From: Methanosarcina flavescens
GTDB taxonomy: Archaea > Halobacteriota > Methanosarcinia > Methanosarcinales > Methanosarcinaceae
Reading direction: 5' to 3'
Assembly: GCF_001304615.2 (NCBI RefSeq)
Contig: NZ_CP032683.1
Coordinates: forward strand, 744,001 to 808,000
Length of the DNA stretch: 64,000 bases
The position numbers and the translations under genes were made by a program. The notes beneath the pieces are model-generated. The model was not told where the DNA came from, made no database searches, and worked only from the letters and a program-made list of their open reading frames with translations. Shown one piece after another: positions 1 through 64,000 of the stretch (its first letter is position 1; every line of letters begins with the position of its first letter).

Positions 1-48
1 GAGAGAGTAAAGATAAAAGCCAGGAGAGAGTAAAGATAAAAGCCAGGA
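1..48. repeat. 24-bp tandem repeat, two copies
   Basis: Two identical 24-bp units (GAGAGAGTAAAG followed by ATAAAAGCCAGG) lie end to end at the left edge. More copies may lie outside the window. The following bases to about 130 stay purine-rich on the plus strand, like other intergenic stretches here. Confidence 0.85.
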
Positions 49-161
49 AGGTAAAGGTAAAATTAAAACTAAAGAAATAAAAACTAAGAAATAAAACTTA
101 AAAAGGCAAAATAAGATAATAAGTAAACAAGTGAAATAATTCAGAAAATGCATATATTGAG

Positions 162-464
162 TTACATCTTCCATTTTTTCATTTGTTCTTCACGCCATTT
201 CTCCATAGCTCTCCAAATGGGTAGAGGATCGATACCGTGAACTTTGATATATTCATCTCGCATATACTCATTCATGTTTCCGTCTACAAAGCGTAGGGTA
301 GCCTGATCGGGCTGCAGCCTTGCCCCTGTTGGTATTGCTGCAGGATTTAAGCAGACATCTGAGCAGAAGCGCCAATCTTCCCCACCACCTGTTGATTCTA
401 TCCTGAACGGCTTTCCACAATTCGGACAGACTCCAAATATTGATTTATCTTCTTTCTCTTCCAT
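162..464 (-). CDS. small zinc-ribbon-like hypothetical protein
   Basis: A 100-residue protein of unknown function. The N-terminal half has two cysteine pairs, CPNCG near residues 13-17 and FCSDVC near 33-38, spaced as in a treble-clef or zinc-ribbon metal site. The C-terminal half is charged and helical, rich in Trp, Glu and Lys. No signal peptide or membrane segment is visible, so it is probably cytoplasmic. It stands alone on the minus strand with a long non-coding region upstream. I do not recognise the family; DNA or protein binding is only a guess from the zinc-ribbon look. Confidence 0.65.
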   Translation of the reverse strand: MEEKEDKSIFGVCPNCGKPFRIESTGGGEDWRFCSDVCLNPAAIPTGARLQPDQATLRFVDGNMNEYMRDEYIKVHGIDPLPIWRAMEKWREEQMKKWKM

Positions 465-1376
465 AATTTACCCCCATCATATAACTGAAAAAGTTCTAAT
501 TTATCTATGTATACTTTTATCTATATATACGTAAGAAATTATATGTTCCATTTTATATATCTATTTTGTTTAGATTTCAATCTTTTTTTTAATTGTTTTT
601 TAACTGGAAACCTATGTAATGTATTAAATTCTCCTGCCAGAATAATCGAATTTTTATTCTTGATGAATCTTGCCTGTGAATATATAATCTAACTATAATC
701 TAACCATATAGCTCCTCGAACTGTATAATAAAATCTTGGAAGGATCTTGAAAGAATACAGAAAATATAAGATATAATTAAAGGGAAAAATTAGAGAAGAT
801 GTAAAAATGTAAAAGGATAAAAACTAAAAATTATAAAAAATTAAATTCGGTTTTTTCCAGCTAAAGAATCTACCTACTCCTTCTTACACTTTGTTATATT
901 TTGAACATCTCCATACAAAAAACTTACAGCTAAAGAACAAAACTGTGAAACATATAGACAAAAAAAATAATGCACATACTGAGATCTGTATTTCAGCCGT
1001 TGACGTTTTACTTGCTCCTTTTTACCTCATATGGTATTAAGAACATGATAATATAACATCCATTTTAACATTTTCGATACATTTCAATTATAGAGTATAT
1101 AAAACCTATTTTATGTCTCTGCGACCTGCAGGGTGGATTCGAAAGAAAATTGTTTCAACTCAGGTTCTGGCGGTTTTTATTAATGATTATGCTCGATTAA
1201 AAAGTAGAGGTCTTAGGCCAATAGAAAAGATGGAGCGAGTAGACTCAGAAAGAAAGAGTAAAAGTCTTTAGCCCCATAAAAAAAGAGTTTTAAGTTCAAA
1301 AATTAGAATTATAAAAGTAGAGCTCTTAAGCTAAATAAAAAAATAGAGCTTTTGAGCTCAAAAAATTCTAAAATTT
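465..1376. other. long AT-rich intergenic region
   Basis: No convincing gene is visible on either strand in about 900 bp. The part from 1195 to 1376 contains degenerate repeats of 30-40 bp built around AAAGTAGAGCTCTTAAGCT and AATAGAGCTTTTGAGCTC, which are partly palindromic. The stretch 740-850 is purine-rich on the plus strand. Confidence 0.5.
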
Positions 1377-1733
1377 TTATGTGTTCTCCAGGGGAAATGA
1401 TTCCTTTATGAATTCCTTAAAGATCTTCTTGGATTTTTCGAACCCGGTCTGTACCCCATCCAGTAGCTCCTCCGAGCAATTCGGCGTTTTTGGCAGGGTA
1501 ATGGTGTCTAAAAGCATGTTAAAATCGTTTTCCAAGAGCCTTATTCTCTCAATCTTATCTTCATCGGAGCTGGATAAAGAGAGTTTTTCCAGATTCTCCT
1601 CGAAAGCATACTTGGCGATATCCAGGCCTTTATTAACTCCTTCCTTAAAATCTGAATATGCCTGATAGTCTTTATTCATCTCAATGCAGGTATTGAATTT
1701 TCGAACCAGATTTTTCATTTTTTGTGAATCCAA
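1377..1733 (-). CDS. hypothetical helical protein
   Basis: A 118-residue, highly charged protein starting MDSQKMKNLVRKF. It appears all-helical, with no cysteine pairs except isolated Cys residues and no membrane segment or signal peptide. I do not recognise its family. It is isolated, with non-coding DNA on both sides. An overlapping plus-strand frame of 94 codons in the same place looks like a shadow because its composition is Ser/Phe-rich. Moderate confidence that it is translated. Confidence 0.5.
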   Translation of the reverse strand: MDSQKMKNLVRKFNTCIEMNKDYQAYSDFKEGVNKGLDIAKYAFEENLEKLSLSSSDEDKIERIRLLENDFNMLLDTITLPKTPNCSEELLDGVQTGFEKSKKIFKEFIKESFPLENT

Positions 1734-2548
1734 AGTCCTCGCTTCCTTTTTAATTAACCTTTATTTTCGAGATCTGTTTTTAGGCTGTAGATACCAGAGT
1801 CTCCAGAGTCTCAAATATGTATAAACATTAAGCCAAAGATATGAATATAAGTTATAATAAAAAATTTGGATCGGGTAATATTCATATTTCCCATGTTAAA
1901 AAAGCAGGGCATTAAAATAAATTAATATAAATAAAAATAGTACTTACAAGTATATTAAACTTACTGAGAAAAAATTTAAGGCAATTAAATCCCTAGGTAG
2001 TACTTTCATTTTTGTTAATATTAAAGTTGAATTATAGTGCGAAACGTAAAACCTCTGAGTCTTTAACTCAGGGATATAAGCGCTAACTTCATCACATTCT
2101 ACCGCTAATAATTTTGCTAAACTATCATACTATCCAGTTAATATTATGATGCTGTCCCCAATGAAAAAACCAAGCAAGTGGGATAGCAAGGAAAAATTTT
2201 GGACTTAAAAAATTGTCACCGCCGGAACTGGTGAGTAGGGCTTGTGTGACTTGCCCTCATTAGAGGAAGGGATGACCCATGGATAGCTTCATTCAAGATT
2301 TTTGGAGATCACAGCACTTATGACAATTTCTGATATGAGAAGGTATCGAAGTAAATCATAATCGCAGACATAGTAATGGCATACTTTAGTTCTAATTTTT
2401 AATTCAATTGGTCTAAATACTTTTATAATTATGTAACATCTTTATTATGTACCAACATATTGTATAAATATTTCTCTTTTTTAATATTTGTTCCAGTTAA
2501 TCACATCATCAATTAATCTTATATACTAGCAATCATGAATTAAAACAT
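1734..2548. other. intergenic region with hairpins and a candidate RNA
   Basis: No protein gene is visible. A hairpin with arms near 2052-2058 and 2066-2072 (CTCTGAG / CTCAGGG) precedes the candidate structured RNA at 2210-2329 described separately. The last 150 bp before the cupin gene are AT-rich and contain TATA-like stretches around 2460. Confidence 0.45.
2210..2329 (+). ncRNA. candidate structured RNA of about 120 nt
   Basis: A perfect 9-bp inverted repeat, AAATTGTCA at 2210-2218 and TGACAATTT at 2321-2329, closes a segment that is richer in G+C than its surroundings. Inside are several short hairpins: CACC/GGTG near 2217-2234, GGGC/GCCC near 2238-2256, CCTC/GAGG near 2255-2266 and GGG/CCC near 2268-2277. 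This layout suggests a multi-branched RNA, but the strand and function are unknown. It could instead be a relic of a palindrome-bounded mobile element. It is not a tRNA and I did not recognise a known riboswitch. Confidence 0.35.
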
Positions 2549-2947
2549 ATGAAAGGATTTAGTATTAATATCGAAGATGCCACTCTGGAAAATGACAATT
2601 TCCGTAAGGTGCTCTACACCTCAAAGTACAGCCAGTTGGTACTCATGAGCCTAAGGCCCAGGGAAGAAATCGGAATGGAAGTGCATGAGGAAAATGACCA
2701 GTTCTTCCGTTTTGAAGCCGGGCAGGGAAAGTGCATCATCGACGGCAACGAATACGAGCTCAGTGACGGAGTTGCAGTGGTTGTGCCAGCCGGAGCGCAG
2801 CACAATATTATCAACACTTCGGACACAGAGGAACTAAAACTTTATACAATCTATTCGCCGGCACACCACAAAGACGGAATCGTGCGTGCCACGAAAGAAG
2901 AAGCCGAAGCAAATGAAGCTGAATTCGATGGGGTCACTACAGAATAA
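2549..2947 (+). CDS. cupin domain protein
   Basis: A 132-residue single-domain cupin (cupin_2 type). The two cupin motifs are visible: VHEENDQFFRFE near residues 45-56, giving a metal-binding His and Glu, and PAGAQHNI near 84-91, giving the later His. The charged C-terminus carries many Ala and Glu residues. Such stand-alone cupins bind a metal and act as isomerases, dioxygenases or small-molecule sensors; the substrate cannot be read here. Start ATG follows an AT-rich leader with no strong Shine-Dalgarno. It is monocistronic, 220 bp downstream of the candidate RNA. Confidence 0.9.
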   Translation: MKGFSINIEDATLENDNFRKVLYTSKYSQLVLMSLRPREEIGMEVHEENDQFFRFEAGQGKCIIDGNEYELSDGVAVVVPAGAQHNIINTSDTEELKLYTIYSPAHHKDGIVRATKEEAEANEAEFDGVTTE

Positions 2948-3348
2948 AGTCTGAGAAACCAGAGCAGGGTTGATTTTCAAGTTGGAAAACCGTTACAATT
3001 TATAATAGTGAACCGATTAAACAGTGAAATGCAAAGTAAAAACGATCTATTTCTATTTTTAAAAGTATAGCCCTTGATCCGCAAGCGTGACATCACTTGA
3101 TCAAAACCGTTGCGCCGGTTTATCACGCCGTTGCTCGGGGTTTTCGCTCAAGCCTTTTTTGAAAAGGCTTGTGATCAAACTTTTTTCTAAAAAGTTTGCG
3201 GTCAAGCTCTTTTATAAGAAAGCTTGTAAAAATCCTTACATTTTTATGAATATTTTTTGGCTATGTATGAAAATATATAGAGTTGCATAAATATGATCTT
3301 TAATGGATTGGGTTAATTAATAAAATTTTTCCAATATATTATACGTTT
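2948..3348. other. intergenic region with hairpin repeats
   Basis: The region between the cupin and the transglutaminase-like gene holds a short array of 27-bp hairpin repeats (about 3148-3230) and AT-rich promoter-like DNA after 3290. The 67-codon open frame across it is a by-product of the repeat. Confidence 0.5.
3148..3230. repeat. 27-bp hairpin-forming tandem repeats, about three units
   Basis: Three imperfect 27-bp units, each with a self-complementary core such as AAACTTTTTTCTAAAAAGTTT. The period is a multiple of three, so an open frame with a repeating KLFSKKFAV-like 9-residue unit arises by chance. The same type of unit recurs at 46975-47113 and about 62088-62185. Confidence 0.7.
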
Positions 3349-4074
3349 TTGGGAAAATATTTATATTGCTGCTTCGTTGTACTTTCTAGGGATATTAGGA
3401 ATGATACTATTAAAAATATTTCTATTTTTATTATTTTATTTTTGACCGCTTCGGCAGCTTCAGCTGCATATAGTTCTGGAGAAGGAAAATATCATAGACA
3501 TTTCCCGAATCATTATAGATATGAGCCCTGTGAAAATTGCAGGGACCCTGCTACGGCTGATGAGGCTGAAGATACTACAGTCCCGCCTGCTGCGGTCCAA
3601 CCTGTGGTCCCAACTGATGCGACAGGTACTACAACAGTGAAGCTCTGCTCAAATAATGTTTGTACGGTAGGAGGAAATGGCAAGATCATTACATTGACAA
3701 ATTACAATAACGCGGTAAATCCTACGTACGATCAGCTTATAGAGTTTTTAAAAGCTGATAAGACCGATGAGAAACCCTATACTTCTACCTATGTATGCAG
3801 CGATTTCGCCAAAACTCTCCATGATAGTGCAGAGAAGAATGGTATCAGTGCCGGATGGGTCGGCGCGAGGGGTTGTAATCACGCATTCAATGTTTTCCAG
3901 ACCACAGATCAGGGAACAATTTATATAGATTGTACTGGCATGCCTGGCGGTGCAACTCTCCAGGATAAGCAACTCAATGTTGCTGTTGGACAGCCGCTTA
4001 CTGGAAAATATCTATTCAGGAGTGGCACGGTCCAGATGGGCTGTACTGTAGATAATTTATTAGTATACTGGTGA
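3349..4074 (+). CDS. secreted transglutaminase-like cysteine protein
   Basis: A 241-codon frame. A hydrophobic segment near residues 24-40 ending ASAASA looks like a signal peptide or membrane anchor, so the protein is probably exported. A Pro/Thr/Val-rich linker (about 65-95) precedes a C-terminal domain in which Cys (YVCSDFA), His (CNHAFNVF) and Asp (YIDCTG) occur in the order of a transglutaminase/NlpC-like catalytic triad. Function on cell-surface proteins is inferred only. The start is uncertain: the frame opens with TTG at 3349 and there is no ATG before the hydrophobic segment and no clear ribosome site. Confidence 0.7.
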   Translation: MGKYLYCCFVVLSRDIRNDTIKNISIFIILFLTASAASAAYSSGEGKYHRHFPNHYRYEPCENCRDPATADEAEDTTVPPAAVQPVVPTDATGTTTVKLCSNNVCTVGGNGKIITLTNYNNAVNPTYDQLIEFLKADKTDEKPYTSTYVCSDFAKTLHDSAEKNGISAGWVGARGCNHAFNVFQTTDQGTIYIDCTGMPGGATLQDKQLNVAVGQPLTGKYLFRSGTVQMGCTVDNLLVYW

Positions 4075-4343
4075 TAGTATCACCACATTACATTTTTAAA
4101 AAAATAGGAAATAAAATTAATTTTATTATTTTTATTACTTCTATCGGCCTCGCTCACGTGTTTGATATATTGACATTTTCTAACTTTAACATAGTCGTCT
4201 CAATTCTTGTTTTAATGAATTTTGCTAGCTACGAAGACTCGAAAACTGCGAGAAAACTGTTGTATGCTCCCATTCTCCAGATCTTCTGTACTTTCCATGA
4301 TTTTAACCTAATTACTGAGATTAATCAACGAACACTTTCTTGA
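4071..4343 (+). CDS. small membrane protein, unknown
   Basis: A 90-residue frame starting with GTG in a GTGA overlap with the stop of the preceding gene, which suggests translational coupling. Two hydrophobic stretches (about residues 16-33 and 38-52) suggest a membrane protein. No family is recognised. The weak composition and short length make it uncertain that this is a real gene. Confidence 0.4.
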   Translation: MIVSPHYIFKKIGNKINFIIFITSIGLAHVFDILTFSNFNIVVSILVLMNFASYEDSKTARKLLYAPILQIFCTFHDFNLITEINQRTLS

Positions 4344-4826
4344 CCAGATAAAACTCTCAATAGTCTGTTCTCTTACCTTTCTCTTTTCATTCACATTTTA
4401 TCTCATTAAATGGAGAATAAGAATGCTGAACATCCTGCCTTTCAGAAAGGAGTTTTTGAAAAACCAGGCACAGGAGATGGTGTTATTAAAAGTTTTCTAA
4501 ATGTTAATTTAGTATCATAGCTGGATAAATAGAACAAAATACTTGTGAAAAGATCTTTGTAATTGTAACCTAGGGGAAAATATGTAATTGAGATAAAGTT
4601 CCTGCAGAATTCAGTTGCAGGCAATAGATACAGGAATTAAAAGGGAACATCCGGGAGTAAGGAACTAAGATATTGTATGGGGGTACTGTGTCGGGGAAGT
4701 TCCTTACTCCCAACTATTTCTCACTTCCCATATCTCTTCTAATTCTAGTATTTTATATCTTTTACAATATTTTCTCATTATTCCGGTTTCTTCCCTTTTT
4801 CCGGTTTCCTGCGCCTGGTTCAGGTT
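4344..4826. other. intergenic region, nothing recognised
   Basis: AT-rich DNA without a supported gene. Open frames here on both strands are short and Phe/Leu/Ser-rich, typical of shadows. Confidence 0.45.
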
Positions 4827-5398
4827 TTACCAGCTTTTTTCCATGGCTCTGGATCTCAGATCCGGTGACATTTTCTCGATTGCGTAACGCAGGGCGGTCC
4901 TGGGCATTTCTTTTTTATTTCTCATAACATAGTCGAAGATTTCCTGCTAGTGGGCTTTACTGGTTTCTTTGAGCATCCAGCTATAACCTTTCTGCACCAG
5001 GTCGTCCTGGTCTTTGAGCAGGAGATCGGATATTTCAAAAACCTCACTCAGGAAATTGCCTTTTCGGGCAGGCAGGATAAGGGTTACCGCCGCATCCCGC
5101 CGAAAACCCACCTGCTATCCGACCGGGCTCAGGCTTTGAGGTTTGCTACATAAGCTGGAAATTTCTCAATAAAAGAGCCTACTGCGTGGTTGCAGAAGGT
5201 GTCGCATTTTGCCCAGTTGTTGATGCAGTTTTCAACCCAACGCTCAAAAGTGAAGAAATCGTCCTCAGAATAAGCTTCTCTTACCTTATAAGCCCATTCA
5301 GCTGCGATAAAGGCTTCCTCACAGTAGTCCGACCGAAAGAGTTCTTCACACATGGCAAAAACTGTTTTCTTGTTTTCGAGCTCGACACAGTTCTTATT
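4827..5398 (-). pseudogene. decayed AlkD-like DNA alkylation repair gene
   Basis: Read on the minus strand, 5353-5129 encodes a piece with the AlkD/HEAT-repeat signature (WVENCINNWAKCDTFCNHAVG). It stops at a TGA near 5129. After a frameshift the similarity continues with VTLILPARKGNFLSEVFEI, DLVQKGYSWMLKE and RYAIEKM, up to a TAA at 4827. That second part also contains an in-frame TAG near 4948, where a Gln codon would be expected. The N-terminal half expected for this roughly 230-residue family is missing, as a stop lies just upstream of 5398. With one shift, one internal amber and a lost N-terminus, it is best read as a pseudogene. Confidence 0.75.
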
Positions 5399-5529
5399 TA
5401 AATAGAGATATACTTATATTTGTATTACCCCTATTTTATTTTTAGCTATCTTCCAGAAAAATAAAAAATAAGATAAAATAAAAACAGAGCCTGAAAATGT
5501 ATTTCATAAAGGAGATTTAATCTCTATTT

Positions 5530-6024
5530 ATGCCCAAAGTAAAAATTCGCCCTCAGGAACTCTTTGATGCCGAACGTTTCTTTGAGATAATCTCACATAC
5601 AAATCTTGAGTTCATAGAGTTTCCTATAAAAACGCTTGAAGAAGAGAGATACTTTCTACAGCTTAATGAAGCTAAAAGAAGGGCTAACTTTGAGCACAAT
5701 TACTCTGTTCTCTATTACGGAAAACTTGTAGGAGCCTGCGGAATCAGGATCGACCAGCACAGACCCTGGATAGGAGAAATTGGGTATTTCATTGATAGGG
5801 ACTATCAGGGAAAGGGTATTGCTACCGAGGCTGTAAAACAGCTCGAAAAGGTCGGATTTGAGAAACTGGATTTACAGAGAATTGTCATCCTTATGGACAC
5901 CCGGAATCTCGCAAGTGAGCGCGTAGCCCAGAAATGTGGGTACCAGAAAGAATGCGTTATGAGAAAAGTCCATAGGGTGGGGGAAGAATATTACGACTGT
6001 TTCCTGTATGCTAAAACCAGATAA
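5530..6024 (+). CDS. GNAT-family N-acetyltransferase, RimJ/RimL-like
   Basis: A 164-residue protein of the usual length for a single GNAT domain. The acetyl-CoA binding motif A appears near residues 89-101 as YQGKGIATEAVKQ, preceded by the EIGYFID strand, and the C-terminal N-x-ASxRVAxKxGY pattern typical of RimJ/RimL-type enzymes follows (NLASERVAQKCGYQKE). It should transfer an acetyl group from acetyl-CoA to an amine, perhaps of a protein N-terminus or small molecule. ATG at 5530 follows an AAAGGAG site at a long spacing of about 14 nt. It is monocistronic. Confidence 0.9.
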   Translation: MPKVKIRPQELFDAERFFEIISHTNLEFIEFPIKTLEEERYFLQLNEAKRRANFEHNYSVLYYGKLVGACGIRIDQHRPWIGEIGYFIDRDYQGKGIATEAVKQLEKVGFEKLDLQRIVILMDTRNLASERVAQKCGYQKECVMRKVHRVGEEYYDCFLYAKTR

Positions 6025-6098
6025 GGAAGGCAGGAAAAATTCACTCAGATATGGCTGTAAAAAAAGAGAAAAATAGGCAGTTGTATTGACCTTAGAAG

Positions 6099-6479
6099 TC
6101 ACACAAACCCGAGCGCCTGTATAAGGCTGTTCCCGTACCAGACAACCATAAGATTATTTACAGTTACAAAGATGCCTACAAATTCAATAATATGTTTTGT
6201 AAGAGCCCATCTTTCTTCTGACGCTTTTATCGTAGGCGCTACATAGAAAAGCAAAAAAATAAAGCCTATTTTAATAAGTAACAGGTGATAAATCCCGTAG
6301 TTTTCCAGAATCATGGCAGGAACAGGATTATATTCTATACCCTGAGGCAGGGCATAAACAGTAGAGGCCCAATCTCCGATCACATAAAAAAGAATGATAA
6401 AACGTATCTCATAAAGGTAGGAACTGAACGAACCGCGAGTATTGCAGACTTCCAACAAACAACCCCCAGAATCCCCCAT
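6099..6479 (-). CDS. small multi-pass membrane protein (DUF5658-like)
   Basis: A 126-residue protein with three to four hydrophobic segments (about residues 26-44, 56-80, 96-115). The pattern GDWASTVYAL followed by YNPVP resembles the small archaeal DUF5658 membrane proteins, but this assignment is from memory of the pattern only. Function unknown. The first 22 residues are not hydrophobic, so the real start may lie further in. It converges on the GNAT gene. Confidence 0.6.
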   Translation of the reverse strand: MGDSGGCLLEVCNTRGSFSSYLYEIRFIILFYVIGDWASTVYALPQGIEYNPVPAMILENYGIYHLLLIKIGFIFLLFYVAPTIKASEERWALTKHIIEFVGIFVTVNNLMVVWYGNSLIQALGFV

Positions 6480-6785
6480 TTTTCAATAGAAGCAAGGTAT
6501 TTTTAAGATTATATAAGCGCAAGAAACAAACACAAGTAACTAAGGTAGAGATTAACAATTTTTAGGAGGGTTATTATTAAGAGATTTAACGAGACTGAGC
6601 ATGAAAAAGTCCTGAGAAATAGAAATAGAAATAGAGATTTTGGAAAATATATTTTACAGTTATCTGCATTTATTATATATGCCTGTTATAAAGGTTATAC
6701 GAGGTTACAATTTAAGGAAACGTCCGCGCATATAAGCCATTCAATTTTTATATAGAACGTAACTTTGCCTGCATAACGACTTTTG

Positions 6786-7604
6786 TCAGACCACAGCCTT
6801 ATAGTAACCATTTATCTTCAGGACTTCAACAGGGAGGGAAAAAAGCTCAGAGAGATTCTCATCGGTCAGGATTTCTTCCTTTTTTCCGTCCCTGAAGACT
6901 TTTCCGTCTTTTATGAGCACCACCCGATTAATTTCAGGAATAATATCCTCAAGGTTGTGAGTGACTAGAATTACACTTTTTCCCAAACCTGCTATCTTCC
7001 GAACACTTTCGCGGAAAGTATGGAGAGCTTTGAGATCAAGGCTATTTGCAGGCTCGTCTAAGATAAGGGCTTGCGGGTCGTGCACAAGGGCTCTGCCTAT
7101 AAGTACCCTCCTGGCTTCTCCTGAGGAAAGTTCAGACATCATCCTGTCTGCAAGGTGGGAAACCTCAAGGAACTTAAGCACCTCCAATGCTCTGGATTTC
7201 ATTTCAGGGGTAACTTCATGGTTATAGTAAATGCCTATGCTGCTGAAAAATCCTGAGAGTACGACGTCCAGCACACTGACCTCACGGCAGTAGGTCTGCT
7301 GCAAGTCACCGGAGACAATTCCCAGTAACTTCCTTAGCTCAAAGACATTCCAAGTTCCTTTACCCATGACATTCAGAACTAATCCATCAGCTGATGCAAG
7401 GGGATAATATTCCTTTGTAAAGGTCTTGATGAGGGAAGACTTGCCAGAGCCGTTAGGCCCTATAATTGCAACATGCTCTCCCTGCTCAATAGAAAGGGAC
7501 AGAGAATCAAGGATTTTTTTTCCACTTTTAACAACAGTCACATTTTTCATCTCCAGCAGGAAAGGAGAATTGGTCTTCCCTGGGAGGTCTATATTTTGAG
7601 CCAT
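6786..7604 (-). CDS. ABC transporter ATP-binding protein
   Basis: A 272-residue ABC ATPase. Walker A is GPNGSGKSS near residues 49-57, the signature is LSSGEARR near 161-168, Walker B is ALILDEPANSLD near 180-191, and the switch His is in VTHNLED. The overall type resembles single ATPases related to metal or molybdate uptake systems. No permease or binding-protein gene is next to it, although a possible relic of a binding protein lies just upstream at 7745-7920. It is therefore an orphan ATPase whose partners are not in the window. Confidence 0.9.
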   Translation of the reverse strand: MAQNIDLPGKTNSPFLLEMKNVTVVKSGKKILDSLSLSIEQGEHVAIIGPNGSGKSSLIKTFTKEYYPLASADGLVLNVMGKGTWNVFELRKLLGIVSGDLQQTYCREVSVLDVVLSGFFSSIGIYYNHEVTPEMKSRALEVLKFLEVSHLADRMMSELSSGEARRVLIGRALVHDPQALILDEPANSLDLKALHTFRESVRKIAGLGKSVILVTHNLEDIIPEINRVVLIKDGKVFRDGKKEEILTDENLSELFSLPVEVLKINGYYKAVV

Positions 7605-8027
7605 TTTATCATCTATTCTGGAGCTAATCTAGCAAATTGTCTTAGAATTTAAACCTTTTTATTGTAGTAAGCTAGTAAGCTAATATCACTGGTATAAGGA
7701 TATTTATAAGCACTTCTGAAATGGTACATTGCACTGAACTCCATATGGCTTCCCATTCGGATGAAATCCTGCTTTTTTAAGGACTTTGCAGAAATGTGCT
7801 CGGGAAAATTTAAGATGATTTCAGGGTTCTGGGCTGCAAGATTCTCAACAGGTCAGGTAGTTGCATTCTTCCTTTTTTAACCACCTGCAGCAGGTCGCAG
7901 GCTATAATCTCAGCCGTTAATAGATCTCACCCTTACAGGTTTATTTTTTGATGATAGATATTAATATTTACAGGAGAATTAAAATATAAATACGGAACAG
8001 AATGGCAAAAGGCCTGGGGGTCAGGAT
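7605..8027. other. intergenic region with a possible gene relic
   Basis: The minus strand of about 7745-7920 can be read in pieces as ENLAAQNPEIILNFPEHISA followed, after a frame change, by GFHPNGKPYGV. NPEIIL resembles the core of metal/corrinoid ABC binding proteins. Stops and frame changes show it is not a working gene. No other feature was seen. Confidence 0.3.
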
Positions 8028-9839
8028 TTGGAGAAGCACTTTATCATAATTGCTGGGGAAGAAGCAGGCCCAAAATCAAACAAGATGGGTGGAATCTGGA
8101 ACGTTATAAATGAGGAAGCACAAACTCTTGCAACTCTTTTAAGTTTCGATAAACTGGATACAAAGGATGAGAAAGAAATACTTATTGCGGGACCTTATTA
8201 CGGGCACAGAGGTGCGGATTGGAACCGGGGACTAAATAGGATTACAGATATGGAGGAACTTGACCCTCTCAATCCTCACGAAGAACTCCAGAAAACCCTT
8301 GAATCTCTTGAGAGTTCAGGCATCAAAGTGTTTACAGGAAGCAAATTGGTAGAGGATACGAAGATAGGCTATTTGCAATTTCAAACCTCGGACTTTGGGA
8401 AAATGCGCTCAATGTATATGGGAAATGAGATGACACTTGAAAGCAGGGTTAAAGCTGAAGCCTATAAATACTTCGGGCTTGATTCCCTTAGATATGAGAG
8501 CATGTCAAACGGGCCTGAATATACTCATTATCTTTGCCTTTCCTATGCGATTTCCGAGTTTGTCAGGCTTCTTATAAGCACAACTTCAGAAAATTCCAAA
8601 GTCTCCGACACAGTCTCAACTCAGGGTTTTATTCCCTGCCCCGGGGTGTCCCTGCACTGCCATGAGTTCGGAGTGTTCTATGCGCCAGCCAGGCTGAAAA
8701 GGCTCGGAATCCCGGTAAATACGGTTGCAACCCTGCATGCGACCCTGCCCGGAAGGATTGCTGGGTATAACACCATCCAGAAAAGAAGGAATAATGACAG
8801 CACATGGCCTTTGGGCGTGCCTGAAAACCTGGCTGCCCTTGAAGCTCTTGCATCATATGCCGATACAGTTACCGCAGTTGGGGAGTCAACCAGGCAGGAA
8901 CTCAGGCTCTTTTACGGAATTAACGGTATTGTGATACGAAATGGGATAACCATAGAAACCGATAAGATAGACTGGGATCGAAAAGAAAGCTCCCTTGAAC
9001 GCATCAGGAAGTTCCTTTCCGAAAACCTGTACAAATATCACGGAGGGGAAAGGATAAGTCCTGAAAAGATAATCCCGATTTTCACGATCTCCCGTCTGGA
9101 AGTAGAAAATAAGGGTTACCCTGATCTTCTTGACTCTCTTGTCGCTCTTGAGCATATAATAAAGAACAGCATTCTCGAAGGGCATATGGAGGAAGGAATA
9201 AGGGTAATCTGTTTCCTTGTTACGGCAGAAGGACAAAAGACAAACCTTCCTTCAGGATTTCCTGTGAACCTGCCAAAAGAAGTGCTTGTAGGAAACGAGC
9301 TGAGGATTCAGCAGATGATCGAGGAAAAAGGACTGGTTTTTTCGAAAATGGTCAGGGGAAAACGCTCGGTTGCAGCACTTCTCTATCCCCAGATTCTTTC
9401 TAGCTCGGACGGAGGGCTGGGTATGGAAGTAGGGGAGTTTATGGCAGGCTGTTGTGCAGGCATTTTTCCCTCTCGCTACGATCCCTTCCTGCTCACAGGG
9501 CTTGAAGCCGGAAAAGAAGGAACCCCAAGCGTGGTCAGCCGGGTTTGCGGCTTCAGTGACGCCATAAAGACAATAGAATCCCTTAAAGAAGTTCTTGGAG
9601 GAGTGATAGTAGTAGATAACATCGATCTTCCCTATTACGAAGCAGTCCTTGATTATGCCCTGGCAGTCAGCTACTTTACACGGAATTTCATAGATGATAG
9701 GGTAAAGTACAAACTTCTCTGCAGGGAAGCTTTTCTTCTTGCAAAAGATATGGACTGGAGAGCCCCTACTGAACAGTATTATGAACTTATAAGCGGCGCT
9801 CGCTTCTGCAAGCAGGAAAATGCTGCCGATAGAAGATAA
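8028..9839 (+). CDS. glycogen synthase-like glycosyltransferase (GT3-type)
   Basis: A 603-residue GT-B glycosyltransferase. The N-terminal GGIWNVINEEAQTLA region resembles the nucleotide-sugar binding start of glycogen synthases. The middle HEFGVFYAPARLKRLG and TVATLHATLPGR match the eukaryote-like GT3 pattern, and the C-terminal FPSRYDPFLLTGLEAGKEGT is the GT3 acidic loop. It probably adds glucose from a nucleotide sugar to a growing alpha-glucan. The start chosen is TTG at 8028, preceded by GGGGGTCAGGA; the nearby ATG at 8002 is out of frame. Downstream come galT and a GT4 enzyme, all on the plus strand, suggesting storage-polysaccharide metabolism. Confidence 0.88.
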   Translation: MEKHFIIIAGEEAGPKSNKMGGIWNVINEEAQTLATLLSFDKLDTKDEKEILIAGPYYGHRGADWNRGLNRITDMEELDPLNPHEELQKTLESLESSGIKVFTGSKLVEDTKIGYLQFQTSDFGKMRSMYMGNEMTLESRVKAEAYKYFGLDSLRYESMSNGPEYTHYLCLSYAISEFVRLLISTTSENSKVSDTVSTQGFIPCPGVSLHCHEFGVFYAPARLKRLGIPVNTVATLHATLPGRIAGYNTIQKRRNNDSTWPLGVPENLAALEALASYADTVTAVGESTRQELRLFYGINGIVIRNGITIETDKIDWDRKESSLERIRKFLSENLYKYHGGERISPEKIIPIFTISRLEVENKGYPDLLDSLVALEHIIKNSILEGHMEEGIRVICFLVTAEGQKTNLPSGFPVNLPKEVLVGNELRIQQMIEEKGLVFSKMVRGKRSVAALLYPQILSSSDGGLGMEVGEFMAGCCAGIFPSRYDPFLLTGLEAGKEGTPSVVSRVCGFSDAIKTIESLKEVLGGVIVVDNIDLPYYEAVLDYALAVSYFTRNFIDDRVKYKLLCREAFLLAKDMDWRAPTEQYYELISGARFCKQENAADRR

Positions 9840-9927
9840 AAGAGAATTAAAGTACCGGAGAGGATGGAAAAAGAAGAAAAGATAATAAAAAGGGAAAAGA
9901 AAAAAGATATAACGAGGTTTTTCTGAA

Positions 9928-10950
9928 ATGTCAGAAATCAGAAAGCACTACTTTCTTTCCGAGTACTGTATAATTGCCGAAGAAAGGGCTAAAAGACCTT
10001 CGGATTTTGCACATTCAGATGAAGACACCGGAAAAGATAATCCTGAAAACTGCTTTTTCTGCGGGGGAGCTGAGAAAAATACTCCTCTTGCTACTGCAGT
10101 ATATAAAGATGGAAAAATTTATTCCGATACTCCTGAGGAAAGGGTACGCTACTGGGACTTCCGCTGCTTTCCGAATCTTTATCCTGCTCTTTCGCCTGCT
10201 CCGGATTTGCAGGCATATCGGAAAGATAGCCTTCAGAGGGAACCCGGATATGGTTTTCATGAAGTCATTGTAGAATCACCTTTGCATGGGAGTAAGCTTG
10301 AGGACTTTTCGGACTCAGAGATCTCAGAACTCATGCAAGTGTATAGAGACCGTACATGCAGTTATATTACCCGTGAAAAAATACGTTATGTTTCCCTGTT
10401 CAAAAACTTCGGGAAAGAAGCCGGGGCTTCGATTAATCACCCCCACAGCCAGCTCCTTGCCCTGCCGTTTTGCCCCCCTCCTCTAACAAGGGAGCTTGAG
10501 GTTATCAGGAAAAAAGAGAAATGCCCTTATTGCACAATGTTCGACATGGAGAAAGCCTCTTCACGTACTATACTTGAGAACAGCGAATGGATAGCCTTTA
10601 CTCCTTATTCCTCAATGGGGCCATTTGAAGTGTGGATTCTTCCCGGGAAGCATGTCAGTTATCTTGGAGATTGTAACGACAAAATGCTTTTTGCTCTAGG
10701 GGAAATTCTGAGAGACATTCTTAAAAGTTATGGAAGAGTCCTTGGAGACCCACCTTTCAATTATATGTTCTACCAGCTTTCCGAAGCCCCTGAATATCAC
10801 CTGAACCTTCGTTTGCTCCCGAGACTTTCCATTAATGCGGGGTTTGAACTGAGTACCGGAACATATATCAATACAATTTCTCCAGAGAGAGCAGCCTCTT
10901 ATTTAAGAGAGGACTTACGCTTGGAGGATAAGGATAATAAGGCTCTGTAG
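9928..10950 (+). CDS. galT: galactose-1-phosphate uridylyltransferase
   Basis: A 340-residue GalT of the HIT superfamily. Zinc-site cysteines are seen in CFFCGG (about residues 42-47). The catalytic segment is NHPHSQLLALP near 170-180, with the active His of the HPH-x-Q motif. The C-terminal half has a second CPYC pair and HLNLRLLPR. It exchanges UMP between UDP-glucose and galactose-1-phosphate. The last codons (Ala-Leu-stop) lie inside the MITE inserted at 10941, so the native C-terminus has been replaced. If the 281-bp insertion and one copy of its target duplication are removed, the frame stays open for about 43 further codons to a TAA near 11358. Confidence 0.9.
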   Translation: MSEIRKHYFLSEYCIIAEERAKRPSDFAHSDEDTGKDNPENCFFCGGAEKNTPLATAVYKDGKIYSDTPEERVRYWDFRCFPNLYPALSPAPDLQAYRKDSLQREPGYGFHEVIVESPLHGSKLEDFSDSEISELMQVYRDRTCSYITREKIRYVSLFKNFGKEAGASINHPHSQLLALPFCPPPLTRELEVIRKKEKCPYCTMFDMEKASSRTILENSEWIAFTPYSSMGPFEVWILPGKHVSYLGDCNDKMLFALGEILRDILKSYGRVLGDPPFNYMFYQLSEAPEYHLNLRLLPRLSINAGFELSTGTYINTISPERAASYLREDLRLEDKDNKAL

Positions 10951-11229
10951 AAAACCTATGAGATTACGAATATAAACCAGTTTAAACTGAATAGCCTGAT
11001 ATATTTTTGCTTATCTATTTTTTCGCCTCTTGAAGCTGGTTTAGATAAGTTTTCTACAAAGCCCTTAGATAATCAATTAAAATTCGTCATCCAATTTATT
11101 CTCTGCAAATTCAATTTTTATATCGAGCTTATGTTCCAGTTTTTAATCTCATAAACTGCCTCTACGGGGATCTCTACAATGCCGAAATAATATAGATTAA
11201 ATTAAGGATTTCTACAGAGCCGATAATAA
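10933..11229. mobile_element. 281-bp MITE (10941-11221) with 8-bp target duplication
   Basis: Terminal inverted repeats GGCTCTGTAGAAA at 10941-10953 and TTTCTACAGAGCC at 11209-11221 are exact over 13 bp and extend to 17 bp with one mismatch. They are flanked by an identical 8-bp direct repeat, GATAATAA, at 10933-10940 and 11222-11229. There is no coding capacity, so it is a non-autonomous element. A further TIR-like copy (GTTTTCTACAAAGCC, 11049-11063) lies inside, inverted relative to the left end. An 8-bp duplication and GGCTCTGT ends recall IS6-type elements, but the parent element is not in the window. Confidence 0.85.
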
Positions 11230-11616
11230 AGTAAGTTTAAAAAAGAAGCAGGAAAGTACTTTCATCACTCCAGTCAAACAGATAAGAAAAATTCGTAGAT
11301 ACGTTTATCTATCATTAATAAGGAATAAACTTAAGAAAGTAGAGAAACCGTACTCTTAATGCGAAAATTACCTTTGTGCTATGAAAATCAGAGTCATGCC
11401 CCTTTTTACCTTTATATAAGCATTTAGAGGCTTAAAGGGGTATAAAATTATAGAAAAACTGTAGTGGCCAAAATTCAGTGAACCTGAGATTATAAAGTCG
11501 ATTGATAAGAGCTGAATTCTGCAAACTGAAGAATGTAAAATTAAAAAGGTAAGGGGTAGCCTGCATTCTTCTTTACATCTTAACTCCCATTTTGACAAAA
11601 AGGGATAAGTGAGCCT
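11230..11616. other. intergenic region after the MITE
   Basis: The first 130 bp remain open in the old galT frame (see the galT entry). The remainder is AT-rich and probably holds the promoter of the GT4 gene. No further feature is recognised. Confidence 0.4.
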
Positions 11617-12804
11617 ATGAAAAAGCTTCGAATAGGAATGTTTACCTGGGAAAGTCTGTATTCGATACGTGTAGGAGGAATCTCACCCCATGTATCCGAA
11701 CTGTCTGATGCGCTTGCGGCTGAGGGGCATGAGGTCCACCTGTTTACACGAAACCGTGAAAATAAAGATGAATTAATCAACGGAGTCTATTACCATAAGA
11801 TTGCCTGTGACCAGAGCGGGGGAATTGTGGAACAGATGGACCGGATGTGCGAAGGTATGTACTGCCGGTTCATTGAAGTGAGAGAAAGTGCAGGAGAATT
11901 TGATGTGCTTCATGGCCATGACTGGCACCCTGTAAATGTTCTGTGCAGGATAAAATCCCAGTTCGGACTGCCTTTTGTGTTGACGTTCCATAGTACGGAA
12001 TGGGGACGCAATGGAAACCGCCATGGAGACTGGTGGGAAGCAAAGGAAATCTCACATAGGGAATGGCTCGGAGGTTATGAGTCTTCGGATATTATCGCAA
12101 CCTCAACTGTATTGAAAGAAGAAATTAAACATATATACAAGATTCCCGACTACAAGCTTTGGGAAATTCCTAACGGCATAAATGTGGGAAAAATAAAAAG
12201 GCAAATTGATCCCGGAGATGTGAAAAGGCACTACGGCATCCATCCTTGTCTCCCGGTTGTGCTTTTCACAGGAAGGATGTCATATCAGAAAGGACCTGAC
12301 CTGCTGGTAGAAGCTGCGGCTAAAGTTCTGAGAAAAAGGAATGCACAGTTTGTGCTTATAGGCGAAGGAGATATGCGCTCCCAGTGCGAGAATCAGGCTC
12401 GGAAGCTTGGCATAGGTAATTCATGTAATTTCCTTGGATATGCCCCGGATGATACCGTAATAGACTGGTTCAACGCCTGCGACCTAGTGTGTGTGCCCAG
12501 CCGGAATGAGCCTTTCGGGATTGTAGTGCTTGAAGCCTGGGACGCTAGAAAACCTGTAGTTGCAAGTGATGCTGTCACCCTTGTGGAGAATTTCAGAACA
12601 GGCGTTATTGCCCATAAAGAACCTTCTTCTATCGCATGGGGACTCAATTACGTCCTTGAAGGACTTGGTCACAACAGGATGGGAGAAAAAGGTTACGATC
12701 TCCTAAAAAAGCGGTACAACTGGAAAACTATAGCTAAAAAGACTCTTGAGGTGTATGCAAAAGTTATTGAAAAGCATGAGTCGGCAGCAAGAAAAATAAG
12801 TTGA
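11617..12804 (+). CDS. GT4-family glycosyltransferase
   Basis: A 395-residue GT-B enzyme. The N-terminus (IGMFTWESLYSIRVGGISPH) has the Gly-rich loop of glycogen/sucrose synthase-like GT4 enzymes. A GHDWHP motif lies near residue 90, and the C-terminal half has FTGRMSYQKGPDLL and PSRNEPFGIVVLEA, the E-x7-E nucleotide-sugar motif. The sugar and acceptor are not determined; proximity to the GT3-like enzyme and GalT suggests glucan or glycoconjugate synthesis. ATG 11617 is used; an AAAGGGATAAGTGAG leader offers a weak ribosome site. Confidence 0.9.
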   Translation: MKKLRIGMFTWESLYSIRVGGISPHVSELSDALAAEGHEVHLFTRNRENKDELINGVYYHKIACDQSGGIVEQMDRMCEGMYCRFIEVRESAGEFDVLHGHDWHPVNVLCRIKSQFGLPFVLTFHSTEWGRNGNRHGDWWEAKEISHREWLGGYESSDIIATSTVLKEEIKHIYKIPDYKLWEIPNGINVGKIKRQIDPGDVKRHYGIHPCLPVVLFTGRMSYQKGPDLLVEAAAKVLRKRNAQFVLIGEGDMRSQCENQARKLGIGNSCNFLGYAPDDTVIDWFNACDLVCVPSRNEPFGIVVLEAWDARKPVVASDAVTLVENFRTGVIAHKEPSSIAWGLNYVLEGLGHNRMGEKGYDLLKKRYNWKTIAKKTLEVYAKVIEKHESAARKIS

Positions 12805-13167
12805 AAACTGTGAAGTAGGAGTTAAGTAACATAAAAATTTCGGGCTGCTTAGTAAAGACTTGGAATGCCTGGTTAAAAACTGACACAAGATGATTATGAT
12901 AGAAATCTGTCCAATATCCAGGCTTTTATTAATATATCCAAGCTTGTATTAATATCTCTAAGCTTTTATTAATATATCCAGGCTTTTACTAATATTTATT
13001 TTTTTAACTTATCGGTTCGAAAAGCATTCTATTTTAACTGACTTTTAAGCTGGATTTGGTTTTGGATCTGTTTTATTTTTTATAAATTTCCAAAGGACTT
13101 CCGCAATCCTGAAAATTGGAAAGGGAATCCTTTGTTTGCAAGGGGAGCCGTTTAGATGAGGAACCGT
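12805..13167. other. intergenic region with 20-bp tandem repeats
   Basis: The region separates the convergent GT4 and DUF2150 genes. It contains four 20-bp tandem units (see 12914-12993), then AT-rich DNA. No gene is seen. Confidence 0.5.
12914..12993. repeat. 20-bp tandem repeat, four copies
   Basis: Four imperfect copies of ATATCCAGGCTTTTATTAAT, starting at 12914, 12934, 12954 and 12974, with one to four differences each. They lie between convergent genes and may act in transcript ending, or be neutral. Confidence 0.85.
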
Positions 13168-13803
13168 TTAGATGATATCCTCTTCGTCCCCTTCTTCAAA
13201 TTCTTTGTAGCTATCGCTTCCTACCATCGCAGCTGAGATGGAATCTATTCCGTCAAGCCACTCTGCGACAATGCCATAGGGAAGGTCAGCCATAACCTCT
13301 TCGGGCAGGCTTTTTCCTTTTAGCACCAGTGCACCGCATTGTGCAGTATAGTCAAGGGCAAGCTCAAGGTTGTCCGAGGCTTCAGCCTCAATTGCTGATT
13401 TTGTAAGCTCTTCAATGTTGGCTCCCTCATCATAGTCGCCCATAACGTAGGATTCGAAGGCGACAAGAGCCCCCATAAGGGAGGTCTGTACTGACTCGAT
13501 CATAAGGTCGATATCTTCGGAAATTGGTTCGACCTCGGCTAGCACAATGTCCCGGACCTCAGCCAGGATTTCCAGAGCTTTTTCTCTTGAGAGCATACCT
13601 TTATCAAAGCGCGCGGTCACTTTCAGACAGGCAAGGATAACATCATCAACCATATTCACGAATATGGCACTTTCTTTTCCGGCTTCTTCTTCCGATTCTT
13701 TTAACTGGAATCCGCTCTCTTTTGCCCGTTCTAGCCAGTTTTCCCAGCGCTTTTGGGTATAAAATTCATAAGGGGGGACCTGGTTCATTTCTTGTTCAGG
13801 CAC
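13168..13803 (-). CDS. DUF2150 family archaeal protein
   Basis: A 211-residue acidic, soluble, helical protein. Its N-terminus (YEFYTQKRWENWLERAKES) and central helical region resemble the DUF2150 family of euryarchaeal proteins of similar length; the assignment rests on recognition of the pattern. No membrane segment, metal site or catalytic motif is visible. Function unknown. It ends in a Glu/Asp tail. It lies upstream-to-downstream with UPF0179 and egsA on the same strand but with separate spacing, so each probably has its own promoter. Confidence 0.7.
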   Translation of the reverse strand: MPEQEMNQVPPYEFYTQKRWENWLERAKESGFQLKESEEEAGKESAIFVNMVDDVILACLKVTARFDKGMLSREKALEILAEVRDIVLAEVEPISEDIDLMIESVQTSLMGALVAFESYVMGDYDEGANIEELTKSAIEAEASDNLELALDYTAQCGALVLKGKSLPEEVMADLPYGIVAEWLDGIDSISAAMVGSDSYKEFEEGDEEDII

Positions 13804-13877
13804 TTATAACACCGCTTCTAACCTTTTTCATTTATTAATAATCGAACCTAATATTACTAAAATGTGTTCGTTTAGAC

Positions 13878-14327
13878 TCACCAGGATAACTTTACCTTTT
13901 TCAGGGAGTAGTTGGCTATGCATCTGGAATCAAGGCTCTCGAGAACCTCTACAATTTTGCATTTATCACCTTTTAAAAGCCCTTCTGGGTGGCAGATATC
14001 ATACACTCCGCACTCTCTCTTTCCACACTTTGGAGGCTCATACATGATTTTTGCTCCGTCCACTGCCTTTCTTGATTCCATTGTAGTAAGGATAGGAGCC
14101 CTGCTGACATCTACGGCAAGTACGCCGCTATCATGCAGGAAGCACTCGTGGATATCCTTGCTTCTGATCCTTTCGATCCTGTACCTGCGTCCGGGCTCAA
14201 GGTTAAGGCAGGTGTTCTTCAGCCGGCATTTTTTGCATTCGGGCATTTCACCTTTAAATATGAATTCCAGCCCTTCCTTTGCAAGCCGTGATCCGATAAG
14301 TGTTATTTTGGTATCGCTTTCTGTCAT
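13878..14327 (-). CDS. UPF0179 family cysteine-rich protein
   Basis: A 149-residue protein of the archaeal UPF0179 family. The conserved opening TKITLIGSRLAKEGLEFIF is followed by a first cysteine group (CKKCRLKNTC, about residues 34-43) and a second (CGKRECGVYDICHPEG, about 99-114), consistent with metal or Fe-S binding. Function unknown. The start at 14327 (MTESDTK) is preferred over an ATG five codons earlier, because GGAAGAG then sits at good distance as ribosome site. Confidence 0.85.
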   Translation of the reverse strand: MTESDTKITLIGSRLAKEGLEFIFKGEMPECKKCRLKNTCLNLEPGRRYRIERIRSKDIHECFLHDSGVLAVDVSRAPILTTMESRKAVDGAKIMYEPPKCGKRECGVYDICHPEGLLKGDKCKIVEVLESLDSRCIANYSLKKVKLSW

Positions 14328-14342
14328 ATATAACTCTTCCAT

Positions 14343-14665
14343 ATGGTTACTTTCTTGCCCCGTTTCTCACGGGCATCTGGAATTTATCTGAGATAATTTG
14401 AAATTCGACATTTAGTTCTATGAGATAACTCTTTAATTGGGAGTCAGGTGACGGTTTAGTTGGAGATTAAGTGACTACTTTGATGGGAAGTTAATTTGTA
14501 CTGGTCGGAAATTAAGAGGTTAGAATTAACCACATTCTTTTTAACCGGGCTTTATGTTAAATTAATCAGTTTTGAGCCGGTAATTCCTAAATGAAGTTCT
14601 GACCTCAAGCTCCGGTACTTTGAACAATAATTATTCTCAGCTTTGACTTGAATAAGAATAACTTT
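14343..14665. other. intergenic region, nothing recognised
   Basis: About 320 bp between egsA and UPF0179, both on the minus strand. It contains several loosely related AAGTGA/GGAAGTTAA-like stretches but no clear repeat or gene. A promoter for UPF0179 is expected here. Confidence 0.35.
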
Positions 14666-15730
14666 TCAACTTATGACCTTTGTGATCCTTGCGACTTTCT
14701 CAGCAGCCGAAGGAGTAAGGCCACTCCCGAGAATTGTATAACGTTCAGGTCGAATACCGTGTGCATGTAACAGGGCTTCGATTATATATTTATCTTCTAT
14801 GCCCAGTTCTTCAGCGGTTACAGGAGCTCCTATCTTTTTTAAGGCGTCCCTGATTTCCTGCCAGTTTCCACCATGAAGGTACATCATCATAATTGTACCG
14901 ACCCCACACTGTTCACCGTGAAGTGCGGGTTTTGGAGCTATCCTGTCAAGAGCGTGGCTGAACATATGTTCTGAGCCTGAAGCAGGTCTGGAAGAGCCTG
15001 CTATACTCATTGCAACGCCGTTCGATACAAGAGCCTTTACCACAAGCCTTGCCGAAGTCTCATGCTCTGGTTTGATTGAATCTGCATAGTCTATAATGAC
15101 TCGGGCAGCCATACGGGAGATTGCTGCAGCATATTCCCCGAAGTATTCATTCCTTAGCCTGCTTGCAAGTTCCCAGTCCAGTACTGCCGTGTAATTGGAA
15201 ATTATGTCTCCGCAACCAGCTGCAAGGAGCCGGAAAGGAGCTGCTGAGATAACCTCGGTGTCTGCAATGACAGCAATAGGAGACTGAGCCTGTGCAGATG
15301 TACTTCTCCCGTTATCCACAATTGAGGCACGGGAGGATGCAATGCCATCATGGGAAGCTGCAGTTGGCACGCTGATAAAAGGAAGCTCAAGCCGGGTCGA
15401 CGCAAGTTTTGCAAGGTCAATTGACCTGCCGCTTCCAACACCGAGAAGAAAACTTGCCTCTACTTCATGGGCCTTTTCCATAACCTTCTCAACCTCCTCA
15501 ATAGTAGCTTTGCACGTTAGAACAGTCTCCGCACTAATTCCTGCACACTCAAGAATGCTACAGACTCTCTTGCCTACAATATCCCTTGTAGTATTTCCGG
15601 TTACTATCAGCGCATTTCCTTTCAGTTTCAGGTCCCTGCAAACATATCCGACTTCCTCAAGCACGCCATGCCCGATAAGCACATCTCTGGGAAGCTGCAT
15701 CCATTTTGCGCTGTTTTTGTCGATGGTCAT
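14666..15730 (-). CDS. egsA: sn-glycerol-1-phosphate dehydrogenase
   Basis: A 354-residue member of the iron-containing alcohol dehydrogenase-like fold. It makes the sn-glycerol-1-phosphate backbone of archaeal lipids from dihydroxyacetone phosphate with NAD(P)H. Visible landmarks are the nucleotide-binding [13 protein letters not shown] (about residues 95-107), [16 protein letters not shown] (about 121-136), and metal-ligand regions around FSHALD and [12 protein letters not shown] (about 256-283). Length matches the family. It is cytoplasmic. No operon partner is adjacent. Confidence 0.95.
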
Positions 15731-16343
15731 TTCATACCTGCATCAGTATTCAATCACGATAGATGTTGAATTGGCTCTTATAAGCCCAATATATGAAGCC
15801 ACAGATTTTCGATTATCAGCAGACTGCAATATATCGGGCACATAATTTAATATGTTACTTTAATATGTTACTTTAATATGTTAACTTAATTCATTTGCCT
15901 AATTCATTTACTTCAATCCATTAGTTTAACTTTTTATTAATTCCAGTATAGCATATATCCAGAGCTGATTGTTCAAGCACCGGCTTATCCCAAAGTTGAC
16001 TTCGTTTCAGAACTGGTTAACGCAATTTTTACTCTAAACTTATTTAAGGCCATTTCTATGTTTATATCATTATAATTTATATGTTCACATCACTATATTT
16101 TATATCTACATCATTATATTGTATATGACTGTAATAACACATATTATTATAAAAATTGTAATATATTAAACATAATAATTATAACAACGTTATCCTCTGT
16201 TGGGGTAAAATTCCTCTGGAAAGAAATATCTGTCATTAGAACGAACAACGCGCACTGAAGAGGAATATTATCTTCTTGATTAAGAAAGCAAGTTCGCCTT
16301 ATACACAGCTAAGTATTAATCGTTTAGGACATTGTCATTTTGA
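15731..16343. other. divergent intergenic region with AT-rich repeats
   Basis: About 610 bp between divergent egsA and the DUF63 gene. It holds six 13-bp tandem units (15849-15926) and a second AT-rich repetitive stretch at about 16050-16140 with ATATCATTATA/ATATGTTCACATCA units. An 8-bp inverted repeat (ATTCCTCT near 16210 and AGAGGAAT near 16260) lies before the DUF63 start. Confidence 0.5.
15849..15926. repeat. 13-bp tandem repeat, six units in two subtypes
   Basis: Three units AATATGTTACTTT (15849, 15862, 15875; the third with changes) are followed in phase by three related units of the AATTCATTTGCCT type (15888, 15901, 15914). They lie upstream of egsA. Confidence 0.8.
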
Positions 16344-17213
16344 ATGAGTGATAAGATGAGTTTCTCAATAGATACAATATCACAGTTTATTAATACCTAT
16401 TATCTTGACCCCATACGAGGTGATGAAGGGTATAATATAGTAAATACCTTTACCTGGGCAGTCGTACTGGGCATTTGTATATTCGGGATTTACAGGCTGC
16501 TCGAAAAGCTTGAGGTGAAAATCACCCCAAGATTTATCGCATCTCTCCTGCCTTTCGTACTTGCAGGTTCTTCCCTGCGCGTAATTGAGGATTCCCCTGC
16601 AGGTATCTTCCACCCGCCATTTAGCTACCTTCTAATAACTCCCAATATTTACTTTTTGGTTTTTGCGATAACCGTAGGCTGCCTATGGATTTCCATCCGG
16701 CTGCAGAAAGCCGGAATGATAAAGGATTTTCATTTAGTCTTCGCAAGTTTCGGACTCGCATGGTTTTCCGTAAATCTCATTACCCTCCTGTACTTTGAGA
16801 ATGTAGTAGCTTCTTACGTTCCTTTATTTGTGCTCGGAGCAGGAATAGGGCTGACCTTTACCTTCTACCTGATTGCTTACCATTTCAAATCCTCGATATT
16901 TACCGATCCCCTGAACCTTTCAATCCTGATGGCTCATTTAATGGATGCTTCTTCAACCTATATAGGAGTGGATAAACTCGGATACTTTGAGAAGCATGTT
17001 GTGCCTGCCTATCTTATCGACCTGACAGGCACCGCATTGGTTATGTATCCATTGAAGCTTATTATCTTCATAGGGGTTCTTTATGTACTTGACACTCAGT
17101 TTGAGGATGACGAACGTTCCTTGAACCTGAAAGTGCTAATTAAACTGGTCATCTTGATTCTTGGGCTTTCCCCCGCAACCCGGAACACGGTCCGGATGAT
17201 GCTGGGAATCTGA
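16344..17213 (+). CDS. DUF63 family multi-pass membrane protein
   Basis: A 289-residue integral membrane protein with seven or eight hydrophobic segments, matching the archaeal DUF63 family in length and in the conserved segment HLMDASSTYIGVD (about residues 193-205). Function unknown; conserved polar residues within that helix hint at an active site in the membrane. ATG 16344 opens the frame; a second in-frame ATG three codons later is also possible. A SpoIIM-type membrane protein follows in the same direction after 90 bp. Confidence 0.88.
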   Translation: MSDKMSFSIDTISQFINTYYLDPIRGDEGYNIVNTFTWAVVLGICIFGIYRLLEKLEVKITPRFIASLLPFVLAGSSLRVIEDSPAGIFHPPFSYLLITPNIYFLVFAITVGCLWISIRLQKAGMIKDFHLVFASFGLAWFSVNLITLLYFENVVASYVPLFVLGAGIGLTFTFYLIAYHFKSSIFTDPLNLSILMAHLMDASSTYIGVDKLGYFEKHVVPAYLIDLTGTALVMYPLKLIIFIGVLYVLDTQFEDDERSLNLKVLIKLVILILGLSPATRNTVRMMLGI

Positions 17214-17305
17214 GAATTCCTGGGGCCGTGGCAATAACTGCTAATAGGCAGGCTTACATATCTGACCGGGATTAAACAGGCTGAAAACTACTGGTGGGGA
17301 TAGGT

Positions 17306-18040
17306 ATGGAAAAAGAAGATTATGATTCAGAGGAAAGAAAAACAGGTGAGCGGACAAAAACTCCTCAAGGAAAGATAGAACGGGAATATGCTGCAGAGGA
17401 AAAAGCCTTTCTTCCAGGGAGCGTAACCGCAGAAACCTGGCGTGATGACCGAAAAAATCCGAAAAAGGGATTTACAGAATACATGCGCTTTATCTGGCCT
17501 TATGCGGCAATCATGGCCATTGTGTTTTTCGGGGCTCTGGTTACAGGTTATATCTCAGCTGCAAATTTCCCTTCTATGGCCGATGCCCTTAGGGAAAGTT
17601 TCAGTTCCCGTTTCGAGTCACTTCTGACAATGGACCCTTTTTCCATAATGTTTGCGATCTTTCTTAACAATGCCTTTGTAAGCCTGCTTTTCCTGGTACT
17701 CGGGCTGGCTCTGGGAGTTCTTCCAGTGATGTTTATTGCCTTCAATGGATATCTTGTGGGAGTAATCGCCTATCTGGCAGCTCAGGAAAGAGGCACGCTT
17801 TTTATTTTACTCGCCCTTCTCCCGCATGGAATACTGGAACTGCCTATGGTCTTCCTGGCTGCGGGCATAGGGCTCCGACTCGGGTACCAGGTATTCTCTG
17901 CCCTTATAGGCAAGCCTACACAAATCAAAAAGGAGTTTAAAGAGGGGCTCCTGTTCTATTTCCGCTGGATTCTGCCTCTTCTTTTCGTTGCAGCCGTAAT
18001 TGAAACCTTCATTACGCCTCTTATCCTGAGTTTCATTTAA
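17306..18040 (+). CDS. SpoIIM/DUF95 family membrane protein
   Basis: A 244-residue protein. A charged cytoplasmic N-terminus of about 65 residues is followed by five hydrophobic segments, with the family pattern of a central FLNNAFVSLLFLVLGLALGV and a later LLPHGILELPMVFLAAGIG, as in stage II sporulation protein M-related (DUF95) proteins. Archaeal members have no known role. The start chosen is ATG at 17306, with GGGGAT upstream; an in-frame GTG at 17294 would add four residues. It probably forms a unit with the preceding DUF63 gene. Confidence 0.85.
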   Translation: MEKEDYDSEERKTGERTKTPQGKIEREYAAEEKAFLPGSVTAETWRDDRKNPKKGFTEYMRFIWPYAAIMAIVFFGALVTGYISAANFPSMADALRESFSSRFESLLTMDPFSIMFAIFLNNAFVSLLFLVLGLALGVLPVMFIAFNGYLVGVIAYLAAQERGTLFILLALLPHGILELPMVFLAAGIGLRLGYQVFSALIGKPTQIKKEFKEGLLFYFRWILPLLFVAAVIETFITPLILSFI

Positions 18041-18384
18041 GAAAGCATTGAAAACTGAGAAAAACTAAAATCCCGAAACCCCAGAAAAGGTTCAAATATC
18101 TTTTCCACCCTATACTCCTTGGTTTAAATCTTCACAGCCATACCATTTCTTGCTTATCTTTTTTCGACTTGACTCTCATTATATAAATGATTACTTATAT
18201 TAGAAAGGGTTTTAATAGGTAAAGCCGTTAATGGGGGAAACCTATCAGAATCTCTATTTCATAATACGTGGCAAATAACTCCAGATCTACATTACAAAAG
18301 CTCAAATCGAGCAGCAGGTTTGAGAAGCCATACTTATCACCTTTCATTGAAAGGAATTATTTCCAAAGCCAAGGAACATCATAT

Positions 18385-19548
18385 ATGATTGACAGGAAAG
18401 AAATTAAGGAAATCGTTGAAGGCTACTATGCTCACGCTGATAAGATAAAAGTAGGAACAATAGCCTCTCATTCAGGACTCGATATCTGTGATGGTGCAGT
18501 TGAGGAGGAATTCAGGACTCTTGCTGTCTGCCAGGCTGGCAGGGAAAAAACATACAGTGAATACTTCAAGGCGCAGAGAGACCCTTACGGAAAAGTATTG
18601 CGGGGGATTGTCGACGAGACCGTTGTTTTCAAAAAGTATAACGAGATTCTCCTGCCCGAAAACCAGCAAAAATTGGTTAATGAAAATGTGCTTTTTATCC
18701 CTAACCGTTCCTTTACCTCCTACTGCAGTATAGATGATATAGAAGAAGATTTCAGAGTGCCTCTTGTAGGAAGCCGGAATCTGCTTCGGAGCGAGGAACG
18801 CAGTGAGCAGCAGAGTTATTATTGGATTCTGGAAAAAGCTGGTCTTCCTTTCCCAGAAAAAATAGAGTCTCCAGAGGATATCAACGAACTTGTAATGGTC
18901 AAGCTTCCGCACGCAGTAAAAAAGCTCGAAAGGGGATTCTTTACAGCCTCGAGTTATAGGGAATACCTGGAAAAATCCGAAGCTCTCATAAAACAGGGAG
19001 TTATTACAAAGGAAGCCCTTGAGAAGGCAAGGATAGAGCGTTATATCATAGGTCCTGTGTTCAATCTTGATATGTTTTACTCCCCTATCGAACCGAAAAT
19101 GAGCAAGCTGGAACTTCTTGGAATTGACTGGCGCTTTGAGACCAGCCTTGACGGGCACGTAAGGCTTCCTGCCCCGCAACAAATTACCCTGGCCGAACAC
19201 CAGCTCACTCCCGAATACACGGTTTGCGGGCATAACTCCGCAACACTGCGCGAGTCTCTGCTTGAGAAAGTATTCGAAATGGGGGAGAAATACGTAAAAG
19301 CTACACAGGAACATTATGATCCTGGAATTATAGGTCCTTTCTGCCTGCAAACCTGTGTGGATAAGGATCTTAATTTCTATATTTATGATGTCGCCCCAAG
19401 AGTAGGCGGCGGGACCAATGTACATATGTCGGTAGGGCATTCTTACGGTAACTCTCTCTGGAGAAGACCTATGAGCACAGGGAGAAGGCTAGCCTTTGAG
19501 ATCAGGCGCGCCCTTGAAATGGAGAAACTTGACGCTATCGTCACATAA
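18385..19548 (+). CDS. PurP-type ATP-grasp ligase (FAICAR synthetase-like)
   Basis: A 387-residue protein of the archaeal PurP family, which uses ATP and formate to formylate AICAR in the last steps of purine synthesis. Landmarks are VGTIASHSGLDICDGA (about residues 24-39), the family's substrate-binding start, VPLVGSRNLLRSEER, and the C-terminal ATP-grasp metal segment IYDVAPRVGGGTN. The frame is open from a GTG at 18268, but ATG 18385 follows AAGGAAC and gives the family's normal N-terminus. Archaea often carry two PurP paralogues, and not all are active in purine synthesis, so no gene symbol is given. Confidence 0.82.
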   Translation: MIDRKEIKEIVEGYYAHADKIKVGTIASHSGLDICDGAVEEEFRTLAVCQAGREKTYSEYFKAQRDPYGKVLRGIVDETVVFKKYNEILLPENQQKLVNENVLFIPNRSFTSYCSIDDIEEDFRVPLVGSRNLLRSEERSEQQSYYWILEKAGLPFPEKIESPEDINELVMVKLPHAVKKLERGFFTASSYREYLEKSEALIKQGVITKEALEKARIERYIIGPVFNLDMFYSPIEPKMSKLELLGIDWRFETSLDGHVRLPAPQQITLAEHQLTPEYTVCGHNSATLRESLLEKVFEMGEKYVKATQEHYDPGIIGPFCLQTCVDKDLNFYIYDVAPRVGGGTNVHMSVGHSYGNSLWRRPMSTGRRLAFEIRRALEMEKLDAIVT

Positions 19549-19911
19549 ATTTATTAAGGCTTTCCGGCATTAGTAATATGATTTATGCAGGATACCGTAA
19601 ACTTTAAAAATGTCACCTTAATCTGCAAGCTTTAGACTAATCTGCAAGCTTTAGACTGCGAGAGAATAATTAATGGCAGACCTGTTTGGGATCTCAATTT
19701 TCAGGGGTTCAGAACATGGATTGGGCCGGGAAAACATTCCGGCCTGAGAATCTCGCTTTAATTTACATAAGTTTAAATTACAGATCAAGTGAGTTCAGGA
19801 TTGGAATCCTTAGACTTACCGGAAAAGGTAATTCAAAGTTTTTATTGTACAGGTCTAGGATAAAGACCTTCTTATATCGTATCACTTCATTTTACTGGAG
19901 GAAATTACAAC
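19549..19911. other. promoter region of the aIF2-gamma operon
   Basis: It contains a perfect 19-bp direct repeat and AT-rich promoter-like DNA. No gene is supported. Confidence 0.45.
19620..19657. repeat. 19-bp direct repeat, two copies
   Basis: Two identical adjacent 19-mers (AATCTGCAAGCTTTAGACT) about 260 bp before the aIF2-gamma start. They could be a duplicated regulator site or a simple tandem duplication. Confidence 0.85.
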
Positions 19912-21138
19912 TTGAGTCAGCCTTGTGTTAATATCGGCATGGTAGGCCATGTCGACCATGGAAAAACTACACTTGTTAGAGCCTTATCAGGCTACTGGAC
20001 AGATACGCATAGTGAGGAAGTAAAACGAGGGATTTCTATTAGACTGGGGTATGCAGACTCCTTGTTCATGAGATGTCCCAAATGCCCTTCTCCCCAGTGT
20101 TACACCGTTGAAAAGACCTGCCCCAACTGCGGGGAGCAGACGGAAGAACACAGGACTGTGTCCTTTGTAGACGCCCCGGGTCACGAAACCCTGATGGCTA
20201 CTATGCTTTCAGGTGCCGCAATTATGGACGGGGCAGTCTTAGTAATTGCCGCAAATGAAGACTGCCCTCAACCCCAGACAAAAGAACACCTTATGGCACT
20301 GGATATAATAGGGATCAAAAATATTGTAATTGTGCAAAATAAGATTGACCTTGTGCCCAGAGAGCGCATTATCGAGAATTATAAACAGATAAAAAAGTTT
20401 GTTAAAGGCACGGTCGCGGAAAACGCACCTGTAATCCCGATTTCAGCTCAGCAGAATATCAATATAGATATCCTTATTGATACTCTGGAGACCGAGATTC
20501 CTACCCCTGTCCACAAAATTGACAGACCTGCCAGCATGCTGATTGCGCGTTCTTTTGATGTTAACAAACCAGGAGCTTCAATCGACGAGATCCAGGGAGG
20601 AGTTATTGGAGGCACTTTAACCGAAGGAGTCCTTCGCCCCGGAGACGAGCTGGAGATAAGGCCCGGAATTAAGGTTACCACTGAAGGCACTACAAAATGG
20701 GTTCCGATTATGACAACGGTTTCGTTAATCTATGCAGGCCCTACAAAGGTAGAAGAAGCAACTCCAGGAGGTCTTCTGGCTGTAGGAACCTATCTTGACC
20801 CCACACTGACAAAAGGTGACTCATTAACAGGACAGATCGCTGGCACACCCGGTACCCTTCCTGATACCAGGCACCAGTTCGTTATGGAATTACACCTGCT
20901 CGATAGGGTAGTGGGAGTTACAAGGGAAGAAAAAATCAACGAGATCAAGACCAGTGAACCCCTCATGCTTAACATAGGAACTGCAACCACAGTAGGAGTG
21001 GTTACAAGCGCACGGAAAAACGAAGCGCAGGTAGCCCTTAAGCGTCCGATTAGCGCAGCCATCGGGTCAAGGGTTGCTATCAGCAGGAGAATCGACTCCC
21101 GCTGGCGGCTCATCGGAGTAGGGGTAATTAAGAGTTGA
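19912..21138 (+). CDS. eif2g: translation initiation factor aIF2 subunit gamma
   Basis: A 408-residue translational GTPase that carries initiator methionyl-tRNA to the ribosome. The P-loop [11 protein letters not shown] is near residues 13-23, the zinc ribbon uses CPKCPSPQC and CPNCG (about 51-76), DAPGHE is G3 and NKID is G4. Domains II and III follow. The TTG start at 19912 has GGAGG ten bases upstream. It leads a tight operon; its stop overlaps the start of the PIN-domain gene (TTGA). Confidence 0.96.
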
Positions 21139-21503
21139 AAGTAATAATCGATACTAACGGATTCATGATCCCGGTCCAGTTCGGAGTGGACATCTTCGAA
21201 GAGCTGAAAAGACTGGGATTTGACGAATTTTTTGTGCCTGAGGCTGTAGTATTCGAAATAGAAAAACTCATAAAACGGGAAAGAGGTTCGAACAGAGCAG
21301 CTGCAAAAGTCGCCAGATCCATGATGGACAGGTGCGAGCGTATAACTGCTGCTACAGGGCCTGCGGATGATGTAATTCTCAGGCTGGCAAAAGAAATGGA
21401 AGCAGCGGTTCTGACAAACGATATAGGGTTAAAGCGCAGGCTTGCTGAAGAAGGAATCCAGACTATCTCCCTGCGCCAGAAAAACAAGCTGGACTTTGTC
21501 TAA
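21135..21503 (+). CDS. PIN-domain protein (Fcf1/Utp24-like)
   Basis: A 122-residue single PIN domain, a Mg2+-dependent ribonuclease fold. The acidic residues expected in the active site are visible in IDTNGFM (about residue 6), [14 protein letters not shown] and [10 protein letters not shown]. In archaea this gene sits next to aIF2-gamma and is related to the eukaryotic rRNA-processing nuclease Fcf1/Utp24, so a role in ribosomal RNA maturation is likely but not shown here. TTG start overlapping the preceding stop suggests translational coupling. Confidence 0.85.
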
Positions 21504-21561
21504 AAGGCGATATTATTTTACAGGGCAGCATTGAATTGATTGTATTACGGGTGATTAGCAG

Positions 21562-22146
21562 ATGTATAAAATGATGAGACTCGTTGATACGGTTCGTATC
21601 CCCCCTACCTTATTAGGAGAAGAGGTGGCGCCTACTGTTAAAAACGCGTTAAGAGAAAAACTGGAGGGACAGGTTGACAAAAAACTTGGCTCTCTCGTCG
21701 CGATTCACAAAATTGTCGAGATAGGGGAAGGGCACATCCTCGTAGGAGACGGGGCAGTATATTATGACGTAACATTCGAAGCAATAATGTTTGTGCCTGA
21801 GCTCCAGGAGATTATTGAGGGTGAGGTTGTTGAAGCTGTTAGTTTCGGAGTTTTCATAGGTATGGGACCAATGGATGGATTGCTCCACGTCAGCCAGATT
21901 ACGGATGACTTCATTTCATACGACGCCAAGAACGCAAGACTCGTGACAAAGAACGGGGGCAAGTCCATTGCCGAAGGTGATCATGTAAGAGCCAGAATTG
22001 TCGCGGTAAGTATAAACGAGCGGGAACCAAAAGAGAGTAAAATCGGGCTTACAATGCGTCAAACTGCTTTAGGAAAACTGCAATGGCTTGAGGAAGCCCG
22101 TAAAAGAAAGCAGCCAAGTGAAGCTGCTCCTGAGGGAACTGCCTGA
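21562..22146 (+). CDS. rpoE1: DNA-directed RNA polymerase subunit Rpo7 (E')
   Basis: A 194-residue homologue of eukaryotic Rpb7. The N-terminal tip domain (MYKMMRLVDTVRIPP) and C-terminal S1/OB domain (about residues 80-165, with SFGVFIGMGPMDGLLHVSQ) are both present. With Rpo4 it forms the polymerase stalk that binds nascent RNA. It lies within the translation/transcription operon directly before the Spt4-like gene, which is the usual archaeal order. Confidence 0.96.
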   Translation: MYKMMRLVDTVRIPPTLLGEEVAPTVKNALREKLEGQVDKKLGSLVAIHKIVEIGEGHILVGDGAVYYDVTFEAIMFVPELQEIIEGEVVEAVSFGVFIGMGPMDGLLHVSQITDDFISYDAKNARLVTKNGGKSIAEGDHVRARIVAVSINEREPKESKIGLTMRQTALGKLQWLEEARKRKQPSEAAPEGTA

Positions 22147-22164
22147 AAAGGGAGAGGATTTATA

Positions 22165-22350
22165 ATGGCAGAAAAAGTGTGTCGACACTGCATGAGGGTC
22201 CTGGAAGGGCAAACCTGCGTAGTCTGTGGGACTTCGGACCTCGCAGATGAATGGAGTGGGCTTGTAATTATCCTGGACGCTGAACGCTCAGAAATAGCAA
22301 AAAAGCTTGGAGTTGACATTCCGGATAAATTCGCTCTGAAGGTGCGCTGA
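22165..22350 (+). CDS. spt4: transcription elongation factor Spt4 (RNAP subunit E'')
   Basis: A 61-residue zinc-finger protein with CRHC near residues 5-8 and CVVC near 18-21, typical of archaeal Spt4. It pairs with Spt5 (not in the window) on elongating RNA polymerase. ATG 22165 is preceded by GGGAGAGG. It sits 18 bp after Rpo7 and one base before the DUF359 gene. Confidence 0.95.
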   Translation: MAEKVCRHCMRVLEGQTCVVCGTSDLADEWSGLVIILDAERSEIAKKLGVDIPDKFALKVR

Positions 22351-22351
22351 T

Positions 22352-22939
22352 TTGAGTGTTCATATCGAGCTTCCAAGAGAACTTCGCCCACTTATGAAAA
22401 AACCTCTGGGTACACTTTACAGGGGTAAAGGCAGGGACACTATAGACAAATTTGCAGGAGAGCTTGGAAGCCCCACAAAACTTATATCCGTAGGGGATGT
22501 TACTACCTTCCACCTGCTTGAGGCCGGAATTATCCCTGATATCTGTATTGTGGACAACCGCACCAAAAGGAAACCAGTTTCCAGTGATATGTCAGCCCGG
22601 AACATGGACAAATTTTACGACGAAATGTCTGTGGACAATCCTGCAGGAATAATTACCGACGAGTTGATTAAAACCCTCTGTGAAGCTTTTGCTTCGGAAA
22701 AGCCTCTGAGAATCTTTGTAAGGGGAGAAGAGGACCTGGCAACCCTTCCTGTAATCCTTCTGGCTCCTCTTGGCGCTGTGGTCCTTTACGGTCAGCCTGA
22801 TGAGGGCGTGGTCTTTGTAAAAGTCACTAAGGAGAAAAAAGGGGAGATAAGAACTCTCTTTGAGAAACTCATCAGCAAAAATCAGAATTATGAATTGGAT
22901 AAAATACGGAGAATTTTAGATGGACATAAGAATTCTTAA
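22352..22939 (+). CDS. GTP-dependent dephospho-CoA kinase (DUF359)
   Basis: A 195-residue protein of the DUF359 family, shown in Thermococcus to phosphorylate dephospho-CoA with GTP in the last step of coenzyme A synthesis. The family landmarks [14 protein letters not shown] (about residues 48-61) and the acidic [17 protein letters not shown] (about 133-149) are present. TTG start at 22352 just after the Spt4 stop. The end overlaps the start of the S24e gene by 20 bp. Confidence 0.9.
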
Positions 22940-23225
22940 AGACAAGAATAATGCACTTTTAAATCGAAGGGAACTGGATTTCGTTGTGAAATATGAAGGT
23001 TCGACTCCTTCCAGAAGTGACATCAAGAATAAACTCGCTGCAATGCTGAACGCCCCTGTTGAACTGCTGGTAATCCAGAGAATCAAAACCGAATATGGTA
23101 TGCAGGAAGGCAAGGGCTATGCCAAACTCTATGAAGATGCCGACCGCATGAAACAGGTAGAACTGGGCTACGTCTTGAAGAGAAATGCTGTCCCGGGAAC
23201 GGAGACTGAGGGAGAAGAGGCTTAA
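22920..23225 (+). CDS. rps24e: 30S ribosomal protein S24e
   Basis: A 101-residue ribosomal protein of the archaeal/eukaryotic small subunit. It shows the family pattern [18 protein letters not shown] (about residues 15-32) and [15 protein letters not shown] (about 65-79). It starts inside the end of the DUF359 gene, consistent with translational coupling, and is followed by S27ae after 15 bp. Confidence 0.95.
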
Positions 23226-23240
23226 GCAAGGTGCATATAC

Positions 23241-23390
23241 ATGGCAGTAAAAGATTACTATAAAGTCCAGGGCGACTCCGTAACCAGAGTAAAACAGTTC
23301 TGTCCCAGGTGCGGACCAGGTACATTCCTCGCGGACCACAAAAACCGCCTCGCCTGCGGAAAATGCGGATATACCGAATTCAAGAAATAA
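23241..23390 (+). CDS. rps27ae: 30S ribosomal protein S27ae
   Basis: A 49-residue zinc-ribbon ribosomal protein. It begins [14 protein letters not shown] and has the paired CPRCG and CGKCGY metal-binding motifs (about residues 21-25 and 39-44). Archaeal S27ae is free of the ubiquitin fusion found in eukaryotes. It is the last gene of the aIF2-gamma operon and is followed by a strong hairpin at 23427. Confidence 0.95.
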
Positions 23391-23782
23391 CCTAATTCAA
23401 GGATAATTTAATTCTTTTTCGACTCGAACCACAGGAAGTTTCCTGTGGTTTTTTTCACTCCCGAATTCTGTAAGCCTTTTCACAAGTCTCTTCAAAAAAG
23501 GCTTGAGCGGGAAGTTTGCTCTTTATTTCCTGCTTGCTCTCAATTTTCTACTTCTATCTACTTTCTAATTGCTCTTTTACATTACTATAATTTTCTATTT
23601 TCTCTTATTTTTCCGTTAGTTTCTTTTTTATCATAGACTACCAGTGCTTTAGTTTAATGAGCCCGCAAATTAATGAGAGTTAAATCAGTAACTATCTTCT
23701 GTGTCCGTATTTATAATAGACATAGTATATAATTAAATGAAATTTTAATTAACCAAATTTTACTCAAAGACTCCGAGGGCCT
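23391..23782. other. intergenic region after the ribosomal operon
   Basis: It contains the terminator-like hairpin at 23427-23456, a single AAGCC...GGCTTG hairpin near 23474-23506 and then T-rich DNA before the TPR gene. No gene is seen. Confidence 0.5.
23427..23456 (+). terminator. hairpin plus T-tract after rps27ae
   Basis: A perfect 11-bp inverted repeat (AACCACAGGAA at 23427-23437 and TTCCTGTGGTT at 23440-23450) with a 2-bp centre is followed directly by a run of T. It looks like an intrinsic-type terminator 37 bp after the operon stop. Archaeal polymerase mainly needs the T-tract, so the hairpin may protect the mRNA end instead. Confidence 0.7.
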
Positions 23783-26700
23783 ATGAATTCTCTTTATGCC
23801 AGAGCCTGGTACAGTAAAGCCCTTGCTCTTTTGAACCTGAAAAATCAGATCGGGTCAGAGAAAAAATTTGAAAGGGCACTTGAGGCTTTCGATGACGTAC
23901 TTGAAGTAAACCCTGATGATAGTATTGCCTGGCAATACAGGGGGAATATACTTCGTTATCTGGACCGGCCGGAAGAAGCTTTGCAGGCTTTTGACAAAGC
24001 TCTTTGTTTTGACCCGGATAATATACCTGCCCGTTACCAAAAGGGGCTTACCTTTGGGTACCTTAATATGCCTGAAAAGGCACTTGAGGCTTTTGAGGGC
24101 GTGCTTGAAAGGGATGATCAGCACGCTGGAGCGCTATACTACAGCGGGCTTGCTTTAAAACAGCTTTCACGAAACGGAGAAGCTCTTAAGGCTTTTACAA
24201 GAGCTGCCGAACTTAATCCCGAAAACCTCAAAGCCTGGTATTATCGAGGGGTAGCCCTATCTGCGCTCGGTAGGAATGAAGAGTCACTTGAGGCCTACGG
24301 AAAAACACTTATGCTGGAACCTTCGCATTCGGGGGCATGGGAAGGAGAGGCAAAAGCATACCTTGCCCTGGGAAGAAGAAGAGAAGCTTTGAGAGCGTGT
24401 GAGAAGGCTCTCGAGCTCGAACCTGCATCTGCTGCTGCCTGGGAAATCCAGGGTAGAATTCTCGAAGGTATGGGAAGGAAGGAGGAGGCTCTCTCAGCTT
24501 TCGAAAAAAGCCTTATAATTGAGCCCGATAACGCAAAAAACAGGCTTGAGAGAGGCAGGCTCCTCGGAAGGCTGGGAAGGTGCCGGGAGGCACTTGGAGC
24601 ATTTGAGAGTGCACTTGAGCTGGATAACTCTCTTATAGAAGCGAATATTGGCAAAGGAAAAGCCTTGCTGGCTCTTGGCAGATACAAGGAATCCCTTAAC
24701 GCTTTCGAGGAAACTCTTGAAGTCGATCCTTCGAGCTCTGAGGGATGGGGAGGGGCAGGCAACTGTTTACTGGCCCTGGGCAGGCTTTACGAAGCTCTGG
24801 AAGCTTATGAAAAAGCACTTTCATCAGGAGCTGAAAATAGCGGAATTCTTAGCGGGCTTGGAGAGGTATATTATAAGCTTGAAGAATATTCCAGCGCTCT
24901 CGCAAGTTTTGAGAAAGCTCTCAAGCTTGATCCTGAGAATCTTTTTGCGTGGAATGGAAAAGGAAACGTGCTCTGTAAACTTGGGAAATACAGGGAAGCT
25001 CTGGAAGCTTATGAAACGCTCCTCGAGCTTGACTACGAAAGCTTGCCGGCACGCTATAACCGGGGGGTTGCTCTTTCCCAGCTTAAACATAAGGAAAAAG
25101 ACTCTAAAGAGATTCTTGAGAACCAGCTCCAGAAAGCCTTTAAAAAGTACCTGGAACTGTCAAGGGAATTTCCTGAAGGAGAAATTGGAAATGAAAACTG
25201 GAAATATCGGGGATTTGCTTTTGCCGAGCTTGGAGAGTATAATGAAGCTCTCAAAGCTTTTGATAATGCCACGGATTCTGAAAATCCTTTTCCGCAGATC
25301 TGGAAAGGAGTTACTCTCATATGCTTGAAAAAATATGATGAAGCCCTAGAAACCCTGGAAAGCGCAGAAGAAGCTATTTATGCAGCCTCACGAATAGAAA
25401 AATCTACTAATAATGATGGAAACAAAGCTCCCAGGGTTCTCAATCTTCCTGGAAGTAAATCCAAGCTGGTAATTCTCAGGACTGCAAAAGGGCTTGCTCT
25501 AGATTCCCTTGGCAGGTATAAAGATGCACTAAATGCTTTTGAGAGCGCAAGGAAGCTTGCTGAAGACGAAAAAATTGCATGTTCTGAAGAAGGTCTTGTT
25601 TTTGCGCATTGTAGAGAATGGGAAAAAGCCCTGAGAGTTTTTGATAAGATCCTTACCTTCGATCCTCAAAATACCCAGGCTTCGGTTATGAAAGCTTTTG
25701 CCCTCATAAGGCTGCAGGAGTTTGAAAAAGCTGTTGCAGTTCTCGAAAAGATAATAACAGACGACACAAGCTCGGATTTACCTGCCTGCCTGCTGGGCTT
25801 TGCCTGCTTCAGGTTGGAAGATTTTGAAAGAGCCCTTGAAGCTTACAGGAAAGCAACCATTGCAAACCCGAAAAACTTCCATGCCAGAAACGGGCTTGCA
25901 GAGCTTTACTTCAGGCTGGGGAATAGCAGAGGCGCACTAAAAGAGCTTGAAGCCTCGATTTCGGAAGCTCCTGAGAATGCATTCTCAAGAAACCTGAAAG
26001 GGAGAGTGGAACTTGAGGAACAGACCTGTGAGGAAGCGCTTGAATCTTTCAGGAGGGCTCTTGCCCTGGATACAGAAGACCGGAGATTGCTGCTCTGGGA
26101 CGCGTACGCGAGGTATATGTATGCTGAGACTTCTCTTGAGGAAAATAGTGCACGTTTCAGATACATGCTCCTTGCAGCTGCGGGAAAGCTTGAAAAAGGA
26201 GCAATCTGGCAGAGACCCGAAGATAATGAGCTGAAAGCTTATGCATTTTACTTCCTTGGTCTTTTTTACTACCGGGCACAGTACTACCAGAAAGCTGTAG
26301 AGAGGCTTGACGAATGTCTGAGACTGGAAGCTCCGGCAGAGGTGAAAAAGTGTGCATCCCAGCTCCTTAAAAATATTCAAACTGTCTCTCTGAAACCTGC
26401 CTGGTGGGAATGGTGGCTTAATGCGAAAACGAATAGCCTGCTTAAAAAGATGAGTTTTGGGCTCATTTTCCTTTTTATAGCCAGCCTTCTGCTGTCCCAT
26501 CCGGCAGCCTCAACCCTTCCAATCATCTCCTGGCCCGCTTCATATGTAAATTACATTTTTTCGCTCACAGGTTATATCTCCTGGCCGATTTACAGCATAG
26601 AGTACATAATCTTTATCCTGTTTCTGGTTTCTATTCTGCTTCTGCCCGGATTCAGACAGAGCAGACCAGAAGAACCTGAACTCGAAACTCTTACTCCTCC

Positions 26701-26818
26701 ACCTCCGAATCTTGATATTCCCGAATCCATACTTGAGGAGTTTGGTGAAAGACTTGAGAAAAACCTTTTCTCTCCTGAACCAATGGAAGAAAGCGTGCGG
26801 AAACTCGGAAACATTTGA
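23783..26818 (+). CDS. large TPR-repeat membrane protein
   Basis: A 1011-residue protein. Residues from about 1 to 430 are near-regular 34-residue TPR units (pattern AWYxKGxALxxLGRYEEALEAFEKALELDP); further, more degenerate TPRs continue to about 860. Two hydrophobic segments (about 893-913 and 940-960) anchor the C-terminal part in the membrane, followed by a Pro/Glu-rich tail. It has no catalytic motif and is likely a scaffold at the membrane facing the cytoplasm. It lies upstream of the Kae1-Bud32 gene but with 120 bp between, so the link may be only positional. Confidence 0.9.
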   Translation: MNSLYARAWYSKALALLNLKNQIGSEKKFERALEAFDDVLEVNPDDSIAWQYRGNILRYLDRPEEALQAFDKALCFDPDNIPARYQKGLTFGYLNMPEKALEAFEGVLERDDQHAGALYYSGLALKQLSRNGEALKAFTRAAELNPENLKAWYYRGVALSALGRNEESLEAYGKTLMLEPSHSGAWEGEAKAYLALGRRREALRACEKALELEPASAAAWEIQGRILEGMGRKEEALSAFEKSLIIEPDNAKNRLERGRLLGRLGRCREALGAFESALELDNSLIEANIGKGKALLALGRYKESLNAFEETLEVDPSSSEGWGGAGNCLLALGRLYEALEAYEKALSSGAENSGILSGLGEVYYKLEEYSSALASFEKALKLDPENLFAWNGKGNVLCKLGKYREALEAYETLLELDYESLPARYNRGVALSQLKHKEKDSKEILENQLQKAFKKYLELSREFPEGEIGNENWKYRGFAFAELGEYNEALKAFDNATDSENPFPQIWKGVTLICLKKYDEALETLESAEEAIYAASRIEKSTNNDGNKAPRVLNLPGSKSKLVILRTAKGLALDSLGRYKDALNAFESARKLAEDEKIACSEEGLVFAHCREWEKALRVFDKILTFDPQNTQASVMKAFALIRLQEFEKAVAVLEKIITDDTSSDLPACLLGFACFRLEDFERALEAYRKATIANPKNFHARNGLAELYFRLGNSRGALKELEASISEAPENAFSRNLKGRVELEEQTCEEALESFRRALALDTEDRRLLLWDAYARYMYAETSLEENSARFRYMLLAAAGKLEKGAIWQRPEDNELKAYAFYFLGLFYYRAQYYQKAVERLDECLRLEAPAEVKKCASQLLKNIQTVSLKPAWWEWWLNAKTNSLLKKMSFGLIFLFIASLLLSHPAASTLPIISWPASYVNYIFSLTGYISWPIYSIEYIIFILFLVSILLLPGFRQSRPEEPELETLTPPPPNLDIPESILEEFGERLEKNLFSPEPMEESVRKLGNI

Positions 26819-26941
26819 TACCCTGGAGAAAGAAAAGTTTGAAAGACAGGTAGATGTTCCGGAAAAGCAAATGTATATAAGCTTTCTTCGGTATTATCGG
26901 AGGCAGTGACAGCAAAAAAGACTGGAAGGAGACCGTAAGCC

Positions 26942-28579
26942 TTGAAAAACACGTTCATCCTTGGAATCGAAGGCACTGCATGGAATCTCAGTGCCGCAAT
27001 CGTGACCGAGACCGAGATTATTGCCGAAGTCACAGAGACCTACAAACCAGAAGCCGGAGGGATCCACCCCAGGGAAGCTGCTCAGCACCATGCAAAGTAC
27101 GCAGCCAGCGTTATAAGAAGACTACTTGCTGAGGCAAAAAAAAAGGGGATCCAGCCTTCCGAGATTGACGGAATAGCTTTTTCCCAGGGTCCAGGGCTTG
27201 GACCGTGCCTGAGAACGGTCGCAACGGCAGCCAGAATGCTTTCAATATCCCTGGGTGTGCCCCTTATAGGAGTCAACCACTGCATCGCCCATATAGAAGT
27301 CGGCATCTGGAGAACACCTGCAAAAGACCCTGTTGTGCTTTACGTAAGTGGAGCCAATTCTCAGGTTATCTCCTACATGGAAGGTCGGTACAGAGTCTTT
27401 GGGGAAACCTTAGATATAGGGCTTGGAAATGCCCTTGATAAATTTGCACGAAGAGCTGGCCTTCCACATCCCGGCGGGCCAAAGATCGAGGAATATGCAA
27501 AGAACGCAACCAGGTACATCCCGCTCCCCTATGTGATAAAAGGCATGGATCTTTCCTTTTCCGGGCTTTCCACGGCAGCTAGCGAAGCCTTGAAAAAAGC
27601 CCCTCTTGAAGATGTCTGCTATTCTTACCAGGAAACAGCTTTTGCAATGGTCGTTGAGGTTGCAGAGCGAGCCCTTGCCCATACTGGAAAGAAGGAGATT
27701 CTGCTGGCAGGAGGAGTCGGGGCAAATGCAAGGCTTCGGGAGATGCTAAATGAGATGTGCGAAGCCAGAGGCGCAAAGTTCTATGTACCCGAGAAGCGTT
27801 TCATGGGCGATAACGGGACAATGATTGCATATACCGGGCTTCTGATGTATAAATCGGGCAGCACTCTTTCCCTTGAAGAGTCACGCGTAAACCCTAATTT
27901 CCGGACTGACGATGTGAAAGTAACGTGGATAAAGGAAGAAGAGATGAAAAAGGTCCCTGAGATCTCCCCTGAAACCTCACTAAAGATCGGGGAAATGCTA
28001 GATAACGGAGCCGAAGCTGTTGTTTACCTGGAAGAAGGATATAAAGGAAAGCAGGTACTTGTTAAAGAAAGAATTCCGAAGGCCTACAGGCATAAAGAGA
28101 TCGATGAGAGGATCAGAACCGAAAGGAACCGGACAGAAGCCCGCTTGATGTCTGAAGCCAGGCGCAATGGAGTTTCTACGCCGATTATCTATGATGTGGA
28201 AGATTTTAAACTAAAGATGCAATACATTGATGGAGTTCCCATAAAATATCTGATCACTCCTGAGCTTTCAGAAAAGTTGGGAAAACTCGTGGGAAAACTC
28301 CATAGTGCAGGTATAGTACATGGGGATCTTACAACCTCAAATCTCCTGCTTGCGGGCGAAAGACTTTATCTCCTTGACTTCGGGCTTGCATATTTCGATA
28401 ATGGCCTCGAGGCAAGAGGGGTAGATGTCCATGTGCTTTTCCAGACTTTTGAGAGTTCCCACCACAACCACCGTGCCCTTACCGAAGCTTTCAAAAAAGG
28501 ATACCAGAGCACTTTTATAGATACAGAAGATGTACTCAAGCGTGTTGAAGAGATAAAAAAGAGGGCTCGTTATGCATAA
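26942..28579 (+). CDS. kae1-bud32: bifunctional KEOPS protein Kae1-Bud32
   Basis: A 545-residue fusion. Residues about 1-325 are the ASKHA-fold Kae1 domain, with metal-binding NHCIAHIEVG near 112-121 and the nucleotide-binding AGGVGANARL. Residues about 340-545 are the Bud32 kinase/ATPase, with HGDLTTSNLLL as catalytic loop and LLDFGLAY as metal motif. With Cgi121 and Pcc1 it makes the t6A modification of tRNAs reading ANN codons. TTG start at 26942 follows GGAGA. The stop overlaps the XTP pyrophosphatase start by 8 bp. Confidence 0.96.
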   Translation: MKNTFILGIEGTAWNLSAAIVTETEIIAEVTETYKPEAGGIHPREAAQHHAKYAASVIRRLLAEAKKKGIQPSEIDGIAFSQGPGLGPCLRTVATAARMLSISLGVPLIGVNHCIAHIEVGIWRTPAKDPVVLYVSGANSQVISYMEGRYRVFGETLDIGLGNALDKFARRAGLPHPGGPKIEEYAKNATRYIPLPYVIKGMDLSFSGLSTAASEALKKAPLEDVCYSYQETAFAMVVEVAERALAHTGKKEILLAGGVGANARLREMLNEMCEARGAKFYVPEKRFMGDNGTMIAYTGLLMYKSGSTLSLEESRVNPNFRTDDVKVTWIKEEEMKKVPEISPETSLKIGEMLDNGAEAVVYLEEGYKGKQVLVKERIPKAYRHKEIDERIRTERNRTEARLMSEARRNGVSTPIIYDVEDFKLKMQYIDGVPIKYLITPELSEKLGKLVGKLHSAGIVHGDLTTSNLLLAGERLYLLDFGLAYFDNGLEARGVDVHVLFQTFESSHHNHRALTEAFKKGYQSTFIDTEDVLKRVEEIKKRARYA

Positions 28580-29135
28580 GGTCGTATTTGTTACAGGAAA
28601 TGAAGGCAAATTTGCCGAGGTAAGGGACATCCTTAAGACTTTCGGGATTGAAGTAATCCAGGATAAAAACGGCTACCCTGAACTTCAGGAGGATGAGCTT
28701 GAGCCCATAGCAGCCTATGGCGCGCAGTACGTTGCAAATAAACTGAAAATGCCTGCAATAGTAGATGATTCCGGAATTTTCATAAAAGCCTTAAACGGCT
28801 TTCCAGGCCCTTACTCTCGTTTTGTAGAGGACAGGCTTGGGAACCCAAAAGTGCTCAAGCTTATGGAAGGGGAAACTGACAGGACAGCTTATTTTAAAAC
28901 TGTTATCGGGTATTGTGAACCCGGAAAAGAGCCTCTTGTTTTTCCGGGTGTAGTTGAAGGGAAAATCGCTTATGAGGAAAGAGGCACAGGCGGTTTTGGA
29001 TACGACCCTATTTTCGAGTACCAGGGCATAACTTTTGGGGAACTCGGAGACGCCGAAAAGAATAAGGTTTCCCACCGTCGCAGGGCTATTGACAGCTTTC
29101 TGGAATGGTTTAAGGATAAACTTGAAAAATCCTGA
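28572..29135 (+). CDS. XTP/dITP pyrophosphatase (RdgB/HAM1)
   Basis: A 187-residue enzyme that hydrolyses non-canonical purine triphosphates (XTP, ITP, dITP) to monophosphates and pyrophosphate, keeping them out of DNA and RNA. The opening FVTGNEGKFAEV (about residues 5-16) is the substrate loop, VDDSGIFIKALNGFPGPYS contains the catalytic acid, and GGFGYDPIF and SHRRRAID complete the family pattern. It overlaps the Kae1-Bud32 stop, a common archaeal arrangement. Confidence 0.95.
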   Translation: MHKVVFVTGNEGKFAEVRDILKTFGIEVIQDKNGYPELQEDELEPIAAYGAQYVANKLKMPAIVDDSGIFIKALNGFPGPYSRFVEDRLGNPKVLKLMEGETDRTAYFKTVIGYCEPGKEPLVFPGVVEGKIAYEERGTGGFGYDPIFEYQGITFGELGDAEKNKVSHRRRAIDSFLEWFKDKLEKS

Positions 29136-29230
29136 AAGTAAGAATTGACAGTAAGTTTTGATCGTAAAACCTGACAGAAACCCTTGACAGTTTATCTTAT
29201 GCAAAACCTGACAGTAAGAACTGAGCACAG
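29136..29230. repeat. degenerate direct repeats around ACCTGACAG
   Basis: At least four copies of a TGACAG-containing unit (AATTGACAGTAAG, AACCTGACAGAAA, CCTTGACAGTTTA, AACCTGACAGTAAG) lie just after the pyrophosphatase gene. Function unknown. Confidence 0.6.
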
Positions 29231-29309
29231 AGAATAGTAAACTAGAACTTTAGAAAGTATTACGGAAAGGATTGTTATATAAAATCCTTCCTCTTTTTCT
29301 TGCGCTTTT

Positions 29310-29807
29310 TCATCCTTTCAGTCTATTTTTAAGTAGCCCAAGGGCCATATTGAGCTGATTAAGACCCAGTTTCAGGGCAATAGTGATGACCTCGTTATTC
29401 GAAATGTTTCCGAACTCTCTCTTGATTGCAAATAAATCCATTATACACTGCTGATCCAGAATTAGCGGCCCTTCAAGCAGGTCTTTTGACGTCTTCACAG
29501 GCGGTTCTTTTGAAGTAGGTTCTAGCTTTTGAGCTTTAAACTCAACTTTCCTTGGTCTTGTCTCCATCCCTTCTTCCGGCTTTTCGGTAGCTCTTGCGCC
29601 TTCAAATTCCTCTGGCTTCTGCCCGTAAAGACATTCCATTTGCTGGAAACAATGGGCAATGCAGACGCTCTTTATAAATTCCTCAACTTCCATACCACTG
29701 ATGCCTGCATATTTCTTTATTTCGGCAAGCTCCTCCTCTGAAAAAGATATACAGAGCAGGTTTTCATCACGCTGTTCTTCTATCCCAACCCCTCCATATA
29801 TTTCCAT
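29310..29807 (-). CDS. hypothetical soluble protein
   Basis: A 165-residue protein. The N-terminal 50 residues contain a strand-helix-helix-like stretch (LCISFSEEELAEIKKYAG) reminiscent of ribbon-helix-helix proteins. A charged linker (about 65-110) precedes a C-terminal helical part ending GLNQLNMALGLLKNRLKG. No membrane segment. I do not recognise the family; a DNA-binding role is only a possibility. It is convergent with the XTP pyrophosphatase gene. Confidence 0.55.
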   Translation of the reverse strand: MEIYGGVGIEEQRDENLLCISFSEEELAEIKKYAGISGMEVEEFIKSVCIAHCFQQMECLYGQKPEEFEGARATEKPEEGMETRPRKVEFKAQKLEPTSKEPPVKTSKDLLEGPLILDQQCIMDLFAIKREFGNISNNEVITIALKLGLNQLNMALGLLKNRLKG

Positions 29808-30093
29808 TATTTCCGGGTCTTCTGGTTTCTTACTTTAATCCGACTTCTTTTTACCTTTCCTTCAACTTGATTTTTTGCTTTATCCGTGAGTAATTTTTTG
29901 TATTTCCTTCAGAAACTTCTTATTTTATCCTTCAATTATCCATTCTTTATATCTTCTATTGTTATGTTTTAATCTGTTCTTATCCTTCAAGTTTTCCTTT
30001 TACCCTCAATTGTCAGAGAGAATCCATCAATCAAAGGCTATCCGTTAAAAGGTAAAGTAAAATTTTTTATTATGTATAGCGTGTTAATCTTAT

Positions 30094-30693
30094 ATGAGGA
30101 GTCTTGCTTCAGATACCACAGCTGCAGATACTATCCCGATGAAATTAATCTTATATCTCGGACTGCTTGCAGCGGTGCTAATTCTGCTAATCCAGGCCTG
30201 GAACATCGCTGATCCTGTTCTGGAAGATGCACAAATTAAAGCCCAGGTTGAAGCCGCTTCCCTGGCCATCCTTTCGATTCAGGATGGGTATGCCCGGAAC
30301 TCTGCTGAGAGTCACAGTCCTGAGGGAACAATGTGTACCCTCAAGTTTACCTTTCCAGCTTCAGTCAGGTACATCAGCTTTGGAGTGGATCCTGATCCCG
30401 ATTGTAATGGGCAGCTGAGTGACTCGGAATGGATTCCTGAAAACAACACTATTATTTACCAGTATAAAAATGGGGTTAAAAAAAGATTATTTCTTGAAGG
30501 AAAACCAGTGAATTTTATAAAAGGTGAAAAAGACTCCCAGGGAAACTGGATGCTTTCGGGAAGCCAAAAAAGCACCCAGATACCGTTAACCCATGAAAAA
30601 ACGGGAGTAGTAATCGAGTCCCAAGTTTCAGGAGAGTTCCTCTTCGAACTGGTCACGCAGAATGGAATAAGGTATACCATGTCTCATTTTTAA
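30094..30693 (+). CDS. hypothetical pilin-like or single-span membrane protein
   Basis: A 199-residue protein with one hydrophobic helix (about residues 17-37, KLILYLGLLAAVLILLIQAW) and a long outer domain rich in Ser, Asn and Gly. The short polar N-terminus, single helix and following amphipathic segment resemble archaeal type IV pilin-like proteins, but no clear prepilin peptidase site is seen. Predicted to be anchored outside the membrane. Function unknown. It stands alone in AT-rich DNA. Confidence 0.6.
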   Translation: MRSLASDTTAADTIPMKLILYLGLLAAVLILLIQAWNIADPVLEDAQIKAQVEAASLAILSIQDGYARNSAESHSPEGTMCTLKFTFPASVRYISFGVDPDPDCNGQLSDSEWIPENNTIIYQYKNGVKKRLFLEGKPVNFIKGEKDSQGNWMLSGSQKSTQIPLTHEKTGVVIESQVSGEFLFELVTQNGIRYTMSHF

Positions 30694-30748
30694 AGGGCAT
30701 CAGGAAGTCAGAAACAATAAACCAGAAATAAAGATCAAAAGTAAAGGG

Positions 30749-31531
30749 TCAAAAGTAAGGAAGTAATATGGCTCTTGCGGGCGCTCCGTCGCAGTTCTCA
30801 ATTTTCAGGGGAAGGCAGAGGAAGAAATAGATCCCGGCCTCAACGAAGCTGAGCTCAAGGCATTCTACTATATTCACATTACCTGAAAGAAGGATATGAT
30901 GGGCAGGTAGAATCTCCGCAGAAAGGCAATCTACGGAAAAGCTATCGGTTCCGATAGTCCTGAACCCATTTTCCACAATCCAAGCTGCTCCGCTTTCGTC
31001 AAGGTATGCAGAGCCAAATTTTTCTTTCCAGGATTCTGCATCCTGAGACCCCGACTCTGCATTATGCAGATTGACCTCAACTTCACTTATTTGTTTTCTG
31101 GAAGAATTTCCGGTTTTCAAAAGAAGAACAGGGATATTTTCAGGGGAAACTGTATTACTGAAGGCTTTCTCAAAAATTTCAGCAGTTAGTGCACCTGCTA
31201 CTGAAGAAAAATCAAGAACAAGGGCTTTACCCATGAGGTTTTTGAGTTCCAGTTTGTCAACAGTCAGGCCGTTTTCCAAGATATGAGAAGGGGCATCGAC
31301 ATGAGTACTGGTATGGCTTCCAAAACTTAACCTTGATACGGCACAGCCTTCATCTTCAAGCGTACAGATTCTCTCAATTGCAGTTACTGGGTCACCCGGG
31401 AAAATCCGTGTTAAAGGGGAGATCGGGGCTGTAATGTCTATAATTTTTCCATTAAATATCTTCTCAAGATCAACCTGTGTTTCTTCAATACTAATAGGAA
31501 CCCCTTTCGCGCCATTTGGACTTTTTTCCAT
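30749..31531 (-). CDS. cyclase family protein (kynurenine formamidase-like)
   Basis: A 260-residue member of the metal-dependent cyclase/formamidase family. The metal site is visible as SFGSHTSTHVDAPSHIL (about residues 70-86), corresponding to the family motif H-x-G-T-H-x-D-x-P-x-H with Ser in place of Gly. The usual closing Asp-Gly-Ala-Pro-Ala-Arg segment is present near the C-terminus. Such enzymes hydrolyse N-formyl or cyclic amides; the archaeal substrate is unknown. It lies 9 bp after a ferredoxin gene in an operon. A paralogue is at 59486-60118. Confidence 0.85.
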   Translation of the reverse strand: MEKSPNGAKGVPISIEETQVDLEKIFNGKIIDITAPISPLTRIFPGDPVTAIERICTLEDEGCAVSRLSFGSHTSTHVDAPSHILENGLTVDKLELKNLMGKALVLDFSSVAGALTAEIFEKAFSNTVSPENIPVLLLKTGNSSRKQISEVEVNLHNAESGSQDAESWKEKFGSAYLDESGAAWIVENGFRTIGTDSFSVDCLSAEILPAHHILLSGNVNIVECLELSFVEAGIYFFLCLPLKIENCDGAPARAILLPYF

Positions 31532-31540
31532 ACCAACATC

Positions 31541-31732
31541 TCACTCCATATAAATAATAGACCTGTTAGTGCACTCGTCTATGCATTTCATACATAGGGT
31601 GCACTTTTTAGTATCGATCTTTGAAAGCTCGTTCTCCTCGTAAATTGCGTCCACAGGACAGATATTCTTGCATTTTCCGCACCTTTTACAGCCGAAAACT
31701 GCGACGTATCCAGTTTTTTCTGACATCAGCAA
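31541..31732 (-). CDS. 2[4Fe-4S] ferredoxin
   Basis: A 63-residue ferredoxin. Two cluster motifs of the C-x2-C-x2-C-x3-C type are complete: CKRCGKCKNICP (about residues 15-26) and CTLCMKCIDECT (about 42-53), sharing cysteines across two clusters in the usual way. It should transfer single electrons in the cytoplasm. It is the first gene of the pair with the cyclase family protein and is divergent from a radical SAM gene, so it may supply electrons to that enzyme. Confidence 0.93.
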   Translation of the reverse strand: MLMSEKTGYVAVFGCKRCGKCKNICPVDAIYEENELSKIDTKKCTLCMKCIDECTNRSIIYME

Positions 31733-31860
31733 ACCTTTAGCACCCTATAAATATATCATTTTCTCAGCTAAACTCTTCTTAGTGAAGTTATTTTCATACT
31801 GAAACTCTGGAGAGTCAAAAACAAGCCTTATATAGAAAAAAAGGATATGCAGGTTCAGGT
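31733..31860. promoter_or_regulatory. divergent promoter region, ferredoxin / radical SAM
   Basis: A 128-bp AT-rich spacer between divergent starts. On the plus strand CTTATATA at 31828-31835 sits about 26-33 bp before the radical SAM ATG, so that transcript would have a very short leader. On the minus strand a TATATTTATA-like box lies near 31749-31760, also close to the ferredoxin start. Confidence 0.5.
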
Positions 31861-32922
31861 ATGGAAAAGATCATTGAAGACAAAACCGGCTCTTTTTACA
31901 GTTATCTTTCAGATGGGTGCAGGCTCTGTCAGGAAGGCGCAAAAATGGTACTCTTCGTAACAGGCCTCTGTCCTAAGAGCTGTTTCTACTGCCCGCTTTC
32001 CCATGAAAGGCGTGGAAAAGACCTTGTTTTTGCTAATGAGAGGTCTATAAAAAGCGATGAAGATTTATTGAAAGAAGCGGAGCTGATGAATGCTCTCGGG
32101 ACAGGGATTACAGGGGGAGAGCCCCTGCTGAAAATCGAGAGAGCTTTGCACTACATCCGGCTACTCAAGGCTGCTTTCGGAAAAGAGCATCACATCCATC
32201 TATATACTTCCCTGGCTCCTAGTAGACAGATTCTTGAAAAGCTCGCAGATGCAGACCTTGATGAGATCCGTTTACATCCACCACAGGAATGCTGGGAATA
32301 TCTAAAAAACAGTCCGTATGCAACTGCTCTGAAGAATGCAAAAGAACTCGGAATCGAAGCCGGAATCGAGATTCCTACTCTTGAGGGAGCAGAGAAAGTC
32401 GCAGCTTTTGCAGAAGAAATGGAAGTTTTCCTTAACCTGAACGAACTGGAATTCTCAGATAACAACTCCGATGCTCTTCTGAGAAATGGCTTTTGTCTTG
32501 AGTCCGACACATCCAGCGCAGCTGCAGGATCCTGCAAATTTGCCAGGAAGGCAATGCCTGCATGTAGAAAAGTTCATTTTTGTTCCTCGACCTACAAGGA
32601 CGCAGTCCAGCTCCGCAACAGGTTTAAGCGGATTGCAAAGAATACCGCAAGAGAATTTGACGAAGTCACCGACGATGGCACCCTTGTATATGGGGTAATC
32701 GAAGGGGGAGATCAGGAACTTGCAGAAAAAACCCTGCAGGGTATGGAAATCCCATCAGAATTCTTTGAGATAAAAGACGGAAAAATCGAGGTAGCCTGGT
32801 GGGTGCTTGAAGAGTTCAAAGAAAACATTAGAGAAGAACTGGAGCCTTCGGGATCTAAACTTCTGATTATTGAAAGATATCCATTCGAAGACGGATTACT
32901 TGTAGAATTAATTCCTCTTTAA
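31861..32922 (+). CDS. radical SAM protein
   Basis: A 353-residue radical SAM enzyme. The [4Fe-4S] motif is CPKSCFYC (residues 37-44, C-x3-C-x2-C), followed by the Gly-rich SAM-binding TGITGGEPLL near 78-87. An extra pair CRLC (20-23) precedes the core. Conserved Cys residues lie in the later half (CKFARKAMPACRKVHFC), suggesting an additional cluster or metal site. Substrate not known; the context with ferredoxin and a cyclase family protein suggests a small-molecule pathway, which is inference. Confidence 0.88.
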   Translation: MEKIIEDKTGSFYSYLSDGCRLCQEGAKMVLFVTGLCPKSCFYCPLSHERRGKDLVFANERSIKSDEDLLKEAELMNALGTGITGGEPLLKIERALHYIRLLKAAFGKEHHIHLYTSLAPSRQILEKLADADLDEIRLHPPQECWEYLKNSPYATALKNAKELGIEAGIEIPTLEGAEKVAAFAEEMEVFLNLNELEFSDNNSDALLRNGFCLESDTSSAAAGSCKFARKAMPACRKVHFCSSTYKDAVQLRNRFKRIAKNTAREFDEVTDDGTLVYGVIEGGDQELAEKTLQGMEIPSEFFEIKDGKIEVAWWVLEEFKENIREELEPSGSKLLIIERYPFEDGLLVELIPL

Positions 32923-33108
32923 GGCACTCTCCGCGCAAATAGACTGGCAGGAAAATCCGTTTTTAAATATCACCAACTCCTTTATATAATTTTTACATAA
33001 ATGCGCTTTTTCTCTCACAAATCCCATAAAAAATATTAAATAGTTTGGAAACAAATTTAGTTTAAAGTTCATGAAATTTTTTATTCAGGGAATAATAAGT
33101 GTTTTCTT

Positions 33109-33693
33109 ATGCCTTATCCAGTCGTACATGTTCTATTCTTCGTACTCTGTATCAGTGCAGTAGCAGTCTACGCTACTGTCAAATCGTTTTTTCGAGGGGA
33201 GCTTTCTCTCAAAGGCTCAAAGCATTTACTACCGCTACTATTCGTAGGCAGTGTATGCTCATTATTCCCAGACATCATGATTGTTCACAGCCTTCTAGTA
33301 AACGGTACTATGGAACATTGCTGGGCTGGCCCGATTCCAACACATTCACTTCTGTTCAGTCTTCCTGCAGTCTTGCTAGGGATAGTCACAGGATACGTTA
33401 TATACAGAGAGCCTAGAAAAGCAATACATCTCGGCCTTTTTGCAGAAGCTGCCTTTGCTTCACACCTATTGCTGGACGACATCAGTGAAGGTGGCTGTGA
33501 GTACCTTTATCCGTTATATGAGAAAGATATCAGCGTATTCTCAATGTTAGATGTAAGTTTTATGAGAACAGGACTTCTCGATTACCTGATGACATCTTTT
33601 GTATCGGTTTTTCTAATTTTCTCCGTAATAATGATGGCACTTTTTGCCCTGAGTGAATATGGCTTTGAGCTAAAGTACAGAGCAGAAAAATGA
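33109..33693 (+). CDS. membrane-bound metal-dependent hydrolase-like protein
   Basis: A 194-residue protein with four hydrophobic segments. Conserved polar residues sit as in YdjM/DUF457-type membrane hydrolases: PDIMIVHS (about residues 50-57), THSLLFS (about 76-82) and HLLLDDIS (about 121-128), which could bind a metal at the membrane face. The function is not known in archaea. It stands alone between the radical SAM gene and the convergent acyltransferase gene. Confidence 0.7.
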   Translation: MPYPVVHVLFFVLCISAVAVYATVKSFFRGELSLKGSKHLLPLLFVGSVCSLFPDIMIVHSLLVNGTMEHCWAGPIPTHSLLFSLPAVLLGIVTGYVIYREPRKAIHLGLFAEAAFASHLLLDDISEGGCEYLYPLYEKDISVFSMLDVSFMRTGLLDYLMTSFVSVFLIFSVIMMALFALSEYGFELKYRAEK

Positions 33694-33774
33694 AAAATAA
33701 AGACGTGAAGACTTGGACAATCGAAAGAGAGATCAAGAGAAAAGTGAAGAATTAAAAGGGCAAAGGTGTTCAAA

Positions 33775-34308
33775 TCAGGTCTTAAGTTCACCTACACCCT
33801 CGAGTTTTTTTACAACCCTGGCAGGATAGCCAAGAGCAAGACTATTTGGAGAAATACTGCGGCTAACTACGGATCCGATACCTATTATTGAGTTATCCCC
33901 AATTTCAACCCCCTGAGTAATTATACATCCTGGATTCACAGAAACCCCCCTTCCGATTTTTATGGGAGCCATAGTTCTCGGATATGCCTGCCTTGTAGTC
34001 AAACTGCCTCTTGTATGAGCAGACAGTATGCAACGGTCGCCAATTTCAGAATAATCCCCTACCGTAATTAACTCAGGGTGAATCCTATCAAAAACTACGT
34101 CATAGCCGACATATACATTCTGCCCGAGATTTACACCCCGCATCCTGTGCAATGTTGCCCTCCAGGAAGGAACAGGAACGCTTGAAGCAAGCCGCTCCAG
34201 AACCCAGTTCTTAAAATATTTAATTCCAAACAGGAGTTTATTGCTGTGGTAATGGTCAGCTATTTCGCCAAAAGTTACTTTGTCTCTATTGGATACTAAA
34301 GTAGCCAT
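33775..34308 (-). CDS. hexapeptide-repeat acyltransferase (LbH fold)
   Basis: A 177-residue left-handed beta-helix protein. From about residue 73 the hexapeptide pattern is visible (VNLGQNVYVGYDVVF, then IKIGRGVSVNPGCIITQGVEIGDNS split over several turns), closing with SLALGYPARVVKK, the usual WbbJ/CysE-like ending. A His near residue 99 could be catalytic. It probably moves an acyl group to an acceptor such as a sugar. It is the last gene of the carrier-protein cluster, 164 bp after the DUF362 gene, so it may be the transferase of that pathway. Confidence 0.85.
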   Translation of the reverse strand: MATLVSNRDKVTFGEIADHYHSNKLLFGIKYFKNWVLERLASSVPVPSWRATLHRMRGVNLGQNVYVGYDVVFDRIHPELITVGDYSEIGDRCILSAHTRGSLTTRQAYPRTMAPIKIGRGVSVNPGCIITQGVEIGDNSIIGIGSVVSRSISPNSLALGYPARVVKKLEGVGELKT

Positions 34309-34472
34309 GCTAATACCCCCCTACTTATCTAAATAATTTATACTTTTTTCAATGGGTTTTAACGAATAAATATATTCCTATAGTTTATGCTCAATTAAAC
34401 CCGATATTGATAACCGTTGAATACAATAATTTTCAGTATACTTAACATACTAACTTCCGGATGACTTTTCTG

Positions 34473-35606
34473 TTAACTTTTGATTCGGGCTACAAGTTTA
34501 AGAAGCGGTGATTTCTTTATTTCTACCGCATCGTTAGGGCAAAGTTCACGGCAGCAGTAACATTGAATGCATTTCTCATCGTTAATTTTCAGTATCCTGT
34601 CAGTTTCCTCAATGGCATACGCCGAACAATTCGAAACACAGGCTCTGCAAAGGGCACAATTTGAAGTGTTAATAATGGGTTTTACAGCTAACTGCTTTCG
34701 AAGTATTCTCATGAGAAAAGAAGGTATGTAAGCAGTGATTCCACCTTCCGGTCTTTTAAACCCGATCTTCACCTTTTCAAGAGGTGTCCCTACAACCTCA
34801 GGATGCCCAGTCCCAAATCCCCTTGCAAGAGCAGCCCTATTTGTAGGAACCTTCAAAGGATCGATTCCTATAAGCTCTGAAGCTACAATATCCAGGGCTA
34901 CGCAATCATAACTTGCCATAATTACGCCTGCAAAAATAGGCGTACCATTGGCCGGACCATTTCCTTCCATTCCAACTACACCGTCCATAACTGCAAGTTG
35001 GGGTTTGGCGACAGAATATATGTCGATAATTGCTTCCCCGAAACGGCGTCGATCCTCCAGAAAGTGAGCTTGTTTTCGAATTTTCTGAGGTACTGCGCCG
35101 AAGAAATTTTTTACAGCCCCAGTGTACAGTGTGAGTTCATGGGTCTTGAGCTTTGGAAGCGAGATAATTACATCAGCTTCAAGTATAGCTTTTGAGATGT
35201 GCAGTCGTGAGAACTCCCTGGCACCCGGAACATCAACCTCAACATAGCCTGATGTCTCAAAATTGATAAGCTCCACCCCGTAATCTGAGGCAACTCCTTC
35301 AATGCCTGACTTCTTAAGCGCCTGAGAAGTAGAGGTAGAACCGGGTTTTACAATACCTGAACCATCCCCTATAACTGGGATACCTCCCACTTCTGAGACA
35401 AGCTCGCACATTGCAGCTACTACTGCAGGATGGGTTGTGACGGCATCCTCTGGCGATCGGATAGCAAGCACATTGGGTTTGAGAAGTACGCGGTTGCCAG
35501 AAGTTATAATTTTCTCAAGCCCGCCTATCAGGTTCAGCGCCTCTTTAACCGCGTCTTTCACGTTTGAGTAATCATGGCATCGAGCAATTGAAACCTTGGT
35601 ATTCAT
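34473..35606 (-). CDS. DUF362 protein with C-terminal 2[4Fe-4S] domain
   Basis: A 377-residue protein. Residues about 1-300 match DUF362 (VLLKPNVLAIRSPEDAVTTH, LPKLKTHELTLYTGAVKN), and the C-terminus carries two cluster motifs, CALCRACVSNC and CIQCYCCRELC (about 317-357). DUF362-ferredoxin proteins are widespread in anaerobes with unknown function, likely electron transfer coupled to a modification step. Here it lies between NadE-like and acyltransferase genes of the carrier-protein cluster, so a reductive step in that pathway is possible. Confidence 0.88.
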   Translation of the reverse strand: MNTKVSIARCHDYSNVKDAVKEALNLIGGLEKIITSGNRVLLKPNVLAIRSPEDAVTTHPAVVAAMCELVSEVGGIPVIGDGSGIVKPGSTSTSQALKKSGIEGVASDYGVELINFETSGYVEVDVPGAREFSRLHISKAILEADVIISLPKLKTHELTLYTGAVKNFFGAVPQKIRKQAHFLEDRRRFGEAIIDIYSVAKPQLAVMDGVVGMEGNGPANGTPIFAGVIMASYDCVALDIVASELIGIDPLKVPTNRAALARGFGTGHPEVVGTPLEKVKIGFKRPEGGITAYIPSFLMRILRKQLAVKPIINTSNCALCRACVSNCSAYAIEETDRILKINDEKCIQCYCCRELCPNDAVEIKKSPLLKLVARIKS

Positions 35607-35710
35607 ACTCGCACTTCTGGATTATTGTTTAAATTTATTTTATTCCTGAAAATTCTGGTTTTAACCGGGATTTTAGCCATAATAATTCTGCCTCCAGGCA
35701 CTATCGCAGT

Positions 35711-36703
35711 TTACCTACCAATATGGCAGACAGGCGGCACGGCTCGTACATACTCCGTGCTATCTCTAATCCTTTTGATATGTCTCCAGGTTTTTTCTAT
35801 AGTGTCACTTGATAATCCGGTATTTTTTTCAATCACCTCCATCGGCAACTGGTGCTCCTGAGCGTAAAGCAGCTGATCCAGAATCTGAAGAGGCATACGC
35901 CAGTAAAATTCTTCATCAGTAGTAAAATGGTTCCACGTATCAGCACTTGGAGGACGTTTCAGAATATCTTCGTTGACATTAAGCAGTCTACCCAGGGCAT
36001 AAACCTGAACCTTATAACAGTCAGCAAGAGGTTCAAAATCTGAGCCTCCATCCCCATATTTTACAAACTGGCCAAGAAGCAATTCTGTCTTATTGGTTGT
36101 TCCGCAAACGGCATAGTTCAACTTCTCAGCATACATATACTGAACAAGCATTCGAGATCTCTGCTTGACATTCTGCAGCCCTATTAATTCCAGATAATCA
36201 TTCGCTTTAAGCCTGTACTTTCCAGAAGGTACTCCATCTTTAACAAGCTGTATATAAGGAACATTCAAAAGCCCATGGGTAAGGAAATCAGGAAGAACCA
36301 GTGAAGTCTTATGTATATCAGGGTCGTAATCAGGACAGGTTCTCTTTATAATCTGCTCCTTCTTATCATAGATGTTAAGTGACCTGAGGATAGGGGAGAT
36401 GGACACTTCCTCGTATGGCACTCCAAGGCTCTCGCAGATTTCGGCTCCAAGGATTGCGCTGGAAGGAGAAGATTCGTCTTCAGGAAGGAGAAGACAGTAC
36501 ACATTTTCCTTCCCAAGTTCCTGTACGCAGAGGGTTAGTGCTACGGCAGAGTCTATTCCTCCAGAAACTCCTATGACCACTCCTCTTTTCTTAAAACCAG
36601 TTACTTGCTTTCTAATAAATTTCCTGAGATTTAAAGCTAAATATTCAATATCTCGATTAAGTTCTTCCAGAATCTGGACATTTTTACCTTCTGCTGCCTC
36701 CAT
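35711..36703 (-). CDS. NAD+ synthase family protein (NadE-like)
   Basis: A 330-residue ammonia-dependent NAD synthase-fold enzyme. The PP-loop is VIGVSGGIDSAVAL (about residues 43-56), and GTTNKTELLLGQFVKYGDGG plus PPSADTW (about 198-217 and 250-256) match NadE. It is longer than a typical archaeal NadE of about 250-270 residues. It may make NAD+ from deamido-NAD+, but in this cluster, next to a carrier protein, an adenylating ligase and another PP-loop enzyme, a specialised amidation of a pathway acid is equally likely. No gene symbol is assigned for that reason. Confidence 0.85.
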   Translation of the reverse strand: MEAAEGKNVQILEELNRDIEYLALNLRKFIRKQVTGFKKRGVVIGVSGGIDSAVALTLCVQELGKENVYCLLLPEDESSPSSAILGAEICESLGVPYEEVSISPILRSLNIYDKKEQIIKRTCPDYDPDIHKTSLVLPDFLTHGLLNVPYIQLVKDGVPSGKYRLKANDYLELIGLQNVKQRSRMLVQYMYAEKLNYAVCGTTNKTELLLGQFVKYGDGGSDFEPLADCYKVQVYALGRLLNVNEDILKRPPSADTWNHFTTDEEFYWRMPLQILDQLLYAQEHQLPMEVIEKNTGLSSDTIEKTWRHIKRIRDSTEYVRAVPPVCHIGR

Positions 36704-36782
36704 AGCTTAACCCTCGGAATGAATACCATTTATGTTGAATCTTAGTTATGTACCACTTATGTTGAATCTTAGTTAAAAAGTT

Positions 36783-37799
36783 TTAAAACAGATTTAAATT
36801 GGAATTTAGCTTCTTTGCAGCCTCCATTATCAGGGGTTGAGACAGTTCCTGAGTAATTTTCTCAAACCCTTCTTTCCTGGGCATATCCCCGCTTCGGACA
36901 AGCCCTGCAATATCAAAGGTGTATGGATGGAATCCATATTTTTTCAGGTGGTTGTAACAGGCAAAGGAATTCAAGGTACAGTTAGTTGAGTTGCTGTCAT
37001 TGATTCCAGGGAGTTCCCAACCGATTTCCAGCAGGGTCTCAAGTATTATATCTTCATTATAATCCCATAAGCAGAGAGGGTGCAGGATACTCGGAACGTT
37101 CTCACCGAGATTTGCAAGAACCGCTTTTTTCAGGAGGAACAGTTCATCCTTATCATCGATGCCTATTTTTTGGAGCTGGGTTTCAAACAGGTTTCTTGAC
37201 CACTGGATAAAATTAGCGGATAGAGGGATTATAGGATTAGGAGACTGCCCGGCTGTAAAAGCAAATACAATAAAAGGAGCCTTCTCAGTGATGGCTTTTT
37301 CAATCAGTTTTTGCTTAATGATACTGATGCAAACGTTACAGATATCACTGGCTCGATATTTGGCAAATCTCGGAAAGGCATCATAAGATTCAGCAGCTTT
37401 TCGGAATGTATCCAGCAGAATTTCTTCTTTCATTGTCAACTGGAAATAATCGCAGCCTGTAATCTCGCACATCTTTTTTGCGTTTCTAATTGCACCCTCG
37501 GAAGTAAAACCATTATTGAACTGAACAGCCAGAACTTTCAAAAAGGGGTAATCTTTTTTAAGTTTATAAAGGGTGTATGAGGAGTCTTTGCCCCCAGAAA
37601 GTGCATAAATTATATCGTAGTTTCCTGCCCCCACGTATTGTTCAAAAAGCTTTTCAATTCTTGTAAGGTACTCAGTCCTTTCCTGAGGAGTAAGAGGGGT
37701 ATATGTCTCACAGAAATGGCAGAGACCACTTTCCTTGTTAATCTGTATACCTGGAATATCGGAATCAAGAATACACTTTTTACATATTAGCTTTGACAT
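36783..37799 (-). CDS. PP-loop ATPase, N-acetyl sugar amidotransferase-like
   Basis: A 338-residue protein. Two cysteine pairs at residues 6-9 (CKKC) and 27-30 (CHFC) form an N-terminal zinc ribbon, followed by the PP-loop ALSGGKDSS (66-74), the layout of WbpG/PseA-type amidotransferases that amidate surface sugars. Those enzymes normally use a HisH/HisF-like ammonia source, which is absent here. Substrate unknown. The start overlaps the end of the adenylating ligase gene by 20 bp, so the two are co-translated. Confidence 0.82.
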   Translation of the reverse strand: MSKLICKKCILDSDIPGIQINKESGLCHFCETYTPLTPQERTEYLTRIEKLFEQYVGAGNYDIIYALSGGKDSSYTLYKLKKDYPFLKVLAVQFNNGFTSEGAIRNAKKMCEITGCDYFQLTMKEEILLDTFRKAAESYDAFPRFAKYRASDICNVCISIIKQKLIEKAITEKAPFIVFAFTAGQSPNPIIPLSANFIQWSRNLFETQLQKIGIDDKDELFLLKKAVLANLGENVPSILHPLCLWDYNEDIILETLLEIGWELPGINDSNSTNCTLNSFACYNHLKKYGFHPYTFDIAGLVRSGDMPRKEGFEKITQELSQPLIMEAAKKLNSNLNLF

Positions 37800-39258
37800 G
37801 TTTGTACTCCTCTATAATGGATCGATTGGATATTTTCCCGTTCTCGCTCAAGGGTAGATGATTAATGAATAATATTTCTCTTGGGCACAGGTAACCTGGC
37901 AGGTTTTTCCGGCAGAACGAAAACAGCTTTTCGATTTCTGTTCTTTCTGCAGGTATGACCAGGAGACTGATTGCAGTTCCCATAAGTTCATGGGGCACTG
38001 GTACAACAAAAACCCTGGAGACTTCGGTGTTCTCTTCTATATTTTTCTCAATCTCTCTCGGATTAACACGATGATCACCTATTTTTATAAGGTCGTCTTT
38101 GCGCCCGAGGAGTCGGATATATCCATTGGGCAGTTTCTGTGCGAGGTCGCCGGTATGGAGCCAACCGTTTATAATTCTCTTTTCAGTTGCGATCTCGTCG
38201 TCCAGATAACCCAGCATAATATTATCCCCAGTAGCAACCAGTTCTCCTGTTGTGTTAAGGTCTGCGGGATTGGAATCGGAGTCAAAGACATCCAGTGTAA
38301 CACCCGGAATTGCTTTTCCTATAGTGTCAACAAACTCATCCACGTCTTCTGCTGGCAGGTAGGCAAGTCTAGCAGTTGCTTCAGTCTGGCCGTACATAGG
38401 CAGGATTTCCAGGTCAGGAACTAATTCCTTCATATCTCTCACAGTAGCTTTATCCATTCCTCCACCTGCCGACGCAGCGGTTCTAACCTTTGCAAAAGAT
38501 CGTTTGAATCTATCAGGATATTTGAGAAGTATACGGTAAGTACTGGGCACTCCATAAAATATTGAAACGCCGGATTCTATCAGGTTGAAAACCGGGGCAA
38601 TGAAATTCATATTTCCAACCCGGACTGAGCCTCCAGATGCCAGGTGGGAGTTAATTATGGAATTTCCAAAAGCATGATGAGGAGATATTACAAGCGCTCC
38701 TTTATCACTGGAGGTTATCCGAAGTACCTTTATTATTGATTCTGCATTTGCTGTCAGATTCCTGTCACTTAACATGACCCCTTTTGGAGTACCTGTTGTG
38801 CCTGAGGTATAAAGAACCAGACGCAGTTCAGGATTGTTCCTTTCAGTTTCGATCTTCCTACGCAGGATTTTTACGGAAGTATTGCCGGAAATAACTATTA
38901 CAGTTCCAAAACGCTCAAAAAATCCTTCTCCAAATCTTGAGTACTGCGTATCGGTTGTGATGATATTGCTGATGTGGGCTGTGTCAAGGATCTTCTCAAG
39001 ACTGAACCTGGGAAATTCTATTGGCAGAGGAATGGCGATGTTAGCTGATCGGTATACTGCCATGAGTATCTTTATATACTGCATGCCTGACTCTGCCAGT
39101 ATTGCAAACCGGCAGTGATCAAAATCTATCAAATGGGAAGCAATGGCATTTATATCATTGTCAAGGCAGCTATAGGAAATGGAATTTGTGCCCTCTTCCA
39201 GAGCAATACTTTGAGGGGTTTTTCTGGCGTACTCGGTAATATACGCATCAATCCGCAT
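37780..39258 (-). CDS. AMP-forming acyl/amino-acid ligase (adenylation enzyme)
   Basis: A 492-residue ANL-superfamily enzyme that activates a carboxylic acid as acyl-AMP. Core motifs are all seen: LVLYTSGTTGTPKGVML (about residues 147-163), YGQTEAT (about 300), GWLHTGDLA and GRKDDLIKIGDHRVNPREIE (about 405-440), and the C-terminal lysine in LSENGKISNR. With a carrier protein gene 6 bp upstream, it probably loads the acid onto the carrier's phosphopantetheine arm, like a stand-alone NRPS adenylation domain or DltA. Substrate not readable by eye. Confidence 0.9.
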   Translation of the reverse strand: MRIDAYITEYARKTPQSIALEEGTNSISYSCLDNDINAIASHLIDFDHCRFAILAESGMQYIKILMAVYRSANIAIPLPIEFPRFSLEKILDTAHISNIITTDTQYSRFGEGFFERFGTVIVISGNTSVKILRRKIETERNNPELRLVLYTSGTTGTPKGVMLSDRNLTANAESIIKVLRITSSDKGALVISPHHAFGNSIINSHLASGGSVRVGNMNFIAPVFNLIESGVSIFYGVPSTYRILLKYPDRFKRSFAKVRTAASAGGGMDKATVRDMKELVPDLEILPMYGQTEATARLAYLPAEDVDEFVDTIGKAIPGVTLDVFDSDSNPADLNTTGELVATGDNIMLGYLDDEIATEKRIINGWLHTGDLAQKLPNGYIRLLGRKDDLIKIGDHRVNPREIEKNIEENTEVSRVFVVPVPHELMGTAISLLVIPAERTEIEKLFSFCRKNLPGYLCPREILFINHLPLSENGKISNRSIIEEYKHVKANM

Positions 39259-39264
39259 ACTGTT

Positions 39265-39510
39265 TCACTTCGACAGCTTAATTATCATATTGGTAATACC
39301 CTTAAGAGAATCAAAATTTTCCGGGGTGAGCATGTCCTCAGGAATATCAATAGAATATTTCTCACAGATATAATCCATAAGTTCAAGCAAACCAATTGAA
39401 TCTATTATGCCATTTTGAGTGAGAGAATCATTATCATTCAGGAGAGTGTTATTGTCCATAAAAGAATTAGCCTTCAAATAATCGACAATATCATTCTTAA
39501 TTTGTTCCAT
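39265..39510 (-). CDS. acyl/peptidyl carrier protein
   Basis: An 81-residue carrier protein. The phosphopantetheine attachment serine is in IIDSIGLLELMDYI (Ser38), within a four-helix acidic protein of the normal length. Dedicated carrier proteins are uncommon in archaea, which do not need one for lipid synthesis. It starts the operon that continues with the adenylating ligase 6 bp downstream; a modifying transferase gene (PPTase) lies 350 bp upstream. ATG 39510 follows GGGGAT. Confidence 0.9.
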   Translation of the reverse strand: MEQIKNDIVDYLKANSFMDNNTLLNDNDSLTQNGIIDSIGLLELMDYICEKYSIDIPEDMLTPENFDSLKGITNMIIKLSK

Positions 39511-39859
39511 GTTTGAGTATCCCCTTTGTTTTCATATAGCAGACCGCCAATTATTAATAATACTCAACTGCGTCCACAATAACGTGAATTCCCACTGGTA
39601 ATTACGTAACACAACTATATAAATAATGTGGACCACTTCATGTTGACAGAAAAGCCCTTTAGAAGCTGAAATTTGAGCAAAATTAATTTAGCACAACCGG
39701 CTACGCCAGAATGATAAAGTTCAGCCTCCTCGCTAAAAATAGTACAACCAGCTTACTCACCAGTATAATCCATAAATTTATGTGTATAGGGATGAGGTCG
39801 AAAATGATAGTACAGGATGCAGGACTTTAAGCCCTGGTTTTTATATAAAATACTTAGAC
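39511..39859. promoter_or_regulatory. promoter region of the carrier-protein operon
   Basis: A 349-bp gap between the PPTase and carrier-protein genes, both on the minus strand. Read on the minus strand, ATTTATATAGTT near 39614-39625 looks like a TATA box about 105 bp before the carrier start. It is bracketed by a 7-bp inverted repeat, GTCCACA at 39572-39578 and TGTGGAC at 39627-39633, which could be an operator. Confidence 0.45.
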
Positions 39860-40549
39860 TCAGTTAAAGTCGATTCTATGAAGGCAATTTATATCGATAA
39901 TATGCGATTTTGAGTTGGTTATAACAGATAATATATATTTTTCATTTAAAATAAAAGTCCGATAGTTGACACTGCTGAGATCCAGTTTTTTATTGAAAAT
40001 AAGATGCATTTTATTATTTGAAAACTTGGAATAAGCTTCTTTCAAAGTCCATATTTTTAAAAGATCGGTATCACTTATTGTCTCGTCCGTAGATAAGAGT
40101 TTCATGCTCAGATTTTTCAAATTACTTTTAAGAGCCAATCTTTTCTCAAGCTCAATGTCAATGCCGACCTCGACTTTTGAGATAGCAAGGGCTACAACAC
40201 TTTCGGTGTATGAGATACAAATGTACGGCTCACTGTTATTAAGGATGCAAACTCTTCCATCCCCGTCTTTATATGTAGATATTCCTGAAGCAGAACTTTC
40301 ACCAGTAACATTGCATAGAATTCGTTTTAAAACTGTTCTGGAGATAATGTACCTTCTCTTAAAATGACTAGTCTTTAATCTCGCAAGGGATTCCAATTCT
40401 ATACTGCTGAGATAACCTGTATTGAGGGTGTCATAATCATTCAGGTCAACAAGAAAAATAAGAACATCGCTATGTTGCCACAGGTGAGGAATTTCATCGA
40501 GGGAAACGAGGGATGGTGACATTAAATTCTCATTGAACATACAGTCCAC
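39860..40549 (-). CDS. 4'-phosphopantetheinyl transferase (Sfp type)
   Basis: A 229-residue Sfp-type transferase. The magnesium-binding VGIDIELEK (about residues 128-136) and KIWTLKEAYSKF (about 165-176) are the two signature motifs. It moves the 4'-phosphopantetheine arm from coenzyme A to the serine of a carrier protein, almost certainly the one encoded next at 39265-39510. It could be transcribed separately, as a 349-bp gap with promoter-like DNA follows. Confidence 0.9.
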   Translation of the reverse strand: MDCMFNENLMSPSLVSLDEIPHLWQHSDVLIFLVDLNDYDTLNTGYLSSIELESLARLKTSHFKRRYIISRTVLKRILCNVTGESSASGISTYKDGDGRVCILNNSEPYICISYTESVVALAISKVEVGIDIELEKRLALKSNLKNLSMKLLSTDETISDTDLLKIWTLKEAYSKFSNNKMHLIFNKKLDLSSVNYRTFILNEKYILSVITNSKSHIIDINCLHRIDFN

Positions 40550-41018
40550 CTGTATCCTTATAGTATAGAATATTGTTTCATATCCTATTTACTGGGAGTT
40601 TGCTGAGCAGGGGCGTGGGGATCGAAAATTATGTTCTTTACACTCAGATTTTAGTGTAAAAATCATATAGACAATTTTTACTTCTTCAACATACTTTACA
40701 ATTCTCACCCTTTCTTAAACATTGAGATAGAGAAATTTAAATCTGAAAAAAATGTTGATTATTTACCGCCGCCAGCAGCATGTTGAAATTCTTATGTTGA
40801 TATTAAATTTATACTTCATATAAATAATTGAAAAAAGCAATACTAAAATATATAAACGATAAGGATATAGGGTATTCGTTTCTTAGCGCCCCTACTCGGA
40901 GGTCGCACATTTTTTATAAGTAAAAGAACAGTGAGTAATATAATGCAAAATCAATATAACTCAATCTTAACTGAGGTGTCAGAAACTGCAAACTGCGGAA
41001 GAAAGGGTAAGAGCGAGA
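40550..41018. other. divergent intergenic region
   Basis: AT-rich DNA between the PPTase gene and the DUF2551 gene. An ATG at 40943 opens a 34-codon frame that appears to be the displaced N-terminus of the DUF2551 protein (see that entry). Nothing else is recognised. Confidence 0.45.
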
Positions 41019-41288
41019 TTGATAAAGTATCTCGGCAGGGATGAAAGCGGGATACGCAAGGTTGTGCTCAATCTCTTCCTAACCGGAGACAAGTTCACCA
41101 CCGGTGAAGTTTACGATTACCTGGATAAAGGGAATTTTGAGGTAAGCTACCGAGGAGTCTCGGCTATGGTCGGGCTTATGAACACAAGGCTCGGGATCCT
41201 GAGCATAAATGTCTCCGGAGATCACAACGTATATTCCCTTAAAGAAAACTACAAAAACATTGTCGGCTCTGTGCTTGAAAACTACTGA
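41019..41288 (+). CDS. DUF2551-like protein, possibly frameshifted at the N-terminus
   Basis: An 89-codon frame with winged-helix-like content (LFLTGDKFTTGEVYDYL, SYRGVSAMVGLMNTRLGIL), resembling archaeal DUF2551 proteins. The frame opens at a TTG, but upstream codons in the same frame read AEERVRAR, as expected for the family, without any start codon. The only ATG (40943) lies in another frame and ends soon after. A single-base shift near 40995-41015 would join MQNQYNSILTEVSETAN to the body. Either the gene is damaged, decoded by frameshifting, or starts internally at TTG. Confidence 0.65.
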   Translation: MIKYLGRDESGIRKVVLNLFLTGDKFTTGEVYDYLDKGNFEVSYRGVSAMVGLMNTRLGILSINVSGDHNVYSLKENYKNIVGSVLENY

Positions 41289-41454
41289 GCCGCTTTTATT
41301 GTTACCTGTTTTTGGGTGAGAATTTTCGAATTACCTACCTGTTCTGCTAAAACAGTGAAAAATATATGGACTGACAGCAGGTTTTCGATCTTGCTTCAGG
41401 ATATTTAATCTGAAGTAAAAACTGAGAGATTAGAAATCTGGAGGCTTCCAGAAT

Positions 41455-41700
41455 TTATTTCAATGTGACCAGTTGTGCATAAGTCCCCTCAGGAGTAACT
41501 GCATACTCTCCGACTCTGTTTCTGGATAAGTATGTCTGGAATATATTACTGACTGTCTGGGCATCTGTCAGAATTATATCATCATACGTATCGTTAAGTT
41601 TTACACACATGCTGATCTCAGATTCAGTCCAGATCAGTTTTTGATTGAAACTTTTCCCATAAATGGGAGAATCCATATTTGCCATAGAATTAGTTATCAT
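41455..41700 (-). CDS. hypothetical exported protein fragment
   Basis: An 81-codon frame. The in-frame codons just upstream (to 41781) encode FRKAAFVSVLLIIFSFF, which together with the annotated start forms a full signal-peptide-like helix, but that upstream part has no ATG, GTG or TTG. An ATG in the neighbouring frame near 41782 leads into it if one base is shifted. So this may be a gene inactivated near its start. The mature part (SPIYGKSFNQKLIWTESEI) is not recognised. Confidence 0.35.
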   Translation of the reverse strand: MITNSMANMDSPIYGKSFNQKLIWTESEISMCVKLNDTYDDIILTDAQTVSNIFQTYLSRNRVGEYAVTPEGTYAQLVTLK

Positions 41701-42127
41701 AAAGAATGAAAATATTATAAGTAGAACGGAGACAAAAGCAGCTTTACGAAATTTATCAAGGATGAAATCGAGGTGTGAACATTACACTAATTAACCCCGT
41801 TACCCAACTAACAGATAGATTCTGAGTAATAAACTTTTTTCATATTTTATAGAGGATAAAAGAGTATTTCTCCTTGCCAAGGTTCACTCTGGTAGTCATT
41901 TTAGAGGATTTTCAAGAAAGAATTAAGTAGAGGCTCATTAAATTTGATTAAATTGTCTAAGACTGCATATGGAACTACATACATTTACGACAAAGAGGTT
42001 CTTAAGCAAAAGAAATATTAATATCTTGAGTAAGAGAAGGTAATTAGGTTCCATTGGAGAGAAGTTTACGAGGGTACTTCTCATATCCGTATATTAAGGA
42101 GGAAAGCGTATAAAAAGTTTAAAAGAA
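41701..42127. other. intergenic region before the prenyl synthase gene
   Basis: Besides the signal-peptide-like leader of the minus-strand frame, no feature is recognised. GGAGG near 42100 is a possible ribosome site for a slightly earlier start of the next gene. Confidence 0.35.
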
Positions 42128-43066
42128 ATGTCCTGGAACAGAGGAATCTTGCGAGCGGGACTTCGTCTTTTGAGAGACCGCATCTTCAGTATATTTTATC
42201 GTGAATATGAGAAAAGACTCGAGATAGACATTCTGAACTCAGAAATTCCACATCATGTAGCCGTGATTATGGATGGAAACCGGAGGTATGCGGGACAGCT
42301 GGGAAAGACCCGGAGTTACGGGCATGTAATGGGGGCAGAAGTTACTGAAAAGGTGATTGAGTGGTGCTATGGGATAGGAATAAAGCAGCTTACTCTTTAC
42401 GCCTTCTCTACGGAAAATTTTCAACGCTCAGAAGAGGAAGTTGACGGTCTCTTCAACCTTATCAATGAAAAGTTCCTGAAAATCTACTCTGACCCAAGAA
42501 CACATGAGAAAGAGATGCAGGTCCGCGTCATAGGAGACAGGTCAAAACTACCTGCTTTTCTTAATGAGTCGATTGAAAAAACAGAAAAAGCTACGGAGAA
42601 TTACAGGAAATTTCACCTTAACGTTGCTATTGCCTACGGAGGCAGGCAGGATATAATTCAAGCAGTCCGTGATATTGCAGGTTGTATTTCCAATGGGAAA
42701 CTCTCCCTTGAGGAGGTAGATGAGAATCTTATTTCAAAACATCTTTACCCAGCCCAGGGAGTTTCTGTTCCGAACGTTGACCTTATTATCCGAACTGGAG
42801 GAGACGAAAGGATTTCAAATTTTCTTCCCTGGCAGGCTAATGGGAGTGAATGTGCCGCTTATTTCTGTGCCCCTTTCTGGCCGGAATTTCGAAAAATCGA
42901 TCTTCTGCGCTCTATTCGGATATATCAGGCCAGAAAAGCTGAAAGAAAACAGGAACAATCATGCAGGGCCTTAAAAGTTGTAAATTTTCTGAAAATTGGA
43001 AACTGTGGGGAAAAATTTGAAGGTATAGGGCAGCTCCAATCAGTAAAAAGGCAGGGGATTTCCTGA
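42128..43066 (+). CDS. uppS: cis-prenyl diphosphate synthase (UppS-like)
   Basis: A 312-residue cis-prenyltransferase. The signature [17 protein letters not shown] (about residues 38-54), with the metal-binding Asp, is followed by [22 protein letters not shown] and the late [15 protein letters not shown]. It builds the long polyprenyl diphosphate that becomes the dolichyl-type lipid carrier for surface glycans. The C-terminal 40 residues extend past the usual end and are basic. It stands alone but could serve the glycosyltransferases found elsewhere in the window. Confidence 0.93.
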
Positions 43067-43453
43067 AATATTCTACAAATTATAATTTTATTGCAAACAA
43101 TCTGAAATAATGTTATTACAATTAAATAAATTATTTTCTAGAACTTGAATGCGGAAACTTCAAAATAAAAAGAATGGCATATTTGAGAAGTTTTCTGTCT
43201 ATATTACTTTTAAAGTGACTTCCCAGACTTTTTAAGATATTATAAGAAAAATCTCCCTGAATACCGATATATTGATATTCAGGAGATGAGTATTTAAGGT
43301 GGGGAAATTTGGCTACATCTAATTTTTCAGATTACAGGCTTGCAAAAAGCTTGGGGAAGAATATCATTATATCGAGGATAGACTAATTCATTCCAGAACC
43401 GGATTTCGTTTAGAATGGTATCTGGAGATAGATTAGAAACCTGGGGAGTTAGA
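43067..43453. other. intergenic region, nothing recognised
   Basis: AT-rich DNA between uppS and the rhodanese-like ORF. A promoter is expected; no gene or clear repeat is seen. Confidence 0.35.
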
Positions 43454-43777
43454 ATGGATACTGTTAGCAAGTTAAATTCGCGTCCCTTAAAAATCTACTT
43501 TCAGAGGGATGGGGAATCAAAAGGTATAACACCTGTAATTACGGCTCATGATAATTTTCAGTATAATTTAAAATTACTGGAAACTGAAAGCGTGGGAGAC
43601 AAAGAAATTGTGGTTACATGCCCTTCAGGCGTGCAGGCAATGATAGCTGCCAGAATACTGACCAGGGAAGGTGCAGGGAAAACCAAAATTCCTAACGACA
43701 GAAAGCTCACTGGCGGGAAGAAGAAACCTGAGAAAAGCCGGAGGGATTTTACTGGGAAAAGAATACAGAAAACCTAA
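43454..43777 (+). CDS. small rhodanese-like ORF
   Basis: A 107-codon frame from ATG 43454, which follows GGGGAG at good distance. The segment [19 protein letters not shown] (about residues 56-74) looks like the catalytic loop and helix of a rhodanese domain, with Cys61 as the possible sulfur carrier. The rest after about residue 80 is basic and not recognised. The 3' third overlaps the following YyaL-type gene in another frame, and its stop is exactly where the conserved part of that protein starts. It may be a truncated sulfurtransferase. Confidence 0.45.
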
Positions 43778-45845
43778 CCGCCTGATAAATGAAAAAAGCC
43801 CTTATCTTCTCCAGCACGCCTATAATCCTGTGGATTGGTATCCATGGGGAGAAGAGGCTTTTGATAAAGCCAGAAAAGAAAATAAACCTATTTTTCTGTC
43901 AATTGGTTACTCCACCTGCCACTGGTGCCATGTGATGGCACATGAGTCTTTTGAGGACGAAGAAGTAGCAAGACTCATGAATAAGGCTTTTGTTTGCATA
44001 AAAGTAGACCGGGAAGAACGACCTGATATTGACAATGTCTATATGACAGTCTGCCAGATTATGTTAGGAAGAGGGGGCTGGCCGCTTAATATTATCATGA
44101 CTCCAAGCATGAAACCTTTTTTTGCCGGAACCTACATTCCTAAAAAGTCCCGTTTTAACCAGACAGGAATGCTTGAGCTCGTGCCCAGGATAGAGGAGAT
44201 CTGGAAAAGGCAAAATAAAGAAATACTTGATTCGGCTGAAAAAATCACGGCTTCTATCCAGAATATGATCACAGAGTCAGCGGGAGAGAGCATAGGGGAG
44301 ACTATAATAGAAGAAGCTTATGAAGAATTGTTGAATTCTTTTGATAATGAATATGGTGGTTTTCAGAGAGCCCCAAAGTTTCCTACACCACATAAAATAT
44401 TCTTTTTGCTCCGTTACTGGAAACGCAGCGGGAATCCCGAAGCTCTTCATATGGTCGAATACACCCTGGAAAACATGTACAAGGGAGGAATCCATGACCA
44501 CCTGGGTTCGGGTTTCCATCGTTACTCTACAGATAATATGTGGATTGTTCCTCACTTTGAAAAGATGCTGTACGACCAGGCTCTTATTGCGACCGCATAT
44601 ATAGAAGCCTATCAGGCTACCGGAAAGAATCTATATAGAGAAGCAGCAGAGGGAGTTCTCGACTATGTGCTAAGAGATCTTACATCTCCAGAAGGTGGAT
44701 TCTACTGTGGAGAAGATGCCGACGTAGATGGAGAGGAAGGAAAGTATTATCTCTGGAATTTAGAGGAAATCAGTAGTGTGCTTAGTCCTGAAGAATCCGA
44801 GCTGATTACACAGGTGTTCAATCTCAGCCCAGAAGGTAATTTTGAAGAGGAAATAAGAGGTAAAAAGACAGGAACCAATATTCATTATTTGTCCCGCTCC
44901 CCGGAAACTATTGCTGCCGAGATGGGAGTTCCCTCAGACGAGATTAAGAATCGGATAGAAGTAGCTAAAGAAAAACTCCTTGAAGCCCGGAACAAACGTA
45001 AAAGACCTGCAAAAGATGACAAAATTCTCACAGATTGGACTGGACTTATGATTACAGCTTTTGCAAACGGTTTCCAGGTCTTTGGGGAAGAGAAGTATCT
45101 GAAAGCTGCCACAAATGCTGCGGATTTTATACTCAGCAGGCTCTACAGTCCCGATAAACGACTGCTTCACCGATATAGGGAAGGAGAAACTGGAATTCTC
45201 GGGACTGCTGATGACTACGCATTTCTGATTAATGGACTTCTGGATCTTTACGAGGCAGGATTCGAACTTCGCTATCTTAAAGCAGCCCTTTGCCTTAATA
45301 AGGAATTCCTTGAACATTTCTGGGATCCTGTTCAGGGTGGGTTCTTCTTTACCGCAGACGATAGTGAATCACTTATTTTCAGGAAAAAAGAATTTGCTGA
45401 TGCAGCCATACCATCAGGTAACTCCATTGAGATGCTGAACCTTCTTCGACTTGCGAGAGTGACTGCAGATCCTGAGTTAGAAGATAGAGCTCAGGAGCTG
45501 GAACGTGCGTTTTCAAAACTCATAAGGAAAATGCCATCAGGGTACACCCAGTTTTTATCAGCGTTTGATTTTGGTCTGGGCCCTACATATCAGGTGGTAA
45601 TTGCAGGAAAGCGTGAGTCTGCGGACACGAAACGTATACTCGAAGAACTCAGGGCTTATTTTATCCCCAATAAAGTGCTGGTTTTCAGACCTGAAGGAAA
45701 AGATCCTGAGATTACAAATCTGGCAACGTATACGAAAGACCAGATTCCTATAGAGGGAAAAGCCACTGCATACGTCTGCCAGAATTATGAATGTCAGCAT
45801 CCTACTACTGAGGTCAATGAGATGTTAAAAATGTTAAATGTATGA
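43671..45845 (+). CDS. YyaL/SPATA20-type thioredoxin-domain protein (DUF255)
   Basis: A large protein with an N-terminal thioredoxin-like DUF255 domain ([20 protein letters not shown], then [14 protein letters not shown] with a CxxC) and an (alpha/alpha)6-barrel glycosidase-like domain over the remaining 550 residues. Function unproven; the family is conserved from archaea to mammals. The frame is open from GTG 43671, but the conserved protein begins at about 43776. A CTG at 43752 has a strong GGAGGG ribosome site six bases upstream and may be the real start (protein of about 697 residues). Confidence 0.88.
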
Positions 45846-45906
45846 ATGAAGTATAATTGAGGTTACCGTCAATTAACTATTAAATATTAAAATGGAGGCA
45901 TGGAAA

Positions 45907-46137
45907 ATGAAAGAATACACACTTGAAGAACTTGCAGAATACAACGGCAAAAACGGCAAGATGTATATTGCCTATCAAGGCCAAGTCTATGATGTTTCAG
46001 ACAGTTATCTATGGGAGGATGGCATCCACCAGGGACTGCATGATTCAGGAAGGGACCTTACTGAAGAAATGGATGAGGCGCCTCATGGGCCTGAAATATT
46101 TAAGGATTTTCCTGTTATAGGAACTTTGAAAGAGTGA
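45907..46137 (+). CDS. cytochrome b5-like heme/steroid-binding protein
   Basis: A 76-residue cytochrome b5-fold protein. It begins with the family pattern KEYTLEELAEYNGKNGK and IAYQGQVYDVSDS, followed by HQGLHDSGRDLTEEMDEAPHG. Typical cytochrome b5 has two heme His residues; here several His are available but the normal HPGG is absent, so it may be a non-heme member. Soluble, no membrane anchor. Start ATG 45907 has GGAGG upstream; five earlier in-frame codons from 45892 are unlikely to be translated. Confidence 0.85.
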   Translation: MKEYTLEELAEYNGKNGKMYIAYQGQVYDVSDSYLWEDGIHQGLHDSGRDLTEEMDEAPHGPEIFKDFPVIGTLKE

Positions 46138-46405
46138 AGCCGGTCCGGTGTTAGGTAATTGAATTTGTTTCTGGCAGATGATCATAACAAACTAATCTAA
46201 AGAGTTATGAATTTTAAAATTTTTCTTAAAAACATTTTTTTATATTTTACCAAACTTTAGGGAACCCTGAAAAGATGGCACATTAAATTTCAGGGTTTGA
46301 GGAACCAAAAAAAGCCGCTGGTCCGGATACAATCACTAACATTGCTCTCAGATGTTTTCTCAGAGCTGCATTAAGTATAATTGATATAAATCCGTTTTGT
46401 TCTTT
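46138..46405. other. intergenic region with an inverted repeat
   Basis: A perfect 10-bp inverted repeat, AACCCTGAAA at 46263-46272 and TTTCAGGGTT at 46288-46297, lies between the cytochrome b5-like and kinase genes. It is bordered by GGAACC on the left and by a GAGGAACC on the right. It could end the upstream transcript. No gene is seen. Confidence 0.55.
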
Positions 46406-46954
46406 ATGTTAATAGGACTCACCGGTACACCGGGCACTGGAAAAACCTCAGTGAGCAGATTTCTTGAAAGAAAAAGGCACTGGAAAGTAATTCACCTTAA
46501 CGACCTCATCAAAGAGGAGCACCTTTACACCGAGATTGATAAGGAAAGGGACGCTGTCATTGCAGATATGGAACTTATCAGGCAGCGTCTTGCAGAGATT
46601 ATTAGTGGAAAGGAAAATGAGGTAATAATTCTTGAGAGCCATCTTGCTCATTACATTGCGGACACTGTAATTGTACTCAGGTTATATCCTCCTGAACTAA
46701 AAATGAGGTTGGAAACACGTGGCTATTCTGAAGAGAAAATAAAGGAGAATGTTGAGGCTGAAGCTCTCGATGTAATTCTGGTTGAAGCCTTTGAATGGTG
46801 TGAAGAAGTTTTTGAAATCAATACGACAGGTAAAAGCATTGAGGAAGCGGGACAGGATATAGAAAAAATCATAGAGCACATTTTAAACGGTAGTGAAGAA
46901 GAACTATTAGAGTATAGACCTGGATCAATTGACTGGATTGACTTCGCTACTTGA
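46406..46954 (+). CDS. AK6/Fap7-type adenylate kinase family protein
   Basis: A 182-residue P-loop kinase. Walker A is GTPGTGKTSV (about residues 6-15), with DLIKEEHLY and the AK6 pattern ESHLAHYI (about 76-83) and RLETRGYSEEKIKENVEAE as the lid/NMP region. Archaeal AK6/Fap7 homologues act in small-subunit rRNA maturation with ribosomal protein uS11 and also phosphorylate AMP. Start ATG 46406 is preferred over an in-frame TTG three codons earlier. It stands alone. Confidence 0.88.
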   Translation: MLIGLTGTPGTGKTSVSRFLERKRHWKVIHLNDLIKEEHLYTEIDKERDAVIADMELIRQRLAEIISGKENEVIILESHLAHYIADTVIVLRLYPPELKMRLETRGYSEEKIKENVEAEALDVILVEAFEWCEEVFEINTTGKSIEEAGQDIEKIIEHILNGSEEELLEYRPGSIDWIDFAT

Positions 46955-46974
46955 TTTTTCATTAATTGCCTTTT

Positions 46975-47113
46975 TGCTAAAACTTTTTCCTAAAAAGTTT
47001 TCGATAAAACTTTTCCCTAAAATCTTTTTGATAAAATTTCTTCCTAAAATCTTTTTGCTAAAATTTCTTCCTAAAAAGTTTTTGGTAAATCTTTTTCCTA
47101 AAAAGCTTTGCTT
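46975..47113. repeat. 27-bp hairpin-forming tandem repeats, five units
   Basis: Five imperfect copies of a 27-bp unit such as AAACTTTTTCCTAAAAAGTT plus seven bases. Each contains a self-complementary core (CTTTTT...AAAAAG). As the period is nine codons, an open frame with KLFPKKFSI-like units results by chance. The unit type is the same as at 3148-3230 and about 62088-62185. It lies between the AK6 gene and the Cys-rich gene, which point toward each other. Confidence 0.85.
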
Positions 47114-47184
47114 TAAAGAAAATTAGTAAGGGATATGGGGATCAGACCCCGGAAGATTAACACTTCCTTTTCCCTTAAAAGTGC

Positions 47185-47643
47185 TTAGCACCTGCAACTT
47201 TTGCATGCTGAACCAGTGGGGTTCTTTGCACAGATAAAAGTGCACTTTGAGCAGCTGTCGCAGTTGATATTAAACGTAACTGTTGCACAATCGGTTCTTC
47301 CATCTTTACCCTTTACACAGTATTTGAAACTGTCAGTACAAGCTTTAGTGCATTTTGCTGGCTTTGTGTAGCAGAATTTACCATTACTCTGAATACAGAT
47401 CTTACCGCCCAGTTTGGTATTAAAACATCCAGGTTTAGCAACTTTAAGGTTGCATCCTTTGTCATTCTTCAGCACGTTATTGCAGTAAGATTTAGATTTA
47501 CAGTTAAGTGTAAATTTATCATTTACTGCATCTGTTTTTACCTTACACTTGTAGCATGAGGAGCACGCGGCTGCTCCTGTCATAGACATGACAAAGAAGA
47601 CCAGCGTGATAACACAAATTGTCTTAAACATGGTTTTTCTCAT
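47185..47643 (-). CDS. secreted cysteine-rich protein
   Basis: A 152-residue protein with a clear signal peptide (MRKTMFKTICVITLVFFVMS, cleavage likely after TGAAA). The mature chain of about 125 residues contains 20 cysteines, including CSSCYKC at the start, CDSCSKCTFIC late and CKSCRC at the end, with conserved-looking NCKSKSYC and YCVKGKDGRTDC pieces. It probably folds with many disulfides or binds metals outside the cell. No family recognised. ATG 47643 has GGAGG eight bases upstream, better than the longer frame to 47685. Confidence 0.82.
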   Translation of the reverse strand: MRKTMFKTICVITLVFFVMSMTGAAACSSCYKCKVKTDAVNDKFTLNCKSKSYCNNVLKNDKGCNLKVAKPGCFNTKLGGKICIQSNGKFCYTKPAKCTKACTDSFKYCVKGKDGRTDCATVTFNINCDSCSKCTFICAKNPTGSACKSCRC

Positions 47644-48457
47644 AATATATCCTCCATAGTATGCACTCAACCATGAAAATTTCAAAGATATTGGTTTTTA
47701 AATCCGATTATCACTGGCAATGAAAATATATTCTTCCGGATTAAACCCCCCAATTTATCAGGGAGATATATTTTCATATGATTGAGTGGTAGTTCTACAA
47801 TATATTTCAACAAACAGTTTAAAATTAAACTGCTAGTTTTGAAATTTTATGCATCTTTAACTTTTCCAAAAATACAGTCACTTACCAATGTGCTGAGTTA
47901 CAATATCGATTGCAGCAGTTAACCTAGTATGTCAAATTTAGGTTAAAAGTTGAAACGTACTGTAACAAAACACATAGGAATTGATCCTACATTTGTATGA
48001 AAAAGTTTAAAGAATACACAAATAGAAATAGAACTTTCTTTTATAAGAAATTTTCTCTTTGATATAAGTCACACTGTTTACATCTGATACTTATCTAAAA
48101 AATTTAAATTGATGGTAGAAAAGTTTTTCATAAGTGGCTATATATAAATAATTACAGGATAGAGAATAAAAGGTTAGAAGGAAAGGAAACAAAATTGAAG
48201 GAAATGAAAAATTAGAGAAATAAAGTAAGTAAAAAGAGCTGAAAATCAGGAAAAAATAAAAAGTGTTGAAATTAAGGAAAAAAGAAGGCAAAGAAAGTTA
48301 AGAGTAAGGAAAGAATGAAAAAAGTAAAGAAAACTGTAAAGAAAAAATAAAGGTGAAGATTAGCTACATTGAGAGGGAGAAAAAGGCTGTAAACCTTTTT
48401 AGAGACTGATAAACAACGATAGGTCACCAAATGCAAAATCTTATATGCAGAGTACCT
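47644..48457. other. long AT-rich and purine-rich intergenic region
   Basis: About 800 bp with no supported gene. The part from about 48150 to 48365 is almost purely A and G on the plus strand (runs such as GAAGGAAATGAAAAATTAGA), like the tracts at 1-130 and 740-850. The rest is AT-rich. Confidence 0.5.
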
Positions 48458-48979
48458 TCATAGCGAGGAATTACTATCACTGGCAGAAACATTCCTCAAG
48501 CGAGTTACTCCGTCAATTTCCCTTATAACTTCCACAATAGGCTTTGGAACAAGGTGTTCCCATTTCTCCCCTGCAACCATCCGCCTCCGGATCTCCGTGC
48601 CTGAGTATCTCTCCCGGACATAAAGGGGGGATTCTTTTACGCAAAACCCGGCTTCCCGGAAGAGTTGAATAACAAGCGGATTGTTTGAGTACACTACTTG
48701 AAAATTTGGCGTTCGGGATGCAACGTGATGAACCCAGATAGAATTGTACCTGACATCTTCAATGGGGAGAACATAGTGCCGGATAGGGAGATTTTCAAGC
48801 GCATTGTACAGCATCAACACTCTTTCCCCTGCCGTAAAAGGATCAGTGGATTCGTGGCTTTTCTGGGCGCTTCCTATGCCTATGACCAGTTCGTCAACTT
48901 CTTCCGCAATCTGCTTAATTATAGCATGGTGCCCGAAATGATACGGTTGAAAACGTCCAATATAAAAAGCTCGCACCAT
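48458..48979 (-). CDS. nadM: nicotinamide-nucleotide adenylyltransferase
   Basis: A 173-residue archaeal NMN adenylyltransferase. The nucleotidyltransferase motif GRFQPYHFGHH (about residues 8-18) and the late YSGTEIRRRM (about 134-143, the ISSTxxR-equivalent) are present. It joins NMN and ATP to give NAD+. Start ATG 48979 (MVRAFYIGRF) is the family's normal N-terminus; nine codons upstream are open but not conserved. It follows fpoF by 75 bp on the same strand. Confidence 0.93.
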   Translation of the reverse strand: MVRAFYIGRFQPYHFGHHAIIKQIAEEVDELVIGIGSAQKSHESTDPFTAGERVLMLYNALENLPIRHYVLPIEDVRYNSIWVHHVASRTPNFQVVYSNNPLVIQLFREAGFCVKESPLYVRERYSGTEIRRRMVAGEKWEHLVPKPIVEVIREIDGVTRLRNVSASDSNSSL

Positions 48980-49054
48980 CCCGGATTCCAACCTCCTACC
49001 ATGCACTGACTATCTTTTCAATATATCAGAGTTTTAGACTACTTCGTTACGGAT

Positions 49055-50095
49055 TTAGACTACTTCGTTACGGATACCTGTCTCAAAGGTGAACTCCTTA
49101 CATACTTCCGCAAAATGTTCAGCATTGTTTTTGCGCTTCATATCAATAAGCTTTCCGACAAGTTCGAGACCTGGCTTGGGGTCTTCCATAATTTCCATCT
49201 CATCACGGACCATATCGAAGTATTTCTCTCCGATCTCTGTTCTTATGAAGACCGAGTTCCACCCATCTGGAGCTCCGACAGAACCTATTGAAATATCGGC
49301 AAAGACCGAAGTGTAGTCACAGCAGTGATGACAGGGATTCCGTGCATATTTGGCCACAACCTTGATAGGTACAGTGTGAACCTCGCCGTCACTGGTATAG
49401 ACCCAGAATTTACCTTTGGTGAACTCCATCTTCGTGACATCCTCGATCTTTACTTTCATGATCTCAGGAATTATCTTTCCAAGCATTACATCTTGATGAA
49501 AACTTTCCATACAGAGTAATCCAATAATAAGTACAATTTTTTCGCTTACGTTATCACGGATAAGTTTTGCAGAATGAGCCTGGCAGGGCACACCGACAAC
49601 AGCAATCCGGTCATATTTTTCGAAGGCTTCTCTGAGAGCTGCAACGACCGGGTCAGAGGTATACTTGGTCCCTCTTGTCCTCTCGACGTCTTCAGCACTT
49701 GTTAATAGAACTACTTCAGGTTCCCATTTCTCGTTTCGAGTAATTCCGACGGCGCAATCTATCTTATCCAGATTGAAAAGAGTTTTCAGGATGCCGCTGG
49801 CTACTCCTCCATCCTGGCTACCGGCACTGTCCTTAGATCTGGCGGCAAAAAACTTGCGTACATTTGCAAGCTCATTCTCAATGAAACCGTCTACTACCGG
49901 ACAGATTCTGCTGCAGATTAAACAACCTTCACAAACCAGATATCCAGCTCCTTTCTCATAAAGATTTAGATCATTCGGATCACGAATTTCTGCCGCCTTC
50001 TTTACAGTTACAGCCCCTATGGGACATACGGCCTCGCATGCCCCGCAGGCTGCGCATATGTCATGTTCAATGACTTCTGCAATCTTTGGTGGCAT
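49055..50095 (-). CDS. fpoF: F420H2 dehydrogenase subunit FpoF
   Basis: A 346-residue flavin and iron-sulfur protein that oxidises reduced coenzyme F420 and feeds electrons to the membrane Fpo complex. Two cluster motifs, CAACGACEAVCP (about residues 15-26) and CEGCLICSRICP (about 55-66), are followed by the FrhB-type domain with GVPCQAHSAKL and CHHCCDYTSVFADISIG. Length matches FpoF. In Methanosarcina fpoF lies apart from the fpo operon and next to mer, as here. Confidence 0.93.
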   Translation of the reverse strand: MPPKIAEVIEHDICAACGACEAVCPIGAVTVKKAAEIRDPNDLNLYEKGAGYLVCEGCLICSRICPVVDGFIENELANVRKFFAARSKDSAGSQDGGVASGILKTLFNLDKIDCAVGITRNEKWEPEVVLLTSAEDVERTRGTKYTSDPVVAALREAFEKYDRIAVVGVPCQAHSAKLIRDNVSEKIVLIIGLLCMESFHQDVMLGKIIPEIMKVKIEDVTKMEFTKGKFWVYTSDGEVHTVPIKVVAKYARNPCHHCCDYTSVFADISIGSVGAPDGWNSVFIRTEIGEKYFDMVRDEMEIMEDPKPGLELVGKLIDMKRKNNAEHFAEVCKEFTFETGIRNEVV

Positions 50096-50189
50096 TAGTT
50101 ACCTCCAGTGCATTAATTTGCTTGCCTTAAGGACAAATGTTTTTTAAAAACCAAAAAAATAAAAAAATATTGTGAAGGATGTAATAAAA

Positions 50190-51636
<1,447 letters not shown>

Positions 51637-52738
51637 TATAGTTCTTCTCTCAACTAATTACACTTTTAATTTGTGGATAAAATTTTTCTATCCAACTTTT
51701 TGCAAATGATATCGAACCCTCTATCCTGTTAAATTCATTTTTGATTATATTTCTCAAATGTTCTTTTGATTGAATAAATCTGACCGATACATCTCTTTTA
51801 ATTGTTTTCCATATTAACTCTACAGGATTCAAATCTGGTGAATAAGGTGGAAGAAACACAAGTTTAATTCCCAATTCTTTTGCTTTCATTTTTGTTTTAT
51901 CTGCTTTATGTGCTTTAAAATTATCAAGTATAAGTACTATGATTTTTCCTCTGTTCTCTTTCGCTATTTTTTCAAGAAACTCACATACACTTTCTGCCTT
52001 TGAACTTTCTTTAAAATCAATCAGATTATTCCCATTAATTGAGTAAAAGGCAAATACATTTGCCTTTATGTAATCTGTATTTTTTATCATTGAAGATTTT
52101 GTAAATGACCACAAACGCTGCGTATTTGCTTTTGTTTGTGGTGAGGATTCATCAAGGAAACCTATTACATATTTCTAATGTGAAAGAGGATACTTTGGAA
52201 CTGTTTCACTTAACTTTTTTTAAAATTTCTTCTGCATCTTTAGGTCTCCTGTAGTCGAGAATATAAGGTTTTGAATGATGCATTCCAAAGTTTTTCAGTA
52301 TAACTCCTATCCTTTTTAATGAGTACTCAACGCCATATTTTTCCTTTATTAGCTCTAATACTTCTCTGGTAGTCCAGAAATCTTTCTTTTTCAACAAACT
52401 CTTTAATTCTATCATTTGTTCGTCAGTAAGCTTAGGCTTTCTTCCTCCACCAAATTGTGGCATCAAGGCGGCATAGCCGCCTTTATTCCAATAATCTTGC
52501 CAATAATAGCCACATTTCTTAGTTACCCCAACTTTGATGGCAGCTTCTTCAACAGAATCTCCTAAATACCTAAATTTGATAAAATAAAGCCTTTTTAGAA
52601 CGCGAGAGTTATTTTCATGTTTGATCAAGGAGTTAACCTCATCAAGACTTAACTTCTGATCAATAGCAATTTGTTCCTTCCCCACCATAAAAGGATAATA
52701 TGAGTTAATGTGTGTAATACCTTACGTCAAGGACTATA
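51637..52738. mobile_element. IS630-family insertion element, about 1.1 kb
   Basis: The transposase frame on the minus strand is enclosed by imperfect inverted repeats of about 27 bp. The left end begins TATAGTTCTTCTCTC at 51637 and the right end, read inward, begins TATAGTCCTTGACGT at 52738. 17 or so of 27 positions agree, including a shared ATTACAC. Both ends start with TA, the expected target duplication for IS630/Tc1-type elements. The transposase is split (see next entry), so this copy may be inactive unless recoding occurs. Confidence 0.75.
51650..52688 (-). pseudogene. IS630 transposase, frame interrupted twice
   Basis: The N-terminal part (52688-52206) has the helix-turn-helix region (SVEEAAIKVGVTKKCGYYWQ) and ends at TGA just after a run of seven A. 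The DDE part (about 52205-51650) follows in another frame: FLDES, LILDNFKAH and PPYSPDLNPVELIWK give the D-D-E triad. Removing one A from the run at 52215-52221 would join the frames, giving ILKKLSETVPKYPLSH, but a TAG then lies in frame just before KYVIGFLDES. So a homopolymer shift plus an amber break the gene, unless both are recoded (pyrrolysine at TAG). Confidence 0.82.
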
Positions 52739-53781
52739 AAACATTCAGTTCTTGCTTTATCTCAGGTGGGATATTTATATAAAAAGTTATGAAGGACATT
52801 TATATAAAAATCTTGATCTCTGATCAGCATAAGTGTTTGTTTTTCTGGCGGAGACAGTGAAGAAAACAAATCAACAAACTAGCATCAAAAATCAATATCA
52901 AAACAAGAATCAAATTACTAAGAAGTTTGGAAAGATAAATTTACCGTAGCTGATTGTACAACCTCAATTCCCAAGGGCATGCTCAAAAATATCCTTATTA
53001 TCAAGCGATACCTTTCTGAATTTTAATCGACTCTTTCATAAATTAAGTGACAAAATATTTTGCTGAGAATTCCACTCAAAAGGTCGAATTGTCCAGCAAT
53101 TAACTGCCTTTTTACTCTGTAAAGCTCCCCATTAAATTTTTGGAAATATACAATTGTCTAAAGGTAGGATAAACTCCGATTCAGAGACTCCAGGATAATG
53201 CCCAGAGCATTTATTTTTGTGGGCAGCACGTCTACCAGATGCGTTTTTAAATTAAGTAGTACAATTATAAGTTTACATTTAATAATCGTTCTGGATCTTT
53301 TTTTAGACAATCTGAACATATCGATTGTATTTTTTCTTTTGAATAAAAACCTACACCTTATGGAGTTGACAATGTAGTTGATTTGAGATCTATTGTGAAA
53401 ATTTAATTTATTATTATCTTAAACATTATAGAACACCAAAATAACGACATACTGTTAAAACTTATTTTATAAAGTGCCAAAAACATTTTATAATAGGACT
53501 GCATAAGCCTGTGTGTCAACTCAGGAATTCGACAACGCTGAATGACAGCTTTTTAAAAGTAGAGTTGACCTGTGGCAAAAGACCATTATAAGTAAACAGA
53601 AAGTATTGACCAGAAGGATGCTGTCCTGTGGTCAGTAGCAAGTTTTGATTTGTAATCCAAAACTTCTAGTTTCCAGCCACCTCCAGTGACTAATCCCTAT
53701 AAGTGATTGGAGAGTGGAGACTCTGTGTGCAGCGTGTATGCCCCATTAAATCAAAAGAACCGAATTGGATAGGTTCGAAAA

Positions 53782-53799
53782 TATTACGCAGACGTAATA
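53782..53799. promoter_or_regulatory. palindrome TATTACG-N4-CGTAATA, first copy
   Basis: A perfect inverted repeat with 7-bp arms TATTACG and CGTAATA around CAGA. It lies about 206 bp before the beta-helix gene start and is exactly 110 bp from an identical-arm copy. It looks like a dimeric regulator's operator. Confidence 0.65.
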
Positions 53800-53891
53800 G
53801 GAATTATACCAGTATAGAGCCGACCTGATCAGGGAATTCTGTTAAAGAATTCGAAAATCCCTACCTGATTAGATTAGTTCGGAAAAGTAAG

Positions 53892-53909
53892 TATTACGAG
53901 TACGTAATA
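53892..53909. promoter_or_regulatory. palindrome TATTACG-N4-CGTAATA, second copy
   Basis: The same 7-bp arms as the first copy, here around AGTA, about 95 bp before the beta-helix start. Identical arms with different centres argue for a binding site rather than chance. Confidence 0.65.
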
Positions 53910-54004
53910 TGGAATTTTTAAAGATAATTGGGAAGAAAGTACCTTACTGTATGTATTTTAATTTCACTTAAATCCCTATAAAAATCCAACCCAAAGGTGA
54001 TACG

Positions 54005-54910
54005 ATGCTTAAAAGACAACTAGGAACCCTATTCCTGGTAACATGCTTTATTTTAATAACCGTACCGGCTTCTTTAGGCGCTGCGAGTACACAGAGTTCA
54101 AAGGTAGTAACTGTTGCAGGAGACGGAAGTGGAGACTATAATGTTGATGGGAAAGCCGACGACGTTGAGATTAACCAGGCTCTCGAATTTGCCGCAAATA
54201 ACCCGGGCACAACTGTCCACCTTAAAGGTCCATTTACATACGATATAAGCGATTCACTCAGAATCGGTAGCAGCACAGTCCTTGAAGGAGACTCCAATGT
54301 AACAATTAAGCTTGCCAAAGGACTACCTCTCTGGGGCAGCCGCGAGAGCAGCATTGCAGAAAAGAAAGCCATGCTTATGATTAGAGGCAGTTCTGCAAAC
54401 GACATTACAATTAAAGGTTTTACTGTTGATGGCAGTCAGTCAGACTATTATCCTAATGTCAGGCTTGGAACTTCCTCCTACAATATGGCAACACTCATAA
54501 GCGTTAATGGGTTAACAATTCAGGACATGACATTCCAGAACGGGTGTAACGACGCCATGCTTATCTCAAAATCCAGCAACATCATGATCGACACAGTAAC
54601 TGTAAACAAGTGTGGTCACGATGGTGTGTATGCCTATCATGTAAACGGCATTACAGTTAAGAACTCTAAATTTATTAACCGGACTAATTCGTCCGTTCGG
54701 TTCGATTCCGTTACCAATGGTGTAATGACAAACAATGATTGTACTACATCTGGTGGTGGATACGCTGGTTTGGAATTACAGGGAACTCTTAAGAACATAG
54801 AAGCCTCTGGTAACTATTTCCATGACTTGCCTTCCCCTGCAGTAGTACGCTTAAACACAAAAGAAACTAATGTAAATATCCACGACAACAGAATTGAAAA
54901 CTGTGGATAA
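54005..54910 (+). CDS. secreted right-handed beta-helix protein
   Basis: A 301-residue exported protein. The signal peptide is MLKRQLGTLFLVTCFILITV with cleavage likely after SLGAAS. The mature protein begins with the pectate-lyase-like phrase VVTVAGDGSGDYNVDGKADD and then has parallel beta-helix repeats (ANDITIKGFTVDGS, VNGLTIQDMTFQNG, SSNIMIDTVTVNKC, VNGITVKNSKFINR). Such proteins bind or cut surface polysaccharide or act as surface layer parts. Enzymatic activity cannot be judged. ATG 54005 with AAAGGTGA upstream. Two palindromes lie in its upstream region. Confidence 0.9.
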   Translation: MLKRQLGTLFLVTCFILITVPASLGAASTQSSKVVTVAGDGSGDYNVDGKADDVEINQALEFAANNPGTTVHLKGPFTYDISDSLRIGSSTVLEGDSNVTIKLAKGLPLWGSRESSIAEKKAMLMIRGSSANDITIKGFTVDGSQSDYYPNVRLGTSSYNMATLISVNGLTIQDMTFQNGCNDAMLISKSSNIMIDTVTVNKCGHDGVYAYHVNGITVKNSKFINRTNSSVRFDSVTNGVMTNNDCTTSGGGYAGLELQGTLKNIEASGNYFHDLPSPAVVRLNTKETNVNIHDNRIENCG

Positions 54911-55419
54911 GGAACTTAATTTATTGGAAAACTCTCAGCTCATTACCTGAGAGCCAAACCCATTTATTTTAAAAAGATCCTGAGATCAGGCTTAAAAATT
55001 GCCTGCTTTGCAGTTGATTTTATTCTTCAATTTTATATTAACTGTTGCCTGGCTTTTTTTAGAATATTCGTTGCAACTTTCCTGTAACAGTTTTGAGATA
55101 ATAATAAATAATGAAATGTTATTGTGTATATTGGTAGTAAAAACAGCAGTTAAATAGACTGCCAGATAAAAATAGTTTTGATAAGAAGAGGGGAACTGGT
55201 CAGGGGGTGTGCCTTCTAAAGGGGAAAGGTCCCTTTGTGAGATCAACGGTAGCGAAATTGTAGAAAAAAGAATCGAAACTAAATTTCGTTTGTTGCGAGG
55301 GGAGATAACTCATATAGAGAAACAGGTGAGAATTTCCTTTGAACCAAGTACAAGATTGTTTATAATGCTTTTAAATTTGAAATAAAGTAAGAATATTTTT
55401 TAAATTTAGAGGGAAAACA
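54911..55419. other. intergenic region after the beta-helix gene
   Basis: A 7-bp hairpin (CTCTCAG at 54932-54938, CTGAGAG at 54947-54953) follows the gene and may end its transcript. A G-rich stretch at about 55185-55235, with AAAGGG/CCCTTT arms, could be part of an RNA. No gene is supported. Confidence 0.45.
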
Positions 55420-55650
55420 ATGAAATGCTATGAATGTGAAAGAGAAGGTAAAAATACTGATGCCGTTGGAATTTGCATTGTCTGTGGAAGAGGGGTTTGC
55501 AAAGAGCATCTTATTCATGAAGAAACTCCTGCCTGGGAGGGAGATTATCCTATCAAGCTAAAGCCCGACCTCGAGCATATTAAACGGATTGTGTGTGTTC
55601 CCTGTCATCAAGCCCTGAAGGAAAACTGTCTATTTAACGAGGTATGTTGA
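55420..55650 (+). CDS. DUF2180 family zinc-finger-like protein, first copy
   Basis: A 76-residue protein with three cysteine groups: CYECE (residues 3-6), CIVCGRGVCKEH (about 18-29) and CVPC (about 63-66), plus His residues. This is the pattern of the archaeal DUF2180 family, thought to bind zinc. Function unknown. It is followed after nine bases by a paralogue, and both lie upstream of iron-sulfur flavoprotein genes. Confidence 0.88.
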   Translation: MKCYECEREGKNTDAVGICIVCGRGVCKEHLIHEETPAWEGDYPIKLKPDLEHIKRIVCVPCHQALKENCLFNEVC

Positions 55651-55659
55651 GGTGATTAT

Positions 55660-55881
55660 ATGCTGAAATGTTACGATTGCTTTGAAAAGAGTAAAGACAT
55701 TGAAGCCGTTGGTGTATGCATTGTTTGCGGGAAAGGTTTATGTATGGAACATATTAAAGAGGTTGAGTTTCCCATGAAAGGGGGATATCCGCTGCCTAAT
55801 TTGAATCTAAAAAAAGGGCTTCCCAGGATGATGTGCCGCGAATGTATAGACTCTGTTTTTGGCGAAGATATGTGCGTATGA
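55660..55881 (+). CDS. DUF2180 family zinc-finger-like protein, second copy
   Basis: A 73-residue paralogue of the preceding protein. It keeps CYDC, CIVCGKGLCMEH and the late CREC. The two share the AVGxCIVCGxGxCxEH core, so they arose by tandem duplication. It starts with ATG after GAGGTG. Function unknown; co-transcription with the first copy is very likely. Confidence 0.88.
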   Translation: MLKCYDCFEKSKDIEAVGVCIVCGKGLCMEHIKEVEFPMKGGYPLPNLNLKKGLPRMMCRECIDSVFGEDMCV

Positions 55882-56164
55882 TTCCACAGGTTTCAACATA
55901 GCCTCTAAATTGCAGGTAACCTTTCTTAAGGAAGTAGCAGAAATATAGCAGAAATATATATCTATATGTATGTGAAAAGCCCACGTTCAGAATAAATTTC
56001 CGCATTCAGCCTCTTAAAATGAAATTCAGACAGTTTTCCTGCAAAGCTAAAAACTGGAAAATTATATAATAAAACTGTTCAAGCATAGAATTATTTGTCC
56101 GAATGTCATACCAGCATACAGATATATTCGTTTATGTCTGATACATATATAATTCGGAGGGGAC

Positions 56165-56812
56165 ATGCAAGAAACCGAAGCCAGACCGATAAGGATTCTC
56201 GGAATATCCGGAAGTCCCAGGAATATGGCGACTGATTTTCTGGTCCGGGAAGCACTTAAGATTGCAGAGGAGAAATATGGAGCAGAAACCGATTACTTTT
56301 CTGCCAGAGGAAAAAAGCTGAACTTTTGCATCCACTGCGACTTCTGTATAAGAACAAAGGAAGGCTGCGTTCATAAGGATGATATCTCAGCTGAACTTTA
56401 TGACAAAATGATCTGGGCAGACGCCTGGATTATTGGAACTCCGGTTTATCAGGGAACATTGAGTGCTCAAACCAAAACAATAATGGATAGATGCAGAGCC
56501 GTACTTGCCCAAAATCCCAGAATTTTTTTGAATAAAGTAGGGATGGGCATAGCAGACGGAGGAGACAGGATGGGGGGACAGGAGCCGGCAATCCAGACTA
56601 TCCTGAACTTTTATGTGATCAATGAAATGATACCTGTGGGAGGGGGCTCTTTCGGAGCTAACCTGGGTGGAACGTTCTGGTCAAAGGACAAAGGAGCGGA
56701 AGGAGTATCTGAGGATTCTGAAGGCATGAGAAGCCTCAGAAAAACCCTGAAAAAGCTTATCCAGACAACCCAACTTGTAAGAAGAGCTTCTTCAGAAAAA
56801 TCCGAACCCTGA
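56165..56812 (+). CDS. iron-sulfur flavoprotein (Isf-like)
   Basis: A 215-residue flavodoxin-fold protein. The FMN phosphate loop is GISGSPRNMATDF (about residues 13-25). The compact cluster motif CIHCDFCIRTKEGC (55-68, C-x2-C-x2-C-x6-C) is the mark of the archaeal Isf family, which takes electrons from ferredoxin and reduces O2 or peroxide in Methanosarcina. TPVYQGTLSAQTKTIMDR is the second flavin loop. GGAGGGGAC just upstream of ATG is a good ribosome site. It forms a redox group with the next two genes. Confidence 0.92.
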   Translation: MQETEARPIRILGISGSPRNMATDFLVREALKIAEEKYGAETDYFSARGKKLNFCIHCDFCIRTKEGCVHKDDISAELYDKMIWADAWIIGTPVYQGTLSAQTKTIMDRCRAVLAQNPRIFLNKVGMGIADGGDRMGGQEPAIQTILNFYVINEMIPVGGGSFGANLGGTFWSKDKGAEGVSEDSEGMRSLRKTLKKLIQTTQLVRRASSEKSEP

Positions 56813-56941
56813 CCATCTGAGATGCCGCAAAAAGCAGCCAAATAATGTAAACTCTGGAAAGATAGGTGTCTTCGGAATTCAGGTTAATCATAAAGAGGAA
56901 TAAACTCAGAGTTTGACAAACCAGTTAAGGAGGAAGTTATC

Positions 56942-57577
56942 TTGGTGGGATCTTTAAATAAGGAAATTAAGCGAATAGCATGGGGAATAACAGGTTCGGG
57001 AGACCAGATGATTGAGACCTACAGTATTCTGGTAGATATTAAGAACCGATCAGGGGTTGAAACGATGGTTTTTCTCTCCAAAGAGGGCGAAACCGTGATG
57101 AAATGGTATCATCTCTGGGATAAAATCCAGACCGATTTTCCTAACTTCAAAGTCGATGCAGGTCCCAACTCCCCATTTATTGCAGGCCCGCTGCAGATGG
57201 GATATTACGATTTCCTGCTGATAGCCCCAGCAACTGCCAATACCGTGGCAAAGATAGTGTACGGGATTGCAGACACCCTTGTTACAAATGCGGTTTCTCA
57301 GACTGCAAAAGGAGAAACACCAATTTTCATACTGCCTGTAGACCAGAAAAGGGGGAGTGTAAAAACCGCTGCTCCCAGTGGCAGAGCCTTTGAGCTTACT
57401 ATGCGCGAAGTAGATGTTACAAATTCGGAAAAACTTGCACGGATGGAAAATATTACAGTGCTCTCAAGTCCCTTTGAGATCTATGATATCTTCGGACTTG
57501 AACGGCCTACTGAAGATATAACTGTGAAGGTGAGAGAGCGAAAGAAAGCTAAAATTAAGAAAGAAACCGGGATGTAA
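56942..57577 (+). CDS. afpA: archaeoflavoprotein AfpA
   Basis: A 211-residue flavoprotein of the AfpA group. It has the flavoprotein-family layout: AWGITGSGDQMIETY (about residues 13-27) as phosphate loop, LLIAPATANTVAKIVYGIADTL split around residues 97-118, and a C-terminal variable part. AfpA homologues bind FMN and were linked to ferredoxin and Isf in Archaeoglobus. TTG start 56942 has GGAGG nine bases upstream; GTG one codon later is possible. It follows the Isf-like gene and precedes a rubrerythrin-like gene. Confidence 0.88.
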   Translation: MVGSLNKEIKRIAWGITGSGDQMIETYSILVDIKNRSGVETMVFLSKEGETVMKWYHLWDKIQTDFPNFKVDAGPNSPFIAGPLQMGYYDFLLIAPATANTVAKIVYGIADTLVTNAVSQTAKGETPIFILPVDQKRGSVKTAAPSGRAFELTMREVDVTNSEKLARMENITVLSSPFEIYDIFGLERPTEDITVKVRERKKAKIKKETGM

Positions 57578-57630
57578 AACTTAAAAATGGGGAGATTTGG
57601 AAAAAATAAGAATCAGAGAGGGTAGTAGAT

Positions 57631-58137
57631 ATGAGAAGCGCGTATCAAAATGTAGTGGAAGAAGTAAAAAATCTCAAGGGAATTGAAGAAGCAGTAGCTC
57701 TGGCGATTGAGAGAGAAAAAGAAGCAAGGGACTTCTACCTGAGTAAAGCTGCTTTGATGGAAGACCCTAAATTTAAGGAGCTCTATGAGTACCTGGCAAA
57801 TCAAGAGGTAAAACATCTCGGTTACCTTGAAAGATACCGAGATAAGAAAGAATTGCCCGTAGTAAGTACGGAAATTCCGAGCGGTCAATCTTTTTCCCCT
57901 GAGTTTGATTTGGGACGTACAAAAGGTGGAGAGGTCACGCTTGGAGATGCGGGCATCCTTATTGCAGCCCTGAGGCACGAGAGAAAGAGTGAAGATTTCT
58001 ATACGGAGGTCGCAAAAAGGGTTGAAGATGAAAGCCTGAGAAATTTCTTCCACATGCTTGCAGGTTATGAGAGAGGACATTACGAGCTAATTGACAGTTT
58101 CCTAGATGAGGTTACCAGATTCAGGATGCAGACCTAA
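57631..58137 (+). CDS. rubrerythrin-like diiron ferritin-family protein
   Basis: A 168-residue four-helix-bundle protein. Two E-x2-H-type motifs of the diiron site are seen (EREKEARDFY plus NQEVKHLGYL, and RHERKSEDFY plus GYERGHYELI, one pair per half). No rubredoxin-like CxxC domain is present, so it is the short form. It may reduce hydrogen peroxide using electrons from the flavoproteins encoded just upstream. ATG 57631. Probably the last gene of the redox group. Confidence 0.9.
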   Translation: MRSAYQNVVEEVKNLKGIEEAVALAIEREKEARDFYLSKAALMEDPKFKELYEYLANQEVKHLGYLERYRDKKELPVVSTEIPSGQSFSPEFDLGRTKGGEVTLGDAGILIAALRHERKSEDFYTEVAKRVEDESLRNFFHMLAGYERGHYELIDSFLDEVTRFRMQT

Positions 58138-58617
58138 AAAGCCGGGAGAGCTTTGTTATAGGGAAAAAACCGATGCTAAAATTCTAACTACAAAAAGAGG
58201 CATCGACATTCTTAATGGTTACTCCAGGGATTGGGGTAGTGAAGGTTGGGACATAGGGATTGTGACTGCCTGCAGCCAGGTTAATCTGGGTGGCAAAACC
58301 CTGTGTCCCTGGAAGCCACAAGAGCCCGGACTTCAGGTAAAAGTAGGGGCCATAAGGAAAGGAACTTGTGAGATGCAAAAAGCTTGGAGAGAAGCTTGCA
58401 GATGCTGCAAAAAAATAATAACAATTTTACTATTTCCTTTTAACAATTTTTTCTTCTTTATGTTCTCCATTTCTTGAGAATATCCTGAAAAGGCTTTCAG
58501 CTTCAGTAGCCGTAAAGCTTGGAAAACATTGCTGCAGATCCTCCAAAAATACTTTCACCCTGCTAGGCTGAGATTAAATAAATACTGAAGTACTTTTTGA
58601 GAATAGAGGTGAATACA
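58138..58617. other. intergenic region with RNA-like hairpins
   Basis: The first part to about 58340 is more G+C-rich than other intergenic DNA here and can form a long hairpin (58248-58309). Around 58375-58415 an AAGCTTGGAGAGAAGCTTGC palindrome is followed by A- and T-rich DNA. A 123-codon frame across it overlaps the rubrerythrin-like gene and has no ribosome site, so I do not call it. Confidence 0.4.
58248..58309 (+). ncRNA. candidate hairpin RNA, 62 nt
   Basis: An 11-bp stem with one G-U pair (GGGACATAGGG at 58248-58258 with CCCTGTGTCCC at 58299-58309) encloses TGCC/GGCA (58267-58270, 58292-58295) and CCAG/CTGG (58276-58279, 58286-58289), giving an extended hairpin. Another pair, CGATGC/GCATCG (58171-58176, 58200-58205), lies just before it. 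Strand and expression are unknown. Confidence 0.3.
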
Positions 58618-58758
58618 ATGGAGGAAATATTCAAAGGATTGGTCGAGCGTGCGCAGTACTATGAGCAGTTTGAAAGCTACAGGTACACAAGTCCCTCCGA
58701 ACATTTTGGGGATATGGCTGCACTTAAACTAAAAGCTCCAGCAATGAGTATTACGTAA
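58618..58758 (+). CDS. small protein, YYEQFE family, first copy
   Basis: A 46-residue acidic protein starting MEEIFKGLVERAQYYEQFES. ATG 58618 is preceded by AGAGGTG. It shares the pattern EEI/EEII, ER, A, YYEQFE with a second small protein at 59117, in the same position after the start. Duplicate conserved reading frames support that both are real. No family known. The C-terminus ends at an ATTACG sequence before TAA. Confidence 0.6.
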   Translation: MEEIFKGLVERAQYYEQFESYRYTSPSEHFGDMAALKLKAPAMSIT

Positions 58759-59116
58759 GGCTTAATTTATTGATTGCCAGCTGAGAGTAACTTTATTCAC
58801 ATAATAAAAAGTTGTGAACTAAAATGCTGCAAAGACTCTAAAGAAATGGAACGTTGAGGAGTAAGTTTCAAGAAAAGGTAATTTAGAAGACTTCAAGAAA
58901 TTCAGAAAAAATCAGAAGTATGAGATAATAGCGATGGGATTAAAGGCGGAGAGACTCGCTTCTCAACTGGTTCCGTTTCTGCAAGTTTCGCCCCTGTTCC
59001 ATAGTGTAAATTTTGAGGCTAACGCTTCAAAATCTTTTTGGAAGCATCCAGTGCACCAATGGCAAATATTTATAAGTATAAGAGAGAAATATCTATATGG
59101 GTTAGGGGGAATCCGC
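58759..59116. other. intergenic region between the two small proteins
   Basis: No supported gene. The stretch 58840-58930 is purine-rich. The open frame from 58934 fuses onto the second small protein and is probably an upstream extension without coding value. Confidence 0.35.
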
Positions 59117-59260
59117 ATGAACGAATTTTTTGAAGAGATAATTGAAAGAGCTCATTATTATGAGCAGTTCGAACTTTTTAGGGAATATAAGCAAACATTC
59201 CAGAGGAATCAAACGGGGAAAAGCAAGCCCGAAAAAAGGGATAGGAAACCTGAAAAATAA
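59117..59260 (+). CDS. small protein, YYEQFE family, second copy
   Basis: A 47-residue protein starting MNEFFEEIIERAHYYEQFEL. ATG 59117 follows AGGGGGA at good distance. The first 20 residues align with the protein at 58618; the C-terminal half is strongly basic (KPEKRDRKPEK) where the first copy is not. The frame is open upstream to 58934, but the ribosome site and the paralogue support this internal start. Function unknown. Confidence 0.6.
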   Translation: MNEFFEEIIERAHYYEQFELFREYKQTFQRNQTGKSKPEKRDRKPEK

Positions 59261-59485
59261 CTCAAGTATCAAACTTAAAAGGAAAGGAAAAAACAGATAT
59301 GAACCTGGAGGGCTTCACGTAACAGAAGAGTTGTCCTTCTGACTCTTTTTGATATATGCTTTAGACCCTTTTTGATACCTGAATATTATATATTTAGATA
59401 TTTAAGCTTTTGTACTTCAACATTTTTGTTCTGCTTTACTGTTTACCGTTCAAGATTTTATCCTGCTATAAAAGAGATTACTCTA

Positions 59486-60118
59486 TTACTCTTTAACAAG
59501 TATTACTCTAGCCGGAGCTCCGTCCGTGTTTATACGGAGAGGCAGACCTAAGAATGTATATTCCCCTTCCTGAACACCGGCAAGGCTGAGTCCTAAAAAC
59601 AAAGTTGTATTATTTATAAGTATTTCACGGACTTCATCGTCCCCGTCAGGCTTTTTAACGCTCAGGTAGTCAAAGCCGAGGGTTTTAACTCCGGCATTGA
59701 CGAGGTATTCAGCTGCGTCCATTTTAAGGTGCACATAGTTCTCAAGGAACTTAACATATCCCAGAGTTGAGTTCCTGGTCTTGAGAAGCACTATGTCTCC
59801 TGGCTGTATTTCAAACGTTTCAAGGTCCTGCCTGTGGATTTCGTTCTCCACATGGACAAGATCAAAAACCTTGCATTTTCCATAAAAGTGATCAAGAGGC
59901 AAGTCAGCAACACTTTCTCTTCCATCCCGAAGATGAAGTCTGGATTCTACATGAGTACCTGTATGGCTTCCCAGAGTCAGAGTAGATTCATTTACATTAT
60001 CTCTCGGGACAGAAGCATACCTCTGAATAGAGGGCGACGGCTTTCCCGGATATACAACCATTTCTTCTGTAATAGGCAATGAGACATCGAAAAACTGACG
60101 CAGAATGAAACCCCCCAC
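59486..60118 (-). CDS. cyclase family protein, second copy
   Basis: A 210-residue member of the metal-dependent cyclase/formamidase family. The metal motif is SHTGTHVESRLHL (about residues 51-63), with the normal H-x-G-T-H, but the following D-x-P is replaced by E-S-R. INTDGAPARVILV closes the protein as in the copy at 30749-31531. The substrate is unknown. The start is not clear: GTG 60118 opens the frame and GGGGGG overlaps it; a non-standard start a few codons later is possible. Confidence 0.85.
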   Translation of the reverse strand: MGGFILRQFFDVSLPITEEMVVYPGKPSPSIQRYASVPRDNVNESTLTLGSHTGTHVESRLHLRDGRESVADLPLDHFYGKCKVFDLVHVENEIHRQDLETFEIQPGDIVLLKTRNSTLGYVKFLENYVHLKMDAAEYLVNAGVKTLGFDYLSVKKPDGDDEVREILINNTTLFLGLSLAGVQEGEYTFLGLPLRINTDGAPARVILVKE

Positions 60119-60268
60119 TCATTCGTTAATGACATATCAGAATTTAAGCACAGCTATTTTGATAATCTATTTTAATAGAAATCTAACTGCTCTTTATAAT
60201 AATAGAGGGTTTAAAATATTAAAAGTTCCCCTCTGGCAGGAGGCATATCCAGTCATACTACTGAGTTT

Positions 60269-61267
60269 TTACAGATTTCTCCTCACATATTCCGCAACCG
60301 CGTTTCCGACTTCCATTGTGCTGGCAGCTCCTCCGAGGTCAGGAGTGATAATTTTCTGTTGAAGCACATGGGCTATCGCCTCGTCTATAATCCGGAATCT
60401 TGCTTCCTTCATCCACTCCAGCAGCATTTTTACGCAGAGAATTGCAGCAAGCGGATCTGCAACGCACTTACCAGCAATATCAGGTGCGCTTCCGTGCACT
60501 GGTTCGAAGAAGGCATATTTATCTCCTATATTGGCGCTTGGGACAAGGCCGAGACTTCCTACAAGAGCTGCACACATATCACTCAGGATATCTCCGAAGA
60601 GGTTCGTTGTAACCACAACGTCGTATCTTTCAGGATGCATCATAAGGCTGTAAGCCATTGAGTCAACCAGTGTATCCTCATACTCTACTCCGTGAGCAGC
60701 AGCAGTCTGCCTGCAGATATCAAGGAAAAGTTTGTCAGATTTTAGGACATTGGATTTATGAACAATTGTAAGCCTGTTCTTCCTCCTCTTTGCAAGCTTA
60801 CAGGCGTATTCAGCAATTCGCTCAGAGCCTTTTCGTGTGATGATTCGTTTTGTCCAGGAAAGCTCAGACCCTATTTCCTCAATCCCAGAGTATAACCCTT
60901 CAGCGTTTTCCCTTACAATAATAAAATCGAAGTCATTTCTCCCGGTAACTCCTGTTATGCCGGGAAGAGGTTTTACAGGCCTGATATTGGCATAAAGATC
61001 CAGTTCCTTTCGGATGGTCAGAAGCACACTTTTGTAACTTGGGTCCGGCACAGTGGTAACTGCTCCAAAAAGGACCGCATCGCACCCTTTTATAGTCTCC
61101 AGATCGTCACTCGACATTGCAGTCCCTGTTTTTTCCCATCGAGTGTAGCCGAGCTCCAGAGGTACTTTCTCAAACTCAAACTCAAGCCCGAAAGCATCAA
61201 GGACTTTAACAGCTGCAGGGATTACTTCCCTGCCGATCCCATCACCTTCGATTATAGCCAGTTTCAT
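60269..61267 (-). CDS. isocitrate/isopropylmalate dehydrogenase family enzyme
   Basis: A 332-residue beta-decarboxylating dehydrogenase. It begins LAIIEGDGIGREVIPAA (about residues 3-19), has the substrate segment RENAEGLYSGIE (about 118-129), and the metal motif TTNLFGDILSDMCAALVGS (about 219-237) and VHGSAPDIAGK (about 258-268) for cofactor binding. Methanogens have both LeuB (leucine synthesis) and AksF (coenzyme B synthesis) of this size, and the sequence alone does not let me choose. Cytoplasmic. The start ATG 61267 matches the family N-terminus. Confidence 0.9.
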   Translation of the reverse strand: MKLAIIEGDGIGREVIPAAVKVLDAFGLEFEFEKVPLELGYTRWEKTGTAMSSDDLETIKGCDAVLFGAVTTVPDPSYKSVLLTIRKELDLYANIRPVKPLPGITGVTGRNDFDFIIVRENAEGLYSGIEEIGSELSWTKRIITRKGSERIAEYACKLAKRRKNRLTIVHKSNVLKSDKLFLDICRQTAAAHGVEYEDTLVDSMAYSLMMHPERYDVVVTTNLFGDILSDMCAALVGSLGLVPSANIGDKYAFFEPVHGSAPDIAGKCVADPLAAILCVKMLLEWMKEARFRIIDEAIAHVLQQKIITPDLGGAASTMEVGNAVAEYVRRNL

Positions 61268-61331
61268 GCTAACTGCATCTATAGTTTGGAGTATATGAAT
61301 CTGGCGTAAGTTTTTCAGATTCTGAGGTCAC

Positions 61332-61895
61332 TCAGATCCAGAGCATATGCTCGACAAGGATTTTTATGCCGAGCCCGATAAGAATAAGGCCTCCTATAAT
61401 CTCGACTTCGTGCTCAAAGAAATGGCCTATTCTGTATCCAAGGACTGCTCCGCAGAAAGACATGAAAAAGGTCACACAGCCTATTATAATTACAGGTTCA
61501 AGAATAGGCGTATTTAGGAATGCGAAACTTATCCCCACAGCAAGGGCATCTATGCTTGTAGCGACTGCGAGTACAAAAAGTATCGAGTAATTAAGGGAGC
61601 TTACCTTTCCTTCGGGATCTCCGTAAAGAGCCTCGTAAATCATTTTGCCTCCAATAAAGGCCAGAAGCCCAAAAGCAATCCATGGAGCATAGTCTGAAAC
61701 AAAGCCGCTTACTGCGCTCCCTCCAAGCCAGCCCATCACAGGCATGAAAGCCTGAAAACCCCCGAAAAAGAGAGCCAGCTTCAGCGCATCATTGAGCCGG
61801 AAAGGCCTTATTGTGGTGCCGCTGGACATGGAAACTGCAAATGCATCCATTGCAAGCCCAAGTCCTAGAAGGAAATTAGTCAAGAAAGACATCAA
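61332..61895 (-). CDS. mntP: MntP-type manganese efflux pump
   Basis: A 187-residue membrane protein with six hydrophobic segments in two homologous halves. Each half has the conserved Asp motif: GLGLAMDAFAVSMSSG (about residues 12-27) and ATSIDALAVGISFAF (about 112-126), as in MntP/DUF204 manganese exporters. It should export Mn2+ across the cytoplasmic membrane. It follows no clear operon; the dehydrogenase gene lies 64 bp downstream on the same strand. Confidence 0.92.
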   Translation of the reverse strand: MMSFLTNFLLGLGLAMDAFAVSMSSGTTIRPFRLNDALKLALFFGGFQAFMPVMGWLGGSAVSGFVSDYAPWIAFGLLAFIGGKMIYEALYGDPEGKVSSLNYSILFVLAVATSIDALAVGISFAFLNTPILEPVIIIGCVTFFMSFCGAVLGYRIGHFFEHEVEIIGGLILIGLGIKILVEHMLWI

Positions 61896-62285
61896 ATGTT
61901 TACTCCGGTTTCGTTTTACAAATAGTACAGATGGATATTAAAGAGAATTAAAATCCTCAGCACATGAGGATGTTTGAGAATCAAAAGTCTTATAGTTGTC
62001 TATATGCCTTGACTGTTACCCTTTTGATGACCCGTAAATTCACAATCAGATTTAAAACTATGTCTTCTGAAAAGGTAAAAACATTTCTTAAAAAGGCAAC
62101 TTTTCTAATAAACCGCTTGAATGCAAGCCTTTTCAAAAAAAGTTTGACCAAAAACCTTTTGAGAAAAGGTTTTATCGAAAATGGAATGCCTTTTGGATTT
62201 GATAACCTTATCCCCAATCCCTATTCGGCATGATCGACAGGCGCAACGAGCGCGACATAACTTATGCTTGAGCCAAAACTCAGGC
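61896..62285. other. intergenic region with hairpin repeats
   Basis: Contains a third array of the 27-bp hairpin repeats (about 62088-62185). The overlapping 89- and 75-codon frames are made by these repeats. Nothing else is recognised. Confidence 0.5.
62088..62185. repeat. 27-bp hairpin-forming tandem repeats, three to four units
   Basis: Units such as GCAAGCCTTTTCAAAAAAAG and CAAAAACCTTTTGAGAAAAG, with a spacing of 27 bp and self-complementary AACCTTTT...AAAAGGTT cores. They belong with the arrays at 3148 and 46975 by period and core, though the sequence differs in detail. Confidence 0.65.
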
Positions 62286-62687
62286 TCATACTTTGGCTTT
62301 AGACTTTTCCTCAACCATTGATTTCACTTTATTACCTGATGGCCCTGACCTTAATCTTCTGTAGACGGTGTATTTACCGGTGCCATCATAGGAAACCGCA
62401 TACTTACCGTCTTCTCCATCAAAAAACTTGAAGCCGTTTCTGTAAAATGCTGGATATGCTACAACGCGTGGAGGATTAATCGAATAACGCTGGTATATAT
62501 TATCGTCGGCGAGAGTTTTAATCCAGTCAGGTATCGCGTCCACCTGCTGATACTTCGTCTGGACATTACGCCCAAGGATTGTATTATAAGCAAGTGAAGC
62601 CTGCACTGCAACCGTTATAAGCACTACCTTAAGCAAGAAAACCCCTACAATGAACCCAGCAAGCCATGCAAGCATTAACCAGAGCAT
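62286..62687 (-). CDS. hypothetical single-span membrane protein
   Basis: A 133-residue protein with one long N-terminal hydrophobic segment (MLWLMLAWLAGFIVGVFLL and following, about residues 1-30) and a C-terminal soluble domain with aromatic residues (VVAYPAFYRNGFKFFDGEDG) and a basic end. Start ATG 62687 is preferred over one five codons earlier because GGGGG lies upstream. No family recognised and no neighbour gives a hint of function. Confidence 0.6.
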   Translation of the reverse strand: MLWLMLAWLAGFIVGVFLLKVVLITVAVQASLAYNTILGRNVQTKYQQVDAIPDWIKTLADDNIYQRYSINPPRVVAYPAFYRNGFKFFDGEDGKYAVSYDGTGKYTVYRRLRSGPSGNKVKSMVEEKSKAKV

Positions 62688-62702
62688 AATACCAGCCCCC
62701 AA

Positions 62703-63150
62703 AACTTCGGCTTTACTTTTAATTCGTCGTTAGTCTGCGACTACGTGAATATCTTAAACTTTTAACATCCCCACAGCCCTTAGTCGAAGAGCAACACAGT
62801 AAATTGATCCCTGAATTGATCCCTGAAATTATGCTTTCAAACATAATAGAGTTTTCTATTATATTTTCTTATTGGAGAATATATATTGAATCTGGATTAT
62901 TTATATCAAAAAGATGATTATTTGAATTAGGGAGATTATTTACTGGAAACTATCATGCTAAGCAAAAGCAGGGCCAATAGATTGGTCATAAGTCTTGCTG
63001 TACCTGCAGAGAACAAAAATAGGCGTTTCAATTAGAACACCTGCAACTACATGTTCTTGCACTGCTAAAAGTCTCGGATAACAACCTGAGTAGAGTGTCA
63101 TCAAGTATAATTATGCGCATTGCAGGCGTTGAAAAGTCAGATAAAAATCC
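62703..63150. other. intergenic region, nothing recognised
   Basis: About 450 bp of AT-rich DNA without a supported gene or clear repeat, apart from a short ATTGATCCCTGAA direct repeat near 62800-62830. A promoter for the hypothetical gene at 62687 is expected on its left side. Confidence 0.4.
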
Positions 63151-64000
63151 TCAAGGATGGCGGTTAAAATCCCCTGAACTCTGCCTTAACCTGTTTACGA
63201 GGTCTCTGACAGCCTCAGCAACTTGGTATTCCGATGCTCCCCAGTGAACTACAGCACCATCAAAACTCGAGATCTTTACAAGCCCTGAGTTCTCAGACCT
63301 GCAGCAACGCGTAATGAAAGGTTTTGAGGGCATAACTATCTCAGATTTAAAAGGACAGATATTTACAAAGGAATACTCAAGCTCAGGAAAGCGCATCTCA
63401 AAAAGGGTTTTTGAAATCTCGCACCCTACCAGTAGATGTCCGTTCTCCGTTAGTACATCCGAATCCAGGCATTTTCCTTCCAGCCCAGATGCACTGCATG
63501 GGAAAACAGTGTTTTTCCCTTCAAATTGCCTTAGATCAATCACCTTTTCAATAAACCTGACCTGCAGATCCCCGAAGATTCCGCTGGCTTCAAGTTTTCG
63601 AACAACCAGGGAAAGCCAGGAAGGATAAGGAGGGGCAACATCAAGGATTTCGAGTTCAAGGATGCCGGAGAGGTCAGGCTTATGGACAAAAGTAACATGC
63701 CTATCCACACCTGTGAAAATTACCGTGTTCACTTTTTCGGTACAGAGTTTCTCGGCAGTTTCTATCAGGAGCGTGCGGTCTTTTATATTCAGTTCCTGAT
63801 CATATTTCACCACTTCTTCTCCCGAGGCTATTGTCTCAAGAGCTTCAACCTTTCGGAGCAGTCCCTCTCCGCTTTTTTTCACACGATAAATTGCATACTC
63901 TGAGTTGTCGGTCAGGGGGTCTTCTTTTTCGACAATTAGGTAGTCAGTCAGGAAATAGATTGGCTCTTCTGTGCCCGGGCAGAATGATCCTGTAACGCCC
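63151..64000 (-). CDS. hypothetical protein, partial at the right edge
   Basis: A minus-strand frame that is open from 63151 past the end of the window, so the N-terminus is missing. The GTG at 63882 is internal, as upstream codons in frame encode PIYFLTDYLIVEKEDPLTD. At least 283 residues. Visible segments are TVIFTGVDRHVTFVHKPDLS, VAPPYPSWLSLVVRKLE and FPCSASGLEGKCLDSD, with several cysteines (CEIS, NICPF, RCCRS). It resembles an archaeal family of unknown function (possibly DUF7714), named only from memory. No function can be given. Confidence 0.75.
   Translation of the reverse strand, partial: GVTGSFCPGTEEPIYFLTDYLIVEKEDPLTDNSEYAIYRVKKSGEGLLRKVEALETIASGEEVVKYDQELNIKDRTLLIETAEKLCTEKVNTVIFTGVDRHVTFVHKPDLSGILELEILDVAPPYPSWLSLVVRKLEASGIFGDLQVRFIEKVIDLRQFEGKNTVFPCSASGLEGKCLDSDVLTENGHLLVGCEISKTLFEMRFPELEYSFVNICPFKSEIVMPSKPFITRCCRSENSGLVKISSFDGAVVHWGASEYQVAEAVRDLVNRLRQSSGDFNRHP

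Follow-up and report, generated by a model that had tools for sequence, protein, structure and literature searches.

A Cys-laced, single-domain Ig-like secreted protein of Methanosarcina and the conserved leader element that its gene shares with other exported-protein genes

In the 64-kb stretch of the Methanosarcina flavescens genome analyzed here (hereafter the window), the minus strand carries a short gene whose 152-residue product contains 21 Cys residues, one of them (C10) within the predicted signal peptide and the other 20 in the mature part (Table 1). At 13.8% Cys the protein ranks highest among the 62 non-overlapping, ATG-initiated ORFs of at least 80 residues in the window, across which Cys makes up 1.68%, and at that background rate the binomial probability of at least 20 Cys in 126 residues is ~5e-14. 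The signal peptide and its putative cleavage site were called by eye, and the signal-peptide core, of the FTLxxFVxSxTGAA type, also occurs on some unrelated secreted proteins of relatives. A first-pass annotation of this DNA had described a secreted, Cys-rich protein with CxxCxxC groups at both ends and a strong ribosome-binding site, and these features stand: C27-C30-C33 opens the predicted mature chain, C128-C131-C134 followed by CKSCRC makes up its tail, and a GGAGG at 47651-47655 lies 7 nt from the ATG. We see no surface anchor on the protein, and a lipoprotein assignment was rejected, since no lipobox is convincing by eye and family members differ in the place of their first mature Cys or lack it. 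The gene lies between NMNAT and FrhB-like genes on one side and adenylate kinase on the other, a site kept in many carriers. In the gap that separates adenylate kinase from the 3' end of the Cys-laced gene we also observe an A/T-rich array of 13/14-nt units (CTTTTTCCTAAAA type), with ten overlapping 53-nt matches at 46957-47130; a scan for bacterial promoters and terminators was uninformative.

Table 1. Features of the Cys-laced gene, its product and its leader (window coordinates).
Feature	Position	Strand	Basis or remark
CDS, Cys-laced single-Ig-domain secreted protein, 152 aa, 21 Cys	47185..47643	(-)	ORF; ATG at 47643, TAA at 47185
Putative signal peptide, residues 1-26	47566..47643	(-)	by eye
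N-terminal CxxCxxC (C27, C30, C33)	47545..47565	(-)	sequence
Ig domain of Big_9 / cadherin-like type; Pfam match spans residues 39-125, last modelled strand reaches 127	47263..47529	(-)	Pfam profile, model
Cys-rich C-terminal tail, residues 128-152, CDSCSKC..CKSCRC	47188..47262	(-)	sequence
Ribosome-binding site GGAGG, 7 nt 5' of ATG	47651..47655	(-)	sequence
Conserved 137-nt leader element	47652..47788	(-)	covariance model R1, 166 bits; copy in training set
Predicted closing stem P1, 5' arm	47777..47788	(-)	12 pairs in consensus, 11 in window copy
Predicted closing stem P1, 3' arm	47664..47675	(-)	8 nt 5' of RBS
Predicted inner stem P2, 5' arm	47762..47776	(-)	alignment fold
Predicted inner stem P2, 3' arm	47721..47733	(-)	alignment fold
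Predicted TATA box TTATAAAAG	48038..48046	(-)	A-rich BRE-like stretch to 48057

The initial view that the protein contains no known domain does not hold, as residues 39-125 match the Ig-like Big_9 profile (PF17963) at 24.9 bits, a narrow margin over the Pfam gathering cut-off of 23.6. When all Cys residues are written as X the same match climbs to 35.4 bits (2e-8), which shows that it is due to the scaffold rather than to Cys composition and that the Cys partly hide it; we thus rejected a composition artefact. Each of the 12 sequences in alignment A1 has a Big_9 match at E ≤0.01 (best 2.3e-8), the orthologue in genome G028 scores 23.7 bits, and a relative in G011 with four Cys matches Big_9 at 2.3e-14 and Cadherin_5 at 1.7e-8, while the two scanned Cys-poor G011 members reach 54.5 and 32.0 bits vs. 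the 24.9 of the window protein. A structure predicted from 12 sequences shows a seven-stranded, Ig-like β-sandwich with a mean pLDDT of 73 and a pTM of 0.58, the nine 10-residue blocks from 41 to 130 lying at 75-92. The best fold match by VIA-align is the split Ig domain of FrhA (Z 10.9, rmsd 2.3, 92 residues); six RTX-adhesin entries fall at Z 10.2-10.9 (MpAFP at 10.2-10.4) and the next row at 8.2, and a sequence search of solved structures likewise returns the MpAFP domain. The protein is therefore a known domain in a new form.

Surface proteins of prokaryotes usually have Ig domains with few Cys, and the known Big_9-type domains, which contain almost none, are for the most part repeat units of large surface proteins. 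In fold and sequence pattern the window protein resembles Big_9, Cadherin_5 (PF17892) and the tandem-95 adhesin repeats of NCBIfam, but it is a lone exported protein of 152 residues with 21 Cys: a single domain is present rather than a tandem array within a large adhesin, and the tandem-95 profiles stay below their cut-offs (NF012211, 14.6 vs. 90 bits; NF045619, 22.3 vs. 180). The domain holds ten of the Cys (48, 54, 64, 73, 83, 91, 98, 102, 109 and 119). Its closest solved folds, MpAFP (5k8g, 6x6q) and FrhA (9y9w), are, by their entry titles, Ig domains split by a peptide-binding domain, whereas the window protein has no such insert. Other profile matches are weak (ExtJ in NCBIfam, 17.3 vs. 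52.5 bits; DUF4329 in Pfam), no sheath protein appears among the fold matches listed, and no metal-binding or redox cofactor profile of Pfam or NCBIfam matches the protein. Metallothionein-like proteins are small intracellular Cys-rich chains without a hydrophobic core; here we find a signal peptide (by eye), an Ig fold with hydrophobic strands and no match to such a profile, features unlike those of that class.

The family appears largely confined to one genus. The protein is 93% identical to its counterpart in G028 and 76% to that in G017, in which the sequence of locus L031 recurs. A single-protein search at E ≤0.01 matches 21 of 30 Methanosarcina genomes, some through the signal peptide alone; reading of the fetched stretches yields 39 Ig-domain members in 18 of the 30, and all 11 relatives in named genomes belong to Methanosarcina. 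In a class-wide search (237 genomes, E 0.001), only 2 of 207 genomes outside the genus give a match (G137 and G125), in both cases within a very large reading frame (3189 and 1438 residues). A multi-copy family within the host genome was considered and rejected, the gene being single copy there. Across members the total Cys content is graded from 4 to 21 on one scaffold, and four members in G011 have only 4-8. The first-pass annotation had itself named two findings as arguing against its reading, resemblance to a known domain and the existence of homologues without most of the Cys, and both have come to light. A Cys-poor member at L094:6197-7048 is followed by ~170 residues lacking a Pfam match, in which we see by eye a Cys/His/Asp pattern like that of transglutaminase-like peptidases. 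A search of the full-text literature, a weak test with many off-topic results, returned no description of either the protein family or its leader.

The members lie in recurring neighborhoods. One is shared with the window, and for it, over 36 loci, NMNAT is found at 17, adenylate kinase at 17, an FrhB-like gene at 16, YyaL at 18 and a mer-like cluster at 20, the last two counts possibly including paralogues. Other members recur around an MscS-type gene (11 loci) and in a smaller neighborhood (3 loci). Twelve of the 30 Methanosarcina genomes have no Ig member, and ten of these, G015 and G016 being left aside, were searched for NMNAT, which is present in nine and absent in G023. In seven of the nine (G001, G006, G007, G008, G009, G021 and G022) the site is empty, with adenylate kinase starting less than ~100 bp from NMNAT; in G019 the distance is ~500 bp, and in G018 adenylate kinase is not within the flank. 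Since the NMNAT-adenylate kinase site can be empty, we rejected a functional link through these neighbors and regard the gene as an insertion/deletion unit rather than part of that operon.

Upstream of 15 members at the window's site, conservation extends to ~400 nt 5' of the ATG, and its 3' part is a 137-nt element whose end lies at the ribosome site. R1, a covariance model built from 21 copies, yields 30 matches in 23 of the 30 Methanosarcina genomes, with a single match in 21 of the 23, and none in the 81 other genomes of the family under stricter filters. Of these matches 29 were aligned, the weak one at G011:C47:34119 (46 bits) being set aside: 21 lie at Ig-family members and 8 precede other genes, which encode thioredoxin (L096, L095), right-handed β-helix proteins (L128, L132, L133, L136, L135; L132 and L136 were placed here because they resemble L128 and L133) and, at L137, a PKD protein. 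The β-helix and PKD copies were outside the R1 training set, and the ORF that follows each of them has, as judged by eye, a signal peptide. At L135 the ORF begins 8 nt past the element; at L128, L132, L133, L136 and L137 it begins 39-43 nt past it and has its own start region, so that the element's GGAG would not directly serve as their ribosome site. L135, L095 and L096 combine the leader with the same signal-peptide type, and the L136 copy carries a long insert. Conversely, the leader occurs without an Ig member in five genomes (G007, G009, G015, G016 and G022), and 18 of the 39 Ig members, with the members of the other two sites among them, lack an R1 match while 21 have one. Rfam 15 returns nothing on the leader strand up to E 10; the other strand gives one chance-level match to snR5 (16.7 vs. 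45 bits).

Several observations accompany this distribution. At L095:6240-6402 the leader and a signal-peptide ORF are followed by a frame break and then by a thioredoxin-like reading frame. The window itself contains a secreted right-handed β-helix protein (53999-54907) with neither the leader nor the shared signal-peptide type (by eye), and L135, which encodes a similar protein in G011, has both. The Ig members at the second site (L082, L083, L084, L085, L086 and L092) carry a different, conserved-looking upstream sequence of CCCAGTGAGTTTCGATTA type (by eye), in which R1 finds no match.

A predicted TATA box (TTATAAAAG) places the likely transcription start of the window gene near 48018 and gives a predicted 5' UTR of ~375 nt. 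Among the 29 aligned copies, 16 have TTATAAAA 254-260 nt 5' of the element and in 7 more we recognize by eye a variant (TTAATAAAAG or TTATAACAG, for example) at that position or close to it, the upstream TATA segment being missing at four β-helix loci and two tandem copies; with TTATAAAA so far upstream, the element is predicted to lie within the transcript. Ribosum-scored folding of the alignment gives a 12-pair closing stem, P1, around a second stem, P2, and a small hairpin, at an energy of -36.3 vs. -16.9 ± 3.3 for column-shuffled alignments, none of 100 of which folds as low. In this structure 91.7% of 1030 cells pair, and neither its covariation score nor its number of two-sided changes is reached by any of 500 shuffles; in P1 alone 95.7% of cells pair and 11 of 12 pairs vary, values to be read with the knowledge that R1 fitted the alignment to P1 and favors it, the P1 arms lying near the element's ends. 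R1's own smaller structure has a covariation score that 9 of 500 shuffles reach, default RNAalifold retains little past P1, the structure slid along the alignment gives equally many two-sided changes, and the single window sequence folds with a z of -1.0, with 33 of 200 shuffles as good. Two hairpins farther up the leader (HP1 and HP2) were also considered and rejected: both are conserved, but their covariation is not significant, as 262 and 151 of 500 shuffles equal the pairing and covariation observed.

The element could instead work as DNA, either as a promoter or operator dyad or as a miniature mobile element. Its ends are inverted repeats and its lone-sequence folding is unremarkable, as noted above; the genes that follow it differ, and at five loci a gap of 39-43 nt separates it from the ORF; four β-helix loci lack the upstream TATA segment; and the element contains GAAAATATAT, which resembles an archaeal TATA box. 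We nevertheless think this reading has a chance well short of even, as the upstream TTATAAAA and its variants lead one to expect transcription across the element, 91.7% of cells are paired with a covariation score above that of all 500 shuffles, and nearly every carrier genome has a single match. Furthermore, P1 tolerates G-U, the commonest pair at one position being U-G (19 of 29), which fits an RNA and not a DNA dyad. The pairing pattern thus favors RNA, in which a two-stem structure would close 8 nt 5' of the ribosome site and the leader would probably control how well exported-protein mRNAs are translated or how stable they are.

A known comparison is the leader of the Methanosarcina slmA1 S-layer mRNA, given as 154-159 nt in PMC3361143. 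The likeness consists of a conserved long 5' UTR with a TATA box upstream of a surface-protein gene, but the predicted UTR of the window gene is ~375 nt and its 3' part is common to unrelated genes. In genome G001, R1 finds no match.

The distribution of the Cys residues across the family bears on their chemistry. The core Cys mostly occupy exposed strand positions, and members without a given Cys have a polar residue there in 85 of 103 cells (background 68%), with T typical of 73 and 83, S of 91, K of 109 and T or S of 119, and with non-polar exceptions at 102 (I/F) and 128 (Y/F); positions 83, 91 and 109 are flanked by conserved hydrophobic residues. We used a tree of 100 Cys-free columns to ask, for 171 column pairs, whether the two change along one branch, and core Cys are gained or lost in pairs. 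The top four pairs are 98-128 (both/first only/second only/none, 37/0/0/2; p ~0.001), 73-83 (13/0/1/25; p ~0.001), 91-131 (26/6/0/7; p ~0.004) and 109-119 (25/0/3/11; p ~0.006), these p-values being uncorrected for the 171 pairs and reflecting two shared events each. Among the 945 perfect matchings of ten core columns, the pairing 48-102, 54-91, 73-83, 98-128 and 109-119 comes first, with 189 of 195 cells concordant and the next at 187; it was chosen after viewing the co-occurrence table, so that its rank is a summary and not an independent test. Independent agreement comes from the modelled register of two of its pairs, as 73-83 and 109-119 are cross-strand partners (sums 156 and 228) in the modelled hairpins 72-75/81-84 and 102-111/117-127, whose register was read from the strand ends. 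The Cys of columns 48, 54, 91 and 102 appeared close together and are hard to separate, and 91-131, although among the four top co-changing pairs, falls outside the predicted set. The N- and C-terminal CxxC clusters are the most variable Cys of the family: C30 is common among members while C27 and C33 are not, and the Cys-rich tail is absent or far shorter in most. The mature Cys count is odd in 15 of 39 members, so not all Cys can be in intramolecular bonds.

Metal binding, as first suggested for this protein, would require the Cys to stay reduced, with the neighboring-strand pairs and CxxC ends holding Fe, Zn or Ni, or metal sulfides, outside the cell. The organism is an anaerobe, and its genome yields no match to VKOR at E 0.01 or to the DsbA-like Thioredoxin_4 at E 0.001 (PF01323 being outside the search), but four matches to DsbD_TM, which are ambiguous and could equally supply reductant; the CxxCxxC group at each end and the odd counts are also compatible with metal sites. 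PMC10846266 reports that M. barkeri covers its Fe and S needs from pyrite, with cell contact required. The pattern of variation nonetheless argues the other way, for it is the end clusters that vary most while the Cys of the Ig surface come and go pairwise, and the profile searches of Pfam and NCBIfam returned nothing metal-binding; we therefore judge this reading unlikely and the earlier suggestion not supported.

A reversible role, in which strained cross-strand disulfides reduced by an exported thioredoxin would act as a surface redox buffer or electron relay, draws on the geometry of 73-83 and 109-119, on the shared leader and signal-peptide type before thioredoxin in two relatives (L096 and L095), and on a nearby YyaL with a thioredoxin domain. 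The thioredoxin genes, however, belong to genomes that have no Ig member, one of these genes carries a frame break, and no redox cofactor domain matches the protein, which leaves this role quite improbable in our estimate.

Structural disulfides find some precedent: all Cys of a four-Cys small protein of M. mazei, predicted to be cytoplasmic, are in disulfide linkages (PMC11456600), and the sheaths of Methanothrix and Methanospirillum are extracellular, disulfide-linked hoops, some proteins of which carry Ig-like caps (PMC11576556). Like these sheath proteins the Cys-laced protein appears to be extracellular, and both cases count for disulfides in it. Against such bonds stands the lack of matches to Thioredoxin_4 and VKOR, the usual disulfide makers, in the host genome at the thresholds given above.

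We therefore propose, with a probability of about 0.6, that the gene encodes a disulfide-stapled extracellular Ig brick and forms an independent unit with its own promoter and folded leader. The exported product would be essentially one Ig-like (Big_9, cadherin-like) domain in which, within a Methanosarcina lineage, mostly exposed polar positions on neighboring strands may have been turned pairwise into Cys. After export these pairs would most likely close as the cross-strand disulfides of the best matching, and the leftover Cys of the ends, odd in total number in many relatives, could bond one molecule to another or anchor it to the envelope. The outcome would be a hardened building block, perhaps cross-linked, of the surface or matrix. 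The suggestion of the first-pass annotation that the protein is part of the cell surface is plausible, with indirect support from the adhesin-type Ig domain, the signal peptide and a leader common to other exported proteins. With Cys counts that run from 4 to 21 over a shared scaffold, this one genus would make the pairwise acquisition of disulfides (or of metal sites) watchable on a single fold, and a Cys-laced Ig domain raises the question of how a strict anaerobe oxidizes exported thiols.

The more surprising part is the leader common to unrelated secreted genes, which would be a rare archaeal case of a conserved, structured 5' UTR tied to exported proteins of unrelated families and could be tested in genetically tractable Methanosarcina strains. 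As a tentative proposal, to which we give somewhat less than an even chance, the 137-nt element may be a cis-regulatory RNA of a new archaeal class specific to Methanosarcina. It would coordinate cell-surface proteins that are exported and would travel from gene to gene as a cassette of promoter and leader, with or without the signal peptide, the Cys-laced Ig protein being one cargo. Separately, the signal-peptide core also recurs at L097, L098 and L099, which have no R1 match and encode short exported Trp/Lys/Glu-rich proteins, probably coiled-coil (by eye). Elsewhere in the window, two minus-strand ORFs at 51650-52688 presumably resemble the halves of an IS630-type transposase.
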